Below, piece after piece: positions 1 through 64,000 of a stretch of DNA of 64,000 nucleotides. Position numbers and translations under genes: made by a program. The DNA is from Glycocaulis alkaliphilus (GTDB lineage: Bacteria > Pseudomonadota > Alphaproteobacteria > Caulobacterales > Maricaulaceae), in NCBI RefSeq assembly GCF_004000605.1, contig NZ_CP018911.1, positions 2,833,001 to 2,897,000 of the forward strand, read 5' to 3'. The notes beneath the pieces were generated by a model. The model was given only the letters and a program-made list of their open reading frames with translations, had not been told where the DNA came from and did not search any database. Position 1 is the stretch's first letter, and each line of letters starts with the position of its first letter.

Positions 1-632
1 ACGCCTCCATCATGGAAGGCCCCTCGCGCAAGGCAGGCGCTGTCGCGGCGCTGGAAGGCTTCATTTCCCCCATTACCGCGGCGCGCGTGGTCATGGAGGC
101 GACGCCCCATGTACTGATCGCTGGCGCTGGCGCAGCCGACATAGCCCGTGCGCACGCCATTGAGGAAGTCACCGATCCGGACAGCTATTACCAACCCGCC
201 GCAGTCCCCGATGGCCGCGAGATCGCAACCGGAACGGTGGGCTGCGTGGTGCTGGACGCGCACGGTATCCTGTGCGGGGCAACCTCCACCGGCGGCACGC
301 TTCGCAAACGCTGGGGCCGGGTCGGCGATACGCCCATTATCGGGTCCGGCACTTGGGCGGATGCGCGCGTAGCCGTTTCCTGCACCGGCCAGGGCGAGTT
401 CTTCATGCGCGCCAACGCCGCCGCCGACGTGTCTGCGCGCATGCGTTATCTCGGCTCAAATCTGGATGAGGCGGTCAAGGGCGTGCTGGACGACATTGCG
501 GAGCTGGGCGGTGATGGCGGCATCATCGCGGTCGATTCAAAAGGCCATGTCAGCGCGCAGTACAACTCGCAAGGCATGAAGCACGCGGTTGTCCACGCCG
601 ATGGCCGGATCGAAGCGGGTATGACGCGCTAG
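1..632 (+). CDS. Isoaspartyl peptidase/L-asparaginase (Ntn hydrolase type 2), 5' end missing
   Basis: The reading frame is open to the left edge, so the N-terminal part (alpha subunit) lies outside the window. The visible part has the family's autocleavage site GTVG: the Thr codon at 234-236 becomes the N-terminal nucleophile of the beta subunit after self-processing. It is followed by the substrate-loop type motif TSTGG and a GDTPIIGSGTWAD stretch, both typical of plant-type asparaginases. These enzymes hydrolyse isoaspartyl dipeptides and L-asparagine. An in-frame ATG exists at 12, but the residues before it (Ser-Ile-Met-Glu-Gly) continue the family sequence, so it is not the start. It is convergent with ptsN, with 5 bp between the stop codons. 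Confidence 0.9.
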   Translation, partial: ASIMEGPSRKAGAVAALEGFISPITAARVVMEATPHVLIAGAGAADIARAHAIEEVTDPDSYYQPAAVPDGREIATGTVGCVVLDAHGILCGATSTGGTLRKRWGRVGDTPIIGSGTWADARVAVSCTGQGEFFMRANAAADVSARMRYLGSNLDEAVKGVLDDIAELGGDGGIIAVDSKGHVSAQYNSQGMKHAVVHADGRIEAGMTR

Positions 633-637
633 CGCAC

Positions 638-1102
638 TTATGCCGCGTCGGTATGGGCCATGCCTGACAGAATGGCGTTCACGGCCGCTGAATCCGGCGC
701 GGCACGCAGCGCGGTGCGGACATCCTCACGCCGGAACATGCGCGCCACACGGGCAAGGGCTTTGAGGTGCTCAGCCCCGGAATCCTCCGGCGCCAGCAGC
801 AGGAAGACCAGATCGGCATGACGCCCGTCCATGGCATCAAAGTCGACCGGCGTCTTCAGACGGGCGAACACGCCGCAGACCCGGTCCACATCGCCGGTGC
901 GGGCATGGGGAATGGCCACGCCATCGCCCACACCCGTTGATCCCAGCTTTTCGCGCTCCATGACGGCGTCCAGCACCTTGCGCGCTGGCACATGCAGCGT
1001 GCGCTGCGCCAGATCACACAATGACTGGAGTACCTGCTTGCGGCTTGTACCGGGCAGGTCTGCCACCGCCCCTCCGGGCGGAATCAGGTCTGACAATGCC
1101 AT
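638..1102 (-). CDS. ptsN: Nitrogen-regulatory PTS IIA protein PtsN
   Basis: This is a 154-residue single-domain EIIA(Ntr) protein. The phosphorylatable histidine is His66, in the motif GVAIPHAR. The family receives phosphate from PtsP/NPr and regulates potassium, nitrogen and carbon metabolism by protein contacts rather than sugar transport. It is the last gene of the minus-strand series rpoN-hpf-ptsN, an order conserved in proteobacteria, and starts 41 bp after hpf. The start ATG is preceded by AAAGGCG. Length and motif are normal for the family. Confidence 0.95.
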   Translation of the reverse strand: MALSDLIPPGGAVADLPGTSRKQVLQSLCDLAQRTLHVPARKVLDAVMEREKLGSTGVGDGVAIPHARTGDVDRVCGVFARLKTPVDFDAMDGRHADLVFLLLAPEDSGAEHLKALARVARMFRREDVRTALRAAPDSAAVNAILSGMAHTDAA

Positions 1103-1143
1103 GTCACGCCTTTGCTTATCGGCCGGACCGGAAGATGGCCCCG

Positions 1144-1770
1144 TCAGCGAACGGCGCCGTCTTTAGCCTCTCGGGCAGGATCAATCCACCCCACATGGCC
1201 ATCAGGACGCCTGTAGACCACATTGAGCGATCCGCTTGCTGCATTCCGGAACAGCATGAACGGCGTATCGAGCACGTCCATCTCGTGGACCGCCATGGAG
1301 ACGGTCAGCGTGCGCAGCTCACCAACCGTTTCGGCCACAATGACCGGCTCGCTGCCGCCGGTAGCGCCGCCATCGTCCAGATCGGCATCGTCCTCGTCGA
1401 GCGTTACAGCCCGGCCATTGCCCCTGAAGACCACGATCGGCGTCTCCTCGGCAGGCAACTCCACCTTGTTTTCGGCGTGGTGGTCCTTCAGGCGGCGCTT
1501 GTAACGGCGCAGACGTTTTTCCAGATGTTCGACCGCAACTTCGGCAGCGGCATAGGCATCGGCCCCTTCGCCTGTGGCCTGAAGGAAAGCGCCCGACGGC
1601 AGGTGCAGTGCGCACTCCACCCGGAAGCCAAAGCCTTCCTTGGCGGCGGTGACAAACGCCTCGCCAGGACGGCTGAAATATTTCGCCGTGCCTTCCTCAA
1701 CCTTGCCCTCGATACGTTCACGAAGGGCTGGAGAAACGTCGATACCTTTGGAAACAAACTGGATGTGCAT
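1144..1770 (-). CDS. hpf: Ribosome hibernation-promoting factor, long form
   Basis: The 208-residue product starts MHIQFVSKGIDV and has an N-terminal S30AE/RaiA domain (about residues 1-100). The C-terminal dimerisation domain runs from about residue 145 and includes an LNVVYRRPDGHVGWIDP segment. Long HPF dimerises 70S ribosomes into inactive 100S particles in stationary phase. The frame extends upstream to 1914, but the start at 1770 matches the family N-terminus and has GGAG 7 bp ahead. It lies between rpoN and ptsN as in other alphaproteobacteria. Confidence 0.95.
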   Translation of the reverse strand: MHIQFVSKGIDVSPALRERIEGKVEEGTAKYFSRPGEAFVTAAKEGFGFRVECALHLPSGAFLQATGEGADAYAAAEVAVEHLEKRLRRYKRRLKDHHAENKVELPAEETPIVVFRGNGRAVTLDEDDADLDDGGATGGSEPVIVAETVGELRTLTVSMAVHEMDVLDTPFMLFRNAASGSLNVVYRRPDGHVGWIDPAREAKDGAVR

Positions 1771-1812
1771 GTCAGCTCCATCTGCTGCTGGCGCGTTGCG
1801 CTGGCTGCAGGA

Positions 1813-1830
1813 GCCTTTTTTCAAAAAGGC
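1813..1830. repeat. Short A/T-stem inverted repeat between rpoN and hpf
   Basis: The arms GCCTTTTT and AAAAAGGC form an 8 bp perfect inverted repeat with a 2 nt centre. It lies 43 bp upstream of the hpf start in the rpoN-hpf gap. There is no T-run after it on either strand, so it is not a clear terminator. It could be a leader structure or a protein site for hpf expression. Confidence 0.35.
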
Positions 1831-1966
1831 CCCTGGCGCTTGAAACAACGCGTGGCCGGTTATCCGGTTCTGTGCCGGATGCAGTGACGGTAGCAAGCCG
1901 GGCGGGGGCGTCAATGCAGATAACTGGTTAATGACGCAGCGGACAGGTTCGCGCCGTGGGCGGCAC

Positions 1967-3466
1967 CTATCGCTTCATCATCCGGCGGCGCTGCACCGAT
2001 GAGGGAATGTTCATCGCCTCGCGGTATTTTGCCACGGTGCGCCGGGCAATCTCGATCCCGTCAGATAGCAGACGGTCAACAATGGCGTCATCGCTCATCA
2101 CATCGTCCACCGTTTCGGACTGGATCATGGTCTTGATGCGGTAGCGTACAGCCTCGGCCGAATAGGCCTCGCCGCCATCGGCAGACGCGATGGAGGAGGT
2201 GAAGAAATATTTCAGCTCGAACAGGCCGCGCGGCGTCGACACATATTTATTGGAGGTGACCCGGCTGACCGTGCTCTCGTGCATGCCGACCGCATCGGCG
2301 ACCGTCTTCAGGTTCAGCGGACGCAGCCAGGCCACGCCCTTGGCCAGAAACAGGTCCTGCTGGCGGACAATCTCGCTGGCGACTTTCAGGATGGTGCGCG
2401 CACGCTGATCGAGGCTTTTGACCAGCCATGACGCGTTCTGTGTGCATTCGGTGATGAAGGTCTTTTCCTCCGCCGAGCGCGCACTGCCGGCAATCTGCGC
2501 GGCATATCGGTTATTCATCAGCACGCGCGGCAGGGTGTCGGTATTGAGCTCGACCGCCCAGCTGCCGTCCGGCCGCTCACGCACATAGACGTCCGGCTCG
2601 ACCGCCCGGGTGCTGTCAGAACCAAAAGCGAGGCCCGGCTTGGGGGTGAGCCGTTTCAGCTCGGCGATCATGTCTTCAAGGTCTTCCTGATCGACCTCGC
2701 AAAGGCCCCGCAGGCCCGCATAATCATGCTTGGCCAGCAAGGGCAGGTTATCCACCAGCGCCGCCATGGCCGGGTCCAGCCGGTTGCGTTCGGCCAGCTG
2801 TATCGCCAGGCATTCCTGCAGGCCGCGCGCCATGACACCCGCCGGTTCAAACTCCTGCAGACGCGCCAGCAGGGCCTCAACCTCGGACACGGTGACGCCG
2901 AGACGCTCTGCCGTCTCCGCAAGGTCTGCGCGCATATAGCCATCATCATCGGCCAGATCGATCAGGTGGGCCGCGATCATGCGGTCAGCGCTCGTCAGCG
3001 CCAGATCGGCCAGCTGGTCATGCAGATGCTCACGCAGGGTCTTTTCCCGGCTGGCATGGGCCGCAGCATCATAATCCTCGCCATCGAAACCGCCCCCGCC
3101 CTTTCCGGCACGCGACCAGTCCACCGCTCCGCCGGTATCGCGCGCGCCTGCCATGTCGGGCGCGCTGTCGGCATACATCGCCTCGCGATCAGCATCGAAG
3201 GCATCGTCGGCGGCAGAGGACGGGGCGTCAAAGCTGAGCTCGCCATGCGGATCTGCGGCCTCCCCGGCAGGGGTGCGCTCCTCTTCACCGCCGGGCTCCG
3301 GGCGCTCGTCACGCTCCAGCAGCGGGTTGCGCTCCAGCTCTTCCTCGACGAACTCGGCAAGTTCCATATTGTTCAGCTGCAGCAGCTTGATGGCCTGCTG
3401 GAGCTGCGGGGTCATTACCAGACCCTGCCCCTGCCTTGCCTCCAGCCTTTGTCCGAGCTTTGCCAT
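1967..3466 (-). CDS. rpoN: RNA polymerase sigma-54 factor
   Basis: The 499-residue protein has all the sigma-54 regions: the Q/L-rich region I at the N-terminus (QLQQAIKLLQLNN, about residues 21-33) that contacts activators, an acidic variable region II, the core-binding domain, and the RpoN box ARRTVAKYRE at residues 474-483, which reads the -24 promoter element. The start MAKLGQRLEARQGQGL is the family consensus. It lies 11 bp after lptB in the same direction and ahead of hpf and ptsN, so co-transcription is likely. Confidence 0.97.
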   Translation of the reverse strand: MAKLGQRLEARQGQGLVMTPQLQQAIKLLQLNNMELAEFVEEELERNPLLERDERPEPGGEEERTPAGEAADPHGELSFDAPSSAADDAFDADREAMYADSAPDMAGARDTGGAVDWSRAGKGGGGFDGEDYDAAAHASREKTLREHLHDQLADLALTSADRMIAAHLIDLADDDGYMRADLAETAERLGVTVSEVEALLARLQEFEPAGVMARGLQECLAIQLAERNRLDPAMAALVDNLPLLAKHDYAGLRGLCEVDQEDLEDMIAELKRLTPKPGLAFGSDSTRAVEPDVYVRERPDGSWAVELNTDTLPRVLMNNRYAAQIAGSARSAEEKTFITECTQNASWLVKSLDQRARTILKVASEIVRQQDLFLAKGVAWLRPLNLKTVADAVGMHESTVSRVTSNKYVSTPRGLFELKYFFTSSIASADGGEAYSAEAVRYRIKTMIQSETVDDVMSDDAIVDRLLSDGIEIARRTVAKYREAMNIPSSVQRRRMMKR

Positions 3467-3477
3467 CCGTTCGCGCC

Positions 3478-4218
3478 CTACTGAAAACTGTCGCCGAGAT
3501 AGACCCGGCGCACGGACGGATCGGCACGTACCGCTTCGGGCTTGCCCTCGAACAATACCTCTCCGTCATGGATGATGGCGGCGCGGTCCGTGATCTGCAG
3601 CGTCTCGCGCACATTGTGGTCTGTAATGAGTATTCCGATCCCGCGCTGTTTGAGGAAGAGGATCAGGTCGCGAATATCCGCAATGGCCAGCGGATCAATA
3701 CCGGCAAACGGCTCGTCCAGCAGGATGAAGCCCGGACGGGTCGCCAGCGCGCGGGCAATCTCCACCCGGCGGCGTTCCCCGCCCGAAAGGGCCATGGCCG
3801 GACTGTCGCGCAAATGGTCGACGCCCAGCTCCTCGAGCAGGTCCTCGACCAGCTTCTTGCGCGCCGTCTTGTCCTTCTCGGCGATTTCGGCGGTGGCGGT
3901 GACGTTCTCAAACACTGTCATACCACGGAAAATGGAGGCTTCCTGAGGCAGATAGCCAATACCGAGGCGTGCCCGCTGGAACATCGGAAAGGCCGTGATG
4001 TCCTGCCCATCCAGCATGATCCGCCCGTGATCGGCCGGAATGAGCCCGGTTATCATGTAAAAGCAGGTTGTCTTGCCGGCACCGTTCGGCCCCAGCAGTC
4101 CGACAACCTCGCCCCGGCACAGCTTGAGCGAGACGGATTTGACCACGACGCGCCGGCCAAACGCCTTGCCGATTGACTCGACATGGAGGCCGTCAGCACT
4201 GCTGTCTGGCATGGTCAT
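3478..4218 (-). CDS. lptB: LPS export ABC transporter ATP-binding protein LptB
   Basis: This is the ATPase that powers lipopolysaccharide extraction from the inner membrane by LptFG. Visible motifs are Walker A GPNGAGKTT (near residue 45), signature LSGGERRRVEIARAL, Walker B FILLDEPFAGIDP and the H-loop ITDHNVRETL. About 246 residues is normal. The start is ambiguous: the ATG at 4218 is used here, but a GTG at 4230 preceded by AAGGGTG and an ATG at 4212 are alternatives. It sits between lptA and rpoN as in other alphaproteobacteria. Confidence 0.95.
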   Translation of the reverse strand: MTMPDSSADGLHVESIGKAFGRRVVVKSVSLKLCRGEVVGLLGPNGAGKTTCFYMITGLIPADHGRIMLDGQDITAFPMFQRARLGIGYLPQEASIFRGMTVFENVTATAEIAEKDKTARKKLVEDLLEELGVDHLRDSPAMALSGGERRRVEIARALATRPGFILLDEPFAGIDPLAIADIRDLILFLKQRGIGILITDHNVRETLQITDRAAIIHDGEVLFEGKPEAVRADPSVRRVYLGDSFQ

Positions 4219-4394
4219 TCCCGGCACCACCCTTAATTCCCGCTAACAGGGTTACTGGCGCAGGCCTAATATTTGGTGAAGCGTGCGCAACTGGCCCCAT
4301 CCTTGCAAGGGACCGCCCCCTCGTGACAAGGCCAACGGCTGCAAAACACAGCCCGGCGCACAAATGCGCGCCCGTTCAATGAGGTCAGAAGCGG

Positions 4395-4979
4395 CTAGTT
4401 CGCCGCAGGGAACTCGGCGCTATAGCCGCGCGGCGCCGGTCCGGGAACGGGCGGCGCCGGACAATCCCCGCTTGCCGCAGGGCGCTCGCCATCCTGCGAA
4501 AAGAACAGGCTGCGCACACGGCCATTGCCGCCCGTCAGGCGTGACACGCCGGTTTGCAGATTTATACGCAGCTCCTGACCGGTAGACACATTGCAGCCTT
4601 GCGTCAGAACCACCGCGCCAGTCAGCACTATGACCTCATCCGACAGGGTATAGACGGCACGGTCACCGCGCGCGGTCTCGGTTGCCGTCACATAGAACAC
4701 ATCGCCCTGCGCCGTAATGCGCTCGATACGGCGCTGTCCGGTCTCGGGATTACGCGCGAGCTGGGCTTCGGCCTCGTCCGCCCGCAGGCGCGTATCGCCG
4801 CGAATGGCGTTGACATTGCCCATGAAGCGGACGCGATCCTGCTGGTCGAGAATTTCCTGATCATCCGAGCTGATATCAAGGAAATCTGGTCCATCCTGCC
4901 GGGCCAGGGCCTCAGGGGTCAGGATGCTGGCAGCGGCCATGGCGGACGCCAGCGCGGTAACGGCAAAGATCAGCCTCAT
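4395..4979 (-). CDS. lptA: LPS transport periplasmic protein LptA
   Basis: The 194-residue precursor has a signal peptide (about residues 1-26, cleavage after TPEALA) and an OstA/LptA domain with recurring short strands such as GNVNAIRGDTRLRADEA and AQGDVFYVTATETARGD. LptA forms the periplasmic bridge carrying LPS from LptC to LptD. Its ATG overlaps the lptC stop by 4 nt, so the two are translationally coupled. About 175 bp separates it from lptB. Confidence 0.9.
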   Translation of the reverse strand: MRLIFAVTALASAMAAASILTPEALARQDGPDFLDISSDDQEILDQQDRVRFMGNVNAIRGDTRLRADEAEAQLARNPETGQRRIERITAQGDVFYVTATETARGDRAVYTLSDEVIVLTGAVVLTQGCNVSTGQELRINLQTGVSRLTGGNGRVRSLFFSQDGERPAASGDCPAPPVPGPAPRGYSAEFPAAN

Positions 4980-5647
4980 CGGTCCTCCTCGGGCGCAGAC
5001 GCGCCGTCACCGACATAGAAGCGCGTCACCACACCGCCGGTAAAGCGCAAACGCCGGCCTTCCTCATGCAACTCGAAACCATATGCCTGCACGCCGCCCC
5101 ATGGCGCGCGCCCCTGCACCGGCTCTTCGCCGTATACCACACCTTCGTCCAAGTCTATCGACGCGCCTTCAGTGCGGAACTCATAGCCCGACCGGGTGGT
5201 GAAACGGACCGTGTCGGACATGCGCAAGGTGCGCGTGGCATCATCATAGACACCCATGCGCGACAACACCTCGGATGCATCGGGCTGACGCGACCCGCCA
5301 AACAGCAGGGCATAGTCGATGCGCGGACTTTCCAGATCAGTCAGATTGCCCAGCCCCACCATCCGGCGCACAGCCGAATCCGCCGTGACCACATAGGCGC
5401 GCCCGTGCGCGTCGCGGCCAGTAAAACGCGGGTTTACGATCCGCTCCCCGTCGCCCAGCATCGCCGGCCGGGCCGCCGGTTCGTGGTTGCCGGCCAGGAA
5501 TGACTGCACCAGCAGATTGGCCACAAGCGCGCCGATCAGGACGATCAGGACAATGCGTGCATTGCGCACGACTCGCGCCCGCAGACGGGCGGCAGCAACC
5601 GCCCGGCTTGCCGATGGCTCGGCGGCTGCGAATGTCAGCGTGTTCAT
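4976..5647 (-). CDS. lptC: LPS export inner-membrane protein LptC
   Basis: The 223-residue protein has a basic cytoplasmic N-terminus, one membrane anchor at about residues 32-52 (VLIVLIGALVANLLVQSFLAG) and a periplasmic LptC-type beta-jellyroll, ending in a strand close to LRFTGGVVTRFYVGDG. LptC takes LPS from LptFG and passes it to LptA. It overlaps lptA by 4 nt and lies 93 bp downstream of rnd. It belongs to the lptC-lptA-lptB set. Confidence 0.92.
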   Translation of the reverse strand: MNTLTFAAAEPSASRAVAAARLRARVVRNARIVLIVLIGALVANLLVQSFLAGNHEPAARPAMLGDGERIVNPRFTGRDAHGRAYVVTADSAVRRMVGLGNLTDLESPRIDYALLFGGSRQPDASEVLSRMGVYDDATRTLRMSDTVRFTTRSGYEFRTEGASIDLDEGVVYGEEPVQGRAPWGGVQAYGFELHEEGRRLRFTGGVVTRFYVGDGASAPEEDR

Positions 5648-5740
5648 CCCGAATGCCTGAAAAACTTTGCCCGCAAGGCCTTTGTGGACCCTGGCCGCGG
5701 CCTTTTCAAGGCAGGCGCGCCGTCTGCTGGCAATGGCGCC

Positions 5741-6355
5741 CTAGCTGTGAGCGAAAATGTCGGCGTCCGCCCAGCCGGCCAGATCCAGCGCCGCCCGGGT
5801 TGGCAGGAAGCTGAAGCACGCCTTTGCCATCTCCATCCGCCCCTCGCGGATCAGCATGGCTTCCAGCCCGTCGCGGATCTGATGCAGATAGAGAACGTCA
5901 TCAGCGGCGTATTTAAGCTGCGCTTCGCTGATTTCGCCTGCGCCCCAGTCAGAGCTTTGCTGCTGTTTGGAAAGCTCCACCCCCGCGATCTCGCGTGCCA
6001 CGTCCTTCAGACCGTGCCGGTCGGTATAGGTCCGCGCCAGCTTGGAAGCGATCTTGGTGCAGAATACAGGCCGCAGCGTAACACCCAGATCACGCGCAAT
6101 CATCGCCACATCAAAGCGCGCAAAATGGAGAATTTTCTCTACGCCTTCATCGGCCAGCAGCGCTTTCAGATTCGGGCAGTCATAGGAGGAACGGTCCAGC
6201 TGGACGATATGTGCGTCCCCGTCGCCTGCCGACAACTGGACCAGGCATAGCGGATCGCGCACCAGCGACAGGCCAAGCGTCTCGGTATCGATTGCAACGC
6301 GTTTTCCAAGATCCAGCCCGGCGGGCAGGTCGGCCTTGTGGAAATGGATGGTCAT
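5741..6355 (-). CDS. rnd: Ribonuclease D, short form
   Basis: This 204-residue protein is only the 3'-5' exonuclease domain, without the HRDC domains of E. coli RNase D. The DEDDy residues are visible: Asp23 and Glu25 in IDTETLGL, Asp82 in HFARFD, and Tyr149/Asp153 in KYAADDVLYL. It should trim tRNA and other RNA 3' ends. The frame extends to 6415, but MTIHFHKADLP (start 6355) matches short alphaproteobacterial homologues. It is upstream of lptC on the same strand. Confidence 0.92.
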   Translation of the reverse strand: MTIHFHKADLPAGLDLGKRVAIDTETLGLSLVRDPLCLVQLSAGDGDAHIVQLDRSSYDCPNLKALLADEGVEKILHFARFDVAMIARDLGVTLRPVFCTKIASKLARTYTDRHGLKDVAREIAGVELSKQQQSSDWGAGEISEAQLKYAADDVLYLHQIRDGLEAMLIREGRMEMAKACFSFLPTRAALDLAGWADADIFAHS

Positions 6356-6504
6356 GGACGTGCAACCCCTTCTCGGCTCAGCGCGTGTAGCCCTTCCTAT
6401 GGGCCGCGCACGCACCCGGCGTCAATCAACGGCCTGCTGCGGGGGAACCAATTTGACACCGGCAGGTTGAATCAGCGCTACGCCGCCACTAGCCTGGGGT
6501 CATC

Positions 6505-7200
6505 ATGTCCATATCCGCTACATTCGCCGCCGCGTTTGGCGCGGCAAGCATGCAGGGCGATCCTGCGTTCGCTGGCTCGGGAGCCTTCACCGCATCCACA
6601 GATGCTGACCGGCGCGCCTTTGTCGGCTTGCGAGCGGGAACACTGGGAGTGGGCGTCGAGGGCGGCTATCGCATCAACGATTACCTGCAGGTACGCACAC
6701 ATGCAGCCGGGCTCGTTTATTCCGACGACCAGACCGTGGCCGACATCGCCAGCGACTTCTCGCTTCGGCTGGCGAGCGTGGGTGTCGGGGTGGATGTTTT
6801 CCCCTTTCGGCGCGTCTTCTTTCTGACGGCAGGTGCCCGCTACAACTTCAACAGGGCCGTCTATAACGCCCAGCCCGCCAGCGACTACCAGATCGGTGAC
6901 AACATCTATCCGGCTGCTGAAGTTGGCCTGCTGTCCGGCGAAGCCCGGTTTGCGCCCAATGCCTGGTTCGCCGGCGCCGGCGTGGCCGGGCGGCCATGGA
7001 ATGGACCGATTGAGGTATCGCTGGAGGCTGGCGTGTACCGGCAAGGCGCCCCCAGCATCAGCTATGACGTAACCGGCCTTCTGGCGAACGACCCTGCGTT
7101 TCTCGCCGATCTTGAATTGCAGGTGGAGCGCGCACAGCGCGATCTGGACAAGTACGATTCCTTTCCTTTGATCGCGTTCAATCTGCGCTATCGCTTCTGA
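6505..7200 (+). CDS. Predicted outer-membrane beta-barrel protein
   Basis: The 231-residue protein has alternating amphipathic strands (VGLRAGTLGVGVEGGYRI, FFLTAGARYNFNRAVY, VSLEAGVYRQGA) and ends in an aromatic residue (NLRYRF), as outer-membrane barrels usually do. The N-terminus is a weak signal peptide ending near DPAFA. A segment near residues 190-215 (LADLELQVERAQRDLDKYD) is charged and probably a loop. The exact family is not recognised. The gene stands alone, divergent from rnd, with TGGGGTC upstream of the start. Confidence 0.65.
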   Translation: MSISATFAAAFGAASMQGDPAFAGSGAFTASTDADRRAFVGLRAGTLGVGVEGGYRINDYLQVRTHAAGLVYSDDQTVADIASDFSLRLASVGVGVDVFPFRRVFFLTAGARYNFNRAVYNAQPASDYQIGDNIYPAAEVGLLSGEARFAPNAWFAGAGVAGRPWNGPIEVSLEAGVYRQGAPSISYDVTGLLANDPAFLADLELQVERAQRDLDKYDSFPLIAFNLRYRF

Positions 7201-7353
7201 TTTTTCCGTCAGCGCCCGGAACGGTGCCTGCCCTTGCAGATCTGCCAGGGCGCCTTGCGCACGGACTGCCACGATTTCGCAATAATCAGCAGCTAGATAT
7301 GGTTATCCCGACATAACCGACCTGCCACCAAGAGCCATAAAGGCCCTTTCCGC

Positions 7354-7743
7354 ATGCCTCTCGACCAAAAGACGCCCGATGTGGAGCCAATCCGCATCGA
7401 GACCGATATGGACGGAATTCTCACACTGCGCCTGCGGGGCGAATTGACCGGCGCAGTACTGCGCGAAGCGGCCGCACGCCTTGTTGCTGCCGGCCAAGGC
7501 GCACGGGTGAGTAGCGTACTGTTCGAGACGTCAGACACCAGCATCGCCTATGAAATCGCCGATTTGGTAAGCGCGGTAGAGCTTATCATGGACGAGCTGT
7601 CGCCGCGCCGCTGCGCCCATGTTTCCCATGGCGAGCGCACACGGCCCTACATGGTCATGGAAAGCACCGCGCGCGCCTTTGCCGTGAAGCTGCAGCCCTT
7701 TGCGTGCGAGGATGAAGCCCGCGCCTGGCTTTTGCAGCGCTAG
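7354..7743 (+). CDS. STAS/SpoIIAA-like small protein
   Basis: The 129-residue soluble protein has an opening strand pattern (IETDMDGILTLRLRGELTGAVLR) that resembles SpoIIAA/STAS-like folds, in which a strand is followed by a helix. No catalytic motif is seen. Such proteins are often regulators or protein-binding modules; that is inference from fold resemblance only. It is followed by a convergent 82-residue gene. The ribosome-binding site is weak (AAAGG, 10 bp before the start). Confidence 0.55.
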   Translation: MPLDQKTPDVEPIRIETDMDGILTLRLRGELTGAVLREAAARLVAAGQGARVSSVLFETSDTSIAYEIADLVSAVELIMDELSPRRCAHVSHGERTRPYMVMESTARAFAVKLQPFACEDEARAWLLQR

Positions 7744-7774
7744 GCGCGCAGCCTCCCGCGTGCCAGCCCGGCGT

Positions 7775-8023
7775 TCACGACACCCGGCCGTCAGGCCTTC
7801 TGACCGAGTTTCCGCCATCAATGATGGCATGGATCAGGGCGGCAACAGCCGCGTGCGCGTCAGAACCGTCATGCTCTGCAGCCGACTCGTGGGCCGCCGC
7901 CGCATCCTCGAGAATGCCTACGATCTCTTTCTCGGGCAGGACCTTGTGATCGTTCAGCGCCAGCAGCAGCGCTTCACAGATGGACAGCGCAGCGGTTCCG
8001 GCGATTTCGTTCGGGGGCGTCAT
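7775..8023 (-). CDS. Hypothetical 82-residue helical protein
   Basis: This small acidic protein looks largely helical (ALSICEALLLALNDHKVLPEKE, then an Ala/His/Asp-rich middle and AAVAALIHAIID). It resembles conserved small alphaproteobacterial proteins of unknown function. No domain is recognised. It is convergent with the STAS-like gene (31 bp gap) and divergent from the Crp/Fnr regulator. The ribosome-binding site is weak. It is kept because its composition is protein-like and no better frame overlaps it. Confidence 0.55.
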   Translation of the reverse strand: MTPPNEIAGTAALSICEALLLALNDHKVLPEKEIVGILEDAAAAHESAAEHDGSDAHAAVAALIHAIIDGGNSVRRPDGRVS

Positions 8024-8170
8024 GGATCACTTCACTTTCAGGTCACAGCCTTGCAGGGGAGAAGCCATCACCGGGACGGAATGTGTCGCGATAATAGGCG
8101 CATCATGCTAGGTTGTGCTGATCCAGAGCAGCGCGAAGCGCTCCTCTAACGGCTATTTGACAGGGTGACA

Positions 8171-8932
8171 ATGCGTCACCCGTTCTTGCTGAAAGCCGCC
8201 CTATTGATCCTGCAAAGCGCCCTGACAAGGAAGCTCTCGGCCTTCGTCTCGCTAGTGGATGACGATCTGGAGACCCTTGCGCGCTTTCATCAGCGCCGCC
8301 GGACGTTCATGCCTGGCCACGAGCTGGTGCACGAAGGCGAAAAGCGCCAGTCCGCCTTTGTTCTGGCAGAAGGCTGGGCGTGTTCGTTCAAGATACTGCC
8401 CGACGGCGAACGCCAGATCGTGGATTTCCAGATCCCTGGAGACTTTCTGGGACTGCGCAGCATACTCTTCCGGACATCAGATCACAGCGTCCAGGCGATA
8501 ACGCGCATTGAAGCCTCCGAGGTTCTGTCCTCAGACCTTCTGAACGCCTTTGCGGACGCCCCCAGACTCGCCACGGCCGTTTTGTGGGCAGCATCACGCG
8601 ACGAGGCGATGGTGGTGGAGCGCCTGTGCAGTCTGGGCCGCCGGTCAGCCGAGGAGCGCATGGCGCACTTCCTGCTGGAGCTGGGCGCGCGGCTGAACAT
8701 TCTGGGTATCGGCGATTTGACCGACTTTGCGTGTCCACTGACGCAATACCATCTCGGCGACGCGCTGGGTCTTACCGCCGTACATGTAAACCGCGTGCTT
8801 CGCCGGTTGCGCGAGGACAATCTGCTGACGATGCGCAATGGCCAGGTGACCATTCTCGATCTTGAGCGCCTTAAGGGTCTGGCCGGCTTCGATGCGAACT
8901 ATCTCGATCAGGACGGGCCGCTGCTTCGTTAA
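8171..8932 (+). CDS. Crp/Fnr-family transcriptional regulator
   Basis: The 253-residue protein has an N-terminal cyclic-nucleotide-binding-type barrel (about residues 28-140, with PGHELVHEGEKRQSAFVLAEGWA and IPGDFLGLRSI). A C-terminal winged helix-turn-helix follows (LGDALGLTAVHVNRVLRRLREDNLL). No Fnr-type cysteine cluster is seen at the N-terminus, so it is not an oxygen-sensing Fe-S Fnr. ATG 8171 with AGGGTG upstream is preferred over the GTG at 8165. A target regulon cannot be assigned from the sequence. Confidence 0.88.
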   Translation: MRHPFLLKAALLILQSALTRKLSAFVSLVDDDLETLARFHQRRRTFMPGHELVHEGEKRQSAFVLAEGWACSFKILPDGERQIVDFQIPGDFLGLRSILFRTSDHSVQAITRIEASEVLSSDLLNAFADAPRLATAVLWAASRDEAMVVERLCSLGRRSAEERMAHFLLELGARLNILGIGDLTDFACPLTQYHLGDALGLTAVHVNRVLRRLREDNLLTMRNGQVTILDLERLKGLAGFDANYLDQDGPLLR

Positions 8933-8940
8933 AAAGAACG

Positions 8941-8971
8941 TGCCTCTCCGGCAGGATCTGCCAGAGAGGCA
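8941..8971 (-). terminator. Terminator hairpin after the 62-residue gene
   Basis: The arms TGCCTCTC and GAGAGGCA, continued inward by GGCAG/CTGCC around one mismatch, make a long stem. On the minus strand it is followed by CGTTCTTTTT, giving the T-run expected for the leftward gene that ends at 8997. It also faces the end of the crp-like gene (stop at 8932), so it may stop converging transcripts. Confidence 0.7.
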
Positions 8972-8996
8972 TCGTCATTCACAACGAAGCTAGCGC

Positions 8997-9185
8997 CTAA
9001 ACGAGTGCTTTGGTCGCTTCGTCGAGCTCGCGGTTTGTCTCTTTGTCATTCTTGTCTTTATGGGCTTTCTCAGCCGCCTGGTAATGCTTCAGCGACTTGT
9101 CTTTCTTGGCGCCGGCGGGAGCCTTGTCCCAGGCCGCCTTGACGGTTTTCATTTTTTCCTGGGTCTGGATACTTTGCGTTTGCAT
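8997..9185 (-). CDS. Small lysine-rich hypothetical protein, 62 residues
   Basis: The product is very charged and helical (MKTVKAAWDKAPAGAKKDKS, then AEKAHKDKNDKETNRELDE). The ATG at 9185 is preceded by AAGGA 8 bp upstream. The frame extends to 9260, but that segment has no protein-like composition. No domain is recognised; similar short lysine/alanine-rich proteins occur in alphaproteobacteria. A clear terminator follows it. Confidence 0.65.
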   Translation of the reverse strand: MQTQSIQTQEKMKTVKAAWDKAPAGAKKDKSLKHYQAAEKAHKDKNDKETNRELDEATKALV

Positions 9186-9597
9186 AGGGTTTGTCCTTGC
9201 TGGACCTGCTCGTAAGGGCAAGTCCCGCTGACGATGCATTGCGGGGCTTGAGTGCACCATCAGCGGGAAGTTGTTGCCAGTTTCGAGGCAGGCAACCGAC
9301 GGCGAGGGCGGCCGTCATACCAACCCTAACGGAGGACTTTTTCGTCCGGGCTGATCGACATCAGGGCCATCGGGATTTTCGCCCGGCCTGCAGGGTGTGC
9401 ACTCCGGAAGCCAGCCGCACCGTCACACACCCCAAACGCAAAACGGCCCCGCAAGCGGGGCCGTTTTGCGTCTGGCCGAGGCCAGATTGACGCTTGGCAT
9501 CTATGTCGTGCCGATTTTCCTGCTACAGCCTCCCGCAACAGTGTATCGAACGCGTTGATTCCTGATAAATGGCGTACACACGACGGAGGCTCAAAAA
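9186..9597. other. 412 bp divergent intergenic region with an orphan terminator
   Basis: The genes on both sides point away from this gap. It holds a strong symmetric terminator (9437-9470) that serves neither flanking gene. The open frames in the gap have no protein-like composition. An unannotated small RNA ending at that terminator on either strand is possible. A GGAC/GTCC stem around TTTTT is also present near 9335. No known RNA family motif (SRP, RNase P, tmRNA) was recognised. Confidence 0.5.
9437..9470. terminator. Strong bidirectional intrinsic terminator
   Basis: This is a near-perfect symmetric hairpin with the arms CGCAAAACGGCCCCGC and GCGGGGCCGTTTTGCG around an AA loop. The A-tract on one side and T-tract on the other let it work in both directions. 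No annotated gene reads into it from either side. Confidence 0.8.
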
Positions 9598-10491
9598 ATG
9601 GGTACTGTTTACATTCATATCGGTTTGCCCAAGACAGCGACGACCTTCCTTCAGGGCAAGATATTTCCGGAAATCGAGAATATTACTTTTTTTGACCGGG
9701 ACAGGCTGCATGAGTTCTTTTCAGCGCGTGGCGGTGAAGGTTTTCGCAGCAACTTCCTTAAATCACCTATCGTCTGGAATCAGGCCGCCGGGACCACGCT
9801 GCGAAAGCTGGCCAGCAAGGCCATCCACGACAACGTCCTGATTTCCGAAGAGAACATCTCTGCAAACGCGCGGTTCTTCGATTTCAAGGCCCGCCGTCAG
9901 CAGGATCCGGTTGTGCTGGCCCATCACCTGGCCCGCATGCGGGCGGCACTGCTCAGGGAGCAGCGATTTGACAGGGTCAAGGTACTAGTAACGATCCGGC
10001 GTCAGGACACGTGGATAGCGTCACGCTATGCGCAGTCCGGCCTGAAAATGGAAAAGCCTAGTCAGGAAAATTTCGAAAGGCTTGCAAAGGCGCTTATCAA
10101 CACCAAAGCCGAATTCCATCGTTCAGCCATGGTGATAAACTACCGGTATATGGATGATTGCCTTCGTGAAGCGCTGGGCAAGAATGATGTTTGCTTCTTG
10201 CCAATGGAATCCATTCAGTCTGATTCAGCCCTGTTTTACCGCCGTCTCGTGGAATTTTTCGACGGAAACGATTCCTTTATGGCCGCCGCCGAACGCGAAA
10301 AAGCCATACACGCGAGCAATGCCGAGGGTGAAAATCGCTGGAAGGTTCGACAGGAAGACGGTCAGGAGAATTCGGTGCGCATCGAGATGCCTGAACAACT
10401 GGCAGCCAAGATCATGCGCAAATTTGCAAAATCCAACGAGGTGATTTCCAAGAGGTATGATCTGGGTTTGGACCGCTACGGCTATTTCTAG
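9598..10491 (+). CDS. Sulfotransferase-like P-loop protein
   Basis: The 297-residue protein begins with the motif GLPKTATTFLQ (residues 8-18), which matches the 5'-phosphosulfate-binding loop of sulfotransferases. A later VLVTIRRQDTWIASRYAQS segment resembles the 3'-phosphate-binding motif with Arg and Ser. It would transfer sulfate from PAPS, but the acceptor (carbohydrate or peptide) is unknown. GGAGG lies 10 bp before the start. Base composition is visibly more AT-rich than the neighbours, and it ends 20 bp from tRNA-Leu, so lateral acquisition is plausible. Confidence 0.7.
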   Translation: MGTVYIHIGLPKTATTFLQGKIFPEIENITFFDRDRLHEFFSARGGEGFRSNFLKSPIVWNQAAGTTLRKLASKAIHDNVLISEENISANARFFDFKARRQQDPVVLAHHLARMRAALLREQRFDRVKVLVTIRRQDTWIASRYAQSGLKMEKPSQENFERLAKALINTKAEFHRSAMVINYRYMDDCLREALGKNDVCFLPMESIQSDSALFYRRLVEFFDGNDSFMAAAEREKAIHASNAEGENRWKVRQEDGQENSVRIEMPEQLAAKIMRKFAKSNEVISKRYDLGLDRYGYF

Positions 10492-10510
10492 CGCAACAGA
10501 CCAAACCAGA

Positions 10511-10597
<87 letters not shown>

Positions 10598-10765
10598 ATA
10601 TCTCTGAAGGCGTCGGAGGCGCGGTGATAAATGCGGGCGCGGGCGCTGTCAACGCGCCTTGTGCGGCGTTGCCAACGGGCCGCAAATTTGGTCTATCCGC
10701 TAAAGACACAGACAGTGTTCGCGAGATGCCCCCGCGAACCGGCCAGGCTCAAGGGAGAGGCCCAC

Positions 10766-11728
10766 ATGCTGCGCGATGAAATGATCACGGTGTTTGGCGG
10801 TTCGGGTTTCATCGGACGCTATGCGGTGCGCGCACTGGTCAGGGCCGGTTACCGGGTGCGCGTCGCCACGCGCCTGCCCCACACCGCTATTGATCTCAAA
10901 CCCATGGGTTCAGTCGGCCAGATACAGCTGGTCCAGGCCAATGTGCGCCACAAGGCCTCGATCGAGCGGGCTATTGAAGGCGCCAGCGCCGTCATCAACC
11001 TGACCGGCATTCTGGCGCAGTCCGGCCGCCAGACTTTCCGGTCTGTGCAGGCGCAAGGCGCGCAGAGCATCGCGCAGGCCGCAAAGGCTGCGGGCATTAC
11101 CCGCTTTGTGCAGATTTCGGCCATCGGAGCGGACGCAGACAGCAAGTCCGCCTACGCGCAGACCAAGGCCGCAGGCGAAAAGGCGGTGATGGATGCCATC
11201 CCTACCGCCACCATTCTGCGCCCGTCCATTGTGTTCGGGGACGAGGACAGCTTCTTCAACCGGTTTGCCCAGATGGCGCTCTACACGCCCGCCCTGCCGC
11301 TGATTGGCGGCGGCAAGACGGTGTTCCAGCCAGTCTGGGCAGGCGATGTCGGCGCGGCAGTTCTGGCCGCGCTGGAAAACCCGGCCGCACAGGGCAAGGC
11401 CTACGAGCTTGGCGGGCCGGCCCGCTACAGCTTCAAGGACTTGCTCCAGTACATCACGGCCACCATCCGGCGTCCGCGCCTTCTGGTGCCAGTGCCATGG
11501 CTTGCTGCCTACGGGATCGGGTTTGCCGGCGAGATCGCAGGCGCCCTGCCCTTCGTGCCAACCGTGCTGACGCGCGACCAGGTGACCTTGCTGAAAACCG
11601 ATAATGTCGTGGCCGAAGGTGCGCCGGGGCTCGCGGATCTCGGTATCAGCCCGGCCTCCGTGGAGGCAATCGTGCCGTCCTATCTCTACCGTTTCCGGCA
11701 AGGCGGTCAGTTCGCACCGGCGGAGTAG
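10766..11728 (+). CDS. NAD(P)H-binding protein, complex I NDUFA9-like
   Basis: This 320-residue atypical short-chain dehydrogenase has a Rossmann nucleotide motif at the N-terminus (VFGGSGFIGRYAVRAL). It also has the YAQTKAAGEKAV catalytic-type segment and the ILRPSIVFGDEDSFFNRFA motif typical of the mitochondrial complex I subunit NDUFA9 family. Bacterial members are thought to act in quinone or lipid metabolism; function here is inferred. The start ATG 10766 has AAGGGAGAGG upstream, and the longer frame from 10631 is not family-like. Confidence 0.88.
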   Translation: MLRDEMITVFGGSGFIGRYAVRALVRAGYRVRVATRLPHTAIDLKPMGSVGQIQLVQANVRHKASIERAIEGASAVINLTGILAQSGRQTFRSVQAQGAQSIAQAAKAAGITRFVQISAIGADADSKSAYAQTKAAGEKAVMDAIPTATILRPSIVFGDEDSFFNRFAQMALYTPALPLIGGGKTVFQPVWAGDVGAAVLAALENPAAQGKAYELGGPARYSFKDLLQYITATIRRPRLLVPVPWLAAYGIGFAGEIAGALPFVPTVLTRDQVTLLKTDNVVAEGAPGLADLGISPASVEAIVPSYLYRFRQGGQFAPAE

Positions 11729-11810
11729 GGTTTACACCGTTCCAACCTGCTGAAATCCCGGCCGAACGTCAGTGAGAGCCGGGACCTCGTGCAGGAGAAG
11801 CGGGACAAGG

Positions 11811-11838
11811 CCCCGGATCGCTGCGCGTCCGGGGTTTC
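11811..11838 (+). terminator. Hairpin between converging genes
   Basis: The arms CCCCGGA and TCCGGGG flank a 10 nt loop and are followed by TTT on the plus strand. It lies between the 3' end of the NDUFA9-like gene and the 3' end of uppP, so it probably ends the rightward transcript. The T-run is short, so confidence is limited. Confidence 0.45.
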
Positions 11839-11851
11839 AGTGCGTGTGGAT

Positions 11852-12661
11852 TCACACCACGAAGACAATCACCGCCAGAATCGCGAGAGCCAGCGCGATG
11901 CGGTAGATGACGAAGGGCAGAAAGCCGAAGCGATCGACCAGCTTCAAAAGAAGGTGGATGGCGACAAGGCTCGCCGCAAAGGAAAGGCCAACCGCAATCA
12001 GCCCGTCCGTGAGGCTCGCGCCCGGATCTTCACCGCGCGCCAGATCAATACCCGATTGCAGGCCGAAAGCGGCGATGACGGGAATGCTGGTCAGCATGGC
12101 AAAGCGGGCGGCTGCCGAGCGTTCCGCCCCCAGCATGCGCGCCGCCGTCATCATCAGGCCGGACCGGCTGGAGCCGGGAATCATCGCCACCGCCTGGGCA
12201 AGGCCAATCACGGCAGCATCCTTGTAGGTCAGCGTCTCCACCGTCTTCACGCGCGGACCGTATCTGTCGGCCAGCCAGAGCGGCAGCGCGAAGACCAGCG
12301 TGGCGGCCGCGATTACGGCGGGCGAGCGCACCAGATCCATCCAGCCGGTAAAGTAGAGAATGGCCGCCACGATCATCACCGGCGGCGTCGCGATCACCAC
12401 CAGCAGGGCGAGGCGCCCGCCCGGCGTCATCTTTCCGGTAAACCAGGCCAGCACGCCCACGATCACCTGGGCGATTTCCTTGCGGAAATAGACCATAACG
12501 GCCAGCAGCGAACCCAGATGCGCCATCACGTCGATGAGCACGCTCTGCGGCTCTACCCCGAAGGCCAGCGGGGCAAGGATCAGGTGCGCGGAGGAGGAGA
12601 CCGGCAGAAACTCGGTCAGGCCCTGCACAATCGCGATCAGGACCAGCAGCATCAGGCTCAT
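11852..12661 (-). CDS. uppP: Undecaprenyl-diphosphatase UppP (BacA)
   Basis: The 269-residue polytopic membrane enzyme removes a phosphate from undecaprenyl pyrophosphate, recycling the lipid carrier for peptidoglycan and LPS synthesis and giving bacitracin tolerance. Signatures are the N-terminal TEFLPVSSSAHL motif and the PGSSRSG motif in the middle. About eight hydrophobic segments are seen. Length is normal. It stands alone, 96 bp downstream of oxyR on the same strand. Confidence 0.96.
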   Translation of the reverse strand: MSLMLLVLIAIVQGLTEFLPVSSSAHLILAPLAFGVEPQSVLIDVMAHLGSLLAVMVYFRKEIAQVIVGVLAWFTGKMTPGGRLALLVVIATPPVMIVAAILYFTGWMDLVRSPAVIAAATLVFALPLWLADRYGPRVKTVETLTYKDAAVIGLAQAVAMIPGSSRSGLMMTAARMLGAERSAAARFAMLTSIPVIAAFGLQSGIDLARGEDPGASLTDGLIAVGLSFAASLVAIHLLLKLVDRFGFLPFVIYRIALALAILAVIVFVV

Positions 12662-12757
12662 GGCGTTATATCTCCCCGCATCGGCACAACTCGCCGCCAG
12701 CTATGCACCGCTTTTATTGCGCGAGCGTGAAGACCGGCTATTGCCGCAGGGTAAAGA

Positions 12758-13696
12758 TCAGCGCGGTGCGAGCGCTGCCTTGACCGCCCCGGACAGCTTG
12801 GCCGCTTCTTCTGCGCGCGCAGAGCCGCGCCGCCACGCCATGCCGATCTCACGCCCTGCAACCGGCGGATCAAACGGCTTGATGACAAGGCCCAGCCCCT
12901 CAGCGACCCCGCCATCAACCGCCAGGCGCGGCAGGAGGGTGGCGCCGAGTCCGCTCCTGACCATCTGCACCAGCGTGTGCAGGCTGGTGGCGGCAAAGTC
13001 TGACCGCGCAGCATCGGCGCGGGCCGAGCCGGGCCCTGACGCGCTATGGCTGGTTGAACACACGCTGAGCGCGTGATCGCGCAGGCAATGGCCGTCTTCC
13101 AGCAGGAGAAGGGATTCATCAGCCAGCATGACCGGGCTGAGCGGGTTCGCATCCGCCAGCTTGTGGCCCGGCGCGCAGGCAAACAGGAACTCGTCCATGG
13201 CGATGGAGCGCGTCTCGATCCCCGCCGCCTCATAGGGCAGCGCGATCAGCGCAGCATCAAGCCGGCGTTCTTTGAGGGCATCGACAAGGCGCGGGGTCAG
13301 ATCCTCGCGCAGGAACAGCTCCAGCTGTGCAAATTCGCTGCGCAAGGCGGGAAGGACACGCGGCAGGAGGAAGGGCGCAATGGTGGGGATCACGCCCAGG
13401 CGGAACTGCCCGGCCAGCGGCTCGCCAGCCGCACGCGCGGCATGCACAAGGTCTTCCGCCTCGGTGAGGATGGTGCGCGCTCTTGCCGCAGCCGCTTCAC
13501 CCGCCGGGGTGAGACTGGCACCACGTGCCCCGCGCTCTACCAGCGTGGTGCCAAGGCTCAGCTCCAGCTCCTTGATACCCGCCGACAGGGTAGGCTGGGT
13601 AACGTGGGCGGCCTCGGCTGCGCGGCTGAAATTGCCATGCTCGGCCAGCACAATAAGAAATTGCAACTGCCGCAATGTGGGAAGATTTGCACTCAT
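12758..13696 (-). CDS. oxyR: Hydrogen-peroxide sensor OxyR (LysR family)
   Basis: The 312-residue protein has the LysR winged helix-turn-helix (LRQLQFLIVLAEHGNFSRAA) and the substrate-type domain. Cys204 and Cys213, in GHCLRDHALSVC, are nine residues apart like Cys199/Cys208 of E. coli OxyR, the redox disulfide pair. It should sense peroxide and control the divergent ahpC-ahpD pair 131 bp away. This arrangement is common in alphaproteobacteria. Confidence 0.95.
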   Translation of the reverse strand: MSANLPTLRQLQFLIVLAEHGNFSRAAEAAHVTQPTLSAGIKELELSLGTTLVERGARGASLTPAGEAAAARARTILTEAEDLVHAARAAGEPLAGQFRLGVIPTIAPFLLPRVLPALRSEFAQLELFLREDLTPRLVDALKERRLDAALIALPYEAAGIETRSIAMDEFLFACAPGHKLADANPLSPVMLADESLLLLEDGHCLRDHALSVCSTSHSASGPGSARADAARSDFAATSLHTLVQMVRSGLGATLLPRLAVDGGVAEGLGLVIKPFDPPVAGREIGMAWRRGSARAEEAAKLSGAVKAALAPR

Positions 13697-13735
13697 GGCT
13701 ATCGAGATAGCCTATCGCTGATCCAGAGACAATCG
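13697..13735. promoter_or_regulatory. Candidate OxyR operator between oxyR and ahpC
   Basis: Immediately upstream of the oxyR start lies the inverted repeat GATAG-C-CTATC (13706-13716), flanked by further ATCG copies at 13701, 13714 and 13732. OxyR sites are built of spaced ATAG/CTAT half sites, so this fits an autoregulatory and ahpC-activating site. The exact half-site spacing of the classical tetramer site is not fully matched. Confidence 0.45.
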
Positions 13736-13827
13736 ATTTGCTTTCGCAACTGCAACATAGCACATGCTGCAGCAGCACATGGCGCCCGCGCGTCGTGGCC
13801 ATCATTCAAGTCAGACAGGAGACGAAC

Positions 13828-14382
13828 ATGCTGGGTATCGGCCAGAAACTTCCCGAATTTGAAATCACGGGCGTAAAGCCGGGCTTCAACCATCACGAGG
13901 AAAACGGCGAGTCTGCGTTCGAGACGCTGACTGAAGCCAGCTTCCCCGGCAAGTGGAAGGTCATCGTCTTCTACCCGAAGGACTTCACCTTCGTGTGCCC
14001 GACCGAGATCGTCGCCTTTGCCAAGCTCAACGACGAATTTGCCGACCGTGACGCCGTGGTTCTGACCGGCTCGACCGACAATGAGTTCTGCAAGCTGGCC
14101 TGGCGCCGCGAGCATGCCGACCTCAACAAGCTGGACCAGTGGCAGTTTGCCGACACGACCGGCTCGCTGGTCGATCAGCTCGGCATCCGTTCGCCCGAAG
14201 GCGTCGCCTACCGCTACACCTTCATCGTGGACGATGAGAACACGATCCAGCACGTCTACGCGACCAACCTCAATGTCGGTCGCAACCCGGAAGACACGCT
14301 GCGCGTGCTCGACGCGCTGCAGACCGACGAGCTGTGCCCGTGCAACCGCGCGGTCGGCGGCGAGACGCTGAAAGCGGCTTAA
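13828..14382 (+). CDS. ahpC: Alkyl hydroperoxide reductase AhpC-type peroxiredoxin
   Basis: This 184-residue two-cysteine peroxiredoxin carries the peroxidatic Cys57 in FTFVCPTEI and C-terminal Cys170/Cys172 in ELCPCN, where the resolving cysteine is expected. It reduces hydrogen and organic peroxides. The start ATG 13828 follows ACAGGAGACGA; the frame begins earlier at 13738, but that part is not family-like. It is divergent from oxyR and followed by its own terminator and ahpD, its probable electron donor. Confidence 0.94.
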
Positions 14383-14411
14383 GGGCTTTACCCCTTCAAG
14401 TCCCTGCAAAG

Positions 14412-14446
14412 CGGGCCGCGTCACTCCTCCCGGCGCGGCCCGTTTT
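14412..14446 (+). terminator. Intrinsic terminator after ahpC
   Basis: The arms CGGGCCGCG and CGCGGCCCG are followed by TTTT. It lies between ahpC and ahpD, so ahpD is either expressed by partial read-through or has its own promoter in the short gap. Confidence 0.8.
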
Positions 14447-14479
14447 CATATCTGCTACATACCGACACGGAGCCTCCCC

Positions 14480-15013
14480 ATGAGCCTTGAGAGCCTCAAA
14501 GAGCACATCCCCGATTACGCCAAGGACATCCGGCTGAACCTGTCCTCGCTGGCGCGCGAGACCGGACTGGACGACCAGAAGAAATATGGCTGCTTCCTCG
14601 CCTCGGCCTGGGCCACGGGCAATGCGGCGCTGATCCGCGCCATTGCCGGTGAAGTCGACGGCAAGCTTTCACCCGAGGCCGTGAACGCCGCCAAGGCCGC
14701 CGCCGCCGTGATGGGCATGAATAATGTCTATTACCGCTTCGTGCATCTGGCCTCGGCCAAGGACTACAAGACCCTGCCCGCGCGCCTGCGCATGAACGTC
14801 ATCGCCAATCCGGGCGTGGACAAGGCCGATTTCGAGCTGTGGTCGCTCGCCGTCTCCGCCATTAATGGCTGCGGCATGTGCATCGACGCGCATGAGGCCG
14901 AGCTGAAAAAGCATGGCATCAGTGCCGACCAGATCCAGACCGCCGTGCGCATCGCCTCGGTGGTCAATGCCGCCGCCAGCGTGATCGAGGCCGAAACCGC
15001 CGCTGCGGCGTAA
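14480..15013 (+). CDS. ahpD: Alkyl hydroperoxidase AhpD
   Basis: The 177-residue helical protein carries the AhpD catalytic motif CGMCIDAH, with Cys131, Cys134 and His138. In the known system AhpD has weak peroxidase activity and recycles AhpC using lipoyl groups from the ketoacid dehydrogenase complexes. Glu/His residues upstream of the CXXC are also conserved. Length is normal. It follows ahpC by 97 bp and is terminated by the hairpin into which the transposon has inserted. Confidence 0.95.
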
Positions 15014-15039
15014 TTTCGGCGCCCCAGGCACCTGGAAAG

Positions 15040-15071
15040 CCCCGCTGCGGAGCGTCCGCGGCGGGGTTTTT
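15040..15071 (+). terminator. Intrinsic terminator after ahpD, adjoining the transposon
   Basis: The stem CCCCGCTGCGG / CCGCGGCGGGG (one G-T pair) with a 5 nt loop is followed by TTTTTGTTT. The transposon's left target duplication (TTTTGTTT, 15068-15075) is the T-tract of this terminator, so the insertion sits exactly at the transcript end. Confidence 0.85.
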
Positions 15072-15075
15072 GTTT
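15068..15075. repeat. Left 8 bp target-site duplication of the transposon
   Basis: The sequence TTTTGTTT directly precedes the left terminal inverted repeat and is identical to 17934-17941. Confidence 0.9.
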
Positions 15076-15098
15076 GGCGATTATACCGTTTGCAAACC
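15076..15098. repeat. Left terminal inverted repeat of the transposon
   Basis: This 23 bp end starts GGCGATTATA and finishes TTTGCAAACC. It matches the reverse complement of 17911-17933 at 19 of 23 positions; the four differences are contiguous, at positions 11-14. Confidence 0.9.
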
Positions 15099-15157
15099 TG
15101 ACTCCACGCAGAAGCCGACTCACCGTAAGGTGGTGACGGTTATGGATGGAGGCGGGA

Positions 15158-15493
15158 ATGGCCAAATATGGCACGATAGAGTTTGCTGGAGCATCGGGCG
15201 CAAGTTACATGTTCACAGCCTATTCGCGCGACACTAACTTTAACGCGGTCGGAGCGGTTTATTTTGTGACGAAGCGCAGCCCGAACGGTCCGGGCCGATT
15301 TAGTCATGCAGAAATTTACGTAGGAGAAACAGGCGACCTGTCAGATCGCCCGCTTAACCACCACCGCAAAGACTGCTTTGATCGCAACGGCGCAAATTGC
15401 GTCTGCGTGCTTACTGAGTCGGATCGAAACCGGCGGCTGTATATTGAGGCTGACATTCGGCAGAAACACGAGCCGCCGTGCAATCGTCAGTAA
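15158..15493 (+). CDS. GIY-YIG-like passenger protein
   Basis: The 111-residue protein shows a GIY-YIG-type pattern: AVYFV (33-37), IYVGETGDLSDR (53-64) with the conserved Gly and Arg, and RLYIEADI (93-100) carrying a candidate catalytic Glu97. The spacing between the two Tyr motifs is longer than usual, so it is a divergent member and nuclease activity is inference. ATG 15158 has GGAGGCGGG upstream; the ATG at 15146 would overlap that site. It is the first gene inside the transposon's left end and less GC-rich than the core genome. Confidence 0.6.
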   Translation: MAKYGTIEFAGASGASYMFTAYSRDTNFNAVGAVYFVTKRSPNGPGRFSHAEIYVGETGDLSDRPLNHHRKDCFDRNGANCVCVLTESDRNRRLYIEADIRQKHEPPCNRQ

Positions 15494-15635
15494 GCTCTTC
15501 TGCCAGCGCTCCTGACTCGATAAACCTTATTGCATCACTCGCTAGCGCCAAAGTTTCGCGCAGAGGGCGGTTTTCTTGAGCGCACACTATGCGCCACACT
15601 TCGAAACGACGATCGGGTGACACTGCCACCTCCAT
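15411..15635 (-). CDS. Possible 74-residue passenger protein
   Basis: The sequence looks protein-like, especially RRFEVWRIVCAQENRPLRETLALASDAIRFIESG, which reads as a helical small protein. It overlaps the 3' end of the GIY-YIG-like gene by 83 bp in the opposite direction. There is no good ribosome-binding site. An 18 bp palindrome lies 12 bp upstream. No family is recognised. It may be real, or a by-chance frame in a gap that otherwise has no gene. Confidence 0.4.
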   Translation of the reverse strand: MEVAVSPDRRFEVWRIVCAQENRPLRETLALASDAIRFIESGALAEELTDDCTAARVSAECQPQYTAAGFDPTQ

Positions 15636-15647
15636 TAAAGACAGAGA

Positions 15648-15665
15648 GTGGTATTATAATACCAC
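15648..15665. promoter_or_regulatory. Perfect 18 bp palindrome inside the transposon
   Basis: The sequence GTGGTATTATAATACCAC is a perfect palindrome without a loop, which suits a dimeric repressor site better than a terminator. It lies between two leftward genes, 12 bp upstream of the 74-residue gene and 21 bp downstream of the 51-residue gene. Confidence 0.55.
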
Positions 15666-15686
15666 ACGGTAGCCCGTTACCGCAAG

Positions 15687-15842
15687 CTAGTCGTCACTGT
15701 CCGGCGTCTCGCGCTCATCCCGCTTGCTTTGCGGTTGCTTCGCCACGCGCTTTAGCTTCTCATCAAAGGCCGCTTCATCCTCATCGCATTCCAGTTCGCG
15801 GGCGAGGGCTTTGAACTTGTCGGATTGCGTTTTTTCTCTCAT
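15687..15842 (-). CDS. 51-residue charged passenger protein divergent from DUF3800
   Basis: The product begins MREKTQSDKFKALARELE, continues with CDEDEAAFDEKLKRVAKQ and ends in a Lys/Asp/Glu-rich tail. The LARELECDEDEAAFDEKLKR pattern resembles small proteins that recur in alphaproteobacterial accessory regions, usually of unknown function. The longer frame to 15977 runs inside the DUF3800 gene and is not used. Its start lies only 9 bp from the DUF3800 start on the other strand, so the two genes must share a promoter region lying within each other's coding sequence, or be leaderless. Confidence 0.6.
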   Translation of the reverse strand: MREKTQSDKFKALARELECDEDEAAFDEKLKRVAKQPQSKRDERETPDSDD

Positions 15843-15851
15843 TACAATCTC

Positions 15852-16730
15852 ATGGACTATGATTACGTTTTGTATGTTGACGAGGCAGGTGACCCCGGAC
15901 TGCGAACAGTTCGGCCCATAGACACCAATGGCGCAAGCGAGTGGATGGTGCTTTCGGGAGTGCTCGTGGCCAAACAAAACGAAGCAGACATTCTTCAGCG
16001 CATTTCCACATTACCATCAATGATAGGTGCGCGAAACCAGCATGACTTTCATTTCAAAAACCTTGCTCCACATCGAAAACTGGCTGTGTGCTCGCAGCTT
16101 GCTACGTGGCCGGTCCGTTGTTTCGCGGTGTGCTCAAACAAGCGCAATATGCGTGGTATGCACGATGCAAAGCCCCATGCGGAGATAGTTTCTGTCAAGA
16201 GCTGGTTTTACGCTTGGCTCTTTCGCCTACTCGTTGAGCGGGTGTCGAACTGGGTTGCGGTAAGGAGCGCCCGCGAGCTTGGCCGCCCAGGTATCTTGAA
16301 GATCGAAATAAGTCAGCGTGGCGGGGTGCGCTATGTCGGAATGCGCGCCTATATGGAATGGCTCAAACAAACGTTTGATGCCAATGTCGGCGCGCTATCC
16401 CAGCACGGGTCGGTGGACTTTCGGGTGATTTCGATCCCCCTGATCCAAGACTTCAGCCACCGATCTCGCTTAGGGCTACGCATGGCGGACTGGACCGCCA
16501 GCGCGTTTTTCAAGGCAATAGATATACATCAGACAGGGGCATGCGATGCCTCGTTTGCAAAGGCGTTAGGGCCTCGGATTGCCCGCGCATCAGGGCAATC
16601 CTTGCCCGCCGGTTACGGGGTCAAGCTCATGCCCGGATGGAACTCTGGACATCTCAAAAATGTGGATCCGATTCAGTTGGATATATTCCGCTACTACGGC
16701 TATCCGCGGGAATGGCGAAGCAACTGGTGA
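15852..16730 (+). CDS. DUF3800 domain passenger protein
   Basis: The 292-residue protein opens with the DUF3800 signature YVLYVDEAGDPG. It has further conserved blocks DFHFKNL, ILKIEISQRGG and a C-terminal RLGLRMADWTASAFFKAID. The family is widespread in mobile and accessory DNA and is thought to have an RNase H-like fold with the acidic residues at a metal site; no reaction has been assigned. ATG 15852 is preferred over the upstream codon at 15825 because the family begins just before YVDE. It converges on the transposase gene. Confidence 0.85.
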   Translation: MDYDYVLYVDEAGDPGLRTVRPIDTNGASEWMVLSGVLVAKQNEADILQRISTLPSMIGARNQHDFHFKNLAPHRKLAVCSQLATWPVRCFAVCSNKRNMRGMHDAKPHAEIVSVKSWFYAWLFRLLVERVSNWVAVRSARELGRPGILKIEISQRGGVRYVGMRAYMEWLKQTFDANVGALSQHGSVDFRVISIPLIQDFSHRSRLGLRMADWTASAFFKAIDIHQTGACDASFAKALGPRIARASGQSLPAGYGVKLMPGWNSGHLKNVDPIQLDIFRYYGYPREWRSNW

Positions 16731-16923
16731 GGCCCGGCTTCGTTGGCCCCAGAAGCGGCTCCTAGCCCAACATTCAGCGTCAGGCCTCGCTCCCGGTGAC
16801 GGGTCGCCAAAGCAACCCATCGCGAAGTTACTCCGGCAACCTCACCAACTACGATTCTAGCATTTTGGACGATGAAAAGCAATTTGATTCAATGGCTTGC
16901 TAAGCTATTGATCGGAATCGTCT

Positions 16924-17865
16924 TTATGCAATGCCGTCAGCCCGCCGATACGTCAGCCGCTTACCCACGATACCCGTGAGGGCGGCATCCGTCCGTTCCT
17001 TATCGTCTACACCGAGCTTTTCGCGGTGGTTATAGCGGAAGTCATATTCCGCCAGATAGCGGTGCAGGTGGTGTTTTCCGCAATGCTGATACACGCCCTT
17101 CATGCCGCGTTTGAAGACGCTGAAATAGCCCTCAATCGTGTTCGTGTGGACCTCGCCGCGACCGTATTCGCCCTTGTTGTGGCGAACGAAGTCATGCTCC
17201 GCGAAGTGACGGCCTAGCGTGTGATACTGGCCAGCCTCATCGGTAAAGACGCGCGCTTCCTTCGCCACGTTCGCTTGAACGAGCGGGATCAACGTTGCGG
17301 CTTTCAGGTCATCAACCACCATGGAGCGGGCCTGTCCGGTTTCACGGTCGATCAGGGACAGAACCTTGAACTTGTGGTGATAGCCACGGCCCTTTTTCTC
17401 GCCGCGCGGCTTCATGGCCTTGTCATGGCCGATGAAAGTCTCATCGACCTCGACAGTGCCGCCATTGCCGCCAAACGGTGCCAGATCGCCAGAGCGCATG
17501 GCTTCGCGGATACGGTGCGCCATGAACCATGCGGTCTTGTAGGTGACCTCTAGCGTGCGCTCCAGTTGCTTGCTGGAAACGCCCTTCTTGCTGGAGCACA
17601 TCAGGTAGACCGCTTGCAGGAACTTATTGAGCGGCACACGGCCATGCTCAAACACCGTGCCAACCTTGACGGTGAACTGCTTGCGGCAAGCGCCACACTT
17701 TTTCAGGCCGATGCGCACGCGCTTATCGACGTTCGGCTTGATCGCGTAGACCTTATGCGTCTCGCCACAGTGCGGGCAGACAGGACCATTCGGCCAGATC
17801 ACGCTTTCCAGCTTCTCGAAAGCAGCGGCTTCATCGTGGAAATACGGGGCGCTCAGGACAGACAT
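16924..17865 (-). CDS. IS1595-family (ISXO2-like) transposase
   Basis: The 313-residue protein has an N-terminal zinc ribbon (CPHC at 30-33, CGAC at 57-60). The DDE-type catalytic domain shows Asp141 in VEVDETFIG, Asp209 in VFTDEAGQY, and the HTNTIEGYFSVFKRG block carrying Asn242/Glu245, followed by an HLHRYLAEYDFRYNHR tail. These are the hallmarks of the ISXO2-like group in IS1595. It is full length with no frameshift, so the element may be active. It starts 45 bp inside the right inverted repeat, with GGAGAAGAG upstream. Confidence 0.95.
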   Translation of the reverse strand: MSVLSAPYFHDEAAAFEKLESVIWPNGPVCPHCGETHKVYAIKPNVDKRVRIGLKKCGACRKQFTVKVGTVFEHGRVPLNKFLQAVYLMCSSKKGVSSKQLERTLEVTYKTAWFMAHRIREAMRSGDLAPFGGNGGTVEVDETFIGHDKAMKPRGEKKGRGYHHKFKVLSLIDRETGQARSMVVDDLKAATLIPLVQANVAKEARVFTDEAGQYHTLGRHFAEHDFVRHNKGEYGRGEVHTNTIEGYFSVFKRGMKGVYQHCGKHHLHRYLAEYDFRYNHREKLGVDDKERTDAALTGIVGKRLTYRRADGIA

Positions 17866-17910
17866 GGCTCTCTTCTCCGAATCTGCCTAGAAGCTACCTC
17901 ATTTCAGATG

Positions 17911-17933
17911 GGTTTGCAAGGTATATAATCGCC
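17911..17933. repeat. Right terminal inverted repeat of the transposon
   Basis: This 23 bp end starts GGTTTGCAAGG and finishes TATAATCGCC, pairing with 15076-15098. It contains TATAAT (17924-17929), a perfect -10-like hexamer pointing outward to the right. Confidence 0.9.
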
Positions 17934-17941
17934 TTTTGTTT
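17934..17941. repeat. Right 8 bp target-site duplication of the transposon
   Basis: The sequence TTTTGTTT is identical to 15068-15075 and directly follows the right inverted repeat. Confidence 0.9.
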
Positions 17942-17975
17942 GCCGGTTGCATTCTTGCGGATTACCGTCGCTGCT

Positions 17976-19250
17976 ATGAAGTGGGTCGGGCGGATTGTCC
18001 TCATTCTTTTCGCGCTGCTGGCGGGGTTTGTCGCCGTGTCGGCAGGGCTGGCCTATGTGGCCGGGCAATACTGGCGGGAGGCGGCGCTGGCCGAGCGGGT
18101 CGAGCGGCTGGACGCACGCTTCGAGGCCGCCGTCATGGCCCGGATCGAAGCCAGCGCGTTCGACGATGAGGATTGCCTCTGGATCGGCGACGCCCGCGAC
18201 ATCGCCGCTGGCCTTTATCTTATTGCCTCAGCTCGCCGGATTGAACTCACTCTGGCGGAGCGCGAAGCCTGCGGCGTGCGCCTTGACGCGGATGAACTAC
18301 GCAGGCGCCGCCTCCAGATCGAGCAACTCCCCTGGACCTTCGAATATATGCCGGTGCCGCTGGCCTTCCTTGAGGATACCGCCAAGGCAGCGGCGAGCCT
18401 TGTAACTGCCGATGCGGACGGGGTGCTGCGGTATCAATATGCGCAAAAGCGAGCCGGTCTTCTAAGTTCGACCAGCGTGTTCAGCGACGTTCCGTTCCAG
18501 CAGCTTGAGACACTTGTGGATGGCTTTTTATACGGAGCTGTTACCGCTCAGCAGATCGGGGTCATTTCCTACCGCAACCGTATGGAATCTTATGAAGCAC
18601 GGCGGCAACTGGCACTGGAGCACGCCTACGCCCCCAGCTCTCGCGTTCAGGACATGGCGTGGTTCGACCTTTACCGCTCCGCCTCGAGGATGAATGCCGA
18701 TGCCATTTGGCAATTACACCTGATGTCGGAGGGACGCTGGCCGGAGCAGCGAGACGGCGTCGCGCCTTTTGCCCTCGCCGAGGGCCCACTGCTGATTGAT
18801 TGGCCCTCCGATTGGCTCCGCTATGCCGTCGCCCGCGGCCACGCGGAGGCCACGCGCGCCTTTCTGGAAAATGGCTGGAACCGTCAGGGCGCGGACGGCA
18901 ATGGCGATGGCATTGTCTGGAGCGATCCTTTCTCCACGCCCTACTGGTGGGTGGTGCATGCGGTGCGGCTGGATAACCCCGCTTTCGCCGATGATCTGGA
19001 CATCGCTTTGGCGCATCTGGAGGGCCGAGGCTGCGCCGATCACGCCCGCGCCGTCGGCGAAGCGTGGCGCGGTGTACTGGCTGATTTCTGGAGCGATCAT
19101 ACGCCCGTCAACGCGCTGATCCGCGAGCGCCCTGACTGCACCGGGCCGCAAGACAGCGAACCGGCAGAGTTTGAGCACAGCGACACCCGTTTCGACGATC
19201 CGCTGTACGATCTGCCCGAGCTCATGATCGCGCTCGATCTGTCGCTGTGA
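17976..19250 (+). CDS. Hypothetical membrane-anchored protein, 424 residues
   Basis: One N-terminal membrane segment (about residues 3-27, VGRIVLILFALLAGFVAVSAG) is followed by a large soluble domain rich in Trp and acidic residues. No family is recognised. Segments such as DDEDCLWIGDARDIAAGLYLI and HGDGNGDGIVW-like acidic loops are seen, but there is no catalytic motif. ATG 17976 precedes the membrane segment; the TTG at 17940 would lie in the transposon's target duplication. The transposon ends 43 bp upstream, so the native promoter region has been displaced. Confidence 0.6.
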   Translation: MKWVGRIVLILFALLAGFVAVSAGLAYVAGQYWREAALAERVERLDARFEAAVMARIEASAFDDEDCLWIGDARDIAAGLYLIASARRIELTLAEREACGVRLDADELRRRRLQIEQLPWTFEYMPVPLAFLEDTAKAAASLVTADADGVLRYQYAQKRAGLLSSTSVFSDVPFQQLETLVDGFLYGAVTAQQIGVISYRNRMESYEARRQLALEHAYAPSSRVQDMAWFDLYRSASRMNADAIWQLHLMSEGRWPEQRDGVAPFALAEGPLLIDWPSDWLRYAVARGHAEATRAFLENGWNRQGADGNGDGIVWSDPFSTPYWWVVHAVRLDNPAFADDLDIALAHLEGRGCADHARAVGEAWRGVLADFWSDHTPVNALIRERPDCTGPQDSEPAEFEHSDTRFDDPLYDLPELMIALDLSL

Positions 19251-19353
19251 CTGCGCTCGCACCCGAACCTACTCACACTTTCTTAAAAACCATGACGGTC
19301 ACTAAATTGTCGTAAAAGATTTTATCTGTGAAAAATCAGTAAGTTGATTGACC

Positions 19354-19382
19354 TTGACGAACGCCGTTAAGTTCCGTATCCT
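19354..19382 (+). promoter_or_regulatory. Candidate housekeeping promoter giving a leaderless mRNA
   Basis: A TTGACG -35 box (19354-19359) and TATCCT -10 box (19377-19382) are separated by 17 bp. The expected start of transcription falls at or next to the A of the ATG at 19389. No ribosome-binding site precedes that ATG. Confidence 0.55.
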
Positions 19383-19388
19383 GATCTT

Positions 19389-19709
19389 ATGGCTGATACG
19401 CTTCACCATATCGCGCAAAGCGCCACCGACCGCGACCGGCATGATGCCGGGCAGGCGGGCAGCGCATGGCGCTGGTTTTCGGCGCGCACCATGCGCCGGG
19501 CCTCGCGCTATCGCGACCTGACATGGCGCCATGTCGGCCGGCACATGATCTTTGCGCTGGCGATCGTTTTCGTCTCGCGCATCTGGGCGAGCGAGGCCCA
19601 TGGCGTACTGCTGCTGGTAATCGGGTCGATCTGGGCCATGCTGATGGCGCGCATCGCCTTCATCAAGGGCTTTGATGCCCTGACCCGCCGGCGCCAGGCC
19701 CGCTCCTGA
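19389..19709 (+). CDS. Small membrane protein with a 2TM-type domain
   Basis: The 106-residue protein has a charged N-terminal 50 residues and two hydrophobic helices (about residues 54-66 and 70-90: HMIFALAIVFVSRIW and GVLLLVIGSIWAMLMARIAF), ending in a basic tail. It resembles short 2TM-domain proteins of unknown role. The candidate promoter directly abuts the ATG, so translation may be leaderless. Confidence 0.6.
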   Translation: MADTLHHIAQSATDRDRHDAGQAGSAWRWFSARTMRRASRYRDLTWRHVGRHMIFALAIVFVSRIWASEAHGVLLLVIGSIWAMLMARIAFIKGFDALTRRRQARS

Positions 19710-19806
19710 TCCGCGTCTCCCTTCTGCTTGCCGCATCGCCTGATTGACGCTGCGCGCGCGGCGCTTAGGCTGTGGCGTTCATGCTTTGCTGCGGGGAGCG
19801 CCTCTC

Positions 19807-21111
19807 ATGAAATGGTGGTTTGGAACGGCGCTGTGGAAGCGCGTGCTGGCGGCCCTCGTGCTGGGCATCGGCTTTGGCGCGCTGATGTCCCAAATGATGG
19901 GCGCAGAGGAAGCCACCAATCTCATCGAGAGCTATGTCCGCCCGGTCGGCGACCTTTTCATCCGCCTTATCCGCATGCTCATCGTGCCCCTGATCCTGAC
20001 CACGCTGGTGGCGGGCGTCTACGCGCTGGGTGATCCCAAACGGCTGGGCCCGATCGGCGGCAAGACGCTGGCTCTCTATTTCGCCACCACCTTCTTTGCC
20101 AACATTATCGGTATCATCTTTGGCCTGCTCTTCCGCCCCGGCGCGGGCGCAGACCTGGGCGGGACGGATGCCGTGCCGGTTTCCATGGAAGCTGAAGGGC
20201 TGGGCAGCCGGCTTCTCTCCATCGTGCCTGACAATCCGGTTGCCGCGCTGGCCGATGGCGACGTGCTGGCCGTGATCTTCTTTGCGGTCCTGCTGGGTAT
20301 CGGCATTCTGATGGCCGGCAAGGCCGGCAAGCCGGTGGGCGAGCTGTTCAATTCCGCCTCTGATGTCGTGCTGAAAGTCACCCATATGGTGATGGAAGTG
20401 GCCCCGTTCGGCGTGTTCGCACTCGTCGCCTATACCACGGTCAGCCAGGGTCTGGAGGCGTTTGCCTCCATCGGGCTTCTCGTTCTCACCGTCTATCTGG
20501 GCCTCTTCACCCATGCGGTGCTGGTCTATGGCGGGCTGATCAAGTTCGTGCTGCGCCTGCCTCTGCTGGACTTTGCCCGCGGCATTGTCGATGCGCAGGC
20601 CGTCGCCTACTCCACCGCCTCCTCTGCGGCCACACTGCCGGTGACCATCTCCAATGTCGTGGACAATCTCGGCGTGAAGCGCTCTGTGGCCGGCTCTGTC
20701 CTGCCGCTGGGCGCGACGATCAACATGGATGGCACTGCGCTCTATCTCGGCATCCTCGCCCTCTTCACCGCGCAGGCCTTCGGCTATGACCTGACGCTGA
20801 CGCACTATTTCATGATCGCCTTTACCGCCGCCATTGCCTCCATTGGGGCGGCTGGCATCCCCAGCGCAGGGCTTTTCCTGCTGGCCATCGTGCTGAGCAC
20901 GTTCAACGTGCCGCCAGAGCAGATCGCCATCATTGTCGGCTTCATCCTGCCGGTTGACCGGATCATGGACATGGCCCGTACCGCGCTCAATGTGACCGGC
21001 GATGCCGCCGTCTCCGTGGCCGTGGCCAAGTGGGAGGGTGAGCTGGACGAGGAGCGCTTCCGCGCCCCGGCCGACAAGCCCATGCCCGGCGAGGACAACG
21101 CGAAAGCCTGA
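19807..21111 (+). CDS. Dicarboxylate/amino-acid:cation symporter (DAACS family)
   Basis: The 434-residue protein has about eight membrane helices and two re-entrant loops typical of GltP/DctA. The serine-rich loop AYSTASSAATLPVT and the VLPLGATINMDGTALY motif bind substrate and sodium, followed by FILPVDRIMDMARTALNVTGD. It would import glutamate, aspartate or C4-dicarboxylates using an ion gradient; the substrate cannot be fixed from sequence. ATG 19807 follows GGGGAGCG. The longer frame from 19744 is not used. Confidence 0.93.
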   Translation: MKWWFGTALWKRVLAALVLGIGFGALMSQMMGAEEATNLIESYVRPVGDLFIRLIRMLIVPLILTTLVAGVYALGDPKRLGPIGGKTLALYFATTFFANIIGIIFGLLFRPGAGADLGGTDAVPVSMEAEGLGSRLLSIVPDNPVAALADGDVLAVIFFAVLLGIGILMAGKAGKPVGELFNSASDVVLKVTHMVMEVAPFGVFALVAYTTVSQGLEAFASIGLLVLTVYLGLFTHAVLVYGGLIKFVLRLPLLDFARGIVDAQAVAYSTASSAATLPVTISNVVDNLGVKRSVAGSVLPLGATINMDGTALYLGILALFTAQAFGYDLTLTHYFMIAFTAAIASIGAAGIPSAGLFLLAIVLSTFNVPPEQIAIIVGFILPVDRIMDMARTALNVTGDAAVSVAVAKWEGELDEERFRAPADKPMPGEDNAKA

Positions 21112-21171
21112 ACCGGAAACGCTCCCGCTTCGTATCGGCGAGGGACAACCTCACCGGTAACGGAGCCAGCC

Positions 21172-21495
21172 ATGACCCTTCTTCGCATTCTTCTCGGCTT
21201 GGGCGGGATAGCCCTGCTCGCCAGCATTCTCTGGGCCGCCCAGGCCGCCAATATCGGGGCGAGCTTCTCGGCCATGATCGAGGATCCGTGGGGCGTGGTC
21301 GCCCTGATCGACCTCTATCTCGGCTTTGTCTTTCTGGCCGTCATCATCTGGCTGTTTGAGCGTAACAGGCTGATCGCGCTGGCCTTCATCCTGCCCCTGC
21401 CCTTTCTGGGCAATATCTGGGCTGCGGTGTGGATCGTCTGGCGGGTAAGCGCGCTCAGCGCCCGCCTGCAACCGGCGGCTAACCAGCCCGGCTGA
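21172..21495 (+). CDS. Small three-helix membrane protein (DUF1475-like)
   Basis: The 107-residue protein has three hydrophobic helices: residues 5-24 (RILLGLGGIALLASILWAAQ), 42-61 (VVALIDLYLGFVFLAVIIWL) and 66-92. The PWGVVALIDLYLGF segment is like that of DUF1475 proteins. The role is unknown. Its 3' end overlaps the convergent 250-residue gene by 17 bp. GGAG lies upstream of the start. Confidence 0.6.
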   Translation: MTLLRILLGLGGIALLASILWAAQAANIGASFSAMIEDPWGVVALIDLYLGFVFLAVIIWLFERNRLIALAFILPLPFLGNIWAAVWIVWRVSALSARLQPAANQPG

Positions 21496-22231
21496 GCGCC
21501 CGGTCGCGTTCTGCCGCCAGCCCGGCATCGCTCACCGTCTCGGCCACGAACCTGTCCACCGGCGTTTCAAGGCCGAGGCGGGCGATGGCCAGCTCCTGCG
21601 CGGTCCACTGATTGCCCTGCGGCAGGTTGGAGTTCACCGCGCTGAACGCGCTGACGCGCACGCCCATATGCCCGGTCATGCAGCGATAAGCCTCGAACGG
21701 TCCATGGACCGCCTCAGGCGCGCCCTCCACCGTCACCGGCACGGCCTCATAGACGACGCCAAGGTCTTCGGTGGCATTCATCAGCGCGTAGTCGCGGGGG
21801 CTGAGCAGTGTCGCCCAGGCAGATACGCTGGCGCCCGGCTCTGAAGCGAGCGTGGCCGGCACCGAGCCATAGACGGCGATGCGGTTGGCCCAAGCGATGA
21901 CATGGCCCGGCAGGCGAACCGCGATCACCGGGATCACCACATCGTCGATGTGAGCCGCGAACTTGCGCTGAAGCTGCACGGGCGCAGCGTTGGAGCCGAC
22001 CGCCACCACCGGGTGATACGCGCCCTCATCGAGCCGTGCCGCCCTCTCCGCCCCCACCACATCGGCGAGGGAGCGGACATGGCCGCCCTCCGCCACCTGC
22101 CAGCCGCTGATCTTGCCCTTGGTGGACCGGATATCGAGCGTGCGGCCATCGACGAACAGGAAATCGCCCTCCGGCCGCGTGAACGGATAGGAGAGCGCCC
22201 ATTGCATCTTGAGGTGCAGGGGATCGATCAC
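21479..22231 (-). CDS. Hypothetical protein coupled to gshB, possibly gamma-glutamylcyclotransferase-like
   Basis: The 250-residue soluble protein overlaps gshB by 4 nt (ATGA), so it is translationally coupled to glutathione synthesis. The VAVGSNAAPVQLQRKF segment near residue 76 resembles the glycine motif of gamma-glutamylcyclotransferase/AIG2 proteins, and ATLLSPRDYALMNATEDLG resembles their later strands. The Tyr of the usual YGS motif is replaced (VGS). If the resemblance is right it could act on gamma-glutamyl compounds. This is inference; no exact family is recognised. Confidence 0.6.
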   Translation of the reverse strand: MIDPLHLKMQWALSYPFTRPEGDFLFVDGRTLDIRSTKGKISGWQVAEGGHVRSLADVVGAERAARLDEGAYHPVVAVGSNAAPVQLQRKFAAHIDDVVIPVIAVRLPGHVIAWANRIAVYGSVPATLASEPGASVSAWATLLSPRDYALMNATEDLGVVYEAVPVTVEGAPEAVHGPFEAYRCMTGHMGVRVSAFSAVNSNLPQGNQWTAQELAIARLGLETPVDRFVAETVSDAGLAAERDRALSRAG

Positions 22232-23181
22232 GCGGACTGGCCCCGTTTGGCCTCCACCCAGTCGATCAGCATCTTGCTGACATCAATGCCGGAGAAGCGG
22301 CGCAGCTCCTGCACGCCGGTGGGCGAGGTGACATTGATCTCGGTCAGATAATCCCCGATCACATCGATACCGACAAAGACGAGCCCGCGGGCTTTGAGTT
22401 CCGGGCCGATAATCCGGCAGATTTCGAGGTCTCGCGCCGTCAGATCGGATTTCACCGCCTTGCCGCCGACATGCATGTTGGCGCGCACCTCGCCCTCGGC
22501 CGGCACGCGGTTGATCGCGCCCGCCGGCTCGCCATCCACCAGGATCACGCGCTTGTCGCCATTCTTCACATCCGGCACGAAGGCCTGCGCCATCAACGGC
22601 TCGCGGCTGACCTGCGCAAACAACTCCAGGAGGGAGGCAAGGTTCTCGGCAGACTCGCGGATGCGGAACACGCCCGCCCCGCCATTGCCGAACAGGGGTT
22701 TCACCACGATGTCGCGCCCGTGCGCCTCGAAGAAGGCGCGGATATCGGCGAGCGACGAGGAAATGAGCGTCGGCGGCATCAGCCCTTCAAAGCGCGTGAC
22801 GAACAGCTTCTCCGGCGCATTCCTCACCTCGGCCGGATCATTGACCACCAGCACGCCGGGCTGCAGCGCTTCGAGCATATGGGTGGAGGTGATATAGGCC
22901 ATGTCAAAGGGCGGGTCCTGGCGCAGGAAGATCACGTCCAGCGTGGAAAGGTCCATGACCACCGAAGGCTCCAGCACCGCATGCTCGCCCTGCACACGCT
23001 GCATGGCGCTCACCCGGCTCGCCCGCGCGCGCACCTTGCCATCCTCCATGGCCATATCCTTGGGCTCATAGACCCAGATCTCATGGCCGCGGGTGAACGC
23101 CTCCAGCGCAATGTCGAAGGTGGAATCTCCGTTCACATTGACGGCCGCGATCGGGTCCATCTGGAAGGCAATTTTCAGCAT
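22228..23181 (-). CDS. gshB: Glutathione synthase
   Basis: The 317-residue ATP-grasp enzyme joins gamma-glutamylcysteine and glycine. Family motifs seen are the N-terminal FQMDPIAAVNVNGDSTF, the FLRQDPPFDMAYI block, the glycine-rich ATP loop KPLFGNGGAGVFRI, the NRVPAEGEVRANMHVGG block and the C-terminal EINVTSPTGVQEL. Length matches GshB. A coupled gene of unknown function follows. It is divergent from the AT-rich island gene at 23295. Confidence 0.96.
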   Translation of the reverse strand: MLKIAFQMDPIAAVNVNGDSTFDIALEAFTRGHEIWVYEPKDMAMEDGKVRARASRVSAMQRVQGEHAVLEPSVVMDLSTLDVIFLRQDPPFDMAYITSTHMLEALQPGVLVVNDPAEVRNAPEKLFVTRFEGLMPPTLISSSLADIRAFFEAHGRDIVVKPLFGNGGAGVFRIRESAENLASLLELFAQVSREPLMAQAFVPDVKNGDKRVILVDGEPAGAINRVPAEGEVRANMHVGGKAVKSDLTARDLEICRIIGPELKARGLVFVGIDVIGDYLTEINVTSPTGVQELRRFSGIDVSKMLIDWVEAKRGQSA

Positions 23182-23294
23182 GGCGTAGCGCTTTCAGCTT
23201 TGGCGGGCGGATCAGGCGCTAGAGGTAGGGGATGAGGGGCGAAATGGGAAGGTGGGGGGTTACGGCAACAGCGTGAACTCAGTAATTTGGTCAG

Positions 23295-24209
23295 ATGAAA
23301 AAGCGACTCTCCAATGACAGCGAATTCCGTGTCGATGCACGACTAACTACTGCATTAGATCAATTCGAGGCGACAATTTTTCGGAAGCCCCGCGTTGCTG
23401 ATGTTATCGACATAAATGGACTTAGTAGTTCCGATCTTCGCAGATACGCGTTGATGGCCCATTTTGATTTTGTAATCGGTGATGCAGAGCATCGCCCATT
23501 GTTTGCGATAGAATATGATGGCGCGGGCCATGGAACCCAAAACGACGAGAAAAAGAATACAATTGCGACAACCGCAAACCTTGCACTTTTCAGAATAAGT
23601 CCGCCGCTCGAAAATTCCAGAACGCAAACGATGGGGTTTTTGGAATACCTCATAAATATATGGTTTTTTGGAACCAAGTTTTTAGAAATGCAAAGCAGCG
23701 GACAGATTCCGAGGGACGAACCTTTCACGATGTGGAGCTTCGTTTCAGCGGATGCGAAACACATATTTGATTCGGAGTTCAACTTCCTAACCGTTCCTTT
23801 CGATAGAATAGGAAAATTTTACAAACGAAATGGATTAGAAAATTGGCGGATGGCTCAGGCCGACGTAACTCACATATCGCTAAAACGTGGAAATGAACGC
23901 GCTGTATTTTGTAGCATTCCATTTGGCGACTCATTCATACACGGATCACACAGGCTAACGTTTGACAATGTTTGCATGGGTGAACTTGACGAGCTATATT
24001 TTAGCGAAGCCGCAATAATGGACTACTGCGAAGGGCTCGCGTGGCAGAACCTTGCTGACAATCTAGAAATCGCTGAAAGCGGCGGGCGACATACCTTGGT
24101 TGCGCGCGACCAATTCTTGTCAGACGTCATGGCGATGCGCGAAGCCTGTGGCAGCGTATTTGGTGGCGGGGGCGGACGGGATCCTAAACTCCTATCAATC
24201 CTGACCTAG
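23295..24209 (+). CDS. DUF2726-like PD-(D/E)XK nuclease-family protein, foreign composition
   Basis: In the 304-residue protein residues about 56-100 read HFDFVIGDAEHRPLFAIEYD, then an EKK run and LALFRIS. This matches the D...(E)xK core of PD-(D/E)XK nucleases and resembles DUF2726: Asp of the first strand, Glu in IEYDG and a downstream Lys. The rest is not recognised. Base composition is far more AT-rich than both flanking genes, and codons such as ATA and AAA are frequent, so recent acquisition is likely. The ribosome-binding site is poor. Confidence 0.65.
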   Translation: MKKRLSNDSEFRVDARLTTALDQFEATIFRKPRVADVIDINGLSSSDLRRYALMAHFDFVIGDAEHRPLFAIEYDGAGHGTQNDEKKNTIATTANLALFRISPPLENSRTQTMGFLEYLINIWFFGTKFLEMQSSGQIPRDEPFTMWSFVSADAKHIFDSEFNFLTVPFDRIGKFYKRNGLENWRMAQADVTHISLKRGNERAVFCSIPFGDSFIHGSHRLTFDNVCMGELDELYFSEAAIMDYCEGLAWQNLADNLEIAESGGRHTLVARDQFLSDVMAMREACGSVFGGGGGRDPKLLSILT

Positions 24210-24280
24210 CCATATGGGCTTTCAAAGCGTACTTCGCGCGCCCATCCTTGCCCGCCTCTCCCTTGATGCGTAGATAAGGC

Positions 24281-24316
24281 CCTTACGCCTTACCCTCACG
24301 CCTTACCCCTTACGCC
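24281..24316. repeat. Short degenerate tandem CCTTAC repeats before the M20 peptidase gene
   Basis: Four near-copies of a CCTTACGCC/CCTTACCC unit follow one another just ahead of the peptidase ribosome-binding site. They lie between the AT-rich island gene and the core gene. The role is unknown; it may be slippage-prone leader DNA. Confidence 0.45.
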
Positions 24317-24331
24317 ACCGGAGAGATCGCC

Positions 24332-25744
24332 ATGGACGGACACACCACATCATCCAGCACGCTGGACGCGGTTCTGGCCCGTCAGGAGGCCGATTTCGAG
24401 GCGGCGCTGGCGCGCTATGACCAGCTCCTGCGCATCCAGTCCATCTCCACCGATCCGGCCTACAAGGCCGAGTGCCTTAAAGCGGCCCAGAGCCTTGCCG
24501 ATGAGCTGACCTCGCTGGGGTTTGCGGCGCGCGTGGCACCGTCGACCGGCCATCCCATGGTGGTCGCCCACCATGAGGGGGCAAGCGCCGATGCGCCCCA
24601 CGTATTGTTCTACGGCCATTACGATGTGCAGCCGGTTGATCCGCTGGAGCTGTGGGAGGCGGACCCGTTCGAGCCGGAGATCAAGACCAGAGCCGATGGA
24701 TCGAAATACATCCGTGCGCGCGGCGCCGCCGATGACAAGGGCCAGCTGCGCACCTTCATTGAGGCCTGCCGCGCCTGGAAGGAAGAGACCGGATCGCTGC
24801 CCTGCAAGGTGACGATCTTCTTTGAGGGCGAGGAGGAAAGCGGCTCCCCGAGCCTTGAAGCCTGGCTGAACGAGCATGGCGACGAGATCAAGGCCGACTT
24901 CGCGCTCGTGTGCGACACCAATATGTGGGACCGCAAGACCCCCGCCATTACCGCGAGCCTTCGCGGCATGACCGCAGGCGAAGTGACGTTGAAAGCGGCG
25001 AGCCGCGATCTGCATTCCGGGCTCTATGGCGGCGCGGCGCGTAACCCGATCACGCTGCTGACGCAGATACTCGGCCAGCTCCATGACGAGACCGGCCGGG
25101 TGACCTTGCCCGGCTTCTATGATGGCGTGGAAGACGTGCCTGCGCCCGTGCTGGAACAATGGAAGGCGCTGAACTTCTCGGAAAACCGCTTCCTGGGCGA
25201 TATCGGCCTCTCCGTGCCTGCAGGCGAACAGGGCCGGATGGTGCTCGAACAGATCTGGACGCGCCCCACGGCCGAGATCAACGGCATTATTGGCGGCTAT
25301 ACGGGAGAGGGCTTCAAGACCGTGATCCCGGCGCAGGCCAGCGCGAAAATCTCCTTCCGCCTGGTGCCTGGGCAGGACCCGGAGAAGGTGTGGAAGGCGT
25401 TCGAAGCGCATGTGACCAGCCGCCTGCCCGCAGACTGTGAAGCCGTGTTCCTGCGCCGCGATACCGGCGCGCCCGCGCTCAGCGTGGACGTGACCAATCC
25501 GGCCCTGCAGGCCTGCGTGGAGGCGCTGCGCGATGAGTGGGAGACCGAGCCCGCCCTGATGGGCTGCGGCGGCTCCATACCCATTGTGGGCGATTTCAAG
25601 CGGCATCTGGGCATGGATACCATCCTCGCCGGCTTCGGCCTTGAGGACGACAATATCCACAGCCCGAACGAGAAGTACGAGCTGGAGAGCTTCCGCAAGG
25701 GCATACGCTCCTGGGCGCGGATACTGGACCGTCTGGCGGCATAA
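24332..25744 (+). CDS. M20-family metallopeptidase (dipeptidase)
   Basis: This 470-residue di-zinc peptidase has metal ligands and catalytic residues in YGHYDVQPVD (His and Asp), RGAADDKGQL (bridging Asp), FEGEEESGS (general base Glu-Glu) and ALVCDTNMW. A dimerisation lid domain follows from about residue 205. It belongs to the dipeptidase/CNDP-like group of M20 and should act in the cytosol on dipeptides. CGGAGAGATC precedes the start. No operon partner is seen. Confidence 0.92.
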   Translation: MDGHTTSSSTLDAVLARQEADFEAALARYDQLLRIQSISTDPAYKAECLKAAQSLADELTSLGFAARVAPSTGHPMVVAHHEGASADAPHVLFYGHYDVQPVDPLELWEADPFEPEIKTRADGSKYIRARGAADDKGQLRTFIEACRAWKEETGSLPCKVTIFFEGEEESGSPSLEAWLNEHGDEIKADFALVCDTNMWDRKTPAITASLRGMTAGEVTLKAASRDLHSGLYGGAARNPITLLTQILGQLHDETGRVTLPGFYDGVEDVPAPVLEQWKALNFSENRFLGDIGLSVPAGEQGRMVLEQIWTRPTAEINGIIGGYTGEGFKTVIPAQASAKISFRLVPGQDPEKVWKAFEAHVTSRLPADCEAVFLRRDTGAPALSVDVTNPALQACVEALRDEWETEPALMGCGGSIPIVGDFKRHLGMDTILAGFGLEDDNIHSPNEKYELESFRKGIRSWARILDRLAA

Positions 25745-25886
25745 CCCCCTCTTTCCTTGACTCTTGGCTGTCCCGCGCGTAATGCCACGCGCTCATAAGC
25801 AAGCGTAACTACCGCTTGCCTTGCCAGCACACGGAGCCGCATCCCGCATCGACGGGGCGGAACAACTCCCGGAGGCTGGGAAGGTG

Positions 25887-25924
25887 CCCTGCCCGGCGAA
25901 GGCTCGCCCGGCGGGGTGGTTTTG
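25887..25924 (+). terminator. Strong GC hairpin followed by T-run upstream of ffh
   Basis: The arms CCCTGCCCGGCGA and TCGCCCGGCGGGG pair with two mismatches and are followed by TGGTTTTG. It may terminate the M20 peptidase transcript 143 bp downstream of its stop, or act as a leader structure since the ffh ATG is only about 40 bp further on. Confidence 0.45.
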
Positions 25925-25963
25925 CGTTTGCGCGGTATGCAGACCAAGGGTTTGGACAGCGAT

Positions 25964-27487
25964 ATGTTCGACGCGCTGAGCGAAAGACTGTCAGGCGTAT
26001 TCGACCGGATCACCGGCCGGGGCGCGCTGTCTGAAAAGGACGTGGACGCGGCGCTGCGCGAGATACGCGTTGCCCTGCTGGAAGCCGATGTCGCTTTGCC
26101 TGCGGTGAAGGATTTCGTCTCCAAGGTCCGCGAGAAGGCGGTGGGCGAAACGGTCATCCGCTCGGTCGCGCCGGGCCAGCAGGTCATCAAGATCGTCCAT
26201 GACGGGCTTGTGGAGCTGCTGGGCGGTGAAGGTGAGCCAGAGCGTCTGTCGCTTGAAGGCGAGCCACCGGTCGCCATCCTCATGGCCGGCCTGCAGGGCT
26301 CAGGCAAGACCACCACCACCGCCAAGATCGCCAAGCGCATCGCGGAGCGCGAGAAGAAGAAGGTGCTCGTCGCCTCGCTCGACACGCGCCGCCCGGCCGC
26401 CATGGAACAGCTGGCCCAGATGGCCGAGAAGGCCGGTGTGCCGAGCCTGCCCATCGTTGCCGGCCAGACTGCGGTAGAGATCGCGCGCCGGGCGATGAGT
26501 GCTGCCCGCCTGCAGGGCTTTGACGTCGTCATCCTCGATACGGCAGGGCGCACCACGCTGGATGAGGAAATGATGGGCGAGGCGGCGAAAATCGCCTCCG
26601 AGACCCGCCCACGCGAGATCCTGCTGGTCGCCGATGCGCTGACCGGTCAGGACGCGGTGGAAACCGCCAAGCGCTTCAACGAGCGGCTGAAACTGACCGG
26701 GCTTGTCCTCACCCGCATGGATGGTGACGGGCGTGGCGGCGCGGCCCTCTCCATGCGCTGGGTCACGGGCCTGCCGATCAAATTCCTCGGCACGTCGGAA
26801 AAGATCGATGGCCTCGATGCGTTTGACGCCAAGCGCCTTGCGGGCCGAATCCTCGGGCGCGGCGACATCGTCTCGCTGGTGGAAAAGGCCGCTGCCGAAA
26901 TCGACCACGACAAGGCCGAAGCCCTCGCCAAGAAGATGGCCAAGGGCAAGTTCGACCTCAATGATCTGCGCGACCAGCTGGTCCAGCTGCAGAAAATGGG
27001 CGGTCTTGGCGGCATCATGGGCCTGCTGCCCGGCATGAACAAGCAGATGAAGGCGCAGGCCGCCGCGAGCGGCTTTGACGACAAGGCGCTCAAACGCCAG
27101 GAAGCCATCATCCTCTCCATGACGCCGCAGGAACGCGCCAAGCCGGACCTCCTCAAAGCCAGCCGGAAAAAGCGTATCGCCGCAGGCGCTGGCGTCGGCG
27201 TGCCGGAGGTGAACCGGCTTCTCAAAATGCACATCCAGATGGCCGACATGATGAAGCGCGCCGGCAAGGGCAAGGGTCTTCCCGGTATGCCGGGCGGGCG
27301 CATGCCGCCGGGAATGGGCGCTGGCATGGGCGGCCTGGGAGGGCTTGGTGGCGGCCTCGGGGGCGCTGCCGATGACCTCCTGAAAGGAAAATCCCCAGCG
27401 GGATTAAGTGGTTTGCCGGGCCTGCCGGGCACTGGCGCACCTTTGGGGCCTGATGGCCTGCCGCCCGGCTTCCCGAAGAAGAAATAA
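25964..27487 (+). CDS. ffh: Signal recognition particle protein Ffh
   Basis: The 507-residue GTPase directs nascent membrane proteins to FtsY and SecYEG. The N domain comes first, then the G domain with P-loop [35 protein letters not shown] and [14 protein letters not shown]. The methionine-rich M domain has [11 protein letters not shown] and [13 protein letters not shown]. The C-terminal tail is an unusual Gly/Met/Pro-rich low-complexity stretch of about 75 residues. The start [13 protein letters not shown] matches the family; the upstream frame to 25916 is not used. Confidence 0.97.
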
Positions 27488-27516
27488 TCGTTTCAACACC
27501 AAAAGGACTATCGAAA

Positions 27517-28011
27517 ATGGCCGTTAAAATCCGTCTTGCCCGCGCGGGCGCCAAGAAACGCCCTTACTATCGCATCGTCGTGGCTGACAGCCGCGATCCC
27601 CGCGATGGCCGCTTCATCGAGCGTATCGGTTCCTACAACCCGATGCTGCCGAAAGACCACGCCGAGCGCGTGACCTTCGACGCCGAGAAAGCCGCCGCCT
27701 GGATCAAGAAAGGCGCCAAGCCGACCGACCGCGTCGCGCGCTTCCTCGCCGCTGAAGGGCTCTATGAGTGGAAAGCGGGCAACAACCCGAAAAAGGCCGA
27801 GCCGGGCCAGGCCGCCAAGGAGCGTGCTGCCGAGCGCGCCGAGAAGGAAGAAGCCAAGAAGGCTGCCGAAGCCGAAGCCAAGGCCGCGCCTGCTGAGGAA
27901 GTAGCAGAAGAAGCACCTGCCGAAGAGCCGGCTGCTGAAGAAGCTGCCGCCGAGGCCCCGGCCGAAGAGGCCGCTGCCGAGGAAGCCCCGGCTGAAGAAG
28001 AAAAGGCTTAA
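27517..28011 (+). CDS. rpsP: 30S ribosomal protein S16 with long C-terminal extension
   Basis: The first 80-85 residues are standard S16 ([20 protein letters not shown], then [16 protein letters not shown]). The remaining roughly 80 residues form an Ala/Glu/Lys-rich low-complexity tail (repeated AEEA and APAEE units), making 164 in all against 80-100 in most bacteria. Alphaproteobacteria often carry shorter forms of such tails. It is the first gene of the rpsP-rimM-trmD-rplS operon, 29 bp after ffh, with AAGGA before the start. Confidence 0.96.
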
Positions 28012-28024
28012 TCAGCCTCAACGT

Positions 28025-28131
28025 CGTCATTCCCGCGCAGGCGGGAATCCAGCAGCTGCTGGCATCTGCCGGCACAAGCAGATCGACTGGATTCCGGACA
28101 GCCCTTCATCCGAAGGGCTTCCGGAATGACG
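28025..28131. repeat. Palindrome-ended intergenic repeat (MITE-like) between rpsP and rimM
   Basis: The ends CGTCATTCC and GGAATGACG are perfect 9 bp inverted repeats. Inside are hairpins TCCCGC/GCGGGA and GCCCTTC/GAAGGGC. Elements with CGTCATTCC ends occur scattered in many bacterial genomes. It lies in the transcribed gap of the ribosomal operon and has no coding potential. Confidence 0.65.
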
Positions 28132-28149
28132 AGATGAGATGATGATCCC

Positions 28150-28674
28150 ATGACCAACCCCCTCATCGTCATTGCCGCCATTGTGGGCGCCCATGGGGTG
28201 AGGGGCGAGGCGAAGCTGCGCGCCTTCGGCGATGCGGCCAATGTCGCCTCCTACGGCCCTTTCCTGGATAAGGACGGCAAGGCGATCCTCACGCCGAAAA
28301 CCGCCCGCTCATCGGGGGGTGAGGCCGTGATCGTCTCCTTTAAAGAGCCCGTCACCCGCGAGCAGATCATGGCGATGAAGGGCACGCTCCTGCATGTTCC
28401 CCGCTCCGCCCTGCCCGAGCCGGACGAGGACGAGTTCTACTATACCGACCTTATCGGCATGCACGCCGAGCATATGGATGGCTCACCCGCAGGCCGGGTG
28501 AAGGCCGTGCATGATTTCGGCGCGGGCGACATACTGGAGCTGACCGGGCCAGATGGCGCGCTCTTCATCCCCTTCACCCGCGAGGCCGTGCCGGTGGTGG
28601 AGATTGCCAAGTCCCGCCTCGTCATCAACCCGCCCGAAGCGATCAATGCGGACGATGAAGGGGTTGAGGGGTAG
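28150..28674 (+). CDS. rimM: Ribosome maturation factor RimM
   Basis: The 174-residue two-domain protein has an N-terminal RimM barrel (VIAAIVGAHGVRGEAKLRAF) and a C-terminal PRC-barrel (FYYTDLIGMHAEHMDG, then VKAVHDFGAGDILEL and ALFIPFTREAVPVVEI). It assists 30S head assembly by binding S19. Its position after rpsP is conserved, but it is followed by an extra gene rather than by trmD. Confidence 0.96.
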   Translation: MTNPLIVIAAIVGAHGVRGEAKLRAFGDAANVASYGPFLDKDGKAILTPKTARSSGGEAVIVSFKEPVTREQIMAMKGTLLHVPRSALPEPDEDEFYYTDLIGMHAEHMDGSPAGRVKAVHDFGAGDILELTGPDGALFIPFTREAVPVVEIAKSRLVINPPEAINADDEGVEG

Positions 28675-28676
28675 CC

Positions 28677-29381
28677 ATGCGCAGCAAAGATGAAATCATT
28701 TCCGAGATAAGGCGCGTGGCGGCGAAGTTGGGGCGCGCTCCAGGTCGGGATGCTTTCGAGGGCCAAACCGGCATCCGCAAACCCGAGTGGCATGGTGTTC
28801 ATTGGCGAAGCTGGGGAGACGCTCTTAAGGACGCGGGTTTCGAGCCCAACAAGAAAACCGAAAGGCTGCCGTCCGAGGACGTATTATCTCATTATATCGA
28901 TGCTATCAGACGTTTCGGACGCGTACCGGCGCACATCGACCTTCGGATGTATGCGAAAGAGAAGCCGGGCTTTCCCGGCCACACCACCTTCAACGGGCAC
29001 TTCGGGTCGAAAGCCGGGCTTCTTGACGCTCTAGAACGCTGGATAGCGGACAAGCCGGAGTTTGATGACATCCGTGAACTGTTGCCGAATGAGCCAACAA
29101 GCTCTGGTGAGAAGCCAGCCCCGGCTGACGGCTATGTATACCTGCTAAAGTCCGGCACCCACTTTAAGATCGGACGGTCGGACAATCTGGAACGCCGGAT
29201 CAAAGAGGTCAGCGTCAGCCTTCCAGAAGCAACGACACTCGAACACGCTATTAAAACCGATGATCCGGTCGGCATTGAAGCATACTGGCACAGCAGGTTT
29301 GCTGACCGGCGCGCCGGTGGCGAATGGTTCAAGCTGACGCCTGCTGATCTGCGCGCTTTCAAGCGCCGCAAGTTTCAATAG
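28677..29381 (+). CDS. GIY-YIG protein with two homing-endonuclease-associated repeats, inserted in the operon
   Basis: The 234-residue protein has two related helical repeats at about residues 6-57 and 68-122. They share the pattern aromatic/Gly-Arg-x-Pro followed by a Phe or Trp-Gly segment, as in homing-endonuclease-associated DNA-binding repeats. The C-terminal T5orf172/MUG113-type GIY-YIG domain has GYVYLLKSG (152-160), FKIGRS (163-168), ERRIKEV, and Glu in GIEAYWHSRF. It starts 2 bp after the rimM stop and ends 12 bp before trmD, so it is expressed with the operon. Its composition is slightly more AT-rich. Confidence 0.8.
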   Translation: MRSKDEIISEIRRVAAKLGRAPGRDAFEGQTGIRKPEWHGVHWRSWGDALKDAGFEPNKKTERLPSEDVLSHYIDAIRRFGRVPAHIDLRMYAKEKPGFPGHTTFNGHFGSKAGLLDALERWIADKPEFDDIRELLPNEPTSSGEKPAPADGYVYLLKSGTHFKIGRSDNLERRIKEVSVSLPEATTLEHAIKTDDPVGIEAYWHSRFADRRAGGEWFKLTPADLRAFKRRKFQ

Positions 29382-29393
29382 CAGGCTAACCCC

Positions 29394-30098
29394 ATGACCT
29401 TCACCGCCACCGTTCTCACCCTCTATCCGGAAGCCTTTCCCGGCGCGCTGGGCGTGTCGCTGATCGGCACTGCGCTCAAAGAGGGCAAATGGGCGCTAGA
29501 GACTGTGGACATCCGCGCATTTTCCCGTCATAAGCACGCCTCCGTTGATGACACCCCCGCTGGCGGCGGCCCTGGAATGGTGCTGCGCCCGGATGTGATT
29601 GCGGAAGCGGTAGACAGTGTGGAGCGCAAGGCGCGCCCGCTGATCTGCCTCACACCGCGCGGCAAACCGCTCACCCAGACGATGGTCCGGGAGTGGGCGG
29701 AAGGGCCGGGCGTGATTTTGGTATGCGGGCGCTTTGAAGGCTTCGACCAGAGGGTCATCGAGGCGCGCGGCATGGAAGAGGTAAGCGTCGGCGATGCCGT
29801 CCTTGCCGGTGGAGAGATACCCGCGCAATACCTCATCGAGGCGTGCGTGCGGCTGATCCCCGGCGTACTGGGCAAAATGGCATCAACCGAGGACGAGAGT
29901 TTCGAGGGTGATCTCCTCGAATATCCCCAATACACCCGCCCGCGGGTGTGGGAGGGACGGGAGATCCCCGAAGTGCTGCTGGGCGGCGACCATGGAAAGG
30001 TCGCCAAATGGCGGCGCGAGCAGGCAGAACAGGCAACGAAGGACCGCCGTCCGGATCTCTGGGCGAGACATCAGCGGCGGGATGGAGAGACGAGATGA
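29394..30098 (+). CDS. trmD: tRNA (guanine-N1)-methyltransferase TrmD
   Basis: The 234-residue SPOUT-class enzyme methylates G37 of tRNAs, preventing frameshifts. Motifs are [12 protein letters not shown] at the N-terminus, the [16 protein letters not shown] loop, [11 protein letters not shown], the knot segments [16 protein letters not shown] and [14 protein letters not shown], and the ALVLIEA-type helix region [13 protein letters not shown]. It overlaps rplS by 4 nt. Length is normal. Confidence 0.97.
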
Positions 30099-30478
30099 AC
30101 CTCATTCAGAAGCTCGAGCAGGAAGAAGCCACGCGCGTTCTTGGCGAGAAGGTGCTCCCGGAATTTTCCGCCGGTGACACGCTGATCGTCGGCGTGCGCA
30201 TCCGCGAAGGCGAGCGCGAGCGCGTCCAGCGCTTTGAAGGCGTCTGTATCGCGCGCTCAGGCGGCGGGCTCAATGAGAGCTTCACCGTGCGCAAGATCTC
30301 GTTTGGCGAAGGCGTCGAGCGCGTATTCCCGCTCTACTCGCCGCTGATCGACAGCATCGAGGTGAAGCGCAAGGGCCATGTGCGCCGCGCCAAGCTCTAC
30401 TATCTGCGCGACCGCCGCGGCAAATCTGCCCGTATCGCCGAGCGCACCTCGGGCCACGGCATCGAGAGCCGCGACTAA
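30095..30478 (+). CDS. rplS: 50S ribosomal protein L19
   Basis: This 127-residue L19 has the core [20 protein letters not shown], the [23 protein letters not shown] block and the C-terminal [18 protein letters not shown]. The start ATG 30095 overlaps the trmD stop (ATGA) and follows GGAGAGACG; the frame opens earlier at 29948, but that is trmD in another frame. It is the last gene of the operon and is followed by a terminator. Confidence 0.97.
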
Positions 30479-30505
30479 TTTTTTCGGCTTTGCTGGAATG
30501 CAAAG

Positions 30506-30533
30506 ACGCCCATCGGCAACGGTGGGCGTTTTT
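30506..30533 (+). terminator. Intrinsic terminator of the rpsP-rplS operon
   Basis: The arms ACGCCCATCG and CGGTGGGCGT (one G-T pair) around GCAA are followed by TTTTTC. It lies 28 bp after the rplS stop. Confidence 0.85.
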
Positions 30534-30634
30534 CGTGTTTACATTCCGCCCGGCCGTCATGGATTTGTCACTGCCACTGACACGTCAGACCGGCTAACCT
30601 CCCGGCCGAAACGAATCCAGCCTTGGGGGCCATC

Positions 30635-31717
30635 ATGTCATTCCTGCGCACCAGTCTTCTCCTGCCTGCCCTGCTCGTAGCGCTGGCCGCCTGCAATCCG
30701 GCAGACGAGCCGCCCGCCGGGGACGTGGCCCCGCCCCAAGGCGCGCCTGATGCAATTTCCGGCCAGCTGGCCGAGGATGCCGGTGAAATCGGCACCTTCC
30801 CCACGCTGACGGGCGAGCTGCCCGCCATCATCGCCCACCGGGGCGCCAGCGGATATTTCCCCGAGCATACCCTGCCCGCCTTCCAGCTCGCCAATGAGCA
30901 GGGCGCGGACATTCTCGAACCCGATCTGATGGTCTCGCGCGACGGCGTGCTGATCGTGCGTCACGACCCCTACCTCTCCACTTCCACCGATGTGGAAGCC
31001 CGCGAGGAGTTTGCCGACCGCCGCCGCGAACTGATGGGCCGCAATGACTGGTGGGTGATGGACTTCACCGCCGAGGAGCTGCAATCGCTCAACGCGCGCC
31101 AGGTCTTCCCCGACCGCTCGCAAGAGCATAATGACCGCTTCCCGCTTATGAGCTTTGGGGACTTCCTCGACATGGTGGACGGGATGCAGGCGCGCTGCCG
31201 CTGCGAAATCCCGGTCGAGCCTGAAATCAAGCTGCCGGCAGAGCACACCGCCATGGGGCTTGATCCGGCTCCCATCCTCATTGCAGAGCTGGAGGCGCGC
31301 GGCCTCAATACAGAAGACTCCCTCGTTATCATCCAGTCCTTTGACGCGCCCTTCCTGGAACGCCTGCGCCCGATGACGCCGCTGCCGCTGGCCATGCTGC
31401 ACTATGGTGACGAGGACGGCGGGAACATGAATGGCTACAGCCTCGAGCAGGTGGCAGAGTTCGCCGATGCCATCGGCGCCTACAAGGGCCTGCTGCTGAA
31501 CCCTGACGGCTCCAGCACCGGCTATCTCGAACGCGCCCATGCGCTGGGTCTGGTGGTCCACACCTGGACCCACCGCGATGACCGCCCCTCCTTGCTCACA
31601 GACGGCGATACCGATGACGAGCTTCGCGCCCTGTTCGCGCTGGGCGTGGACGGCGTGTTCACGGATTTTCCTGATACGGCGGTGCGCATCCGCGAGGAGA
31701 TGCTGAACGCGGAATAG
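30635..31717 (+). CDS. glpQ: Glycerophosphodiester phosphodiesterase, lipoprotein
   Basis: The 360-residue protein has a lipoprotein signal (LLVALAAC lipobox, Cys about residue 20) and a GDPD TIM barrel. Catalytic motifs are IAHRGASGYFPEHTLPAF, with the conserved His-Arg and Glu, DILEPDLMVSRDGVLIVRHD, and PVEPEIKLP. It should hydrolyse glycerophosphodiesters in the periplasm to glycerol-3-phosphate. ATG 30635 is preferred over the TTG at 30623. The oxidase gene downstream lies 58 bp away on the same strand. Confidence 0.92.
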   Translation: MSFLRTSLLLPALLVALAACNPADEPPAGDVAPPQGAPDAISGQLAEDAGEIGTFPTLTGELPAIIAHRGASGYFPEHTLPAFQLANEQGADILEPDLMVSRDGVLIVRHDPYLSTSTDVEAREEFADRRRELMGRNDWWVMDFTAEELQSLNARQVFPDRSQEHNDRFPLMSFGDFLDMVDGMQARCRCEIPVEPEIKLPAEHTAMGLDPAPILIAELEARGLNTEDSLVIIQSFDAPFLERLRPMTPLPLAMLHYGDEDGGNMNGYSLEQVAEFADAIGAYKGLLLNPDGSSTGYLERAHALGLVVHTWTHRDDRPSLLTDGDTDDELRALFALGVDGVFTDFPDTAVRIREEMLNAE

Positions 31718-31775
31718 ATTTTTTGCTGGGCTAAGGGCAGGCTTGGTGTCTTCGACATCCTCGTGAGGCCTGCCC

Positions 31776-32930
31776 ATGGACCGCCGTTCCGCCCTGAAAC
31801 TCCTGTCTGGCGCGGGGCTTGGCCTTGCCGCCGCGCCTCTGGTCTCTGCGGGCCGCGCAGGGGCACGCACGCCGTCACTGGACCAACCGCCCAACTTCGT
31901 GCCCGCCGACATCTCGCCCCGCCGGATCATCCGTCAGGTGGTGGGGCTGAGACCCTTTCGCGAGACGGGCTATGTGGTGCGCGCCGAGCGCTTTGACCGG
32001 CGCAAGACGCTGGTTCATCACTATGGCCATGGCGGCGCGGGCGTGACGATGAGCTGGGGCACCGCCGCCGAGGCCGAACGCGCGCTGCTGGCCGCCACAT
32101 CCGAGCGCTCCGTCGCCGTGCTGGGCTGCGGCGTGATCGGGCTGACGACGGCGTTGCTCCTGCGCCGCCGGGGCATGGATGTGACCATCTATGCAGACGC
32201 GCTGCCGCCCCATACCACGTCGAACATTGCCGGCGCGGTCTGGGGACCGTCCAGCCTCTATCGCCGCCATGCGGTGGACGAGGCCTTTGTGGCGCGCTTC
32301 GTGACGGCGGCACGCGTCAGTCAGCGCGCCTTCCAGCACTACGCACAAGACCCTCGCTACGGGGTGTACTGGCTGCGCCAGTATGATTTTTCCTTGCGCA
32401 CACCCGATGCCCCGCGCGAGCCGCAACCGCTCGACCATCTATATCCGGGCCTGATCCGTCATACCGACCCGGAGCGCTGGTTCGGCTATCCAAGCGTAGT
32501 TGAAAACCACGTGCTGATGATCGATCCGGACATATACTTACGCGCCCTGATGGGTGACTTCGAAAACGCGGGCGGGCGCATCGTCACGGCGCGCTTCGAG
32601 GATGTAGGCGATGTCTCGCGCCTCTCCGAGCGGGTGATCGTCAACTGCACGGGGCTCGGCGCGCGCGATCTCTTCGGCGATGACGAGCTGCGGCCCATGG
32701 CGGGCCAGCTGACCATGCTGCTGCCCCAGCCGGAGCTCGACTATGCCTATAGCGCCTCGGAGGGCGGGATACTCTACATGTTCCCGCGCCGCAGCTCGGT
32801 CGTGCTCGGCGGCACGACCGATCTGGATGTCGCAGACACCATGCCTTCAACGGAGGAAACTGCCCGCCAGCTCGACGGTCATGCCCGTATTGCAAGGCGG
32901 GTGGCAGGGATTGAGAGGGTGGGGGAGTAG
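31776..32930 (+). CDS. FAD-dependent D-amino-acid-oxidase-like protein, circularly permuted, Tat signal
   Basis: The 384-residue protein starts with a Tat-type leader (DRRSALKLL then a hydrophobic core). The FAD Rossmann motif VLGCGVIGLTTALLL lies at about 115-129 and the DAAO segment SNIAGAVWGPSS at 149-160. The block that ends ordinary D-amino acid oxidases (VGLRPFRETGYVVRAE, then HHYGHGGAGVTMSWGTA) is instead N-terminal at 56-97, before the Rossmann fold. The C-terminus ends right after the GGTTDLD strand. This is a circular permutation of the usual order. It would oxidise D-amino acids; substrate unknown. Confidence 0.85.
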   Translation: MDRRSALKLLSGAGLGLAAAPLVSAGRAGARTPSLDQPPNFVPADISPRRIIRQVVGLRPFRETGYVVRAERFDRRKTLVHHYGHGGAGVTMSWGTAAEAERALLAATSERSVAVLGCGVIGLTTALLLRRRGMDVTIYADALPPHTTSNIAGAVWGPSSLYRRHAVDEAFVARFVTAARVSQRAFQHYAQDPRYGVYWLRQYDFSLRTPDAPREPQPLDHLYPGLIRHTDPERWFGYPSVVENHVLMIDPDIYLRALMGDFENAGGRIVTARFEDVGDVSRLSERVIVNCTGLGARDLFGDDELRPMAGQLTMLLPQPELDYAYSASEGGILYMFPRRSSVVLGGTTDLDVADTMPSTEETARQLDGHARIARRVAGIERVGE

Positions 32931-32945
32931 AGGCAGCATCGTTTT

Positions 32946-33056
32946 CTCCCCCCGTTTACGGGGGGAGTGGCCCGAAGGGCCGAGGGGGGGATTTTGAAAA
33001 GAAAAGTGTCCCCCCTCCGTCAGCTGCGCTGACACCTCCCCCGTAAACGGGGGAGG
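32946..33056. repeat. Dispersed intergenic repeat, copy 1
   Basis: The element begins CTCCCCCCGTTTACGGGGGG and ends with the near-inverse CCCCGTAAACGGGGGAGG, with GGCCCGAAGGGCC inside. A second copy is at 38265-38387. The long stem would form a strong RNA hairpin on either strand. It begins 16 bp after the oxidase stop and ends 27 bp before the purA stop, so it can act as a bidirectional terminator there. Confidence 0.8.
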
Positions 33057-33082
33057 AAACCGTTCATCCCGCGGACCGGCGC

Positions 33083-34372
33083 TCACCCCCTAAACGGATC
33101 CTGCATCAGGATCACGTCCTCGCGCTCCGGGCTGGTGGAGACCATGGCGACCGGCGTTTCGATCAGCTCCTCGATCCGGCGCACATATTTGACGGCCTCG
33201 GCGGGGAGATCGGCCCAGGAGCGCGCGCCCCTGGTGGAGCCGCTCCACCCTTCCATCTCCTCGTAGACGGGCTTTACGCGCGCCTGCTCGGCGGTGGAGG
33301 CGGGCAGGCGGTCAATGGTCTTACCGTCGAGCTCGTAGGCGACGCAGACTTTGAGCGTCTCAAAGCCGTCGAGCACATCGAGCTTCGTCAGCACGATGCC
33401 ATTGAGCCCGTTGATCTTGGCAGACTGGCGCACCAGCACGGCATCGAACCAGCCGCAGCGGCGCTGGCGGGCGGTGACGGTGCCAAACTCGTGGCCCTTC
33501 TCCCCGATCAGGCGGCCGGTCTCGTCGGTCAGCTCGGTCGGGAACGGGCCTTCGCCGACGCGCGTGGTGTAGGCCTTCACGATGCCGAGCACATAGCCCG
33601 TCTTGCCGGGGCCAACACCGGTACCGGCAGCGGCCTGCCCTGAAACCGTGTTGGAGCTGGTCACGAAGGGATAAGTGCCATGATCGACATCGAGGAAGGC
33701 GCCTTGCGCGCCCTCGAAGAGCACTTTCTTGTCTTCGGCAATCGCTTCATCCAGCAGCCGCCAGACCGGCGCGGCATAGGGCAGGATTTTCGGCGCAATC
33801 TCCAGAAGCGCAGCGACCAGCTCGTCAGCAGAATACTCCGCCTCGCCATAGCCACGGCGCATGGCGTTGTGATGGTGTAAAAGGTCTGCCACGCGGGCGC
33901 GCAGGCCTTGCTCGTCGGCCAGATCGATCACGCGCACCGCCCTGCGGCCCACCTTGTCCTCATAGGCAGGGCCAATGCCCCGGCGGGTGGTGCCGATCTT
34001 CATGCCGTCATCGCGATTCTCGCGGAAGCCATCAAGGTCGCGGTGGACGGGCAGGATGAGAGCGGCGGTCTCGGCAATCTTTACAAGGTCCGGCGTGATG
34101 GCAACGCCCTGGGCCTGCACCTTCTCCACCTCGGCGAGGAAAGCCCAGGGATCGATGACAACGCCATTTCCCAGAAGCGAGAGCTTGCCCCGTACGACCC
34201 CGGAGGGCATCAGCGACAGCTTGTAGACCACCCCGTCCACCACAAGGGTGTGACCGGCATTATGCCCGCCCTGAAATCGTGCCACCACATCGGCCCTGAG
34301 GGAGAGCCAGTCGACAATCTTTCCCTTGCCCTCGTCACCCCACTGGGCGCCGACGACGACTACATTGGCCAT
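33083..34372 (-). CDS. purA: Adenylosuccinate synthetase
   Basis: The 429-residue enzyme makes adenylosuccinate from IMP, aspartate and GTP, the first committed step to AMP. The GTP loop and catalytic residues are in [17 protein letters not shown], followed by [45 protein letters not shown] and [14 protein letters not shown]. The start MANVVVV at 34372 matches the family; the frame to 34432 is not used. It stands alone. Confidence 0.98.
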
Positions 34373-34497
34373 GAGAGAAACTCCGCTTGATACGCGGAAT
34401 GACGGCTTATAGGGCGCAGGCGCACCCCGCAAGGGCGCGTACTCAGATCAATGTGGATTGTCCCTGCCCGGAGCGCTGCATCCAGCCAGATGGGCGT

Positions 34498-35061
34498 CTA
34501 GCGCCCGAACCGCCAGCTGATACGCGCGCCAACCTCGTCCAGCCCCTGATTGCGGCCCTGGCCGAGAATCTGACCGTTGGAGAAGTGCTCGTAATACACG
34601 CCCACAGCGACGTTCGGCGTCACGGCATAATCCAGCCCCAGCTGGGTATGAAAGAGGAAACGCGAGCCCAGAAGGGCACGTGAATTGGCCAGCCGGATAC
34701 GGTCCGGGTCGCCGGGTGGCAACTGGGATATGTCGCGTACGCCGTCATGATAGGCGATGCCGAACCCGCCATCGACCGACCAGCGCTCGGAGAAATTGCC
34801 GGTCCACAGGAAACCCGCTGCCCCCAGATTGGTGTTACCCGCCGAGTTGAACGAGCCATACAGATACGGGCGCGGCGACCATACCGGCGAGAGGAAATCC
34901 GGGCTGTCGAACACGATCTGCCCGCTTATCTGCACCCCGTCCTCGATATTGCGTGCCAGATCATGGGCGACGACGCCCAGACGGAACTCGCTGATCTGGG
35001 CCTGGGCCGCACCGGCCGTCAGCGCCGCAAGAGCAAGGCCGGAGACAATAAAATTGCGCAT
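34498..35061 (-). CDS. pagL: Lipid A 3-O-deacylase PagL-like
   Basis: The 187-residue precursor has a signal peptide (residues 1-21, ending AAQA) and an eight-strand barrel pattern. The motif YEHFSNGQI near the C-terminus carries the His and Ser of the PagL catalytic site, with an acidic residue in GLDEVGA. PagL enzymes remove the 3-position acyl chain of lipid A in the outer membrane. It ends with WRFGR. It is downstream of the zinc cluster in the same direction but 296 bp away. Confidence 0.85.
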   Translation of the reverse strand: MRNFIVSGLALAALTAGAAQAQISEFRLGVVAHDLARNIEDGVQISGQIVFDSPDFLSPVWSPRPYLYGSFNSAGNTNLGAAGFLWTGNFSERWSVDGGFGIAYHDGVRDISQLPPGDPDRIRLANSRALLGSRFLFHTQLGLDYAVTPNVAVGVYYEHFSNGQILGQGRNQGLDEVGARISWRFGR

Positions 35062-35357
35062 GGGATTCCCCTCGATGAGTCGGGCGCAGCATATGTCGCA
35101 AAGCGGGGAAATAAAAGCGCTACGAAAGGCGAAAAGTGGGACCCGCCACGGCGCCGCGCTGGCGCTCCATCGCCCCCCTCAGTGCGATTTGTGTGCCGCG
35201 CTGGGACATCCGGGCGGATCCCGGCACACGCTTCGCAAGAATGGTGCTTGTCCGCGTACGCCACCGGAGTCGGCATCTCCGGCTCATCATGGCTAGCGGT
35301 CAAGAATGGCGGTTTAGGCCCGTTAATGGGGCAATCACGCGGCGGCGTTTCGTTCGG
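35062..35357. other. 296 bp gap without a gene between DUF3299 and pagL
   Basis: No convincing gene is seen. Open frames crossing this gap have no family-like content. The sequence after 35140 is GC-rich, with a short inverted pair GGGACATCCGGGCGGATCCC-like around 35200. It is probably the pagL promoter region plus decayed DNA. Confidence 0.35.
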
Positions 35358-35881
35358 TTACGGACGATAGGGCGTGATCGAATCCAGCTCCAGCGTGTAG
35401 GCCACGCTGGCAAGATCGGTGTCCTGGCGCTGGATGCGCAGCACGCCTTCAGCGAAAACCGGATCCCACAAGCCATCGACCTGCACCGGCTCGGAGGTCT
35501 CGACATAGACCAGCTGGTTGGGCGGAGGCGGCGGCACGTGGATGCACGCACCCACATAGGGCACCAGCAGGAAGCGGGTCACACGCCCGCCGGAGAAATA
35601 GTCAAACGGCAGGATATAGCCGCCGAGACGCACGCGCTGGCCGTCCAGCGCCTCGACCGCGGCAAAACTCATGATCTGGGGAAACTGCTCGGTTCCGAAA
35701 TGATCAAAGCCAAGCTCCACTGCCTGCATCTGCTGCAGGCGGGCAAGACGCTCCCCTCGCCTTCGGGAAGAAGGTCTGCCCAGACGATGGAGCGCACACT
35801 GTCACCATCGCCCGCATGGGCGCTCCCCGCCAGCAGGCTGACGGTCACAAAGAGGCTGATTAGAAGAGCGCGCAACACCAT
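35358..35881 (-). pseudogene. DUF3299 protein gene with a single-base frameshift
   Basis: The N-terminal frame gives a signal peptide (MVLRALLISLFVTVSLLAGS) and then SIVWADLLPEGE. The C-terminal frame continues with ERLARLQQMQAVELGFDHFG and the DUF3299 core LGGYILPFDYF, then LLVPYVGACIHVPPPPPNQ. The two halves join in family order if one G is added to the G4 run at 35753-35756. DUF3299 proteins are periplasmic and found beside metal-uptake genes. The indel may be a sequencing error in a homopolymer or true decay. A Zur-like box lies 49 bp upstream. Confidence 0.8.
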
Positions 35882-35929
35882 GGGCGGAATGTGTGCATAC
35901 ACTCCGCCCCCGGCAAGCACGGCTTACAC

Positions 35930-35942
35930 GTTATAATATAAC
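35930..35942. promoter_or_regulatory. Zur box upstream of the DUF3299 gene
   Basis: GTTATAATATAAC is a perfect 13 bp palindrome identical to the core of the proteobacterial Zur consensus. It lies 49 bp upstream of the DUF3299 start, inside the short gap after the ZrgA-like gene. Zinc-loaded Zur would repress there. Confidence 0.75.
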
Positions 35943-35946
35943 AGCT

Positions 35947-36701
35947 TTAGCGGATCGAGAGCGTTGACGACGATGGCGTCAGCGTCTCTGCCGCACTGCG
36001 CGTGCCATCAAAAAACTGAATGTTTACGCGCTCCAGACGGTCAAAACCGGCGAACAGGCTGCCCGCATCAATGCGGGTAAGCCGCTCCGGCGATGTGCAG
36101 GTAAATGTCCAGGTCACAAAGCCGTCAGAATAGCGCCGTGCGCCGTCCCCATGGCTGTGACCGTGGCTGTGGCCATGCCCGTGGTCATGGGCGTGATCGC
36201 CGGGAGGTGTTTCGGCCTCGCTGTGATCGCCGTAATGATCATGCGTGTGATCGTGGTCATGATCGGCTTCATCATGACCGTGCCCGTGATCATCATGGTC
36301 ATGGCCGTGTGGCTCCTCGCCATCATGGTCCATGTGCTCATGTTCATGATCATCGTCGTGGTGGCCGTGCGCGCTGGCCGGCGGGAAACCCTCAAGCTGA
36401 GTTTCGCTCAGGCTGCAGCCGGCCTCTGCGTTGAAGGCCGGGCGGGCATCGCTTTCGAGGGCGGCAATAGCCTGCCCACCAGCGCATACTCGCCCTCATC
36501 GCGCGGCGCGCGTTCAAAACCGATCAGATTGTAGAGCGGGCTTTCAATTTCGGCGACCAGCGTGCCATCGGGATTGAGCGCCACGGCCAGCTCGGCAAGG
36601 CCGTGAACATGGGTGCCCGCGTGACGATGCTCATGCTCCTGCGCGAGGGCAGGCGCGATGGCGGTTCCGGCAAGAAGCGTGGCGAGGACGAAACGTTTCA
36701 T
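35947..36701 (-). pseudogene. ZrgA-like zinc-binding periplasmic protein (DUF2796), frameshifted
   Basis: The first frame gives the signal peptide (cleavage after PALAQ), HEHRHAGTHVHGLAELAVAL and SPLYNLIGFERAP, breaking near residue 76. The next frame continues in family order as IAALESDARPAFNAEAGC, then GFPPASAHGHHDDDHEHEH, a His/Asp-rich zinc-binding stretch and a C-terminal FVTWTFTCTSPERLTRIDA. Adding one C near 36473 (GGC to GGCC) restores one frame. DUF2796/ZrgA proteins bind zinc in the periplasm for uptake. Its start overlaps the ZIP gene by 4 nt. Confidence 0.8.
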
Positions 36702-37588
36702 GGCTGCTCTCCTGATTGGCTCACACGATGAACGTTTGTGTGCCCATCACCGTTCCTCGGTGAGGCTGGACCGCCCACGGGGCCAAAATGCGGCGCGGCA
36801 GAAATCACCAGCGCATCGTCATGGGCGTGATCATGATCATGGTCGTGGGCATGATGGTGATAGTCGTGCCCGGCCCGGTGGGCCGCCGTCAGGCCGGTTG
36901 CTGCCACAATACCAAGCATCACCATCGGCACGGCGCGGCGAAGCCCGCCCGTGCGCGCGTGAACCAGAAGGTGCGCGGCAGACACATGGATGAGCACGCC
37001 GGCAGCCAGACCCAGCAATCCCGCCACCAGCGCAGGCGACAGCGCGCCAGCAAACGGCGCGGTAATGCCTGCAAACACGAGGGTGGAGGCGCCAGCGGCG
37101 AGGAAAGACCAGAGCGCGGCGCGGCCATCGCTGACCCCTGCGCGCTGCAACAGGATGAAGCAGACGGCGGCGTCTGCGGGCTTGTGCAGCAGCAGGCCCG
37201 CACCGGCAGCGAGGCCGGAGAAGGAATCAGAGGCGAAGGCGATCGTGTAGGTCAGCCCGTCAAAGGCGGCGTGCAGCGCAATCGCCAGCACGGGCGCGAG
37301 CGCGGCGGCAGAATCGCGGTCCGGCGCGAACAGGCCCGCAGCCCGGCGCAGGACGAGGCCCAGCACCAGCCCGCCCCCGATCATCCACACCGCGATGGGA
37401 GACCCCGCCAGCGATTCCGGGATCAGGTGAAGGACCGCAATCGTCAGGAGGAGGCCAGCGGAAAACGCGGCGAGCAGGGGCGAATGCGCGCGCGTATAGC
37501 GCGCGGCAAAACGCATGCCGGCGAGCGTGAGCAGCACCACACCCGCAGCCAGCAGGGCAAATACAAGCGTGAGCGTCACCGAATCCAA
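36698..37588 (-). CDS. ZIP-family zinc transporter
   Basis: The 296-residue protein has about eight membrane helices. Transport-site residues are in HLIPES (His54 to Glu58) and ALHAAFDGLTY, followed by LLHKPADAAVCF. The C-terminal side carries a His/Asp-rich loop (HDYHHHAHDHDHDHAHDD) that would bind metal. It should import zinc or a related divalent metal. It heads the minus-strand cluster ZIP, ZrgA-like, DUF3299, and a Zur-like site lies 50 bp upstream. Confidence 0.85.
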   Translation of the reverse strand: MDSVTLTLVFALLAAGVVLLTLAGMRFAARYTRAHSPLLAAFSAGLLLTIAVLHLIPESLAGSPIAVWMIGGGLVLGLVLRRAAGLFAPDRDSAAALAPVLAIALHAAFDGLTYTIAFASDSFSGLAAGAGLLLHKPADAAVCFILLQRAGVSDGRAALWSFLAAGASTLVFAGITAPFAGALSPALVAGLLGLAAGVLIHVSAAHLLVHARTGGLRRAVPMVMLGIVAATGLTAAHRAGHDYHHHAHDHDHDHAHDDALVISAAPHFGPVGGPASPRNGDGHTNVHRVSQSGEQP

Positions 37589-37637
37589 GAGGGCTCCAGA
37601 CCGGCAGCATCAGCGCCATCCGGCGCGCTGCCGTAAC

Positions 37638-37650
37638 GTTATTCTGTAAC
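37638..37650. promoter_or_regulatory. Degenerate Zur-like box upstream of the ZIP gene
   Basis: GTTATTCTGTAAC matches the GTTATAATATAAC core at 9 of 13 positions and keeps both half sites. It is 50 bp upstream of the ZIP start, the same distance as the perfect box upstream of DUF3299. Confidence 0.5.
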
Positions 37651-37830
37651 AAGGTCTGGATTTAGCGGTTCAGGGCCGCGCTGACAAGGCGGAGCGGGTG
37701 AGAAAAGTGTGGGGGGTCTCGCAGGGCAGGGTCAGGTTTCCGAGTTTGAGGGAGAGAAATAGAATAGCAAGACGAGTGACGGCCAATAAATGATCTTATA
37801 GAAGATAATATATATGAGCGGCAATGCACA

Positions 37831-38097
37831 TTATAAAAGAAAATCGTGCCTACCAAATGTCAGAGTTAAAAATGAAATCAAAAATATAATGATAAAAACA
37901 AAAACTCTGGCCAATAAACCACTGTCAGGTATAATGTTATTTGCAGAAATATAGGCTACAATCGCTGATGCCACAAAAGAAAGCAGTATGTTTAAGTGCC
38001 CAAATGAAAGAAGGGCGCCAAAAAGCAAACAGGACAGAATCGCCATGCCGACCAATTTTAAAATGTATTTCATGGAATAATTGATAAATTTACCCAT
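37831..38097 (-). CDS. Small AT-rich membrane protein of unknown function
   Basis: The 88-residue product has three hydrophobic helices (about residues 10-28, 33-52 and 60-82, e.g. VFVFIIIFLISFLTLTF). Composition is strongly AT-rich and unlike the genome. The ribosome-binding site GTGAGGG is very close to the ATG at 38097; an internal ATG at 38073 is possible. No family is recognised. It may be a recently acquired gene or a remnant. Confidence 0.45.
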   Translation of the reverse strand: MGKFINYSMKYILKLVGMAILSCLLFGALLSFGHLNILLSFVASAIVAYISANNIIPDSGLLARVFVFIIIFLISFLTLTFGRHDFLL

Positions 38098-38422
38098 CCC
38101 TCACTTCATTCTATATATCTAAATTCATAGCCTCTACTACCAAATAGTACCCCGAGGTTGCGGAGGTTTCAAGCCAAACTGTCGCCGCCGCAATGCGCGG
38201 CGTTGGACATCAAAGCCAAATTCACCTGCGCCCGGGTAGGCGGGTGTCCGGGCCAGCCATGGTGTCTCCACCCGTTTACGGGGGGAGTGGCCCGAAGGGC
38301 CGAGGGGGGGGGGGATTACTTAATAAGGTTCCCCCCTCCGTCTGGCAAGCTAGTCACCCCATCCCCCCCCCCCGTAAACGGGGGAGGACATCCCTGTTGC
38401 AGGCATGGACCCGCTGAGCCTG
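38098..38422. other. Intergenic region holding repeat copy 2
   Basis: About 325 bp without a gene. The left third is AT-rich, continuing the composition of the small membrane protein gene. The right part holds the dispersed repeat (38265-38387). No reading frame here is protein-like. Confidence 0.5.
38265..38387. repeat. Dispersed intergenic repeat, copy 2
   Basis: It shares about 40 bp with copy 1 at its left end (CCCGTTTACGGGGGGAGTGG, then CCCGAAGGGCCGAGGGG) and the right end CCCCGTAAACGGGGGAGGA. The middle differs and includes C-runs and G-runs of 8 to 11. It separates the AT-rich patch from the 178-residue gene. Confidence 0.8.
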
Positions 38423-38959
38423 CTAGCCCGGCTCGGCAGCGTTGACCCAATTCGCCAAATAGCCGCAATCCGGTGTGTGGAATCTGAGCACATCCGGTGA
38501 GTCCGGGGGCACTTCATCTGTGAGCTCATGTCCAGTGAACTCGGCATAGATCAGTCCGCACGCGGTCGACATCTGGAACAGCGTATCTGGCCGGCCACCT
38601 CCCGAGCGCCTGATTGTGTAGACCATGGCCGATTCCCGGAACATAGTTACAGCTTCATGGAGTACGTTGTAGGTATAACGCCCTGTATTCCAACTTTCGT
38701 AACGGCCGAAAATCAGATCAGGCACCTGCGGAGATTTCGGGAAGGCAATCTCATAGCCCGTCTGATCCTGAAGGCAGAAAAGCTCTTCGCTGGAGCAATC
38801 CGTCATTGCAAAATGCAGGTCCCTGGCTCGAAGACGTACCAGTTCCACTTCGCCCTGCTGATGAAGGCTGTCCCGGTAGACAAAGGATACAGTTCCGGCG
38901 TCCACGCTATAAAAATGAAACGCCGATTGCATAATCAGAAGAAGCTTGATGCCAAACAT
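38423..38959 (-). CDS. Hypothetical secreted protein, 178 residues
   Basis: A short hydrophobic N-terminus (MFGIKLLLIMQSAFHFYSVD) may be an export signal. Four cysteines follow (TDCSSEELFC, TACGL, PDCGY), suggesting periplasmic disulfides. AAGGAAGAG lies before the start, a good ribosome-binding site. No family is recognised. The 3' end abuts repeat copy 2. Composition is a little below the genome average in GC. Confidence 0.6.
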   Translation of the reverse strand: MFGIKLLLIMQSAFHFYSVDAGTVSFVYRDSLHQQGEVELVRLRARDLHFAMTDCSSEELFCLQDQTGYEIAFPKSPQVPDLIFGRYESWNTGRYTYNVLHEAVTMFRESAMVYTIRRSGGGRPDTLFQMSTACGLIYAEFTGHELTDEVPPDSPDVLRFHTPDCGYLANWVNAAEPG

Positions 38960-38999
38960 TACGGCTCTTCCTTAGATGTGACGCATCGGCGCTAGCCCC

Positions 39000-39476
39000 C
39001 TACTCCTGCTCGCCCATCATCGATTGCATATAGCGGTCCTCGCCTATGCGGCCGATGAGTTCGAGCTGGGTTTCCAGAAAATCGATATGCTCTTCTTCCG
39101 ATTTCAGGATCACTTCGAGCAGATCGCGTGAGCCATAATCACGCACTTCCTCGCAATGGGCGATGGCGTCCTTGTAGATCGGGTGCGCCTTCAGCTCGGC
39201 CTTGAGATCAAGCTCCAGACACTCTTTGAGCGTCTCGCCGATCATCACCTTTCCGAGATCCTGCACATTGGGCAAGCCTTCCAGGAAGAGGACGCGGTCG
39301 ATGAGCATGTCGGCATGCTTCATCTCGTCGATGGATTCCTCGTACTCGATCTTGGCGATCTTGTTGAAGCCCCAGTTCTTGAACATGCGGGCATGCAGGA
39401 AATACTGGTTGACCGTGGTCAGCTCCAGTTTGAGCGCCTTGTTGAGATGCTCGATAACGCCGTTATCGCCTTTCAT
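39000..39476 (-). CDS. bfr: Bacterioferritin
   Basis: The 158-residue iron-storage protein has ferroxidase residues Glu18, Glu51 and His54 and the haem-ligand Met52 in SIDEMKHADMLIDR, with later Glu residues in ILKSEEEHIDFLETQL. It forms 24-mers that oxidise and store iron. The start MKGDNGVIEHLNKAL (39476) matches the family; the longer frame to 39548 is not used. It follows the Bfd-like gene in the same direction. Confidence 0.96.
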   Translation of the reverse strand: MKGDNGVIEHLNKALKLELTTVNQYFLHARMFKNWGFNKIAKIEYEESIDEMKHADMLIDRVLFLEGLPNVQDLGKVMIGETLKECLELDLKAELKAHPIYKDAIAHCEEVRDYGSRDLLEVILKSEEEHIDFLETQLELIGRIGEDRYMQSMMGEQE

Positions 39477-39598
39477 GGCTCTCGCCTCCTGCCGGTTTGC
39501 CTGATTTGCGCACAGGCTACAGGATAGAGCGCGGAGACGAAAGCCCAAGCCCCTGATTTTGTTTGCTTTTGTTTCTAAGAGGCGTTTGCAGCGCGCGC

Positions 39599-39799
39599 CT
39601 ACTCGGCGGCGATGGCGTGCGGCATCGCGTCCATGGGTGCCATCGATTGCTCAATCAGGCTGGCCGCCTCCTCAAAGCAGCGCCCGCAGCGCGGCTTGGC
39701 ACCACACGCCTTGAACGCGCTCGTCACGTCCTGCGCGCCACCTTTGGCGGCATCGCGAAATTGCGAGCATTTCAGGGCATTGCAGATGCACACATACAT
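39599..39799 (-). CDS. bfd: Bacterioferritin-associated [2Fe-2S] ferredoxin (Bfd-like)
   Basis: The 66-residue protein has the four cluster cysteines Cys4, Cys6, Cys38 and Cys41 (MYVCICNALK and PRCGRC), the BFD-type spacing. Bfd gives electrons to bacterioferritin for iron release. The start ATG 39799 is chosen because the motif begins at once; the frame to 39886 has no family content. It is 122 bp upstream of bfr. A Fur-like site lies upstream. Confidence 0.88.
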   Translation of the reverse strand: MYVCICNALKCSQFRDAAKGGAQDVTSAFKACGAKPRCGRCFEEAASLIEQSMAPMDAMPHAIAAE

Positions 39800-39871
39800 G
39801 GGCGGGACCGCTTCTGGCTGCCGGGAAATGCGCCTTATCGCGACGCATTCGCATTTGCATCTCTCACGCCT

Positions 39872-39890
39872 GCGAATGATTGTCAATTAC
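39872..39890 (-). promoter_or_regulatory. Candidate Fur box upstream of bfd
   Basis: Read on the minus strand, GTAATTGACAATCATTCGC matches the 19 bp Fur consensus at 13 positions. It lies 73-91 bp upstream of the Bfd-like start, where repression by iron-loaded Fur would be expected. Confidence 0.45.
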
Positions 39891-40033
39891 GCCTGGCAGG
39901 AAGAGGCGTAGAGCCGCTTGCGGAAGTGTCATCTTCATGTTGCAATGCAGCAGTTGTACGGACAAAGCGCGAGGATGTTTGACGCGCGCCGTGCAGCCGA
40001 CTTCACTAGTTTCTCGCCGAGAAGGAGAGCGCC

Positions 40034-41470
40034 ATGCTCCGTTTCACAGAGCTGGACCAGAGCTACCCTGCCAAACGCCCCGCCAAAGAGCGGCGCGGGG
40101 ATTTCGGCGAGATTTATGCGCCCTTCAATCCCAAGGCCGGAGCCGATCAGGCCGCCCGCTGCTCCCAGTGCGGCGTGCCCTTCTGCCAGTCGGGCTGCCC
40201 CCTGCACAACGATATTCCAGACTGGCTGATGCTGGCCGCCGAAGGGCGCATGGAAGAGGCCTGGGAGCGCTCCAGCGCCACCTCCACCATGCCGGAAATC
40301 TGTGGACGCATCTGCCCGCAGGATCGTCTGTGCGAGGGTTCGTGCGTGATCGAGCAGTCCGGCCATGGCGCGGTCACGATTGGCGCGGTGGAAACCCATA
40401 TCACCGAGACAGCGTGGAAAGAGGGCTGGATAAAGCCCATCCGGGTGAAGCGCGAAACCGGCTTCAGCGTGGGCGTGGTCGGGGCTGGCCCGGCGGGCCT
40501 CGCGGCGGCTGAGCGCCTTCGTGAACAGGGCCATTCGGTCACAATCTATGACCGCCATGACCGCGCGGGCGGGCTGCTGGTCTATGGCATTCCCAATTTC
40601 AAGCTCGACAAATCGGTCGTGGAGCGGCGCACGCAGCGTCTCGAACAGAGCGGCGTGGCGTTTCAGCTCAATACCGAACTCGGCAAGGATGTGAGCCTTG
40701 ATGAGCTGCGAAGCCGCCATGACGCGGTGTTTCTTGCCATCGGCACCTACAAGGCGCGCGCCCTCACCTGCCCCGGTGCTGGCAGTGAAGGCCTGATCCC
40801 GGCGCTGGATTATCTCATCGCCTCCAACCGGCGCGGATTTGGTGAGACGATTGCCGACGAAGCCCGCCTGCAGGCCAAAGGCCGCAAGGTGATCGTCATT
40901 GGCGGCGGCGATACGGCGATGGACTGCGTGCGCACGGCCATCCGTCAGGGCGCAGCCGCTGTCACCTGTCTCTACAGGCGTGACCGGGAGAACATGCCAG
41001 GCTCCATCCGCGAAGTGGCCCATGCCGAGGAAGAGGGCGTGGTGTTTGAATGGCTGTCGGCCCCGCTGGCGCTGAAAGGCGATGCCACGACGCTGTCGGG
41101 CGTGCGCGTGCAGCGCATGGGGCTTGGCGCACCTGACGCTGATGGCCGCCGCCAGCCGGTCGTGCTGGACGGCGCGGAGGCCGATCTGGACGGCGATCTG
41201 GTCATCGCGGCGCTCGGCTATGAAGCCGAGGATGTGGATACGGCCTGCGGCGGGGGCGGTCCTGTGCTGACCCCGCGCGGCACGGTGCGCGTGACCGAGC
41301 GCTGCCGCACCAGCATTCCTGGCGTCTATGCGGGCGGCGACATTGTGCGCGGCGCGTCTCTGGTGGTCTGGGCCATCAAGGACGGACAGGACGCCGCCGC
41401 CACCATCCATGCCGATCTGATGGCCCGCGTTGCAGAAGAGCAGACGCGCGAGCTGGAGCCTGCCGAATGA
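40034..41470 (+). CDS. gltD: Glutamate synthase small subunit
   Basis: This 478-residue FAD/NADPH subunit has N-terminal 4Fe-4S cysteines in CSQCGVPFCQSGCPL and CGRICPQDRLCEGSC, an FAD-binding VVGAGPAGLAAAERL, an NADPH-binding VIVIGGGDTAMDCVRTA and the FAD-closing GGDIVRGASLVVWAIKDG. It feeds electrons to GltB for glutamate synthesis from glutamine and 2-oxoglutarate. It precedes gltB and overlaps it by 4 nt; many bacteria have the opposite order. Confidence 0.97.
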   Translation: MLRFTELDQSYPAKRPAKERRGDFGEIYAPFNPKAGADQAARCSQCGVPFCQSGCPLHNDIPDWLMLAAEGRMEEAWERSSATSTMPEICGRICPQDRLCEGSCVIEQSGHGAVTIGAVETHITETAWKEGWIKPIRVKRETGFSVGVVGAGPAGLAAAERLREQGHSVTIYDRHDRAGGLLVYGIPNFKLDKSVVERRTQRLEQSGVAFQLNTELGKDVSLDELRSRHDAVFLAIGTYKARALTCPGAGSEGLIPALDYLIASNRRGFGETIADEARLQAKGRKVIVIGGGDTAMDCVRTAIRQGAAAVTCLYRRDRENMPGSIREVAHAEEEGVVFEWLSAPLALKGDATTLSGVRVQRMGLGAPDADGRRQPVVLDGAEADLDGDLVIAALGYEAEDVDTACGGGGPVLTPRGTVRVTERCRTSIPGVYAGGDIVRGASLVVWAIKDGQDAAATIHADLMARVAEEQTRELEPAE

Positions 41471-44400
41471 ACGAGATCACGCAATACCTGCAAAGCCGCC
41501 AGCGTCTCATCGAGGCGGGCAGCTACGACCCGGCTTCTGAACGCGATGCGTGCGGCGTCGGCCTTATCGCCGCGATAGACGGCCAGCCACGCCGGGAAGT
41601 GGTGGAGCTGGCGATCAAATCGCTCAAAGCCGTCTGGCACCGCGGCGCGGTCGATGCCGATGGCAAGACCGGCGACGGGGCGGGCGTGCGCGTCGGCGTG
41701 CCGCAGGACTTCTTTAAAGAGCAGGTGGCGCGCACCGGCCATGTGCCAGGTGAAGGCCCGGTCGCCGTGGGCATGATTTTCCTGCCGCGCACCGACTTTG
41801 CCGCGCAGGAGCGCGGGCGCACGATTGTCGAAACTGAAATCCTGCGTGCAGGCTTCCGCCTCTATGGCTGGCGCCAGACCCCGGTTGACCCGTCCTGCCT
41901 CGGCGAAAAGGCCAATGCGACCCGGCCCGCCATCGAACAGATCCTGTTTGACGATCCGCGCGGCAAGAAAGCCCATATCCTCGACCGCCAGCTCTATATC
42001 GTGCGCCGGCGCATCGAGAAGCGCGCGCGCGAGGAAAACCTGCCCGGCTTCTATATCGCCTCGCTCTCCACGCGCGACATCATCTACAAGGGCATGTTCC
42101 TGGCCGAAGCCATCGACCAGTTCTATCCCGATCTGAAAGATGAGCGCTTCGTCTCCTCCTTCGCGATCTTCCACCAGCGTTATTCGACCAACACCTTCCC
42201 TGAATGGAAGCTCGCCCAGCCTTTCCGCATGCTCGCCCATAATGGCGAGATCAACACGCTCAAAGGCAATGTTAACTGGATGAAGAGCCATGAGATTCTC
42301 ATGGCCTCCCGGGCCTTTGCCGATGCCGAAGATGTGGTCAAACCCGTCATCCAGGCAGGCTCGTCAGATTCCGCCGCCCTTGATCAGGTGTTCGAGGTGC
42401 TGGTGCGCGCCGGGCGCACCGCGCCCATGGCCAAGGCCCTCCTCATCCCCGAAGCCTGGTCGAAAAAGGCCGACATCATGCCAGCCCGCTGGCGCGGCCT
42501 CTACGAGCACTGCAACTCGGTGATGGAGCCGTGGGACGGGCCGGCCGCACTCGCCGCCTGCGACGGGCGCTGGGCGGTGGCGGGGCTGGACCGCAATGGC
42601 CTGCGGCCCCTGCGCTGGCTGCGCACCCAAGATGATCTGCTGGTTGTCGGCTCTGAAACTGGCATGACGCCTTTGCCCCAGTCGCGCGTGGCGCGGCGCG
42701 GCTCTATCGAGCCTGGGCGCATGGTGGCGGTCGATCTCGATGCCGGGCGCTTCTACGACGCCAATGAGATACTCGACCATCTGGCCGCCAAGCACCCATA
42801 CGATGAATGGCTGTCCAATATCCGCGACATTGAGGCGGAAGTTGGCCCCGGCCCTGAGCCTGTCCTGTGGGACGAGGCAATGCGTGCGCGCCGTCAGGCA
42901 GCCGCCGGGCTCACCCTGGAAGAGATTGAGATCATCCTCGCGCCGATGGCCGAGGACGGCAAGGAAGCCATAGGCAGTATGGGTGATGACAGCCCGCTGG
43001 CTGTGCTCTCCACGCGCTACCGGCCTGTCTATCACTATTTCCGGCAGAACTTCTCGCAGGTGACCAACCCGCCCATCGACCCGCTTCGTGAAGGCCGGGT
43101 GATGAGCCTGAAAACGAGGTTCAAGAACCTCGGAAACATCCTCGCCAGCGACGAGACGCAGACCGACGTGTTCGTGCTGGACAGCCCCATCCTCACCAAT
43201 GGCATGTATCAGCGCCTGCGCGGCGTGCTGGGCGAGGGCGTGGCAGAGATTGACTGCACCTTCGCGCTTGAAGACGCATCAGGCGACGGCACAGGGCTTC
43301 GTGACGCACTCGACCGTATCCGCGCCGATGCAGCCGCCGCAGTACGCGACGGCAAGGCCCAGCACCTCGTCCTCACCGATGAGGCTCTGGGGCCGGACCG
43401 CTGCGCGGTGCCGATGGCGCTGGCCGTGGGCGCGGCCCACACGCACCTGACGCGCGAGGGGCTGCGCACCCATGTCTCGCTGAACGTGCGCGCCGCCGAT
43501 GCGATGGACGCCCATGCCTGCGCAGTGTTGATCGGCCTCGGCGCAACAACCGTGAACCCCTATGTCGCCTTTGAAACCGTGGTGACGCGCACCCTGCGCG
43601 GCCTCGGCCAGCTCAGCCCGGAAAAGCGCGCCTTCCAGATGAAGAAGGCGCTCGATGCCGGGCTGATGAAAATCCTCTCCAAGATGGGGATTGCGGTCAT
43701 CTCCTCCTATCGCGGCGGATGTAATTTCGAGGTGCTGGGCCTCTCGCGCGCCGTGGCCTCGGAATATCTGGGCGGCGTCACCAGCCGCATTTCCGGCGTC
43801 GGTCTTTCCGGTCTGGAACAGAAACTCGCCGAGCTGCATCGCTGGGCGTGGGGACAAGAAGGCGCGGTGCGCCTGCCCGTCGGCGGCTTCTACCGCCAGC
43901 GCGCCTCTGGCGAGGTGCATGCAGTGGAGGCCGAAAGCGTCACCGCCCTGCAAAAGGCCGTGCGTAATGAGGATTACGCCTCCTTCCGCCAGTTCGTGGA
44001 GCTGCAGGCGGCCAAGCCGCCCATCCAGCTGCGTGATCTTCTGGATATGCGCGCGCTTGGTCCGTCGATAGACATTTCGGCCTGCGAGAGCGTCAACGAG
44101 ATACGCCAGCGCTTTGTCACGCCCGGCATGAGCCTTGGCGCGCTCTCGCCTGAAGCCCATGGCGCGCTGAACGTCGCCATGAACCGGATCGGGGCCAAAT
44201 CCGTCTCCGGCGAAGGCGGGGAAGACCCGGCCCGCTACAAGCCCCTGCCCAATGGCGACAACATGAATTCCGCCGTGAAGCAGATCGCGTCAGGGCGGTT
44301 TGGTGTCACCGCGCAATACCTCAATGAATGCCGTGAGATAGAGATCAAGGTCGCGCAAGGGGCAAAGCCCGGCGAGGGCGGCCAGCTGCCAGGCTTCAAG

Positions 44401-45981
44401 GTGACCGAATTTATCGCGAAAATGCGCCATGCCGTTCCCGGCACGACGCTGATCTCGCCCCCGCCGCACCATGACATCTACTCCATCGAGGATCTCGCCC
44501 AGCTCATCTATGATTTGAAGCAGATCAATCCCGATGCCCGCGTGGCGGTGAAACTCGTCAGCGCGGCTGGTGTTGGCGCGGTGGCGGCTGGCGTCGCAAA
44601 AGCGCATGCCGATGTGATCCTGATTTCGGGCAATGTTGGCGGCACGGGCGCAAGCCCGCAAACCTCGATCAAGTTTGCCGGCGCGCCGCTGGAGCTGGGC
44701 CTCTCTGAAGCCCATCAGGTGCTCTCGCTCAACGGTCTGCGCGAGCGCGTCACCCTGCGCGCCGATGGCGGCATCCGCACGGGGCGCGATGTGGTGATTG
44801 CCGCCATGCTGGGCGCGGAAGAGTTCGGCATCGGCACCACGAGCCTTGTAGCGCTCGGCTGTCTGATGGTGCGCCAGTGCCACTCCAATACCTGCCCTGT
44901 CGGCGTGTGTACGCAGGATGATGAGCTGAGGAAGCGCTTTACGGGCCTCGCTGATCACGTGGTCAATCTGATGACGTTTATTGCGCGCGATGCCCGCGAG
45001 ATTCTCGCAAGGCTCGGCGCGAACTCCATTGAAGACGTGATCGGGCGCGCGGACCTGCTCGATCAGGTCAGCCGGGGCGCGGAGCATCTCGACGATCTCG
45101 ACCTCAATCCGCTGCTGGTGCGCGTGGACCCCCATGCCCGCCCGCCGCGCTCAACGCGCACCCAGCGCAATGCCGTTGCGCCGAGCCTGGATGAGCAGAT
45201 CCTCAAAGACGCCAGCGCCGTTTTCTCTCGGGCTGAGAAGATGCAGCTTGTCTATGATGTCAGGAACACGGACCGCGCTGTCGGCACGCGCGTCTCTTCG
45301 GCCATCGTGCGCAAGTTCGGCCCCGATGGCCTCAGCGATGGCCAGCTTACCCTGCATCTGAACGGCTCTGCCGGGCAGTCGCTCGGCGCCTTTGCCGCCA
45401 AGGGTCTGCGTATTGAGCTGGAAGGCGATGCCAATGACTATGTCGGCAAGGGTCTTTCCGGCGCGGTCATCGCCATCCGGCCCTTTGGCGGCTGTACGCG
45501 CGAGGCACCGGGCGATGCGATCATCGGCAATACCGTGCTCTACGGGGCAAGCTCCGGCGCGCTCTACGCCGCAGGCGGGGCCGGCCAGCGCTTTGCGGTG
45601 AGAAATTCCGGGGCCACGGTCGTGGTCGAGGGCTGCGGGGCCAATGGCTGCGAATATATGACCGGCGGCGTAGCCGTGATCCTCGGCAAGGTGGGCGATA
45701 ATTTCGCCGCTGGTATGACCGGCGGGGAAGCCTTCGTGCTGGATGAGGATGACCGGCTGGAGCCGCGCCTGAACGCCGAAACCGTGTTCGTCAGCGATCT
45801 CGACGGCGAGGCGGAGACCCGTTGCCGGGCGCTGATCGAAACCCATGTCGCCGCCACCGGCTCACGCCACGGCGCGGCGATACTGGCCGATTGGGAGCGG
45901 CGCAAACGCGCCATCCGCCATGTCCGCCCCTTCGAGGCAGGCTATGCGGAGAGCGGCGGGGTGGCGAAAGCGAAGGCTTGA
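41467..45981 (+). CDS. gltB: Glutamate synthase large subunit
   Basis: The 1504-residue protein is made with a propeptide. Cys29 in ERDACGVGLIA becomes the N-terminal nucleophile of the glutaminase domain. The central domain follows, then the FMN synthase domain (PPPHHDIYSIEDLAQLI, GNVGGTGASPQTSIK, RADGGIRTGRDVV) with 3Fe-4S cysteines in MVRQCHSNTCPVGVC. The C-terminal beta-helix has the repeated GG and GA turns. Length is normal. It overlaps gltD, forming one operon. Confidence 0.97.
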   Translation: MNEITQYLQSRQRLIEAGSYDPASERDACGVGLIAAIDGQPRREVVELAIKSLKAVWHRGAVDADGKTGDGAGVRVGVPQDFFKEQVARTGHVPGEGPVAVGMIFLPRTDFAAQERGRTIVETEILRAGFRLYGWRQTPVDPSCLGEKANATRPAIEQILFDDPRGKKAHILDRQLYIVRRRIEKRAREENLPGFYIASLSTRDIIYKGMFLAEAIDQFYPDLKDERFVSSFAIFHQRYSTNTFPEWKLAQPFRMLAHNGEINTLKGNVNWMKSHEILMASRAFADAEDVVKPVIQAGSSDSAALDQVFEVLVRAGRTAPMAKALLIPEAWSKKADIMPARWRGLYEHCNSVMEPWDGPAALAACDGRWAVAGLDRNGLRPLRWLRTQDDLLVVGSETGMTPLPQSRVARRGSIEPGRMVAVDLDAGRFYDANEILDHLAAKHPYDEWLSNIRDIEAEVGPGPEPVLWDEAMRARRQAAAGLTLEEIEIILAPMAEDGKEAIGSMGDDSPLAVLSTRYRPVYHYFRQNFSQVTNPPIDPLREGRVMSLKTRFKNLGNILASDETQTDVFVLDSPILTNGMYQRLRGVLGEGVAEIDCTFALEDASGDGTGLRDALDRIRADAAAAVRDGKAQHLVLTDEALGPDRCAVPMALAVGAAHTHLTREGLRTHVSLNVRAADAMDAHACAVLIGLGATTVNPYVAFETVVTRTLRGLGQLSPEKRAFQMKKALDAGLMKILSKMGIAVISSYRGGCNFEVLGLSRAVASEYLGGVTSRISGVGLSGLEQKLAELHRWAWGQEGAVRLPVGGFYRQRASGEVHAVEAESVTALQKAVRNEDYASFRQFVELQAAKPPIQLRDLLDMRALGPSIDISACESVNEIRQRFVTPGMSLGALSPEAHGALNVAMNRIGAKSVSGEGGEDPARYKPLPNGDNMNSAVKQIASGRFGVTAQYLNECREIEIKVAQGAKPGEGGQLPGFKVTEFIAKMRHAVPGTTLISPPPHHDIYSIEDLAQLIYDLKQINPDARVAVKLVSAAGVGAVAAGVAKAHADVILISGNVGGTGASPQTSIKFAGAPLELGLSEAHQVLSLNGLRERVTLRADGGIRTGRDVVIAAMLGAEEFGIGTTSLVALGCLMVRQCHSNTCPVGVCTQDDELRKRFTGLADHVVNLMTFIARDAREILARLGANSIEDVIGRADLLDQVSRGAEHLDDLDLNPLLVRVDPHARPPRSTRTQRNAVAPSLDEQILKDASAVFSRAEKMQLVYDVRNTDRAVGTRVSSAIVRKFGPDGLSDGQLTLHLNGSAGQSLGAFAAKGLRIELEGDANDYVGKGLSGAVIAIRPFGGCTREAPGDAIIGNTVLYGASSGALYAAGGAGQRFAVRNSGATVVVEGCGANGCEYMTGGVAVILGKVGDNFAAGMTGGEAFVLDEDDRLEPRLNAETVFVSDLDGEAETRCRALIETHVAATGSRHGAAILADWERRKRAIRHVRPFEAGYAESGGVAKAKA

Positions 45982-45998
45982 CGCATTACGTAATGCGT
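45981..45998. promoter_or_regulatory. Perfect 18 bp palindrome before the HigA-like gene
   Basis: ACGCATTACGTAATGCGT is a perfect palindrome. It starts on the last base of the gltB stop codon and ends 14 bp before the HigA-like start. A loopless palindrome there is a natural autorepressor site for the HTH protein. Confidence 0.65.
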
Positions 45999-46012
45999 AA
46001 CACGGTCATCGT

Positions 46013-46318
46013 ATGACCAGTTTGGCCAGCGGCGTTCTGCCGTCTCTCGATATTCACCCCGGTGAAGTCCTGAAAGAGGACTTCATGGTGCCTCTCGGCC
46101 TGTCGGCAGTGGCGCTGGCCGCGCGGCTTCACACGACGCCGGCCAATGTGTCCCGGATCGTGAACGGCAAGCAGGCGGTGTCCGCAGAGATGGCGCTGCG
46201 GCTCGCACGCGCCTTTGGCACAACGCCGGGCTTCTGGCTCAACCTACAATCCCAATACGATATCGCCGCTCTGGGCGACCGGCTGATCGAGATTGAGCGC
46301 GAAGTCGAGCCGCTCTAG
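46013..46318 (+). CDS. higA: HigA-family helix-turn-helix antitoxin, no toxin beside it
   Basis: The 101-residue XRE-type protein has the HigA opening IHPGEVLKEDFMVPLGLSAVALA, written here in two blocks (IHPGEVLKEDFM, PLGLSAVALA). The recognition helix is in TPANVSRIVNGKQAVS, followed by MALRLARAFGTTPGFWLNLQ. HigA normally pairs with the HigB RNase, encoded just upstream. Here gltB is upstream and no HigB frame is present, so it is a solitary antitoxin-like regulator. An 18 bp palindrome precedes it. Confidence 0.88.
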   Translation: MTSLASGVLPSLDIHPGEVLKEDFMVPLGLSAVALAARLHTTPANVSRIVNGKQAVSAEMALRLARAFGTTPGFWLNLQSQYDIAALGDRLIEIEREVEPL

Positions 46319-46461
46319 CTCGGCTTGCGGGCCTTGGAGCGGTCCTGCGACTCCTTCATCCGGTCGACAGCCGTGCGTGGCGGCGCGGCGGCCGTAACTT
46401 TCGGCTTTTCCTTCTTCGGCTTTTTCGCTTCCTTGTTGCCCCGCATCTGACCTTTGGCCAT
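46315..46461 (-). CDS. Small lysine-rich protein, 48 residues
   Basis: The product begins MAKGQMRGNKEAKKPKKEK, continues with a short Ala/Pro stretch and ends VDRMKESQDRSKARKPS. It has the composition of small basic proteins that recur in proteobacteria with the MAKGQMR opening. GGAG is 8 bp before the ATG. Its stop codon shares bases with the stop codon of the HigA-like gene on the other strand. No function is known. Confidence 0.65.
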   Translation of the reverse strand: MAKGQMRGNKEAKKPKKEKPKVTAAAPPRTAVDRMKESQDRSKARKPS

Positions 46462-46610
46462 GGGCATCACTCCGCCGGCTAACCCGCAAAGCTCCGGCCC
46501 ATGCCGGTGCGGGCAGGGCGCGCCGGTCTGCCATCCGTCCTGCTGGCGGATGGCGCGCTGATCCCTGATACACGAATCATGCGCCTGAACGGGCGGCCTG
46601 TCGATGGGGA

Positions 46611-48392
46611 TTATTCCGCCGCCATCGCCATTTGCTGCCCGGCGCGGATCAGGCGTCCGGGGCGGGCATCCGTCACACTGCCATCGCGCACCACCACCTC
46701 GCCGGATACGATGGTCGCCTTATAGCCGCTTGCGCCCTGCAAAAGGCGCTGACCGCCCGCAGGCAGGTCGGCGACCATGTGCGGGGCTTCAAGTTTCAGA
46801 TTATCGAGATCAATCACATTGATGTCGGCCTTGAGGCCGGGCTTGATCCGGCCCCGGTCATTGAGCCCCAGGAAGTCTGCAATATCGCTGGTGAGCATCT
46901 GCACGGCGCGGGGAAGCGCGATGCGTTCGCCGCGGGTGCGCTCCTGCGTCCAGTATTTGAGCAGATAGCTCGGGAAGCTCGCATCGCAGACCGTGCCGAC
47001 ATGCGCCCCGCCATCGGAGAGCCCGATGAGCGCCTGCGGGTGGCGCATCATGGTCAGCACATTCTCATAGCTCATCTCGGTATAGTTATAGATCGGCAGG
47101 TAGATCAGCTCCTTGCCATCACGCGCGATGACCGTGTCATAGAGTTCCTCCCACACGGAAACGCCGCGCGCCCGCGCCCGGCCCGCAATCGACTGCTCGC
47201 CGGACTGCTCGTAATCGGGATCATCACTCAGCATGAAGAGCTTCTCGGCGACGAACTCCATCGCTTCCAGCATCACATCGGCGATTGGCGGCACGGACGA
47301 GCCTTCAACCGCTACCTTGTCGGGCTTCTCGGAGAGGATCTGCGCCTTTACGCCTGCATCCTTCATCCGTGCCACCCGTTCTTCCAGCGGCAGATGCGCG
47401 ATGGCCTTGTAGGAGGGATGACCCATGAAGGGGTGGAAGGTGCATTGCAGCCCCAGAAACACGCCAATCGCGCGCGGGGCGACCTGAACGCGCATGTCGA
47501 CGCCCTCCGCGTTGAGTTTCTCAACGCCTTTGAGAATGTCGCGCCACTGATTGGGGGCGAGATCGCGCTGCATGAGGGAGATGGAGGCCGGGCGTCCGCC
47601 GCCCGCCTTCACATATTTCTCTACCACTTCCCACTCTTTCGGGAAGGCTTCCTCGGAACGCTGCAGGTCGAAGTCCGAAACTGCCTGCAGCACGCCATGG
47701 GTGAGGCCGTGGAAGGCTTCGGCAATGCCGGTCAGCTCCTTTGCGGTGGCCTCCGAGGCCGGCGTCCACTCGCCATCTGCGGTACGGTGCAGATCAGAAC
47801 GCCCCGTTGAAAAGCCGATAGCGCCCGCCTCCAGCGCCTCGCGCACCAGCTTGCGCATTCTGGCTATGTCCTCGTCAGAGGCCTGCGCATCAAAGCTCGC
47901 CCGCTCATCCATCACATACACGCGCAAGGGATCGTGCGTAATCATGGCGGCGATATCGAGCGTGCGCGGCATGGCGTCCAGCGCATCAAGATAATCGGGG
48001 AAGCTCTCCCAGTTCCATTTCAGCCCCTCATGGAGCGCGGTGCCGGGAATATCCTCCACCCCCTCCATCAGGCGCACCAGCCGGTCATGGTCGGACGGGC
48101 GCACCGGCGCAAAGCCGACCCCGCAATTACCGACAATGGCTGTCGTGATGCCATGGTTGATGGACGGCTCCATGCGCTCATCCCAGGTCGCCTGCCCGTC
48201 ATAATGGGTGTGGATGTCGATAAAGCCCGGCGTCACGATGCACCCTTGCGCATCGATCATTTCTTTCGCCTCGCCAAGACCTGAGCCGACCGCGCTGATG
48301 CGGCCATTATCGATGGCAATATCAGCCTTTACCGGCTCGGACCCCGAGCCGTCATAAACAAGGCCGTTCACGATTTTCAGCTGATGGATCAT
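46611..48392 (-). CDS. N-acyl-D-amino-acid deacylase-type amidohydrolase
   Basis: The 593-residue amidohydrolase has the metal-binding IDIHTHYDGQ near residue 56, an IVGNCGVGFAP block, STGRSDLHR, and a late SDGGAHVGT motif with the catalytic Asp. It belongs to the D-aminoacylase group that deacylates N-acyl-D-amino acids or related amides. ATG 48392 follows GGGGAGGAG; the longer frame to 48539 is not used. The SBF transporter gene lies just upstream, so uptake and use of the same compound is possible but inferred. Confidence 0.88.
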   Translation of the reverse strand: MIHQLKIVNGLVYDGSGSEPVKADIAIDNGRISAVGSGLGEAKEMIDAQGCIVTPGFIDIHTHYDGQATWDERMEPSINHGITTAIVGNCGVGFAPVRPSDHDRLVRLMEGVEDIPGTALHEGLKWNWESFPDYLDALDAMPRTLDIAAMITHDPLRVYVMDERASFDAQASDEDIARMRKLVREALEAGAIGFSTGRSDLHRTADGEWTPASEATAKELTGIAEAFHGLTHGVLQAVSDFDLQRSEEAFPKEWEVVEKYVKAGGGRPASISLMQRDLAPNQWRDILKGVEKLNAEGVDMRVQVAPRAIGVFLGLQCTFHPFMGHPSYKAIAHLPLEERVARMKDAGVKAQILSEKPDKVAVEGSSVPPIADVMLEAMEFVAEKLFMLSDDPDYEQSGEQSIAGRARARGVSVWEELYDTVIARDGKELIYLPIYNYTEMSYENVLTMMRHPQALIGLSDGGAHVGTVCDASFPSYLLKYWTQERTRGERIALPRAVQMLTSDIADFLGLNDRGRIKPGLKADINVIDLDNLKLEAPHMVADLPAGGQRLLQGASGYKATIVSGEVVVRDGSVTDARPGRLIRAGQQMAMAAE

Positions 48393-48439
48393 ATCTGTCT
48401 CCTCCCCGGGAACATTGTCCCCCGGCCTGCTGGGCGCTG

Positions 48440-49387
48440 TCATACGCCTCCTGAAGCAGGCACGGCTGTTTTCTTCTTGCGCCAATGGTCCGTCAGGCGG
48501 AAGCCATAGGCAAGCCCTACGCCCGAAATCAGATGCCACACCCCCCAGACGGCAATGACCGCCGCCGCGCCGCCCAGCCCGCCAAGCGCGCCCAGCAGTA
48601 TGACAAGGCCAAGCCCTGAATTCTGGATACCGACCTCTATCGTCATGGCGCGCCGCCCGCGCGCATCAAAGCGCAACGCCCATCCGGCCGCATAGCCCAG
48701 CATCAGCGCCATGGCATTGTGCCCGATGACGGTCGGCAGGATGGCGATAGCCCCCATGAGCAGCAGATCGGCATTGCCCGCAAGACTGCCGGCGATGATG
48801 AGCACAAGGATCACCATGGCGAGACCCGACATGAAGGGCCGCAGCCGCCGGGCGAGCGCTGCATGCCGGGACGCCAGATACATGCCCGCAGCCAGCGGCA
48901 CGGCCAGGATCACCATGGTCTGCAGGACAAACGGCACGGCATCGACCTCCAGCGCATCCATCAACTCGCGCGTGGGACCGTAAAGCCCGCTCCAGAACAA
49001 TATGGAGACCGGCGTGGCCAGCGCCGCCAGAAGGCTCGACGTTGCCGTCAGCGACACCGAAAGCGCGGTATCGCCCCGCCCCAGATGGGTAAAGAAGTTC
49101 GACATATTCCCGCCCGGACAGCACGCCACCACGATCATGCCAAGCGCTATCGAGGGCTGGGGTTGCAGCACCATGACCAGAGCCAGCGTCGCCATGGGCA
49201 GCAGCAGGATCTGCGTCACGGCAGCCCCGCCAAAACGCACCGGACGGCGCATCACCTGAACGAAATCATCCACCCGCAGCGACAGCGCCACGGTGAACAT
49301 GATGACAGCAAGGCTGACCGGAAGAGCGCTCTGGAAGACAGGGCCGAGGCTGAGCTGGACCGCATCAAGGCTGGCGGGATCGGTCAT
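48440..49387 (-). CDS. Bile acid:sodium symporter (SBF) family transporter
   Basis: The 315-residue protein has about nine to ten membrane helices. The family motif region VVACCPGGNMSNFFTHLGRGD (shown as CCPGGNMSNFF) and EVGIQNSGLGLVILLGAL are present. SBF/ASBT members import organic acids with sodium; the substrate is unknown. ATG 49387 follows GGGAGCG. It is 47 bp upstream of the amidohydrolase on the same strand and may share its operon. Confidence 0.9.
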   Translation of the reverse strand: MTDPASLDAVQLSLGPVFQSALPVSLAVIMFTVALSLRVDDFVQVMRRPVRFGGAAVTQILLLPMATLALVMVLQPQPSIALGMIVVACCPGGNMSNFFTHLGRGDTALSVSLTATSSLLAALATPVSILFWSGLYGPTRELMDALEVDAVPFVLQTMVILAVPLAAGMYLASRHAALARRLRPFMSGLAMVILVLIIAGSLAGNADLLLMGAIAILPTVIGHNAMALMLGYAAGWALRFDARGRRAMTIEVGIQNSGLGLVILLGALGGLGGAAAVIAVWGVWHLISGVGLAYGFRLTDHWRKKKTAVPASGGV

Positions 49388-49537
49388 CGGGCGCTCCCGG
49401 AAGCAGGACAAGAATAGGCTGCGCACCTTGGACGGTCCGACGCCGTTCTGTCGAGTACCGGCAATGCGGGCTTTGACCTTTGCACGGGACAGGGCATTCT
49501 GGACGAAAACAAGCTAAACCCTTGGGAGGGCGTTATA

Positions 49538-51280
<1,743 letters not shown>

Positions 51281-51404
51281 GGTCTCCACACCGCGTCTGG
51301 TGCATCCGGCCGCGCCCCTCCGGGCGGGACCTTTGCATGGCGTACTGCATCTGGCGCAAGAAACAGAATGACTTCGCTGCAGCGGCAGGAGTAAGAGCGC
51401 GGCC

Positions 51405-52358
51405 ATGGCCACTCCCGCTGACCCGTCTGCCGCGCCTGTTGCACCGCCGCCGCCAGATAGCGGCAGGCTGGACGCAGGCCGCGCAGGTGCCGCCGCGCTG
51501 TCAGCCTATGTGATCTGGGGCCTGTCAGCGGCCTTTTACAAATTCCTCGGCTTTGCCAGCGCCACCGAAATCGTTCTGCACCGGGCGATATGGTCTGTGC
51601 CCCTGCTCGCGCTGCTCGTGTGGATGGCGGGCCGCGCGCCTTCTGCCTGGCGGCTGATGCTCGACCGGCGCGCCATGGCGACCCTACTCCTCAGCGCCAT
51701 CCTCATCGCCTCCAACTGGTGGGTGTTTGTCTGGGCGATCAATGCCGACCGGGTGCTGGACGTATCGCTGGGCTATTTCATAAACCCGCTGATGAATGTG
51801 GCGGTCGGCGTATTCATTGCGGGCGAACGCTTCGGACGGCTGCGGATGATCGCCGTGGGCCTCGCGGTCATCGGCGTCATCAACCAGGTTGTGGCCGTCG
51901 GCGAAATCCCCTGGATCGGGCTGTTTCTCGCCGCCTCCTTCACCGCCTATGGCTATATCCGGAAAACCATCGCAACCGATGGCCGGGTGGGCCTGTTCTG
52001 GGAAACGCTGATTATCTCACTGCCCTCTGTGGTGGCCCTGTTCTTCCTTGAGGTATCAGGCAGTGGCGGCAGCTTCCTTGGCAGTCCGTCGCAGGCCCTC
52101 CTCCTGATCCTCACCGGCCCGATGACGGTTGCGCCCCTGCTGCTCTTCATCATCGGCGCACGCGGTCTGCACTTCGCGACCATCGGCCTGTTGCAGTTTG
52201 TCGCCCCCACCCTGCAGTTCGCAGTGGGGATCATCTGGGGCGAGATTTTCACGCTTGCCCACGCCATCACCTTCGCCTTTATCTGGGCGGGGCTGGCCGT
52301 CTTCACCTTCGATCTTCTAAGCTCGCGAAAACGCGCCCTCAAACAATCGCAGAGCTGA
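51405..52358 (+). CDS. rarD: RarD/EamA-family permease
   Basis: The 317-residue protein has ten hydrophobic helices. The N-terminal AYVIWGLSAAFYKFLGFASATEIVLHR block (AYVIWGLSAAFYKFL) and the LGYFINPLMNVAVGVF motif are typical of RarD. Its exact substrate is unknown. The first 30 residues are a Pro/Ala-rich cytosolic tail. The hydrolase gene starts 3 bp after its stop, so the two are probably co-transcribed. Confidence 0.9.
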   Translation: MATPADPSAAPVAPPPPDSGRLDAGRAGAAALSAYVIWGLSAAFYKFLGFASATEIVLHRAIWSVPLLALLVWMAGRAPSAWRLMLDRRAMATLLLSAILIASNWWVFVWAINADRVLDVSLGYFINPLMNVAVGVFIAGERFGRLRMIAVGLAVIGVINQVVAVGEIPWIGLFLAASFTAYGYIRKTIATDGRVGLFWETLIISLPSVVALFFLEVSGSGGSFLGSPSQALLLILTGPMTVAPLLLFIIGARGLHFATIGLLQFVAPTLQFAVGIIWGEIFTLAHAITFAFIWAGLAVFTFDLLSSRKRALKQSQS

Positions 52359-52361
52359 TCC

Positions 52362-53330
52362 ATGTCCCATCCGCCCATGCCACCTGCCCGCCATATCAAT
52401 GTGGGCGAGGTCACGCTGTCTGTTCACGAGGCCGGGCCAGAAGATGGCCTGCCCGTCCTGCTCCTGCATGGCTGGCCGGAGCTGGCCCTGTCATGGGCGG
52501 CGCAGATCGCGGCGCTGGCGAACGCCGGCTACCGCGTCATCGCGCCGGATAATCGCGGCTTTGGTGCCTCCGACGCGCCCCATGAGACAAGCGCCTACCA
52601 TGTCGACCGGCTGACCGGCGATATTGCGGGCCTGCTGGATGCGCTGGGCATCGAAAAAGCCGTCATCGCCGGCCATGACTGGGGCGGCATCCTCATGTGG
52701 CACGCGGCCTGCCTGATACCGGAGCGGTTTCTGGGCGCGGTGGGCGTGAACACGCCGCACCTGCCGCGGGGCTCCAAACCGCCCACCGAAGTGTTCCGCG
52801 AGATGGGCGGGGAGGAGCACTATATCGTGCGCTTCCAGGACGAGGCGGCCGACGGAATTTTCAAAGGCCGGGAAGCTGATTTCTTCGACTTCGTGTTCGG
52901 CGCCTCTTTTCCCTCCGCTGACATCGAGAAGCTGCCCCCCTCTGTCACGCACCTGCCCAAGCGGTTCGAGCGCTTCATCGAACGCGGCGGGCTGAAATCA
53001 GAGGACGATGTGGTGGTGCCAGACGATGCTCGCGCCGAATTTGCCCGCGTCTATGCAAAGACCGGATTCCGGGGCGGCCTCAACTGGTACCGCAATTTCG
53101 ATACTAACTGGGAGCGCATGGGCGGTGTCGACCACCGCCTCGCCATGCCCTGCCTGATGATCTCGGCAGAGTGCGACTACATGCTGCCGCCCAAGCTGAC
53201 CGCCTGGATGCCGGCCCTGTGCAAGGATCTGGAGATGCATGTCATCCCCGGGATCGGCCACTGGACGCAGTACGAGGCCCCGGATGAACTCAATGCCTAT
53301 CTCATCGACTGGCTGAGGCGGCGGTTTTAG
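52362..53330 (+). CDS. Epoxide-hydrolase-like alpha/beta hydrolase
   Basis: The 322-residue enzyme has the oxyanion-hole motif HGWPE (36-40), nucleophile Asp106 in GHDWGG, and the catalytic His in GIGHWTQYEAP near the C-terminus, the epoxide hydrolase pattern. Two lid tyrosines are plausible in the middle (NWYRNFDTNWER). It should open epoxides or cleave related halide/ester substrates. It follows rarD by 3 bp and overlaps mazF by 4 bp in the opposite direction. Confidence 0.9.
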   Translation: MSHPPMPPARHINVGEVTLSVHEAGPEDGLPVLLLHGWPELALSWAAQIAALANAGYRVIAPDNRGFGASDAPHETSAYHVDRLTGDIAGLLDALGIEKAVIAGHDWGGILMWHAACLIPERFLGAVGVNTPHLPRGSKPPTEVFREMGGEEHYIVRFQDEAADGIFKGREADFFDFVFGASFPSADIEKLPPSVTHLPKRFERFIERGGLKSEDDVVVPDDARAEFARVYAKTGFRGGLNWYRNFDTNWERMGGVDHRLAMPCLMISAECDYMLPPKLTAWMPALCKDLEMHVIPGIGHWTQYEAPDELNAYLIDWLRRRF

Positions 53331-53650
53331 GCGAAACCGAGAAACACCACCAAAGACCTGTTCACGCTCAATAGCGTGTCGGAATCGGCCTTGCCGATGA
53401 CTTTGCCGACGCGCTCGCGGCGGACGCTCATCACCTTGTCGACCATGATCTGCGAGCGGGCACGCAGCCCGTTCTCCTCTGATGGTTCCAGCGTAATCCG
53501 CAACAAGGGCGCATCCACCAGGGTGGAAGAGATGAGGGCGAGGGTTACGGTGGAGGTCTGCGCGAAATAATCGGCCTGCAATACCAGCGCCGGGCGCGGC
53601 TTGCCGAAATCGCCCGGCATGGCGACGGTGACAATATCGCCGCGCTTCAC
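53327..53650 (-). CDS. mazF: MazF/PemK-type toxin
   Basis: The 107-residue MazF-fold protein has MKRGDIVTVAMPGDFGKPRPALVLQ (shown as KRGDIVTV and GKPRPALV), the LLRITLEPSEENGL block and a C-terminal RSQIMVDKVMSVRRERVG. MazF toxins cut mRNA at specific short sequences. It follows mazE by 5 bp, the usual antitoxin-first order. Its 3' end overlaps the hydrolase gene. Length is normal, so it is probably functional. Confidence 0.9.
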   Translation of the reverse strand: MKRGDIVTVAMPGDFGKPRPALVLQADYFAQTSTVTLALISSTLVDAPLLRITLEPSEENGLRARSQIMVDKVMSVRRERVGKVIGKADSDTLLSVNRSLVVFLGFA

Positions 53651-53655
53651 GGGCT

Positions 53656-53865
53656 CTACCGCTCGTCCAGATCGGCGAGCGCCGCGTCAGCGAAGGCGTT
53701 CAGCGCGGCATCGGCGCGGTCTGCCTCTGCGGTGAGCGCGGCTTGATCACGGCAGGCATCTTCAAAGCCCGGCTGGCGGGTATCGGGCACCCAAATCTGC
53801 AAGGGGCGCAGGCCCGCTGCCCGCAGGGCTTCACGATGTTTGCTGACCCGTTCATTGACGCCCAT
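53656..53865 (-). CDS. mazE: MazE-type antitoxin
   Basis: The 69-residue protein has an N-terminal arm MGVNERVSKHREALRAAGLR typical of one MazE subgroup (with RPLQIWVPDTR) and an acidic, Ala-rich C-terminus (ADAALNAFADAALADLDER) that would mask the toxin. It precedes mazF by 5 bp. GAGGAGAG precedes the start. The palindrome at 53880 is its likely autorepression site. Confidence 0.88.
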   Translation of the reverse strand: MGVNERVSKHREALRAAGLRPLQIWVPDTRQPGFEDACRDQAALTAEADRADAALNAFADAALADLDER

Positions 53866-53879
53866 GACACTCTCCTCGC

Positions 53880-53891
53880 GTTACATGTAAC
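53880..53891. promoter_or_regulatory. Palindrome upstream of mazEF
   Basis: GTTACATGTAAC is a perfect 12 bp palindrome, followed by a second CATGT copy. It lies 15 bp upstream of the mazE start, where a MazE/MazF autorepressor site is expected. Confidence 0.55.
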
Positions 53892-53919
53892 ATGTCGCAA
53901 GCAGGATGTCGAAGCCCGC

Positions 53920-54738
53920 CTAGCCCTCGTCGGCGATGTCCGGTACGCCAACGGCGTGGAAGCCGGCATCGACGTGCAGCACTTCACCAGTGCAGGAATG
54001 GCCGAGGTCAGACAGCAGGTAGAGCGCTGAACCGGCGACGCCCTCCATGCGGGTGTCTTCCTTGAGCATCGACCAGTCCTTGCCGGTCTTCATCAGCGTG
54101 CGGCCACCGGAAATACCGGCCATGGCGAGGGTGCGCATCGGACCCGCCGAGATGGCGTTCACGCGGATGCCGTGCGGACCGAGATCGCGCGCAATATAGC
54201 GGGTGGAGGCTTCGAGCGCCGCCTTGGCAACGCCCATCACATTGTAGTTCGGCACTACGCGCTCCGAGCCCAGATAGGTCAGGCACACCATGGCCCCGCC
54301 ATCGGGCATGAGCGCGCTGGCGCGTTTTGCCGCGTCAACGAAGGAGAAGGCCGACACGTCCATGGCGCGCTTGAAGCCTTCGCGCGTGGTATTGTGGGTG
54401 AAGGAGCCCTGCAGCTCGTCCTTGCCGGCAAAGGCGATGGCGTGGACGAGGAAGTCCATCTTGCCCCATTTCTTCTCCAGCGCGTCAAAGCAGGCGTCCA
54501 TGGAGGCGTCATCGGTCACGTCGGCTGTAACCATGAACGGGTTGCCGGGCAGGCTTTCCACCAGCGGGCGTACGCGCTTTTCCAGCTCCTCGCCCTGATA
54601 GGAGAAGGCCAGTTCCGCGCCCTGTGCTGCGAGTTGCTGGGCGATACCCCAGGCAATCGAGTTCTTGTTGGCTACACCCATGACAAGCCCGCGCTTGCCC
54701 TTCATCAGATTACCGGCCGGATACACGCTATCGCTCAT
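53920..54738 (-). CDS. fabI: Enoyl-[acyl-carrier-protein] reductase FabI
   Basis: The 272-residue SDR-type enzyme performs the last reduction of the fatty-acid elongation cycle using NADH. Catalytic Tyr155, Tyr165 and Lys172 (TYLGSERVVPNYNVMGVAKA) keep the FabI spacing. The cofactor loop GVANKNSIAWGIA and the FVHAIAFAG-type DFLVHAIAFAGKDEL strand are present. It is upstream of mazEF in the same direction and divergent from the desaturase gene, which also acts in lipid metabolism. Confidence 0.96.
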   Translation of the reverse strand: MSDSVYPAGNLMKGKRGLVMGVANKNSIAWGIAQQLAAQGAELAFSYQGEELEKRVRPLVESLPGNPFMVTADVTDDASMDACFDALEKKWGKMDFLVHAIAFAGKDELQGSFTHNTTREGFKRAMDVSAFSFVDAAKRASALMPDGGAMVCLTYLGSERVVPNYNVMGVAKAALEASTRYIARDLGPHGIRVNAISAGPMRTLAMAGISGGRTLMKTGKDWSMLKEDTRMEGVAGSALYLLSDLGHSCTGEVLHVDAGFHAVGVPDIADEG

Positions 54739-54993
54739 GGGGTTAGTCCCTCCCGAATTGATGGCTGCGCCGTGCTGTGATTCTGCTTCGGCGCAAGACT
54801 GTTTCCCGTCGAATAGCGGATAGGGGCTGCGGCGTCGAGCCGCGCACGTATGAACGCCCCGGTCATAATGACGTCAATTTGATCGGGCCATAATGGGCGA
54901 ACTATCTGGTCAGAGCTGTCATATCATGTCAGCGTCTGTCATCGGATCGCACCTTTGGCGCGGCCGGTTGTCCCTGAAATCTGAGGATCGAGT

Positions 54994-55923
54994 TTGACGA
55001 AAATTGTTGCCCGCCCCCGCTCCGAGGCGATCGAGAAAAGTTGGGGCAATCTGGACTGGACCAGCGTGTTTGCCGCGCTGATCTACCCAGCCATCGGCGT
55101 CATCGGCATGATCGGCGCCATTGTACTCGGCCTTGCGCTGGAGAGCCTTGCATTTCAATGGTGGTATGTGCCGCTGGCCATGGCCGTTGGCGCGGTCACC
55201 CTGGTGATCTGCAATTTTGGCATCGGCGTCCTGCACCGCGTCTGGCAGCACCGTTCCGGCGAGCTGAAATGGCCCGCCCAGATACTGACCGCGCTTAACT
55301 GCGTGATCGCGATGCAGGGCCGGTTCAAGGACTGGATCAACTACCATTCCCAGCACCACCGCCTGTCAGACAAGCCGGGCGACCCGCACAACCCGCACGA
55401 AAGCAAGGTGTGGGCCTGGTTTGGCTGGATCATCTTCCGCGATCCCAACGATCTTCAGCGCCCGCTGGCCATGTGGCTGCGCGACATGCCGGGCGTGAAA
55501 TGGGTGGATCATCACTATAACTGGCTGTCGCTGGTGGTGCATCTGGTCATCCCGGCCCTGATCTATCTGGCCGTCTTCCTGTCGGGCGGCTCTCTCCTTC
55601 TGACCTTCCTTCTCCACGCCGCAGCCGTCACGGCGCGCGGTGTGCAGTTTCACGCGACCACGCTGGGCGTGAACGTGTTCGGCCATTTGAAGACACCGGC
55701 CTGGCTGGACTGGACGCTCGCCCTGCTGACCGGCGGCGAGGCCATTCACGACCATCACCACGAGCATCCCCAAAGCGCGCTGCACCTGCCGCGCAAAGGG
55801 CTCATCAACCGTGTGGTCGACTATAACGGCACGCTGCTTTTGCTGTTTGAAAAGCTCAAATGGGCCAGTGATCTGAAGATCGCGCCGCAATTTGCTGCTC
55901 AACCGGCCATAGCACGCCGCTAG
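54994..55923 (+). CDS. Acyl-CoA/fatty-acid desaturase
   Basis: The 309-residue membrane di-iron desaturase has histidine boxes HRVWQH (81-86), HSQHH (118-122) and HDHHHEHP (about 250). Several hydrophobic helices anchor it in the membrane. It inserts a double bond in acyl chains and so tunes membrane fluidity. The start is TTG at 54994, preceded by GAGGA at the right distance; the next Met is inside the first membrane helix. It is divergent from fabI across 255 bp. Confidence 0.9.
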   Translation: MTKIVARPRSEAIEKSWGNLDWTSVFAALIYPAIGVIGMIGAIVLGLALESLAFQWWYVPLAMAVGAVTLVICNFGIGVLHRVWQHRSGELKWPAQILTALNCVIAMQGRFKDWINYHSQHHRLSDKPGDPHNPHESKVWAWFGWIIFRDPNDLQRPLAMWLRDMPGVKWVDHHYNWLSLVVHLVIPALIYLAVFLSGGSLLLTFLLHAAAVTARGVQFHATTLGVNVFGHLKTPAWLDWTLALLTGGEAIHDHHHEHPQSALHLPRKGLINRVVDYNGTLLLLFEKLKWASDLKIAPQFAAQPAIARR

Positions 55924-55936
55924 GCCGTACCGGGCG

Positions 55937-55969
55937 ATCCCGGCCTGCCGATATGCGGGCCGGGATTTG
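55937..55969 (+). terminator. Hairpin after the desaturase gene
   Basis: The arms ATCCCGGCC and GGCCGGGAT form a perfect 9 bp stem with a 12 nt loop, followed by TT. It lies 13 bp after the stop. The T-run is short, so it is only a likely terminator. Confidence 0.5.
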
Positions 55970-56037
55970 ACCGGGTCATTCCTTGCTCTACACCTGATGG
56001 CCGGTAAAGTTCGCCATCAGCGAGGGAAGACAAAGCC

Positions 56038-56535
56038 GTGCACGACCATTTCCGCCGTTTTGCCGCCTACAATGCCTGGGCCAATGCCCGGCTTTATGAC
56101 GCGGCGACCGCGCTGAAAGACACCGAACGCAAAAAGGATGTGAAGGCTTACTTTCGCAGCCTGCACGGCACCCTCAATCATCTGCTGGTGGCGGACCGTA
56201 TATGGCTCTACCGGCTGACCGGCGAAGGCGAGGCCCCGACCCGCCTCGACGCCGTTCTTTACGAGAATTTTGGCGAGCTGCGCACCGCGCGCGAAGCCGA
56301 GGACCAGCGCCTGATCGCCTATGTTGCGGGGCTGGACCCGGCCAACTTCGCAACCGTGATCAGCTATGGCAATACGCGCGGTGAAGCCAAGGAATTGCCG
56401 CTGGGCGTGATCCTGGCCCATCTGTTCAATCACCAGACCCATCACCGCGGTCAGGCAAGCCACATTCTGCGCCAGCTGGGTGTCACCGAGCCGCCATCTC
56501 TGGACCTGCTCTATTTCGCCCTGCCTGCAGCGTAG
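56038..56535 (+). CDS. DinB-family protein
   Basis: The 165-residue four-helix bundle has an N-terminal FRRFAAYNAWANARLYD block, a metal His in LHGTLNHLLVADRIWLYRL, and HLFNHQTHHRGQASHILRQLG carrying the two other His. DinB-type proteins are metal-dependent thiol or transferase enzymes; the substrate is unknown. The start is GTG at 56038. Its 3' end overlaps the convergent DUF1499 gene by 25 bp. Confidence 0.9.
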   Translation: MHDHFRRFAAYNAWANARLYDAATALKDTERKKDVKAYFRSLHGTLNHLLVADRIWLYRLTGEGEAPTRLDAVLYENFGELRTAREAEDQRLIAYVAGLDPANFATVISYGNTRGEAKELPLGVILAHLFNHQTHHRGQASHILRQLGVTEPPSLDLLYFALPAA

Positions 56536-56924
56536 AACGCATCCAGCCAGCGCGTGACGCGTTTGCGGTTAACACCAAAATCGTAATACCCGACCAGTGC
56601 GCGCGAATAGACCGCCAGCACGGCCTTGTCCGGTCCCGCCACCATCGCTTCGGCTGTGATCTTGTCGGTAAAGCCGAAGACTGCGCTTTTCTGCTCCAGC
56701 TCCACCTGCAGGCCGGCCTCGCTGACAAGGCGCGTTCGCGGCGCATCAAGGGCGATTGCCTTGAAACACGCCAGCGCATGAGCTGGCGTCATGGCAACCG
56801 GCGCCGTACGCTGATGGGGCTCGGCCCGGCTGTCAAAACCCTCTGGCAAGGCGAGGAACCAGCACGGCTCACGCGGCGGCGTCAGAGATGAAAAATCCAG
56901 CGGAAAGCTACCGGCCCGGCTCAT
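56511..56924 (-). CDS. DUF1499 protein
   Basis: This 137-residue protein matches the DUF1499 pattern: ACFKAIALDAPRTRLVSEAG, then a strand pair ending FGFTDKITAEAMV, and SRALVGYYDFGVNRKRVTRWL at the C-terminus (shown as VGYYDFGVNRKRVTRWL). The function is unknown. ATG 56924 follows GGAG at 9 bp and is chosen over the ATG at 56942. It converges on the DinB-family gene. Confidence 0.78.
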   Translation of the reverse strand: MSRAGSFPLDFSSLTPPREPCWFLALPEGFDSRAEPHQRTAPVAMTPAHALACFKAIALDAPRTRLVSEAGLQVELEQKSAVFGFTDKITAEAMVAGPDKAVLAVYSRALVGYYDFGVNRKRVTRWLDAFYAAGRAK

Positions 56925-57060
56925 GTCGTGCGCTCCTGTCACATTAAATCCCAGTCAGGTGTCCGAATTATTGCCAGGCCGGGATGACAGGCCGGGGCGG
57001 GCATCCTAAACACGGCTCCAACATAGTGTGATTTCCCGCCAGACAACCGGATTTTCGACG

Positions 57061-58008
57061 ATGACAACGCCTGCACTGGACGTAACCGGCCTGACCAAGA
57101 CGTTTTCCGGCTTTCCGGCGGTCCGGGATGTCAGTTTCACCGTTCCCGCAGGGTCCATCACCGGCTTTCTCGGTCCCAATGGCGCCGGCAAGACCACAAC
57201 GCTGCGCATGGCGCTGGGCATCATCCGCCCTGATGCCGGCAGCGCGACACTTTTCGGTCAGCCGCCGACATTGCGCGCGCTCGACCGGGTGGGCTTCCTG
57301 CCGGAGGAGCGCGGCGTGTACCGCAAGATGACGGCCGAGCAGGTCATTGCCCTGTTTGCCCGCCTCAAAGGCGTCCCGGCAGTGGAAGCGCGCAAACGGG
57401 CCGCTGCAGCGCTGGAGCGCTTCGGGCTGGCCGCCAGCGCCGGCAAGAAGGTCAAGGAACTGTCCAAGGGCATGGCCCAGAAGGTCCAGATCATCGCGGC
57501 GATTATTCACGAACCCGATTTCATCATTCTCGACGAACCGTTCTCGGGGCTTGATCCGGTCAATCAGGCCATGCTGGAGGATGTGATCCTCGAGCAGGCT
57601 GCCGCCGGGCGCACCATTCTCTTCTCCACCCACGTCATGGCCCAGGCTGAACGCATCTGCGACCGCATCGTGCTGATGGCGCGCGGGCAGAAGATTTTCG
57701 ACGGCAAGGTGGATGAGGCGCTGGCCGTTGTTCCGCGTCTCGTCACCATTGGCGTTGATTCCGACGATGACATCAGCGCCCTGCTCTCAGGGTTCGGCGA
57801 GGTTACGCGCGCGGAGAAAGATGCCGATGGTGTGACGCTCTGGCAGATTGCCCTGAAGCCGGGCGTCGACCCCCAGCACGTCCTGCGGGCCTGCGTGGAA
57901 GCGGGCGTGCGCCTTACCCGGTTCGAGCCGGTACGCCCCCATCTGCACGACGCCTTTGTCCGGCTGGTATCGGCCGGTGACCCCCTTCAGCCTGTGGAAG
58001 GCCATTAA
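57061..58008 (+). CDS. ABC transporter ATP-binding protein, NatA-type
   Basis: The 315-residue ATPase has Walker A GPNGAGKTT, signature LSKGMAQKVQIIAAI, Walker B FIILDEPFSGLDPVN and the STHVMAQAERICDRIVLM H-loop. A C-terminal accessory domain of about 85 residues is present, as in NatA-like exporters. It pairs with the permease 3 bp downstream. The pair probably exports a small ion or drug; the substrate is unknown. ATG 57061 is chosen over the GTG at 57028. Confidence 0.92.
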   Translation: MTTPALDVTGLTKTFSGFPAVRDVSFTVPAGSITGFLGPNGAGKTTTLRMALGIIRPDAGSATLFGQPPTLRALDRVGFLPEERGVYRKMTAEQVIALFARLKGVPAVEARKRAAAALERFGLAASAGKKVKELSKGMAQKVQIIAAIIHEPDFIILDEPFSGLDPVNQAMLEDVILEQAAAGRTILFSTHVMAQAERICDRIVLMARGQKIFDGKVDEALAVVPRLVTIGVDSDDDISALLSGFGEVTRAEKDADGVTLWQIALKPGVDPQHVLRACVEAGVRLTRFEPVRPHLHDAFVRLVSAGDPLQPVEGH

Positions 58009-58011
58009 GCC

Positions 58012-59484
58012 ATGCGCGCCATCTATCTCATCGCCCGCCGCGAATACCTGTCCTATGTCGCGACCTGGGGCTTCTGGCTGTCGCTGGCCTCGGTGCCGCT
58101 CTTCATGCTGATCGGCGCGTCCATTCCCGCACTCGTGCAGTCGGCCCAGCCGGTCCGGCATTACGTCGTAATCGACGAAACCGATCGCGGTCTCGATACC
58201 GTGATACAGGCCTCCATCGAACGCGAACGCCGCGAACAGACGCGCGCCGCCCTGGAAGCGGCCGCTGCCGTCTCCGCTGACACGGCAACGCGCGAACGCG
58301 CACTGGCGGCTTTCGACGCAGATCCGCTGGGTCTCGGCGGCCTTGATGACGCGCTGGACATCCTCGGCATGCAGGGCAGCGCCGACATGATCGCGGCAGG
58401 AACAGGACGCATGATCCGGCTGGAAGCCCCTGCGCGCACGCTGGATGAATTGCGTCCCTATCTGCTCGGCGAGCGGCAGGTGGCAACACCGGACGGACCG
58501 CGCAGTCTCTTCGCCGCCATATTCATCAGCCAGGAGGCCGGCTCCGACCTGCCGCTGATCAATTACTACTCCACCAGCGTCACCGAGCAGAGCCTGTCAG
58601 GCGCCGCCCGCCGCGCGCTTCGCGACCATGTACGCGAGCAGGCTCTGGCGGCACGCGGGCTGGACCCGGCAGAGATCCGCGAGCTGTCCTCGCTGGAGCC
58701 GGAAATGCGCAATTTCAACCCGGCTACGGTCGATGACAGTGAGGTCGGCGCTGCCGACTGGGCCCCGTTTATCGTCGCTGTGGTGCTGGCCATCATGTTA
58801 TGGACGGCCATCTTCTCGGTGGCCAACATGCTGCTGACCAGCCTTATCGAGGAAAAGGGCGGCAAGATTATCGAACTGCTGCTATCGACCGTGCGCGTGC
58901 GTGATCTGCTGATCGGCAAGCTCCTGGGTGTCGCGGCTGTCTCCTTCACCCTCTTCGCCGTCTGGGGGCTTATCGGCACCACGCTGATGCTGATTGCCGG
59001 CACCTTCCTGCAGGGCATCGACCCGGAGATTGCCGGCTTTATTGCCGAAGCCGTGCAGCCGGGCCTCTTCCTGGCGGCGCTTGGCTATTTCCTCGTCGGT
59101 TATCTGATGTATGGCGCGATCTTCCTGGCGCTGGGTTCGTTGTGCGAGACGTTGCACGATGCGCAGACCCTGATGAGCCCGCTCATCCTGGTGCTGATGC
59201 TGCCCTTGATGATCCTCGTCTTCGCCATGCGCTCGATTGATTCCGTCGCTGTCCAGATCGTGTCATGGGTGCCTATCTGGACACCCTTCATCATGATTGC
59301 GCGCCTGCCATCCGATCCGCCTTTGTGGGAGATTGCCGGCACGACCGCCATGATGCTTCTGACACTGATTGTGGTGCTGTGGGGCGCGGCGTCCGTGTTC
59401 CAGCAGGGTGCGCTGGGCCACGCCAATGCCGACTCCGTCAAGCGCGTCTTCTCACGTAAAAAACCTGTCAGGGACGAGGAATAG
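58012..59484 (+). CDS. ABC-2-type permease, NatB-like
   Basis: The 490-residue membrane protein has an N-terminal helix (YVATWGFWLSLASVPLFMLIG), a large periplasmic domain (about residues 45-240) and five to six C-terminal helices. The LTSLIEEKGGKIIELLLSTVRV block (IEEKGGKIIELLLSTVRV) is the NatB-type motif. It follows its ATPase by 3 bp and leads directly into the aminotransferase gene, so all three may form one operon. Confidence 0.9.
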   Translation: MRAIYLIARREYLSYVATWGFWLSLASVPLFMLIGASIPALVQSAQPVRHYVVIDETDRGLDTVIQASIERERREQTRAALEAAAAVSADTATRERALAAFDADPLGLGGLDDALDILGMQGSADMIAAGTGRMIRLEAPARTLDELRPYLLGERQVATPDGPRSLFAAIFISQEAGSDLPLINYYSTSVTEQSLSGAARRALRDHVREQALAARGLDPAEIRELSSLEPEMRNFNPATVDDSEVGAADWAPFIVAVVLAIMLWTAIFSVANMLLTSLIEEKGGKIIELLLSTVRVRDLLIGKLLGVAAVSFTLFAVWGLIGTTLMLIAGTFLQGIDPEIAGFIAEAVQPGLFLAALGYFLVGYLMYGAIFLALGSLCETLHDAQTLMSPLILVLMLPLMILVFAMRSIDSVAVQIVSWVPIWTPFIMIARLPSDPPLWEIAGTTAMMLLTLIVVLWGAASVFQQGALGHANADSVKRVFSRKKPVRDEE

Positions 59485-60678
59485 GTGGCTATGGGCCAGT
59501 CAGGCAACGACACTTTCTACCGCGAACGCCGCCTGCCGCCTTACGTTTTCGCCGAAGTGAACCGGATGAAGGCGGCGTGGCGCAAGGAAGGGCGCGACAT
59601 CATCGATTTCGGCATGGGCAATCCCGATCTCGCGCCCGCGCCGCATATCGTGGAGAAGCTCAAAGAAGTCGCCGCCGACCCGCGCGCGCACCGCTATTCA
59701 GCCAGCCAGGGCGTGCCGTCCCTGCGCCGCGCCTTCACCCGCTATTACGAGCGCCGGTTTGATGTGGGCCTGAACCCGGAAACCGAAGTGTGCGTCACGC
59801 TTGGCTCCAAGGAAGGCCTCGCCAATCTGGCGCAGGCGATCACCGCGCCGGGCGATGTCATCATCGTGCCCGACCCGTCCTACCCCATTCATATGTTCGG
59901 CTTCATCATTGCCGGGGCTGCCGTTCGCGCGGTCAGCTTCAACTCGCCCGAACAATTCCTCGCCGACGCGGTGACCGCCTGCAAGCGCTCGGTCCCGGCT
60001 CCGTCGGCCATGGTGCTGAATTTCCCGTCCAACCCGACGGCGCAGGTGGTCGATCTCGATTTTTACCGCGAGGCGGTGAAGGTCGCCAAAGCCAACGACA
60101 TCGTTCTCATCTCCGATCTCGCCTATTCGGAGATCTATTTCGACGGCAACCCGCCCCCCTCCATCCTGCAGGTCGAAGGCGCGCGCGATGTAGCGGTGGA
60201 GTTCACCTCCATGTCGAAAACCTATTCCATGCCGGGTTGGCGGATCGGCTTCGCTGCCGGGTCAGCGCGCCTGATCGCGGCGCTCAAACGGGTGAAATCC
60301 TATCTCGATTACGGTGCCTTCACGCCGGTACAGATCGCGGCTGTGGCCGCGCTTGACGGCCCGCAGGAGCATGTCGCCATCGCCCGCGAGACCTACAAGA
60401 AGCGCCGCGATGTGCTGGTGGAAAGCTTCTCGCGCGCCGGGTTCGACATCCCCTCACCGCCCGCCACCATGTTCGCCTGGGCGCCCATCCCGGAGCGCTT
60501 TGCCCATATGGGCTCGGTGGAGTTTGCCAAGGACCTGATGGAGAAGACCGGCGTGGCGGTGGCCCCCGGCCTTGGCTTTGGCGAGCGCGGCGACACGCAT
60601 ATCCGCCTCGCGCTGGTCGAGAACGAACAGCGCATCCGCCAGGCGGCCCGCAATCTGAAGGGCTATTTCCAGCCCTGA
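59485..60678 (+). CDS. alaC: PLP-dependent aminotransferase, AlaC/DapC-like
   Basis: The 397-residue class I aminotransferase has RYSASQGVPSLRRAF, the MVLNFPSNPTAQVVD block, DLAYSEIYFDG and the PLP lysine in SMSKTYSMPGWRIGF, followed by the C-terminal Arg in HIRLALVENEQRI. Its closest pattern is AlaC, a glutamate-pyruvate aminotransferase, but LL-DAP-type activity is possible. The start is GTG 59485 or ATG 59491; GAGGA fits both. It abuts the permease gene. Confidence 0.85.
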   Translation: MAMGQSGNDTFYRERRLPPYVFAEVNRMKAAWRKEGRDIIDFGMGNPDLAPAPHIVEKLKEVAADPRAHRYSASQGVPSLRRAFTRYYERRFDVGLNPETEVCVTLGSKEGLANLAQAITAPGDVIIVPDPSYPIHMFGFIIAGAAVRAVSFNSPEQFLADAVTACKRSVPAPSAMVLNFPSNPTAQVVDLDFYREAVKVAKANDIVLISDLAYSEIYFDGNPPPSILQVEGARDVAVEFTSMSKTYSMPGWRIGFAAGSARLIAALKRVKSYLDYGAFTPVQIAAVAALDGPQEHVAIARETYKKRRDVLVESFSRAGFDIPSPPATMFAWAPIPERFAHMGSVEFAKDLMEKTGVAVAPGLGFGERGDTHIRLALVENEQRIRQAARNLKGYFQP

Positions 60679-60691
60679 CCGGTGTGCCCGG

Positions 60692-62653
60692 TCAGTTGGC
60701 CGCCCCCGCCTCCCACACATCGGTGCGGAAGCGGGCAGGCGGCCGTTCCCCGCGCACCTCGAACACAATCGTATCGCTATAGCTGCGCCCGTGCCGGTCC
60801 GTGCTGGTGACTGTCAGGCGGTGAACACCTTCGGCCAGATCGGCAGGCAGGCGCGCTGTCCACAGATGCATGTTGCGGTCAGCCAGCGAGCTTTGCGGCT
60901 GGGGTGTTCCACGGAAGCTGCGCCCCTGAAAGGCTTCAAAGCCCTGATTGCGTTCCTCGCCCGACCGGCTCTCGACCGCATAGCGCCCGACACTCGCCTG
61001 GCGCTGCACGGCGAACGGGTCGGCAAACATCGCGCCGATACGCACCGCCTCGCCCGCGCCTTCCTGCGTGCGCTCCAGCGCGAAGGCCGGACCGTTATGA
61101 ATGCGCGCCTCGACAAGGGTTTCCGCCGCACCATTCCACACATTGGCGGTGAGATACGTGCCTTCGGCCAGATCCTGGCGGGTGAGGATGCGCGTATCCG
61201 GCAAATCATTGATGGAAACGGGCGGGACCGGGTCGCGCTCCTGCCAGGGTTCGCCGCGCCAGGCATTGAGCACATCAAACCAGCTGCGGAAGGCGGGCGT
61301 GTTGAAATCGACCCATTGGCCACGCTCTTCACCGAGCCGGGAGCCCACATAGCGCTCCTGATAGCTGGTGCCCGCAAAGTCGATCATCAGCACGCCCTTG
61401 GGCGCGCCCATGCGCTGCAAGGCCTGCGCATCACCATCGAGATTGAAATCACCCTGCCACCAGTTTCCTGATGCCGCCCCGGCAATGATATGGCGGAAGG
61501 GCAGCGGGCCGACGCCCACGCTTTCCTGCCAGCCTTCAAAATACTGGCCGGGAGAATGGTTCTCGGTGGTATGGGTATGACCCGACAGGGACAGCGCCTC
61601 ACGGCCCTCCAGCAGCGCGTATATGGCCGCAGCATTGTCTGTCTGGTGAACGGGGCTCGCTGCGTCCACAAAGCTCACAAATGGCGCGTGGTGGGCGATC
61701 ACGATCAGCCGGTCTTCATCGATATGCTCAAGAAGGTTTGCCAGCCATTCCATCTGCACATTGTCAACACGCGCATTATAGCGGGCGCGCTCGCTCTCGG
61801 TGCAGAACTCGCGGCCCGGCACGTCCGCATCCTCAATCCCGCAAGGGAAGTAGATATTGTTGAGGACGATGAAGCTGACCTCGCCAATCTCGAAGGCATA
61901 ATAGGCAGGGCCATAAAGCCTGCGCCATGTGTCGACCGAGTTGGCATGAGACCGGGCGTCCAGATCGAGATCGTGATTGCCCGGCAGCGCCCATTGCGGC
62001 ACGCCAACGGCTGATCCGACCTCAAAGACCCGCGTCAGCAGATCAAGATCGTCGCCCACCACATCGCCCAGATAAAGCATGCAGTCATTGCCGGAGAGGC
62101 CGCTGGCAACAAGGTCGGCAATCGCGCTGTCACGCAGCTGGCTGATCTCGAAATTGGAATAGGTCTGGCTGTCGCCAATAATCGCACACGTGAAAGCATC
62201 ATCACCTTCCACCCGGCGCAGCGGGAAATTGACCGCCCGGGGGGCAGCGCCCGTGTCCGGCAGGCCGCCATAGCGAAGAGCCTCGGGCGTACCGCCCGGC
62301 TTGTGGGTATGGGAAAACTGCGGGACCTGGCGCTCATTGACCGGCACGCGGAAGCCCGAAGGCTGGATGACGAAGAGGTCCATATCCTCTCGCACCGGCA
62401 GGGTGTAGGCCCCCACCCGGTTCGTCACCGTCACATCCCGCCCGTTGGACACCAGGACGTGCTGCACGCCCGGCTCAGTGCGCTGATAGACGCCGTCGCC
62501 ATTGAGGTCCTCGAACACGACACCGCGCACAAAGCCGTCAGACGCGCCCTCAATCACTTCAGGAGACGCAATCCAGGGCGCGTCGGCCAGCGCGGTTGCC
62601 GGCAGGGCGGCAAGGGCGAAGAGGGCAAGACCGAAACGGGCATGGCGGAACAT
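60692..62653 (-). CDS. Secreted calcineurin-like phosphoesterase
   Basis: The 653-residue protein has a signal peptide (to about residue 23, LPATALA). A small N-terminal beta-sandwich domain follows (GVVFEDLNGDGVYQRTEPGV, about 42-115), then a metallophosphoesterase domain with GDSQT, YLGDVVGDD, LPGNHDLD, AHHAPF and SGHTHTTE giving the two-metal site. C-terminal beta domains run to the end. It should hydrolyse phosphate or phosphodiester substrates outside the cytosol. It converges on the aminotransferase gene, 13 bp away. Confidence 0.9.
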   Translation of the reverse strand: MFRHARFGLALFALAALPATALADAPWIASPEVIEGASDGFVRGVVFEDLNGDGVYQRTEPGVQHVLVSNGRDVTVTNRVGAYTLPVREDMDLFVIQPSGFRVPVNERQVPQFSHTHKPGGTPEALRYGGLPDTGAAPRAVNFPLRRVEGDDAFTCAIIGDSQTYSNFEISQLRDSAIADLVASGLSGNDCMLYLGDVVGDDLDLLTRVFEVGSAVGVPQWALPGNHDLDLDARSHANSVDTWRRLYGPAYYAFEIGEVSFIVLNNIYFPCGIEDADVPGREFCTESERARYNARVDNVQMEWLANLLEHIDEDRLIVIAHHAPFVSFVDAASPVHQTDNAAAIYALLEGREALSLSGHTHTTENHSPGQYFEGWQESVGVGPLPFRHIIAGAASGNWWQGDFNLDGDAQALQRMGAPKGVLMIDFAGTSYQERYVGSRLGEERGQWVDFNTPAFRSWFDVLNAWRGEPWQERDPVPPVSINDLPDTRILTRQDLAEGTYLTANVWNGAAETLVEARIHNGPAFALERTQEGAGEAVRIGAMFADPFAVQRQASVGRYAVESRSGEERNQGFEAFQGRSFRGTPQPQSSLADRNMHLWTARLPADLAEGVHRLTVTSTDRHGRSYSDTIVFEVRGERPPARFRTDVWEAGAAN

Positions 62654-62730
62654 GGAGCAGATCCTTCCTGAGCAGACGAGCGACGTAACTATCTAGGCGG
62701 GGCGTTTGTCAGTTGTGTGAAAACGGGTGG

Positions 62731-62768
62731 AAAAGAAAAGGGCGCGCTCCGGCATGAAGCGCGCCCTT
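62731..62768 (-). terminator. Intrinsic terminator after the M3 peptidase gene
   Basis: The arms AAGGGCGCGCT and AGCGCGCCCTT pair perfectly. On the minus strand the stem is followed by TTTCTTTTCC, giving the T-run for the leftward peptidase gene whose stop is at 62793. Confidence 0.85.
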
Positions 62769-62792
62769 CTCATTCACTACGCAGTCGCGGGT

Positions 62793-64000
62793 CTAGCCCT
62801 CGACTTCGGTCAGCAGGCCCCGGTTGCGGAGCAGCGGCTCCACCGAAGGCTCACGCCCGCGGAAACCGGTATACATCTCCATGGCCGGACGCGTATTGCC
62901 GCCGGAGAAGACCTCGTAGAGGCGCTGCGCGGTTTCCGGATCGAAGATGTCACCGGCCTCTTCAAAGGCGGCAAAGCCGTCATTATCGAGCACGCCCGCC
63001 CACAGATAGCTGTAATAACCCGCCGCATAGCCCTCGCCGGAGAAGCTGTGCAGGAAGTGGGCCGAGCGGTGGCGCATCGGGATCTGGCGCAGATTCTGAC
63101 GGCTTTCCAGCACCTCGGCTTCAAAAGCCTCCACATCGATCTCCGACGGGTTTTCTTCCAGGTGGAAGGCCATGTCGACAAACCCGGAATTGAGGAATTC
63201 GACATTCTCGAACCCGGCATTGAAGGTCTGGGCTTCGAGTACCCGCTCCAGCAGTTCGCGCGGCATCGGCTCGCCGGTCTCATGGTGGGTTGCGTAGGTC
63301 TCGAGGATTTCCGGCTGGGCCAGCCAGTGCTCGAGGATCTGCGCAGGGAATTCCACGAAATCGCGGTCCACGGAGGTGCCCGCCAGCGACGGATAGTCCG
63401 TGTTCGAGAGAATGCCATGCAGGCCATGACCCAGCTCGTGGAAGAGCGTGGACGCATCGATGAAGCTGATCAGGGCTGGCTCGCCCTCATCGGGCTTGTT
63501 GTAATTGCAGTTATTGAGGATGAGCGGGATATCGCCCGTAACCCCGTTCTGGGCCCGGAAGCTGCTCATCCATGCGCCGGAGCGCTTGCCCGGTCGGGCG
63601 AAATAATCGCCGTAGAACAGGGCGATGGTCTCGCCGCCTGCATTGTGGACTTCCCACACCCGCACATCGGGGTGATAGACGGGGATGTCGTGACGTTCAT
63701 GGAAGGTCACGCCGAACAGGCGCTCGGAGGTGTAGAACATCGCGTCGATCATCCGGTCCAGCTCAAGATACTGGGCCACTTCAGACGGATCGATGCTGTA
63801 GCGCTCCTCACGCACGCGCTGGGTGTAATAGCGCCAGTCCCAGCCCTCGGCTTCATAATCGCCGCCTGCGGCATCGATCATGGCCTGGATGTCAGCCAGC
63901 TCTTCCAGCGCGCGCTGGCGGGCCGGCCACCAGACCTGTTCCATCAGGTCAATCGCCGCTTCAGGCGTTTCGGCCATCGTGCCGCCGGTGCGGTAGTGGG
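62793..64000 (-). CDS. M3-family oligopeptidase/dipeptidyl carboxypeptidase, N-terminus outside window
   Basis: The frame runs off the right edge; the last visible upstream residues (HYRTGGTM) continue the family sequence, so the ATG at 63977 is not the start. The HELGH zinc site is in FHELGHGLHGILS, with the third ligand Glu downstream in VEFPAQILEHW. Later blocks are ARQRALEELADIQ and HFLHSFSGEGYAAGYYSY. It should trim oligopeptides, as dipeptidyl carboxypeptidase or oligopeptidase A do. A terminator follows. Confidence 0.92.
   Translation of the reverse strand, partial: HYRTGGTMAETPEAAIDLMEQVWWPARQRALEELADIQAMIDAAGGDYEAEGWDWRYYTQRVREERYSIDPSEVAQYLELDRMIDAMFYTSERLFGVTFHERHDIPVYHPDVRVWEVHNAGGETIALFYGDYFARPGKRSGAWMSSFRAQNGVTGDIPLILNNCNYNKPDEGEPALISFIDASTLFHELGHGLHGILSNTDYPSLAGTSVDRDFVEFPAQILEHWLAQPEILETYATHHETGEPMPRELLERVLEAQTFNAGFENVEFLNSGFVDMAFHLEENPSEIDVEAFEAEVLESRQNLRQIPMRHRSAHFLHSFSGEGYAAGYYSYLWAGVLDNDGFAAFEEAGDIFDPETAQRLYEVFSGGNTRPAMEMYTGFRGREPSVEPLLRNRGLLTEVEG

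Follow-up and report, generated by a model that had tools for sequence, protein, structure and literature searches.

In the window, a stretch of 64,000 nucleotides from Glycocaulis alkaliphilus (contig NZ_CP018911.1), positions 15076-17933 are occupied by a complete IS1595-family transposon with passenger genes. Its terminal inverted repeats of 23 bp, at 15076-15098 on the distal side and at 17911-17933 on the transposase side, are identical at 19 of 23 positions, and TTTTGTTT stands directly outside them at 15068-15075 and 17934-17941 as a target duplication matching at 8/8 positions. The chance expectation for such pairs of repeat and duplication is 2.6e-6 in 4 kb. The sequence-only reading had proposed this structure and suggested looking for an empty site in a close relative. 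We found one in the congener G011, where the exact site is uninterrupted and the target is present once, with one base different. Because of this empty site, and because the ends recur in other IS1595 elements with a consensus, GGCGATTATATACTTGACAAACCCA, drawn from 113 complete elements (the window element included), the complete passenger transposon is confirmed.

The insertion struck the terminator of the host gene ahpD (15040-15071, forward strand), a CCCCGC...GCGGGG stem with a T-tract. The distal copy of the duplication lies within this T-tract, and owing to the duplication the terminator keeps its T-tract after the insertion. Across the related elements the target sites are AT-rich and the extended target motif is weak. 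Strong targeting of terminators was considered and rejected, as terminator-like sites made up 13/77 against 104/1245 AT-matched flank positions, which is a weak enrichment. The further copies that had been sought as a sign of mobility did not appear: the genome of 3.02 Mb has the window element as one copy only, which weakens the idea that it is currently active and leaves unaffected the conclusion that it has transposed.

Genes of the window element

The only transposase found between the ends, as had been claimed earlier, is of the IS1595 type with an intact reading frame (16924-17865, reverse strand). It matches the Pfam families DDE_Tnp_IS1595 (PF12762, 1.8e-35) and Zn_ribbon_IS1595 (PF12760, 1.8e-12), the latter an N-terminal zinc ribbon, and scores 200.8 bits with the NCBIfam model IS1595 (NF033547; cut-off 75). 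A possible promoter for it lies at 17891-17919 on the reverse strand, made up of TTGCAA, which resembles a -35 box and falls within the terminal repeat, and TAGCTT, a weak likeness of a -10 box. The window has this signal in weak form, and the clade consensus shows it more clearly, as TTGACA. In 93 of the 113 elements the transposase-side end has TTGACA at 5/6 positions or better, and the -10 match is 3.72 versus 2.65 in shuffled sequence. No relative with more than 76% transposase identity to the window element was found in the relative searches that we ran.

A DUF3800 protein is encoded at 15852-16730 on the forward strand, and its recognition among the cargo held up (PF12686, 23.9 bits against a gathering cut-off of 21). 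It is probably RNase H-like, judging from its structure model (pLDDT 72, pTM 0.79). With Foldseek the best 14 PDB matches were all RNase HII, H2 or H3, with a best E of 0.002, none at or below 0.001, and a TM score by query of 0.28-0.41, whereas a sequence profile of the protein searched against the PDB gave no RNase H. The resemblance of the model agrees with what passages of PMC10910872 state for DUF3800. A DUF3800-associated RNA was rejected, there being no such Rfam family among the matches to E 10 in positions 14900-18000. Searching viral contigs with this DUF3800 protein returned nothing, and its six nearest checked relatives (L058, L059 and L200-L203) have neither orf-A nor a transposase in the fetched stretch.

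The distal cargo gene (15158-15493, forward strand) encodes a putative GIY-YIG-like small nuclease of 111 aa. It has no Pfam match, and the assignment comes from a profile of this ORF with 7 relatives, for which six UvrC GIY-YIG domain sequences top the PDB ranking (E 0.0085-0.16); by eye, the motif reads G-VY..Y-G-T..R..H..E..P-CN. No second element was seen to pair DUF3800 with GIY-YIG, in a survey that covered fewer than all 113 with a GIY profile. A possible 74-residue protein, mentioned in the sequence-only reading, is probably not a gene, as it has no match at E<0.1 in 16 other elements.

Between the two cargo genes lies orf-A (15687-15842, reverse strand), head-to-head with the DUF3800 gene, the start codons being 9 nt apart. 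Its product of 51 aa is predicted to form a helical hairpin (helices at residues 6-16 and 23-34; model pLDDT 72, pTM 0.33). Neither Pfam nor NCBIfam matches it at E<=1, its best PDB match has E 0.86, and in PHROGs it matches only phrog_11413, to which no function is assigned (E 0.025 for the window protein and 0.0056 for that of L152).

A clade of passenger-carrying elements

Relatives were chosen by transposase similarity alone. Among the 186 loci scanned, 113 are complete elements (17/22, 60/84 and 36/80 in the three batches), with a target duplication of 8/8 in 111 and of 7/8 in 2, and no two of them share 500 bp or more at 95%. Most of the clade was found in Alphaproteobacteria, and some of it in contigs derived from viruses. 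The complete elements measure 1.87-4.32 kb, the smallest being L087 with 1869 bp. None is a bare IS of about 1.1 kb and none is shorter than 1500 bp (0/113 in both cases), a count that stands without a working positive control, since at 6 other loci of the IS1595 family the scan for ends came up empty. In the 73 incomplete loci a distal repeat was seen in 20, always at least 2.1 kb away and none nearer, and 23 incomplete loci with at least 2.5 kb downstream had no distal repeat at all. More distant transposase loci gave ends in 2 of 10, at 2.36 and 2.33 kb.

The cargo of these elements is diverse, with 89 of their 183 ORFs being singletons and most cargo proteins lacking an assignment. DUF3800 is present in 24/113 elements and PIN toxins in 14/113, together with some Panacea proteins and one PD-Lambda-5 pair; at E<=0.01, the 115 cargo proteins include 22 DUF3800, 14 PIN, 4 SocA_Panacea and 2 NYN. 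Transposases that are 87-89% identical can be accompanied by different cargo, as in L042 (DUF3800) and L046 (PIN), or in L131 (DUF3800) and L087 (neither). That the elements are built from a constant and an exchangeable part is demonstrated statistically.

The small proteins orf-A, A' and B

The window ORF of 51 codons is a real conserved gene. The acidic protein that had been listed among the cargo is thus borne out as a gene, although with a presence in 84/113 elements it looks like a gene of the element rather than cargo. We found orf-A itself in 74/113 elements and A' in 10 more, in all cases on the transposase strand (84/84). Another small protein, orf-B, occurs in 16 other elements, in 15 of them on the strand opposite the transposase, and hhalign gives a probability of only 12% for homology between orf-A and orf-B. 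Together, orf-A, A' or B are present in 100/113 elements; profiles detected none of them in the other 13, where look-alikes were seen in several by eye only. In 11 chosen pairs, the dN/dS of orf-A was 0.13-0.64, which indicates purifying selection.

The small proteins themselves were also used as search queries. In 385 genomes of the class, an IS1595 transposase was nearby on the same strand at 13 of 18 places with orf-A outside the window, and in 190 genomes orf-B stood on the opposite strand, downstream from an IS1595 transposase, at 5 of 7 places. Viral contigs contained 26 orf-A loci, with a transposase upstream on the same strand in 11 and a contig cut within 1 kb upstream in 9; of the 17 loci with enough upstream sequence, 6 lacked a transposase across some 3.5 kb or more, which counts against orf-A as a core gene of the element. 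A phage gene was considered and rejected, because phage records gave no match and 11/26 of the viral-contig loci adjoin a transposase.

Regarding position, a usable start was available in 81 elements, and in 21 of these orf-A is the gene that comes next after the transposase; in 18 of the 21 the gap measures -4 to +26 nt. It is placed head-to-head with the cargo gene in 9/20 DUF3800 elements (-2 to 19 nt between starts) and overlaps the PIN stop codon in 9/13 PIN elements; these layouts would also suit orf-A as a partner of the cargo. Mantel tests, uncorrected for host relatedness, correlated transposase with orf-A distances (r=0.384, p=0.0002, n=74, on about 32 aligned orf-A columns), but neither orf-A with DUF3800 (r=0.03, p=0.31, n=23) nor transposase with DUF3800 (r=-0.04, p=0.73, n=24). 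With PIN, orf-A distances gave r=0.12 (p=0.19), and the transposase distances correlate as well (r=0.34, p=0.015, n=14). We therefore rejected orf-A as a partner specific to DUF3800, since its divergence tracks the transposase instead.

Interpretation

We consider it likely that these elements form a passenger-carrying IS1595 clade with a constant part and exchangeable cargo, in which orf-A serves as an accessory or regulator. The transposase recognises ends of the GGCGATTATATACTTGACAAACC type and inserts with 8 bp duplications at AT-rich sites, in this case the ahpD terminator's T-tract. The constant part comprises the ends, the transposase and, in most elements, a small helical protein, orf-A or its counterpart, and the exchangeable part often consists of toxin-, nuclease- or defence-like genes, represented here by the putative RNase H-like DUF3800 and GIY-YIG-like proteins. 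We take orf-A to be a second core gene, perhaps with an accessory role in transposition, and it would most probably act on transposition or element expression rather than as the partner of one cargo. The cargo would probably benefit the host or the element through toxicity or defence. A bolder version, which we offer tentatively, is that the whole clade has ceased to be a bare IS and become a modular cargo platform, with orf-A/A' (orf-B in a sister group) as the second core gene needed for moving, target choice or regulation of cargo-bearing elements, and toxin and defence modules swapped in and out beside it.

Toxin-like genes are abundant in the cargo and orf-A often adjoins one, and at the viral-contig locus L233, one of the six without a transposase, orf-A and DUF3800 stand head-to-head. 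The elements might accordingly be toxin-antitoxin transposons, addictive to their hosts, with orf-A as the antitoxin or immunity protein. We regard this as unlikely: one small family would need to neutralise unrelated toxins, orf-A diverges with the transposase and not with DUF3800 or PIN, its strand is tied to the transposase, it directly follows that gene in 21 elements, and L087 retains it 214 nt behind the transposase gene with no DUF3800 or PIN gene.

The transposons may also be shuttles of anti-phage defence, with DUF3800 and the GIY-YIG-like protein as defence nucleases, which would be compatible with the accessory reading and which we find rather doubtful. The PD-Lambda-5 A and B proteins in L126 (E 3.7e-164 and 4.3e-119), an RmrA-like protein in L106 (1.7e-15) and a PD-Lambda-2_C-like one in L143 (5.6e-20) argue for it, as do passages of PMC12669027 and PMC10910872 on DUF3800 nucleases that occur at some CRISPR loci; against this, the window DUF3800 has no match among the PADLOC models, the GIY-like protein has only a weak one (PDC-S14, 7e-4), and most cargo is unassigned. 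An ordinary transporter IS that captured host genes at random, the small ORF included, would be of a known kind (see below) and would explain the many singletons. It is already disfavoured and seems very improbable given the presence of orf-A/A'/B in most elements, with near-fixed orientation per type and under purifying selection, and the many toxin-like domains among the cargo.

Comparison with known systems

The ends of the ISNwi1 subgroup of IS1595 follow a consensus of type GGnnATTAT, with which GGCGATTATATACTTGACAAACCCA agrees, and its elements are 1.0-1.2 kb long, in contrast to the 1.87-4.32 kb found here. Accessory genes exist in other IS families, such as TnpB in IS66 and IstB in IS21, where they accompany the transposase throughout the family; orf-A (about 50 aa) would be comparable as such a second gene. 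Should orf-A be a transposition factor, this would help to explain how an element with one transposase became a stable carrier of toxin and defence genes.

According to the relevant part of PMC8101967, the IS1595 family has a single transposase gene between the ends. The window element and the 112 other complete elements, all at least 1869 bp, depart from this layout and represent the transporter IS (tIS) variant of the family, the passenger-carrying kind already known (Siguier, Gagnevin and Chandler 2009, as cited in passages of PMC11891212 and PMC3129680). As described there, tIS likewise have an IS1595 transposase, 8 bp duplications and passenger genes between the ends. Passengers are described as variants of a plain IS, whereas here every complete member of the clade that we found, 113 in all, holds extra DNA, and a conserved, unstudied family of small proteins accompanies the passengers in most of them. 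Together with the ends, orf-A/A'/B provide a sequence handle by which such elements, and new genes for toxins or defence, can be sought.

The window element and its insertion site

The sequence-only reading had proposed an IS1595-family transposon, and its terminal repeats, target duplication and IS1595-type transposase were all found where it had placed them. The element (15076-17933) is certainly a transposon. Inverted repeats matching at 19/23 and flanked by a duplication of 8/8 have a chance expectation of 2.6e-6 in 4 kb. The GC fraction is 0.553 within the element versus 0.633 in the flanks, and it is present as a single copy in the one-contig genome of 3.02 Mb.

An empty site, which had been suggested as a check in close relatives, was searched for in six genomes of the genus, five of which, the window's own among them, match the flanks. 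In one of these (G011) the two flanks join directly, 927 of 1113 aligned columns being identical, and the single target copy falls after the ahpD terminator and before the next gene. Two others (G008 and G009) keep ahpD and its terminator, followed by different sequence that by eye resembles the window ORF at 19389, and the alignment of G010 is confined to ahpD. The simplest reading is that the window lineage gained the insertion after splitting from G011; a precise loss of the element in G011 could also account for the empty site.

The insertion lies exactly inside the T-tract of the terminator (region 15040-15075). The left duplication carries on this tract, and so ahpD termination is probably undisturbed. 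Terminator-like sequence was found at 13 of 77 element sites, versus 104 of 1245 AT-matched controls. The duplications of these 77 elements are 80% A+T. Around the 8 bp duplication, some relatives have palindromic targets, AGG-N8-CCT at loci L042, L044, L050, L051, L052, L053, L057, L064 and L152, and the GTCA-N8-TGAC type at L048, L049 and L141. A target preference for short palindromes, common to part of the clade, is possible. Elsewhere in the window, a tRNA gene is found at 10514-10597 on the minus strand.

Complete relatives and their terminal repeats

Transposase matches at E<=1e-30 were present in 40 of 137 genomes of the same family; 21 loci were fetched, and complete ends were found in 17 of 22 with the window counted. 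A search of genome contigs gave at least 562 transposase relatives, of which we took the best 80, mostly Alphaproteobacteria by record labels; these together with four plasmid loci gave complete ends in 60 of 84. Among the best 80 transposase loci of virus-derived IMG/VR contigs (L255-L334), 36 are complete elements, which suggests that phages or prophages may harbour transposons of this clade.

The 113 complete elements measure 1869-4324 bp (median 2604), and no pair has 500 bp or more in common at 95% identity. None is shorter than 1500 bp, although the scans accepted ends as close as 700-850 nt to the start of the transposase; at six other IS1595-family loci a scan found no ends, so the absence of bare elements stands without a positive control. 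In the 84-locus set 24 loci are incomplete: at nine of them an end-like repeat lies on the distal side at a distance of 2.3-3.5 kb, and for 13 of the remaining 15 the sequence behind the start of the transposase is shorter than 2.5 kb. For the remaining 49 incomplete loci, a distal repeat was found at 2.1-4.7 kb in 11 and none in 23, and 15 are short of sequence. Within these limits, a passenger habit throughout the clade is well supported by the sequence comparisons.

Both ends of the 113 elements have GGCGATTATATACTTGACAAACCCA in common. At the transposase-side end, TTGACA (at least 5/6) occupies positions 14-19 in 93 of 113 and is followed downstream by a -10-like TAgaTT, so the terminal repeat seems to supply the putative -35 from which the transposase is expressed. 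In the window element itself the match is weak, and the distal end has a weaker -35 (61/113).

A conserved small protein

Of the first 77 elements, 58 (the window's included) hold the 51-aa protein orf-A (window 15687..15842, minus strand) or a relative of it. Profiles iterated over all 113 elements found orf-A in 74 and its variant A' in 10 more, every one on the transposase strand. Another small type, orf-B, with a TPPKP-like tail, occurs in 16 other elements, opposite to the transposase strand in 15. Thirteen of 113 have none of the three by profile, with look-alikes in several by eye only. A third, RFERAVDVVAKSPPQHR-like type was seen by eye in elements lacking orf-A and orf-B (element coordinates, all minus strand: L294 2250-2453, L306 1374-1634, L317 1737-1910, L319 1655-1831).

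Over 80 pairs, orf-A differs by 0.26, 0.25 and 0.49 at the three codon positions; 11 pairs chosen for dN/dS gave values of 0.13-0.64. The structure model is a helical hairpin of modest confidence (pLDDT 72, pTM 0.33). The window protein matched nothing in Pfam or NCBIfam at E<=1 and nothing convincing in the PDB (best E 0.86).

Whether orf-A belongs with the transposase or the cargo bears on its role. Its distances correlate with those measured between transposases (r=0.384, p=0.0002, n=74); for DUF3800 (r=0.03, p=0.31, n=23) and for PIN (r=0.12, p=0.19, n=13) no correlation with orf-A was found. Transposase distances are uncorrelated with DUF3800 (r=-0.04, n=24) and correlated with PIN (r=0.34, p=0.015, n=14). 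Where the start of orf-A/A' is usable (81 elements), this gene comes next after the transposase gene in 21 (gap -4 to +26 nt in 18), after another long same-strand frame in 42, and with no such frame before it in 18, of which 14 are DUF3800 elements. DUF3800 is opposite in strand to orf-A in all 20 DUF3800 elements examined. Start codons are head-to-head (-2 to 19 nt) in nine, the window among them, and 86 nt apart in L131; orf-A is on the other side of DUF3800 in L051, L146 and L161, and in seven the gap was not computable.

Across 385 class genomes, orf-A was matched in 16. At 13 of 18 places outside the window an IS1595 transposase lies on the same strand within ~3 kb, counting L187 with its transposase in broken frames; none was found at L184, L189, L193 and L198, and orf-A was not recovered on re-search at L191. 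At five of seven places (190 genomes), orf-B lies behind an IS1595 transposase gene and in opposite orientation to it, the exceptions being L342 and L344. The 26 orf-A loci on viral contigs include 11 with a same-strand transposase upstream, nine that end within 1 kb upstream, and six (L233, L234, L236, L240, L242, L246) with no IS1595 transposase in ~3.5 kb or more upstream. At L233, orf-A is head-to-head with DUF3800.

That orf-A is a second core gene of the clade appears well supported at the sequence level. Taken together, we think it likely that this is a passenger-carrying IS1595 clade in which orf-A is a probable accessory or regulator, not the partner of a single cargo; a role in transposition or in element expression is what we infer for its function. 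The stronger statement, that the clade is no longer a bare IS and has become a modular cargo platform with a dedicated small protein as a second core gene needed for its movement, target choice or regulation, is tentative, perhaps one chance in three. That orf-A is an antitoxin for the cargo is unlikely. The viral orf-A places lacking a transposase slightly strengthen the antitoxin reading and slightly weaken both of the others.

Cargo and comparison with known elements

A Pfam survey (E<=0.01) of 115 cargo proteins of at least 140 aa from the first 77 elements gave DUF3800 (22), PIN (14), SocA_Panacea (4), NYN (2), and one each of GmrSD, D12 methyltransferase and IrrE-type; profile counts across the 113 elements are 24 for DUF3800 and 14 for PIN. 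Cargo differs between L042 (DUF3800) and L046 (PIN), with transposases 87% identical. In 11 elements (L043, L046, L085, L086, L092, L094, L098, L103, L122, L149, L165) the PIN toxin gene comes after a gene for an uncharacterised protein of ~245-315 aa (one protein cluster), possibly its partner. In Mesorhizobium sp. WSM4311 (L126, NZ_NSFV01000014.1), an IS1595-type passenger transposon at 5479-7742 has orf-A and the complete gene pair of the anti-phage system PD-Lambda-5.

UvrC domains top the PDB ranking for the window's GIY-YIG-like protein in a profile search. The two window cargo proteins may act as toxins or in defence. No DUF3800-type RNA was found at the window element.

In the titles and abstract beginnings of openly accessible literature we found no description of an orf-A-type small protein or of a clade with obligatory passengers. 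PMC8101967 describes the IS1595 family with a single transposase gene, and the concept of the transporter IS (tIS), exemplified by the IS1595-family element ISNha5, is in print in PMC11891212 and PMC3129680. For the window DUF3800 protein, a sequence-profile search of the PDB gave no RNase H match; the best 14 PDB matches of its structure model (pTM 0.79) are RNase HII, H2 and H3 (best E 0.002), in agreement with PMC10910872, which gives DUF3800 an RNase H fold.
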